DNA of 8,954 nucleotides from NCBI GenBank assembly GCA_001871075.1, contig MNUP01000011.1, positions 1 to 8,954 of the forward strand. The letters are read 5' to 3'. The notes below the pieces were generated by a model. That model ran no database searches and was not told where the DNA came from. It worked only from the letters and a program-made list of their open reading frames with translations. Positions 1 through 8,954 of the stretch are shown here, piece after piece. Numbering within the stretch: position 1 is the first letter of the stretch; every line of letters begins with the position of its first letter. The translations under genes and the position numbers were made by a program. Source of the DNA: Candidatus Desantisbacteria bacterium CG1_02_49_89. Its GTDB lineage: Bacteria; Desantisbacteria; UBA1551.

Positions 1-150
1 CTTGGAGTAAATATCGGGGTAGCGGCGCCTATGGCTTTCTTCCATTTCGGCGGGTCAAAGGATTCGTTCTTCGGTGACCTGCACGCGCAGGGGCGGGACG
101 CGTTCGAATTTTTCACGGACGCGGTTGTTGTAGTGGAACGCTGGTTCTGA
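1..150 (+). CDS. mmsA: Methylmalonate-semialdehyde dehydrogenase (CoA-acylating), C-terminal fragment
   Basis: Frame 1 is open from the window edge to TGA at 148-150, giving the last 49 residues of a protein that begins upstream. The segment has the typical end of the MmsA/IolA aldehyde dehydrogenases: an [19 protein letters not shown] stretch, then [13 protein letters not shown] at the terminus. In this family the cytosolic enzyme oxidises malonic or methylmalonic semialdehyde with NAD and CoA, releasing CO2 and acetyl- or propionyl-CoA, and IolA is the last step of inositol catabolism. The catalytic cysteine and NAD-binding part lie outside the window. Its position directly before an IolD-like gene supports an inositol role. 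A different CoA-dependent aldehyde dehydrogenase is possible but less likely given the terminal motif. Confidence 0.9.
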
Positions 151-159
151 AACATAAAG

Positions 160-302
160 GCGTATCAACGTGTCCCGCCCAACAAGCGTTGGCGGGCAGG
201 CGCCGTGTCCACGTGTCAGAGTAGAAACAAGGATTGTTTATATAAATTATAAAAGTCCATGCAGTTGCGTTGATACGCTGATACGTGGATACGTTGACAC
301 GC
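160..302 (+). repeat. Inverted set of 8-bp tandem units in the leader before the iolD-like gene
   Basis: Four head-to-tail 8-mers lie at 270-277, 278-285, 286-293 and 294-301 (TTGATACG, CTGATACG, TGGATACG, TTGACACG). Units in the opposite orientation lie at 161-176 (CGTATCAA, CGTGTCCC) and 204-219 (CGTGTCCA, CGTGTCAG). As RNA, 204-219 can pair with 278-293 over 16 consecutive base pairs, two of them G.U. Alternatively, 160-174 can pair with 288-302 over 15 positions with one A.C mismatch and one G.U, or 160-168 with 270-278 perfectly. The right arm ends five bases before the GGAGG at 307-311. A regulatory leader or a simple mobile/satellite repeat are both possible. Confidence 0.75.
174..196. 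other. GC-rich hairpin CCCGCC...GGCGGG after mmsA
   Basis: CCCGCCCAAC (174-183) and GTTGGCGGG (188-196) form a 9-bp stem with one bulged C around the loop AAGC, starting 24 bases after the mmsA stop. No T-run follows, so it is not a classical intrinsic terminator. It could mark an mRNA end or a processing site. The same CCCGCC/GGCGGG stem recurs in three later spacers. Confidence 0.6.
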
Positions 303-315
303 ATTTGGAGGTTTA

Positions 316-2112
316 ATGAAGCTGACCGGCGGGGAAATTATCGTTCAGTATCTTATAAAGGAAGGGGTACCTTACGCGGCGGGCATCCCCGGGCACGGGT
401 GCCTTGCGCTTGTTGACGCGTTCAGCAGGCAGAAAAAGATCAAAATGATCCAGGTCAGGCACGAGCAGTCCGCAGTGCACCTGGCTGACGGGTATTACCG
501 CGCCTGCGGCAAACCGCTTGCGGTATTCACGTCCATAGGTCCGGGAGCGATGAACACCGTGATAGGGGTAGCCACCTGTTTCGTGGATTCCACGCCGGTC
601 CTGGTCTTAACGGGGCAGACACACACTCATATGTTCGGAAAGGGAGTCCTGCAGGAGATAGAAAGGGGGCACGATGCTAATTCAGCGAGGGTGTTTGAGC
701 CGATCGTCAAGAGATGGTGGCAGCCGGTAAGACCGGCGCAGCTGCCTGTTATTATACAGAGGGCTTTCAACTATATGATGAGCGGAAGAAGGGGGCCGGT
801 GCTCATAGACCTGCCTATGGACGTGCAGGCGGGATGCGCCGACGTTAAACTGCCTGACCCGCTGAAGCACAAGCCGTCGGGAAGGTTTATCGGCGACCCG
901 GAACTTGTTAAAAATGCTGTGAGCCTGCTCGCAAGCGCCAAAAGGCCGGTGATACTCGCGGGCGGAGGGATAAACGCGAGCCGCGCTTTCGCTGAGCTGA
1001 AGATCCTGGCGGAGAAGTTAGGCGCCGCGGTCATAACAACAATGGCGAGCAAATCCTGTTTTCCCGAGGACCACTATCTTTACGGCTGGCAGGCAGGCTC
1101 GAAGGGGACCACCTGCGGGAATAAATTGTGTTCTTCCGCGGATGTGATCCTGTCGGTGGGATGCAGGTTCGCGGACGAGACCACTTCCTCGTATAAGAAA
1201 GGCGTGAGTTTCTCCATACCGCCCACAAAATTGATACAGGTCGATATTGATCCGGTTGAGATCGGGAAGAACTATCCCGCGGAAGTCGGGATCACGGGAG
1301 ACGCTGGAGAGGTCCTGAGGCAGATGCTTTCGGAATTAAAAGGCAGAAGAATTGATGAAAAGAAAACATACATGAATGAGATCAGGCGGGTAAGGGAGGA
1401 ATGGTACAGGAGCATCAGGCACTTAAGAGAATCAAACAAGGTTCCAGTTATAATCTCGCGTTTCTTGAAGGAACTGAGAGAGTGCCTGCCCAGGGACGCG
1501 TATGTCGTGACAGCGTCAGGGAACGCGCAGGCGCAGATCATGCAGGAGTTCCCTTTCTACGAACCAGGCACCATGATCACAAGCGGCGGTTTTTCAACGA
1601 TGGGTTTCGTTGTCCCCGCGGCGCTGGGGGTCAAGCTCGCTAAGCCCGGAAAGAAAGTTATCGGCGTGCTGGGAGACGGAGATTTCATGATGACGATGCA
1701 GGAGCTTGCAACCGCCGTGCAGTACAATATACCGGTCGTATTCGCCGTCCTGAACAATTTCGCGTGGCAGGCAATAACCGACCTTCAGATCGCGGCGTAC
1801 GGCGAGAAGAGCGCGGCGGCGACAAGGTTCTTCAGGGACAAAGATAAAACCCTTTATTCCCCTGATTTTTTCTCCATTGCAAAGGGCTTCGGGTGCTACG
1901 CGGAGAAAATTTCAAAGCCGGGGGAAGTGCAGCCAGCCATCAGGAGGGCTTTTGAGTCTGGCAGGCCCGCGGTCGTGGAGGTGGAGGTATACAGGGAATA
2001 CCCGTATTCCGGGAGCCCTGCCGTAGGGTGGTGGGATGTTCCCATACCAACTTATATGAAGGAGAAAAGGGCAAAATACGAGAGGGAGAAAAAGGGCGAA
2101 GGTTTATCATAA
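316..2112 (+). CDS. iolD: ThDP-dependent enzyme, probable trihydroxycyclohexane-1,2-dione hydrolase (IolD-like)
   Basis: 598 residues with the three-domain layout of the acetolactate-synthase superfamily: N-terminal PYR domain (about 1-165), central domain (about 190-320) and C-terminal PP domain (about 375-560). The catalytic glutamate that activates the cofactor is E50 (RHEQ). The ThDP/Mg motif starts GDGD at 453-456 and ends NN at 480-481. GHG at 26-28 replaces the GGA typical of acetolactate synthase and matches the GHG of IolD; WW at 572-573 near the C-terminus also recalls IolD. IolD hydrolytically opens the cyclohexanedione ring to 5-deoxy-glucuronate in the cytosol. Neighbouring mmsA supports this. 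GGAGG at 307-311 sets the start. The protein is shorter than Bacillus IolD (about 640), lacking its extra N-terminal segment, so a related lyase with another substrate cannot be excluded. Confidence 0.8.
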   Translation: MKLTGGEIIVQYLIKEGVPYAAGIPGHGCLALVDAFSRQKKIKMIQVRHEQSAVHLADGYYRACGKPLAVFTSIGPGAMNTVIGVATCFVDSTPVLVLTGQTHTHMFGKGVLQEIERGHDANSARVFEPIVKRWWQPVRPAQLPVIIQRAFNYMMSGRRGPVLIDLPMDVQAGCADVKLPDPLKHKPSGRFIGDPELVKNAVSLLASAKRPVILAGGGINASRAFAELKILAEKLGAAVITTMASKSCFPEDHYLYGWQAGSKGTTCGNKLCSSADVILSVGCRFADETTSSYKKGVSFSIPPTKLIQVDIDPVEIGKNYPAEVGITGDAGEVLRQMLSELKGRRIDEKKTYMNEIRRVREEWYRSIRHLRESNKVPVIISRFLKELRECLPRDAYVVTASGNAQAQIMQEFPFYEPGTMITSGGFSTMGFVVPAALGVKLAKPGKKVIGVLGDGDFMMTMQELATAVQYNIPVVFAVLNNFAWQAITDLQIAAYGEKSAAATRFFRDKDKTLYSPDFFSIAKGFGCYAEKISKPGEVQPAIRRAFESGRPAVVEVEVYREYPYSGSPAVGWWDVPIPTYMKEKRAKYEREKKGEGLS

Positions 2113-2113
2113 T

Positions 2114-3184
2114 ATGCGCAGAAATTTAGAAGACACAATTAAATTCCTTGATGAAGTCTGGCACCTCAATACCACTGCAATAGCGTATCATCTTGACGGA
2201 TGGGATGCGCGGGAAGGTGAGGAGGCGACAAAGCGGACAAGGAAGTCCGTTTTCTTGAATCCGGAAATAATGCTGGACGAGCAATTAAGTCTTATGAAAA
2301 TTCGCTCCGCCTATCCGGATGACCGCGTGCCTTTCTTTCATCCATATCTGGGCGTTGGTGTTTATGCTTCTGCTTTTGGATGCGAAATTATCTTTCCTGA
2401 GAACGAACAGCCCTGGACAAAACCCCTGCTGTACCTGGAAAATATAACAGAAGTTTATTCCCTCAAGACTCCCCAACCCCAGAATGGACTGCTTGGAAAA
2501 GTTCTGGAATATGTGAATTATTTTCAGAAGGAAAAACAGGAATATCCAATCAGACTCACAGATACCCAGAGCCCCATAGATTCCGCTTCCCTTATTATGA
2601 AGTATGAGGAACTCCTCATAGCGATGTATACCAACCCGAAAGAGGTCCATCATTTATTGAAGATGGTAACGGAGTTGATTATTAAATTCGCAAAATTGGA
2701 AAAGAGTGTTGTCAAAGATTTCAGCCCGAACCATTCCCCGCAGATTTACCAGCCGTCTGACTGGGGAATATGCCTGAGCGATGACCTTATTGCTATACTT
2801 TCACCTGAGCTCTACAGGGAGTTCGCCCTTCCTTATGTCAATATTTTATCCGAGGAGTTCAACGGGGTCTTCATCCATTCCTGTGGAGATTTCAGCCATA
2901 ACCTTGGCAATATGTTGAAAATGAAAAACCTGAGGGGAATAGATTTCGGCGTGACAGAGATGCCTATTGAAAATATAGTAGAGAAACTGGATGGCAAAAC
3001 TCTTTTTGTCTGCCATCTGGGCTTAAACACAAAGTTGCGATTCAATGATACATTTGAATATCTGGACTATGTATTTCAGCGCAGGAAATCTAACACCCAT
3101 CTTTTTGTTCTGGTTCCGATATTCAGCACAAAGGGCGAAAAGATACCGCTGGATAGAGTCAGTAAAATCCTTGAAGGCAAATAG
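2114..3184 (+). CDS. Uroporphyrinogen-decarboxylase-fold protein (MtaA/CmuA-like), substrate unknown
   Basis: 356 residues, the usual length of the UROD/methyltransferase superfamily. The strongest mark is IHSCGDF, giving an HxC pair at H255 and C257 as in the zinc site of MtaA/CmuA corrinoid methyltransferases. The later glycine/cysteine segment of those enzymes aligns here with LVPIFSTKGEKIPLDRV, which has no cysteine; C300 (FVCHLG) is the only nearby replacement. It is not HemE, since the HemE N-terminal RQAGR signature is absent. Start: ATG one base after the preceding TAA, with only a weak GAAGG at 2098-2102, so it is probably translated by coupling. Its GC is visibly lower (26/60 and 29/60 bases in two samples against 37/60 in a sample of the upstream gene), which suggests later insertion into the cluster. 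Many homologues in sugar clusters have no known function, so none is assigned. Confidence 0.8.
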   Translation: MRRNLEDTIKFLDEVWHLNTTAIAYHLDGWDAREGEEATKRTRKSVFLNPEIMLDEQLSLMKIRSAYPDDRVPFFHPYLGVGVYASAFGCEIIFPENEQPWTKPLLYLENITEVYSLKTPQPQNGLLGKVLEYVNYFQKEKQEYPIRLTDTQSPIDSASLIMKYEELLIAMYTNPKEVHHLLKMVTELIIKFAKLEKSVVKDFSPNHSPQIYQPSDWGICLSDDLIAILSPELYREFALPYVNILSEEFNGVFIHSCGDFSHNLGNMLKMKNLRGIDFGVTEMPIENIVEKLDGKTLFVCHLGLNTKLRFNDTFEYLDYVFQRRKSNTHLFVLVPIFSTKGEKIPLDRVSKILEGK

Positions 3185-3225
3185 TCTTTTAACTCGCAAT
3201 CAGAATTACCAACTGGAGGGTAATA

Positions 3226-3855
3226 ATGAGAATTGCCGTTGTAAATGAGACGAGTGCTGCTGATAAGAACAAGGACGTTATCGCGGCGCTGGAAGGCAGG
3301 GGTCTTGCGGTAATAAACGCGGGGATGAAAAAAACCGGGGAAAAACCCGAGCTGACCTATATCAACACGGGATTTTATGCGGCTGTCCTGCTTAACCTGG
3401 GAAGGGTTGATCTTGTTGTGGGCGGGTGCGGCACAGGCCAGGGATTCCTGAATTCGGTAATGCAGTACCCTGATGTTTCGTGCGGGCTTATACAAAATCC
3501 CCTGGACGCAAGGCTTTTCGCCCAGATAAACGCGGGCAACTGTATATCGCTCGCGCTTAATTACGGCTACGGCTGGGCGGGTGACGTGAACCTCAAGCTG
3601 ATATTCGACCAGCTTTTTTCGGTCAAGGAATTCGGCGAGGGGTATCCGCCGCACCGCAGCGAGTCCCAGAAGGAGAGCAGGGAACGGCTGAAAAAGATCT
3701 CGGGTATCGCGCACAGGAGCTTCGCGGAGATCGTGGCCGCGGTAGACGGCGCGGTGATAAAGCCTGTTTTGGAATATCCGGGCGCGCTCGAGATCATCGG
3801 CATAGATTCAATAAAAGACGCCGGCCTTAAAAAAGCATTCAAAGAAAGACTATAA
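3226..3855 (+). CDS. RpiB/LacA/LacB-family sugar-phosphate isomerase, long form
   Basis: 209 residues. The RpiB core is visible: VDLVVGGCGTGQG with the candidate catalytic cysteine C68, then NPLDARLFAQINAGN starting at N91, equivalent to the conserved N-AR-N-N pattern of RpiB. Typical RpiB is about 145-150 residues; this belongs to a longer subfamily with the N-terminus MRIAVVNET rather than the usual GSDHAG, and a helical C-terminal extension from about 150. Family members interconvert aldose and ketose phosphates, but the long forms have no settled substrate that I know of. In this cluster it could isomerise the acyclic product of ring opening, in place of IolB. Strong GGAGG at 3215-3219 gives the start. 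It lies 41 bases after the UROD-like gene and its stop codon is the first base of a 106-bp repeated spacer element. Confidence 0.85.
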   Translation: MRIAVVNETSAADKNKDVIAALEGRGLAVINAGMKKTGEKPELTYINTGFYAAVLLNLGRVDLVVGGCGTGQGFLNSVMQYPDVSCGLIQNPLDARLFAQINAGNCISLALNYGYGWAGDVNLKLIFDQLFSVKEFGEGYPPHRSESQKESRERLKKISGIAHRSFAEIVAAVDGAVIKPVLEYPGALEIIGIDSIKDAGLKKAFKERL

Positions 3856-3960
3856 TAACCACAGGTTAACACAGGTTTCCGCCATAATAATTGGCGGACC
3901 CGCCAGTCTTTTGGGCGGGAACACTCCCTAATATATTTTTACAGGGAACTTAAGAGAACT
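3855..3960. repeat. 106-bp duplicated spacer element, copy 1
   Basis: Identical to 6116-6221 except one base (T at 3937, C at 6198), so 105 of 106 match. Inside are a CACAGGTTAACACAGGTT direct repeat and three consecutive stems: TCCGCC 3878-3883 with GGCGGA 3893-3898, CCCGCC 3899-3904 with GGCGGG 3914-3919, and TCCCT 3925-3929 with AGGGA 3943-3947. It begins on the last base of the rpiB-like stop codon. The two copies flank the pair of TIM-barrel genes. Confidence 0.95.
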
Positions 3961-4009
3961 TAAAAAGCTTAAAAGATATCGGCAGTTTAAATTCTCGTAC
4001 AATCCCTGC
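3941..4009. repeat. Imperfect inverted repeat, copy 1 (GAACTTAAGAGAACTT family)
   Basis: The 24-base left arm at 3941-3964 is complementary to the right arm at 3986-4009 at 18 of 24 positions, with a 21-base loop. The left arm overlaps the end of the 106-bp element. Related copies occur at 5075-5162 and 6202-6248. Confidence 0.7.
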
Positions 4010-4019
4010 AAAGGGCTTT

Positions 4020-4085
4020 AATCACCTTAATCATTTTTAAATAATCACCGTAATCATCTTTTAGAAATCACTGTAATCAAGGAGG
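4020..4085 (+). promoter_or_regulatory. Tandem 14-bp leader units running into the ribosome site
   Basis: Three units with consensus AATCACYGTAATCA lie at 4020-4033, 4043-4056 and 4066-4079, exactly 23 bases apart. The last is one base before GGAGG (4081-4085), which serves the ATG at 4092. Related units precede the next two genes. The role is unknown; a protein-binding array on one helix face, an RNA leader or an inert tandem repeat are all possible. Confidence 0.65.
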
Positions 4086-4091
4086 ATGTAA

Positions 4092-4952
4092 ATGAAGTTT
4101 GGATTCCTGGCTGGGCTGGATTTTATGCAAAGGAAGGCAGAGGACGTTGTAAAGGCCCTTAAAGAAAACGGGTATGACGGGGTGGAATGGACCCTGGCGC
4201 ACTTTAACCCGAGGGCAAAGTCCGAAAAAGAACTCACCGAGGTTGTAAGGGTGACGAAAGACGCGGGGTTAGAAATAAGCGAGCTTGTGGTCCAGCAGAA
4301 CTACGTGAACCTTGAAAAGGAAAAGAACAGGGAAGCGATCGATTTTACAAAAGAATGCATTCAGGCGTGCGCGAAGTTCGGCATACCGGCTGCGAACGTT
4401 TTCACGGGCCCTATACCATGGGACCCAAGCACTCCGGTAGTAGGCAAGAATATAAAGGAAGGGGACGCATGGCAGATGGTAAGGGACGCATACGCGGAAA
4501 TAGTCCCGGCCGCGGAAAAGAATAAGGTGAACCTTGCGGTTGAGGGAGTTTTCGGGATGCTGTGCCATGATTTTTACACGACCAGCCTTCTTATCAATCA
4601 TTTCCGGTCCGAATACCTGGGCGTGAACCTTGACCCGTCGCACGGGATACTTGTCGGCAACCTGGACGTGGGATGGATAGTCAAGGAATGGGGGAAGAGG
4701 ATAAAGCACGTCCACCTGAAGGATTGCGCCGGAACCCCGGGTATGGGCAATTTCATTTTCCCTTTGTTAGGAGAAGGGCTTGTGGACTGGGCAGCGTTCT
4801 TCAAAGCCCTGAAAGAGATCGGGTACAACGGCTTCTGCTCAGTTGAGTTCGAGTCGTTCACGTATTATAATAAGGTATTAAGGAACGACCCGGTAGCCGC
4901 GGCAAAGCTTTCGATGGAACAGATCCGTAAGTTGACCGAAGGAATCATATAG
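4092..4952 (+). CDS. Sugar phosphate isomerase/epimerase, xylose-isomerase-like TIM barrel (IolE/IolI/IolH superfamily), first paralogue
   Basis: 286 residues forming a single AP-endonuclease-2/xylose-isomerase-like TIM barrel. The divalent-metal ligands expected from IolI are present with similar spacing: E151 (VEG), D181 in DPSH (181-184), H206 or H208 in KHVHLKD, and E252 in SVEFES. The family includes inosose dehydratase IolE, inosose isomerase IolI, hydroxypyruvate isomerase and ketose epimerases, and sequence alone does not separate them here. Beside an IolD-like gene, a keto-inositol dehydratase or isomerase is the best guess. It is cytosolic, with no signal peptide. GGAGG at 4081-4085 fixes the start. 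The next gene encodes a second, diverged member, so the two probably act on successive intermediates rather than being redundant. Confidence 0.85.
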   Translation: MKFGFLAGLDFMQRKAEDVVKALKENGYDGVEWTLAHFNPRAKSEKELTEVVRVTKDAGLEISELVVQQNYVNLEKEKNREAIDFTKECIQACAKFGIPAANVFTGPIPWDPSTPVVGKNIKEGDAWQMVRDAYAEIVPAAEKNKVNLAVEGVFGMLCHDFYTTSLLINHFRSEYLGVNLDPSHGILVGNLDVGWIVKEWGKRIKHVHLKDCAGTPGMGNFIFPLLGEGLVDWAAFFKALKEIGYNGFCSVEFESFTYYNKVLRNDPVAAAKLSMEQIRKLTEGII

Positions 4953-4961
4953 ACAAAACAA

Positions 4962-4989
4962 GTCAAAAGTCAAAATGCAAAATGCAAAA
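4962..4989. repeat. Four tandem 7-mers GTCAAAA/TGCAAAA
   Basis: GTCAAAA at 4962-4968 and 4969-4975 is followed by TGCAAAA at 4976-4982 and 4983-4989. They start ten bases after the stop codon of the first TIM-barrel gene. No function is apparent. Confidence 0.8.
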
Positions 4990-4998
4990 GTAGAAGAC

Positions 4999-5022
4999 AA
5001 CCACGGAGGCACGGAGACACAG
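4999..5022 (-). repeat. CACGGAGG-type dispersed repeat, copy 1
   Basis: The 24 bases at 4999-5022 contain a CACGGAG direct repeat and match the reverse complement of 6266-6289 at 22 of 24 positions. It is an inverted dispersed pair about 1.25 kb apart, bracketing the second TIM-barrel gene. Confidence 0.75.
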
Positions 5023-5054
5023 TCGCCCCTACGGCGACCCGCCGATGAGGCGGG
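5022..5054. other. Two abutting GC-rich hairpins
   Basis: GTCGCC (5022-5027) pairs with GGCGAC (5033-5038) around CCTAC, then CCCGCC (5038-5043) pairs with GGCGGG (5049-5054) around GATGA. They share base 5038. No T-run follows. They resemble the paired stems of the 106-bp element and the stem at 174-196. Confidence 0.65.
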
Positions 5055-5074
5055 AGACCACCTTAAGGATTTTT

Positions 5075-5162
5075 CACAGTGAACTTAAGAGAACTTAAAA
5101 TTCTTTGGGTTAAACCAAAAGATAAAATTAAGTTCAGTTTAAGTTCCCGTAAGTTCCCTGTC
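5075..5162. repeat. Imperfect inverted repeat, copy 2
   Basis: Left arm 5075-5098 and right arm 5139-5162 are complementary at 20 of 24 positions. An extra partial right-arm unit (AATTAAGTTCAG) sits at 5127-5138, and the loop holds a near-palindrome TTTGGGTTAAACCAAA. Same family as 3941-4009 and 6202-6248, but longer looped. Confidence 0.75.
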
Positions 5163-5193
5163 AAGAAAGTTGTAACATCGCAATCTATTTCAT

Positions 5194-5234
5194 AATCACT
5201 GTAATCTGTTTAAAAAATCACTGTAATCAAGGAG
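5194..5234 (+). promoter_or_regulatory. Two 14-bp leader units running into the ribosome site
   Basis: AATCACTGTAATCT (5194-5207) and AATCACTGTAATCA (5216-5229) are 22 bases apart. One base later comes GGAG (5231-5234), six bases before the ATG at 5241. The last unit is identical to that at 4066-4079. A decayed third unit may lie around 5172-5186. Confidence 0.65.
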
Positions 5235-5240
5235 CAAAAA

Positions 5241-6119
5241 ATGAAGCAGGGGATATTGCTGGGTGAGTTCACAAAGACGATGAGCTTGAAGGAAGCGATC
5301 GCGCTGGCAAAGAAGATCGGGTACGAGTGCGTTGAAATACCGGCGTATGACGCGGGGTCAAAAAAAGAGCAGTATGATCCAGAAGGCGCCAGGAAACTGT
5401 TCGACTGGGCGAGGAACCAGGGGCTTGCTGTAACTTCGCTGCAATGCCACGTGGGATATTCGGCCCCGAACTGGAAGGACTGCGTAGCCCACACCAAGAA
5501 GATGATCGACATCGCGCAGTATTCCGGTTTGAGCGTTGTCCACACGGTCAGCGGGCCTTTGCCGTCCGCGAACGTGCACAGGCAGTGGTTAAAGGGAACT
5601 TCCGATATCGCGAAAACCCCGGAATGGGCGAATATCGTTTCCGCGTATAAAGAGCTGTGCGATTATGCATCTTCGGCATATGTAAGGGTGGCTATAGAGC
5701 CGGTTTTCGTGTATATGGTCTGCAACCTCGAGACCACAAAGAAACTGCTTGAAGACGTGGGGAGGAATGACCTGTATATCAATTACGACCCGAGCCATTT
5801 TCCCTACCAGCGCGAAGACGCTGCCCAGTTCATCAAGGCTTTCGCGAATAAAATAATACACTGTCACGTGAAGGACGCGGCGATACAGAAAGAAAATCCG
5901 GCGGAGATAGAAAAGGGAGACGCTTTCAGCATGGGAAGCGGGGAACAGTTCAAGTTCGCGGCTCCAGGAAAAGGGGTGCTGGACTGGAAGGCGATCATCG
6001 CGGCGCTGAAAGAAATAGGGTACAACCACGTGCTCTCGCTTGAAATGGGGCACGGCTACGAAGGCACACCACAGAAAATCGCGGAAGACAACCTAAAATA
6101 TTTTAAAAGCCTGTTATAA
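5241..6119 (+). CDS. Sugar phosphate isomerase/epimerase, xylose-isomerase-like TIM barrel, second paralogue
   Basis: 292 residues of the same superfamily as the preceding gene. Metal-site residues are E153 (IEP), D183 in DPSH (183-186), H207 or H209 in IIHCHVKDA, and E268 in LSLEMGHG. The segment between H209 and E268 is about 15 residues longer than in its neighbour, with an acidic/serine insertion (roughly 213-243), a place where substrate-specific loops occur in this family. Overall sequence outside the motifs has diverged strongly, so this is an old paralogue pair, not a recent duplication, even though the spacer DNA on either side is nearly identical. IolE-like dehydratase, IolH/IolI-like isomerase or ketose epimerase are the main options. 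GGAG at 5231-5234 fixes the start. Confidence 0.85.
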   Translation: MKQGILLGEFTKTMSLKEAIALAKKIGYECVEIPAYDAGSKKEQYDPEGARKLFDWARNQGLAVTSLQCHVGYSAPNWKDCVAHTKKMIDIAQYSGLSVVHTVSGPLPSANVHRQWLKGTSDIAKTPEWANIVSAYKELCDYASSAYVRVAIEPVFVYMVCNLETTKKLLEDVGRNDLYINYDPSHFPYQREDAAQFIKAFANKIIHCHVKDAAIQKENPAEIEKGDAFSMGSGEQFKFAAPGKGVLDWKAIIAALKEIGYNHVLSLEMGHGYEGTPQKIAEDNLKYFKSLL

Positions 6120-6221
6120 CCACAGGTTAACACAGGTTTCCGCCATAATAATTGGCGGACCCGCCAGTCTTTTGGGCGGGAACACTCCCTAATATATCTT
6201 TACAGGGAACTTAAGAGAACT
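6116..6221. repeat. 106-bp duplicated spacer element, copy 2
   Basis: Matches 3855-3960 at 105 of 106 bases, at a distance of 2261 bases. The stop codon of the second TIM-barrel gene (6117-6119) lies inside its left end. The same stems are present at 6139-6144/6154-6159 and 6160-6165/6175-6180. Both copies end at the same base within the GAACTTAAGAGAACT word, then diverge abruptly. Confidence 0.95.
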
Positions 6222-6248
6222 CATTTTAGGTTCTCGTCAATTCCCTGT
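6202..6248. repeat. Imperfect inverted repeat, copy 3
   Basis: Left arm 6202-6220 and right arm 6230-6248 are complementary at 16 of 19 positions with a 9-base loop. This is the most compact member of the family seen at 3941-4009 and 5075-5162. Its outer eight pairs, ACAGGGAA with TTCCCTGT, are perfect. Confidence 0.75.
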
Positions 6249-6265
6249 AAAAAACCTGTAGTTCT

Positions 6266-6289
6266 CTGTGCCTCCGTGCCTCTGTGGTT
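6266..6289 (+). repeat. CACGGAGG-type dispersed repeat, copy 2 (inverted)
   Basis: Reverse-complement copy of 4999-5022 (22 of 24 bases), reading CTGTGCCTCCGTGCC and on to GTGGTT. Words of this type recur in the spacers of many environmental bacterial genomes as far as I recall; no function is known to me. Confidence 0.75.
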
Positions 6290-6296
6290 AATATTT

Positions 6297-6336
6297 TATC
6301 GCTGAAATCGTTATTTTAAATCGCTGTAATCGGAGG
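6297..6336 (+). promoter_or_regulatory. Two 14-bp leader units (G variant) overlapping the ribosome site
   Basis: TATCGCTGAAATCG (6297-6310) and AATCGCTGTAATCG (6319-6332) are 22 bases apart. The last base of the second unit is the first base of GGAGG (6332-6336), four bases before the ATG at 6341. Both units carry the same A-to-G changes relative to those before the TIM-barrel genes, as if homogenised locally. Confidence 0.6.
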
Positions 6337-6340
6337 TTAA

Positions 6341-7219
6341 ATGAAAGTTTTAATAACGGGCGGGAGCGGGAACCTTGGAAGGTACGTTGTGGAGGAAGTA
6401 AAAAGCCGCGGGCACGAAGTCGCGGTCTTTGACGCGAAAGAGCCGCGGGACAAAAGCGTTAAATTCATAAAAGGGGACCTTCTTAAGCTCGCGGACCTGG
6501 AAAACGCCTGCAAGGGCATAGAGGCGATCATCCACCTGGGAGCGATCGCTAACCCGACACTTGCGGAGCACGAGGTCGTTTTCAACGTGAATGTGATGGG
6601 AACTTACAACGCCCTTGAAGCCGCAATGAAAAATAAGGTCAGGAGGTTCGTGCTGGCGAGCTCTGATTCAACGCTGGGGTTCCTTTTCAGGGCAAGCCCG
6701 CCTTTAATGCCGCAATACCTGCCTATTGACGAGGACCATCCCCTGGAAGCTGAGGACCCTTACGGCCTGAGCAAGAAGGTGGATGAAGAAGTATGCCTTA
6801 TGTTTACGCGCAGGTACGGTATTGAAACCGTATGCCTCAGGATATGTTTTGTCTGGTTCCCGGATGAATTCAGGTACGGGGACAATGTCGGCTCGCCTGA
6901 GAATTACCGTGGGCTTACGCAGAATGCCGATGTATGGGGCCCGGGATTATGGGTTTACCAGGACGCAAGGGACGCGGCTCAGGCGTTCAGGCTGGGCGCT
7001 GAAACACCCGGGATAAAACACGAGAGAATATACATATCCGCTGATGAGAGCGGCACTAACGTGGATTCTCTTAAACTAATTGAAAAATATTATCCGTCTG
7101 TTAAAAAGGTGGACAAAGCGAAGCTGAAAGGAAGGGCGTCGCTTATATGCTGCGATAAAGCGAAGAAGATATTGGGATACAAGCCGAAGTATTCGTGGCA
7201 GGATTTGTTTAACAAATAG
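6341..7219 (+). CDS. NAD-dependent epimerase/dehydratase (extended SDR), probable sugar or uronate oxidoreductase
   Basis: 292 residues. The N-terminal Rossmann motif TGGSGNLG is at 6-13, and D31 at the end of the second strand favours NAD over NADP. The catalytic pair Y141-K145 (YGLSK) is intact, with S107/S108 and S110/T111 available as the third residue. LRICFVW and the later W-VYQDARDAAQAF segment are typical of extended SDRs related to UDP-sugar epimerases and uronate dehydrogenase. It acts in the cytosol; the substrate is not determined. In an inositol cluster without a visible IolG, it could supply the polyol or uronate oxidation step, but a nucleotide-sugar role is also possible. GGAGG at 6332-6336 sets the start. 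The terminal G of its TAG stop is the first base of the GAACC/GGTTC array. Confidence 0.85.
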   Translation: MKVLITGGSGNLGRYVVEEVKSRGHEVAVFDAKEPRDKSVKFIKGDLLKLADLENACKGIEAIIHLGAIANPTLAEHEVVFNVNVMGTYNALEAAMKNKVRRFVLASSDSTLGFLFRASPPLMPQYLPIDEDHPLEAEDPYGLSKKVDEEVCLMFTRRYGIETVCLRICFVWFPDEFRYGDNVGSPENYRGLTQNADVWGPGLWVYQDARDAAQAFRLGAETPGIKHERIYISADESGTNVDSLKLIEKYYPSVKKVDKAKLKGRASLICCDKAKKILGYKPKYSWQDLFNK

Positions 7220-7378
7220 AACCGGTTCATGTTTTGAACCTTATAGGTTCTGGATATAAAGAACCGGTTCACAATCATCAGAACCAGGTTCATAAGCATT
7301 AGAACCAAGGTTCCTAATCTTGAGAACCGGTTCACAAGCTTTAGAACCGTGGTTCTTAAATACCGAGAACCAAGGTTT
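7219..7378. repeat. Eight-unit palindrome array, GAACC-N(0-5)-GGTTC, about 21-bp period
   Basis: Units: 7219-7228, 7236-7250, 7261-7270, 7281-7291, 7302-7313, 7324-7333, 7344-7355 and 7367-7378 (last one ends GGTTT). Centre-to-centre spacings are 19.5, 22.5, 20.5, 21.5, 21, 21 and 23 bases. Seven of eight units have perfect GAACC and GGTTC arms while the central bases vary (none, A, AA, GT, TTATA). Five consecutive linkers are exactly 10 bases and resemble one another (ACAATCATCA, ATAAGCATTA, CTAATCTTGA, ACAAGCTTTA). Two-turn spacing would put all dyads on one DNA face, as for a cooperative repressor or nucleoprotein array. Confidence 0.9.
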
Positions 7379-7419
7379 ATAGATCTTGAGCTATTTTTAT
7401 GGTCAATGCAAGCAGTTTC

Positions 7420-7459
7420 CCCTGAACCTGATGCCGTTGAATCAATGAATGGTTCAGGG
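7420..7459. other. 9-bp stem-loop CCCTGAACC / GGTTCAGGG
   Basis: CCCTGAACC (7420-7428) and GGTTCAGGG (7451-7459) are perfectly complementary around a 22-base loop. They contain the same GAACC/GGTTC half-sites as the array 40 bases upstream. No T-run follows immediately, so terminator function is doubtful. Confidence 0.6.
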
Positions 7460-7494
7460 TTAAATAAAAAAATTCATAAAAAAGCGTTTTTTGC

Positions 7495-7524
7495 TTGACA
7501 AATATATTTATTAAAATATATTAT
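7495..7524 (+). promoter_or_regulatory. Candidate sigma-70 promoter for the lipoprotein gene
   Basis: A perfect TTGACA (7495-7500) is followed by TATATT (7517-7522, 16-base spacer) or TATTAT (7519-7524, 18-base spacer), each 5 of 6 to TATAAT. Strong A+T runs surround it. Transcription from here would give a leader of about 170 bases before the GTG at 7701. The flanking A+T richness raises the chance of an accidental match. Confidence 0.5.
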
Positions 7525-7593
7525 ATATATTGATAAAAATTTTAGTACTTAGCCTACCATTATAAAAAAACAATCCTAAAAAGTTCTTGGGGG

Positions 7594-7629
7594 TTGTCCA
7601 CAGAAAAAAAATTGTAAGTGGGACAATTT
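7594..7629 (+). promoter_or_regulatory. Overlapping alternative stems in the lipoprotein leader
   Basis: AAATTGT (7609-7615) pairs perfectly with ACAATTT (7623-7629). The overlapping GTGGGACAA (7618-7626) can instead pair with TTGTCCAC (7594-7601) with one bulge. The two stems are mutually exclusive. Apart from the promoter, the stem-loop at 7420-7459 and this site, I see nothing further in the A+T-rich gap 7379-7700. Confidence 0.35.
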
Positions 7630-7700
7630 AAGGGAAAGGAATTTTTTTCGCAATTTTTGATACATATAAAAAATAGAGAAATTAACTTTAGGAGGTTTCA

Positions 7701-8759
7701 GTGAAGAACAAATATAAGATATATTGGATACTGGGAGCTGTAATGCTCCTGTTTATAACGGGCTGCAATATTTCATCCGCTGGATGGATAGCAGCCGATA
7801 CGATTACGTCATCATGGTGCGGCGATTCCTCCAGTTCGATTGTTTGGATGCCAAGTTCATCCAGGGTTTATATAGCCTATTATGATATTTATGACCAGCT
7901 TTGGGGATATCGTAATATTTTTCCCAGAAAAGGATCCGGTGCTTGGTCTAATCCGGTAATAGATGATAACTCCGGTGTTGGAAAATCGCTGAGCCTGGCT
8001 GTATCACCCACTAATGGTAATGCGTATGTCGCATATTATTATCAACTTACAACCAACCTAAAATATGCCACGGCTTATCCGGATTATGAATGGGATTCCA
8101 TAACTCTTCATACGAGCGCAGGCGATATTGGATGGAATCCTTCGATGTGTTTTGATTCTTCAGGGAATTCATATGTAACTTATCTTGACTCAAGCACATG
8201 TTCCGTGTTATTAATTGACAGATTTGCCACGCCTCTTGCGGTAGACGGGTCCGCGCTGGGGAACAGCGTGGGAATGTACAGTTCAGTCGGGTTTACAGGA
8301 AGTAACGTGCCTTTGATCGCGTATTATGACCAGGGAAACAAGAGGTTAAAACTCGCTGATAAATACGGAGGCGGATGGAACAGGAGAGTGATCGATTCCG
8401 GCGATGTGGGAGAATATCCCGCCATGGGAGTAAACGGGGAGACTTTTTATATTGCTTATAAAGATAATCCCAAACAGGCAGTAGTGCTCGCTTACGGGAA
8501 CACTACTTCCTGGAACACAAAGGTAATTGATGCGTCGGGTGACGGAACATACACGCACATAGTGGTAATTCCAGGAGCCGTAAGAGACACTATTTGCATA
8601 GTTTATCAGGGAATAGGGCCTAATGGTTTGTCAGTGCTGATGGCAAAAAGCACAAACAGCGGGGCAAGTTTTAACACTGAAGTAGTTGCACATACGCCGG
8701 GGAAAAATATTTCTGCCTGGAAAACAGGAACAAACGAGATCATAGTGTGGTGTCTCTAA
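7701..8759 (+). CDS. Predicted lipoprotein with sialidase/beta-propeller-like repeats
   Basis: 352 residues from a GTG start, chosen because GGAGG at 7691-7695 lies five bases upstream and the N-terminus is a proper lipoprotein signal: lysine-rich start, hydrophobic segment 9-20, and lipobox ITGC with the acylated cysteine at C22. The mature part has six to seven loosely similar units of about 45 residues, each with a W, a V-D/ID-G strand pair and a YxAYYD-like strand (for example VYIAYYD, AYVAYYY, PLIAYYD, FYIAYKD), as in six- or seven-bladed propellers. It would be exported and membrane-anchored. No catalytic Asp-box triad is evident, so binding or structural roles are as likely as hydrolysis. 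It is richer in A+T than the catabolic genes, has its own promoter candidate, and is separated by a 481-base gap, so it is probably a separate unit. Confidence 0.8.
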   Translation: MKNKYKIYWILGAVMLLFITGCNISSAGWIAADTITSSWCGDSSSSIVWMPSSSRVYIAYYDIYDQLWGYRNIFPRKGSGAWSNPVIDDNSGVGKSLSLAVSPTNGNAYVAYYYQLTTNLKYATAYPDYEWDSITLHTSAGDIGWNPSMCFDSSGNSYVTYLDSSTCSVLLIDRFATPLAVDGSALGNSVGMYSSVGFTGSNVPLIAYYDQGNKRLKLADKYGGGWNRRVIDSGDVGEYPAMGVNGETFYIAYKDNPKQAVVLAYGNTTSWNTKVIDASGDGTYTHIVVIPGAVRDTICIVYQGIGPNGLSVLMAKSTNSGASFNTEVVAHTPGKNISAWKTGTNEIIVWCL

Positions 8760-8778
8760 CAGATCTTTACATTTGGGC

Positions 8779-8863
8779 TGTCATTGCGAGGAGTGTTAAC
8801 GACGAAGCAATCTCGACCTAAAAATCGAGATTGCCACGCTCCCTTTGGTCGCTCGCAATGACA
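8779..8863. repeat. TGTCATTGCGAG-type palindromic intergenic repeat
   Basis: TGTCATTGCGAG (8779-8790) and CTCGCAATGACA (8852-8863) are perfect 12-base terminal inverted arms. An inner stem GCAATCTCGA (8807-8816) / TCGAGATTGC (8825-8834) closes an 8-base loop, and the segments between are only partly complementary. This word family is a familiar dispersed repeat in many bacterial genomes. Further out, ACATTTG (8769-8775) and CAAATGT (8878-8884) also pair. It may act as a bidirectional transcript end after the lipoprotein gene. Confidence 0.85.
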
Positions 8864-8954
8864 ACTCAAAGCAGAATCAAATGTCAAGGGATTTATGTAA
8901 CACCACAATAGTTTCTTTTACCTTGCCTGGCAGAAGGTTGATGTATGTAGAACA
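8864..8954. other. Unassigned right edge
   Basis: Beyond the palindromic repeat I see no supported feature. Short frames on both strands run open to the edge (plus strand from 8881; minus strand ending at 8877), but neither is long enough to judge. Confidence 0.4.

Follow-up and report, generated by a model that had tools for sequence, protein, structure and literature searches.

A head-to-tail array of GAACC/GGTTC palindromes that begins on a stop codon in Candidatus Desantisbacteria: a possible gene-end hairpin cluster

The 8,954-nucleotide window analysed here, which is the entire contig C131 of the 2.48-Mb assembly of Candidatus Desantisbacteria bacterium CG1_02_49_89, carries at positions 7219-7378 an array of eight GAACC/GGTTC dyads that begins on the stop codon of an enzyme gene. 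We give roughly even odds (about 0.5) to the reading that this is an old tandem palindrome array in the 3'-UTR of the upstream enzyme operon, where its transcript would form a hairpin cluster at the gene end and work in the manner of REP/BIME elements. Most likely, the array belongs to a style of repeat that is frequent in one genome of the same order: intergenic, arranged head to tail, and starting at or across the preceding stop codon.

Structure and origin of the array

The array lies on the 3' side of an NAD-dependent epimerase/dehydratase gene (6341-7219, + strand), the last in a series of sugar/TIM-barrel enzyme genes that all run in the same direction, and its first base is the final G of that gene's TAG stop codon (7217-7219, +). 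Seven of the dyads, none of which is assigned to a strand, are perfect: dyads 1 (7219-7228), 3 (7261-7270) and 6 (7324-7333) have no central bases, while the arms are separated by TTATA in dyad 2 (7236-7250), by A in dyad 4 (7281-7291), by AA in dyad 5 (7302-7313) and by GT in dyad 7 (7344-7355). The eighth, GAACCAAGGTTT (7367-7378), has a single arm change, to GGTTT, which keeps a G-U pair in the + strand RNA. Centre lengths run 0, 5, 0, 1, 2, 0, 2 and 2 along the array, and the linkers between dyads measure 7, 10, 10, 10, 10, 10 and 11 bases, five consecutive ones being exactly 10. Linker length is the tightest quantity in the array (five of seven identical); the distance between dyad centres shifts with the length of the dyad centre, ranging from 19.5 to 23 bp (mean 21.3). 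The original prediction, made from the letters of the window, had described eight units with seven intact arm pairs, centres of 0 to 5 bases, five consecutive 10-base linkers with a shared consensus, and a start on the stop codon, and all of these were borne out. Further downstream are a promoter-like site, TTGACA-N16-TATATT (7495-7522, +), 117 bp beyond the array, and a gene (7701-8759, +) that has a GTG start preceded by AGGAGG and a lipobox-like LFITGC, and that falls in no Pfam family.

Pairwise identity among the linkers was 52%, compared with 31% after shuffling (P 2e-4), and TRF also reported a 63-bp period, corresponding to a three-unit block repeated about twice. Self-palindromicity of the linkers was not significant (P 0.09). 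In the arms, 1 of 80 positions was off consensus, versus 15 of 50 in the five 10-base linkers (Fisher P 1.5e-6), and the same word was preserved in 15 of 16 half-sites, supporting the constraint on the arms that had been proposed; the indels of the array are located at the palindrome centres. No comparable array arose when the sampled sequence was dinucleotide-shuffled. Because the linkers share ancestry and the arms are well kept, the array is an old tandem duplication from one ancestral unit, with its arms preserved. The earlier contention that it looked like something "rather than decayed satellite DNA" was thus too strong, as the array did arise via tandem duplication.

The locus stands alone in its genome. 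A search for GAACC-N(0-5)-GGTTC arrays found no second run of such dyads in the 2.48 Mb, other than chance-like pairings of a dyad with a half-site, and 28 lone dyads occur elsewhere. Within 375 kb of sampled contigs from the same genome, this was the only tandem array of palindromic units. Between the genes of this assembly, arrays of 7-10-bp words abound, frequently with the reverse complement of the word next in line. Such short intergenic iterated words recall the STRR-like repeats of cyanobacteria, which are short direct 7-mer words iterated between genes. They also recall the TAACTGA repeats of Beggiatoaceae, 7-mer word repeats found mostly directly before start codons (PMC4679880). Both kinds differ from the window's array in being direct 7-mer repeats that lack a palindrome in each unit.

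Palindromic arrays in a relative of the same order

The comparison set for the phylum consisted of one other genome, from the same order (G001), of which 199 kb was sampled. Between the genes of these 199 kb there were ten tandem arrays of palindromic units, against none in 10 shuffles; gene calls came from a simple ORF rule, and the stretches were partly chosen via earlier matches, so that density and placement are approximate. The periods were 17, 23-28, 33, 36-37 and 50 bp. Examples include GTCGAGTAAACTCGAC with CACTACAATT (period 26, at several loci), GGTC(N4)GACC with TACTT (period 17), and TCAGGACTTTAGTCCTGA-type units (periods 26-37). As in the window, the units retain their arms while their centres vary, e.g., GGTC(ATCA/GTTA)GACC and GTCGAG(TTTA/ATTG/CTTG)YTCGAC. 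No GAACC array was found in G001, and its words differ from GAACC; the kinship is therefore one of style, not of sequence. The relative's arrays are also fresher, with near-identical copies, and its GTCGAG word, unlike the word of the window, recurs at several loci, with GTAG in front of it. One array in that genome, on its own contig C131 at 42390-42592 (L197 12390-12592), consists of at least eight GTAGTGGTCGAG-N4-YTCGAC units with a GTAG tag, and is REP/BIME-like.

Eight of the ten G001 arrays follow a gene in the same orientation and begin no more than 20 nt from its stop codon, which in some cases falls inside the first unit (e.g., ...GTCGAG|TAA|ACTCGAC). When the window's array was added and the test was limited to co-directional cases, nine of nine arrays had stop-adjacent starts, compared with a mean of 4.8 under random placement (P 2e-4); the other two G001 arrays (L152 7169 and L199 2378) have no stop codon at their start. 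Adjacency to the stop codon and retention of the arms are therefore common to the window's array and those of the relative, but the 21-bp period is not. The two-turn phasing in the original prediction does not extend to the arrays of the relative, and exact 21-bp phasing was rejected as a shared constraint.

A broader reading is that in this group, which branches deeply and has hardly been sampled, gene ends have been remodelled throughout the lineage by palindromic tandem arrays that grew from stop codons, the stop itself being part of the first unit in some cases, as a way of making 3' ends distinct from both tagged REPs and U-tract terminators; we think this doubtful. Should arrays that start on stop codons prove common across the group, they would represent either a distinct gene-end signal or a record of the birth of hairpin repeats at that position.

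Predicted hairpins at the gene end

On the + strand, the array is predicted to fold into three RNA hairpins, formed by dyads 1-3 (7219-7270; -27.2 kcal/mol, z -7.0), dyads 4-6 (7281-7333; -23.7 kcal/mol, z -6.8) and dyads 7-8 (7344-7378; -15.3 kcal/mol, z -4.6). Single dyads with centres of 0-2 bases are poor hairpins on their own, and the strong fold depends on pairing between dyads. A stem-loop with the same half-sites follows at 7420-7459 (+; -17.4 kcal/mol), its 9-bp arms being CCCTGAACC (7420-7428) and GGTTCAGGG (7451-7459), as had been noted. No run of U follows this stem, which is therefore not a classical intrinsic terminator, and a scan of 7000-7800 for a GC-rich stem with a T run found no match on the + strand. 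For the RNA of the wider region (7200-7480, +), the predicted folding energy is -97.5 kcal/mol (z -8.4, with none of 200 shuffles equally good), although any array that repeats one palindrome gains fold energy automatically. Outstanding fold strength was rejected as a distinguishing property: the array region ranks 20th of 93 intergenic regions in its own genome by fold energy per base, and strong long hairpins between genes are ordinary there.

REP/BIME elements resemble the window's array in being extragenic palindromic units, clustered with short spacers and often located just 3' of stop codons, whose RNA forms hairpins. They are defined, however, by their copy number and by a GTAG or CGTC tag (PMC3733652; PMC2817692); most carry one of these tags, and their many copies are dispersed across the genome. 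Compared with the REP unit of 20-40 bp, the array is likewise intergenic and clustered, but its palindromes measure 10-15 bp and a unit plus its linker about 21 bp. Its units are consecutive at one locus, the only other copies being the lone dyads, and the bases before GAACC vary, mostly ending in A, with no GTAG or CGTC. Matches to Y1_Tnp (RAYT) number 10 in the window's genome (G000) and three in G001, and none is linked to the GAACC word. By copy number and tag, the array is not a REP family.

A role in the 3'-UTR is nevertheless suggested by the position at the stop codon together with the stable hairpins, as in the REP elements of E. coli. In many bacteria, stem-loops are concentrated in the 50 bp that follow stop codons (PMC1590033). 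In E. coli, ribosomes can stall at REPs located 15 nt or less from a stop, and REPs and other stable structures block exoribonucleases (both as stated in PMC12306157). We postulate that the RNA of the operon would fold into two or three long hairpins, together with the 7420-7459 stem, and that these may slow 3'-to-5' exonucleases, impede ribosomes or polymerase where the gene ends, or both, which would separate the output of the operon from that of the next gene. The array could have grown by slippage at the hairpins, its arms being preserved by selection for pairing or, less likely, for recognition of the word. Against a gene-end hairpin cluster stands the retention of one word by all eight dyads, with no swap to other words that would pair, which recognition by a protein explains better.

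Alternative explanations and neighbouring repeats

The first alternative is a neutral satellite, in which a palindromic unit was duplicated by slippage or template switching and tolerated although functionless, its arms being homogenised by hairpin-templated copying or recombination. The common ancestry of the linkers, the 63-bp block, the wealth of intergenic short-word repeats in the genome, and the location of indels at palindrome centres, where slippage predicts them, are all consistent with such a history. The disparity between arms and linkers, however, would demand a special homogenising process confined to 5-bp arms, and we regard this explanation as rather unlikely.

A second alternative, which we consider improbable, is a multi-site DNA-binding array: a protein would occupy each GAACC half-site, the eight dyads being spaced by about two turns of the helix, and would act on the promoter at 7495 or on the local structure of the DNA. 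The best argument for it is that the word has stayed strictly the same while the linkers drifted, and a linker length of mostly exactly 10, the good promoter-like site downstream, and the exactly 22-bp period of similar units at four loci of an unrelated Bacteroidaceae genome (described below) also favour it. Set against these are the uniqueness of the array in its genome, centres of 0-5 bases that are unsuited to one rigid dimer, the lack of any regulator gene on the contig, and the periods of 17-50 bp in the same-order genome. Nor did we find the same sites at several promoters, as in a multi-site operator regulon, the dyad run being confined to a single locus. The operator or architectural array favoured by the original prediction is thus weakly supported, and less likely than a gene-end hairpin cluster. 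The half-sites resemble the SOS box of Gram-positive bacteria, a LexA box of the GAAC-N4-GTTC type, and dyads with a 2-base centre match its spacing. The exact fit extends to two of the eight dyads, however, and no SOS gene lies nearby.

A pattern scan of 84,980 genomes returned 71 stretches. The majority were two-unit matches such as chance would produce (judged as a group rather than individually), and a small number of unrelated genomes contained multi-unit arrays. Viral contigs gave one two-unit match, and comparisons of the region with phages and plasmids gave just short, insignificant matches. In Bacteroidaceae RGIG4445, four loci (L078 5785-5862, L092 1695-1772, L101 3426-3503 and L123 3112-3189) each carry four GAACC(AT/AC)GGTTC-type units with a 22-bp period and partly position-specific linkers, one end unit having GGTCC; these are more promising as a multi-site protein-binding array than is the array of the window. 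Bacteroides sp. E01__bin330 has three intergenic loci (L089 6412-6545, L104 6994-7125 and L109 6961-7090), each with six GGAAC/GTTCC palindromes at a 22-bp period. In Treponema sp. Nc350_bin204, a palindromic array (L094 5249-5690) with a period of about 23-24 bp changes its arms along its length from TTCCG/CGGAA to GGAACC/GGTTCC.

Finally, a larger structured RNA, either a leader or a small RNA, that would cover about 7200-7480 and function through the long multi-branch fold, is suggested by an outer stem that closes the entire region in RNAfold, but is very unlikely, given that the array region has no Rfam match at the gathering score, that there are no relatives for covariation, and that single-palindrome repeats inflate fold scores.

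The window contains several other repeats. A 101-bp intergenic block (CCACAGGTTAACACAGG...) with hairpins occurs twice, at 3860-3960 and 6121-6221 (99% identical), beginning at or a few bases from two different stop codons. The word TAATCACYGTAATCA... is repeated at 4019-4090, 5190-5240 and 6292-6340, ending in AAGGAG directly before ATG; it has dozens of copies across the genome, so that Shine-Dalgarno sequences appear to be borne on a dispersed repeat. At 8743-8911 lies a MITE-like element of about 170 bp, bounded by the terminal inverted repeats GTGTGGTGTCTC.../...ACACCACA and containing a TCATTGCGAG hairpin. Across the genome it has about 50 near-identical matches, of which many lie at the ends of contigs and some are chained head to tail with 4 bases in common. 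Contig C78 ends in a sequence identical to the end of the window's contig (8735-8935).
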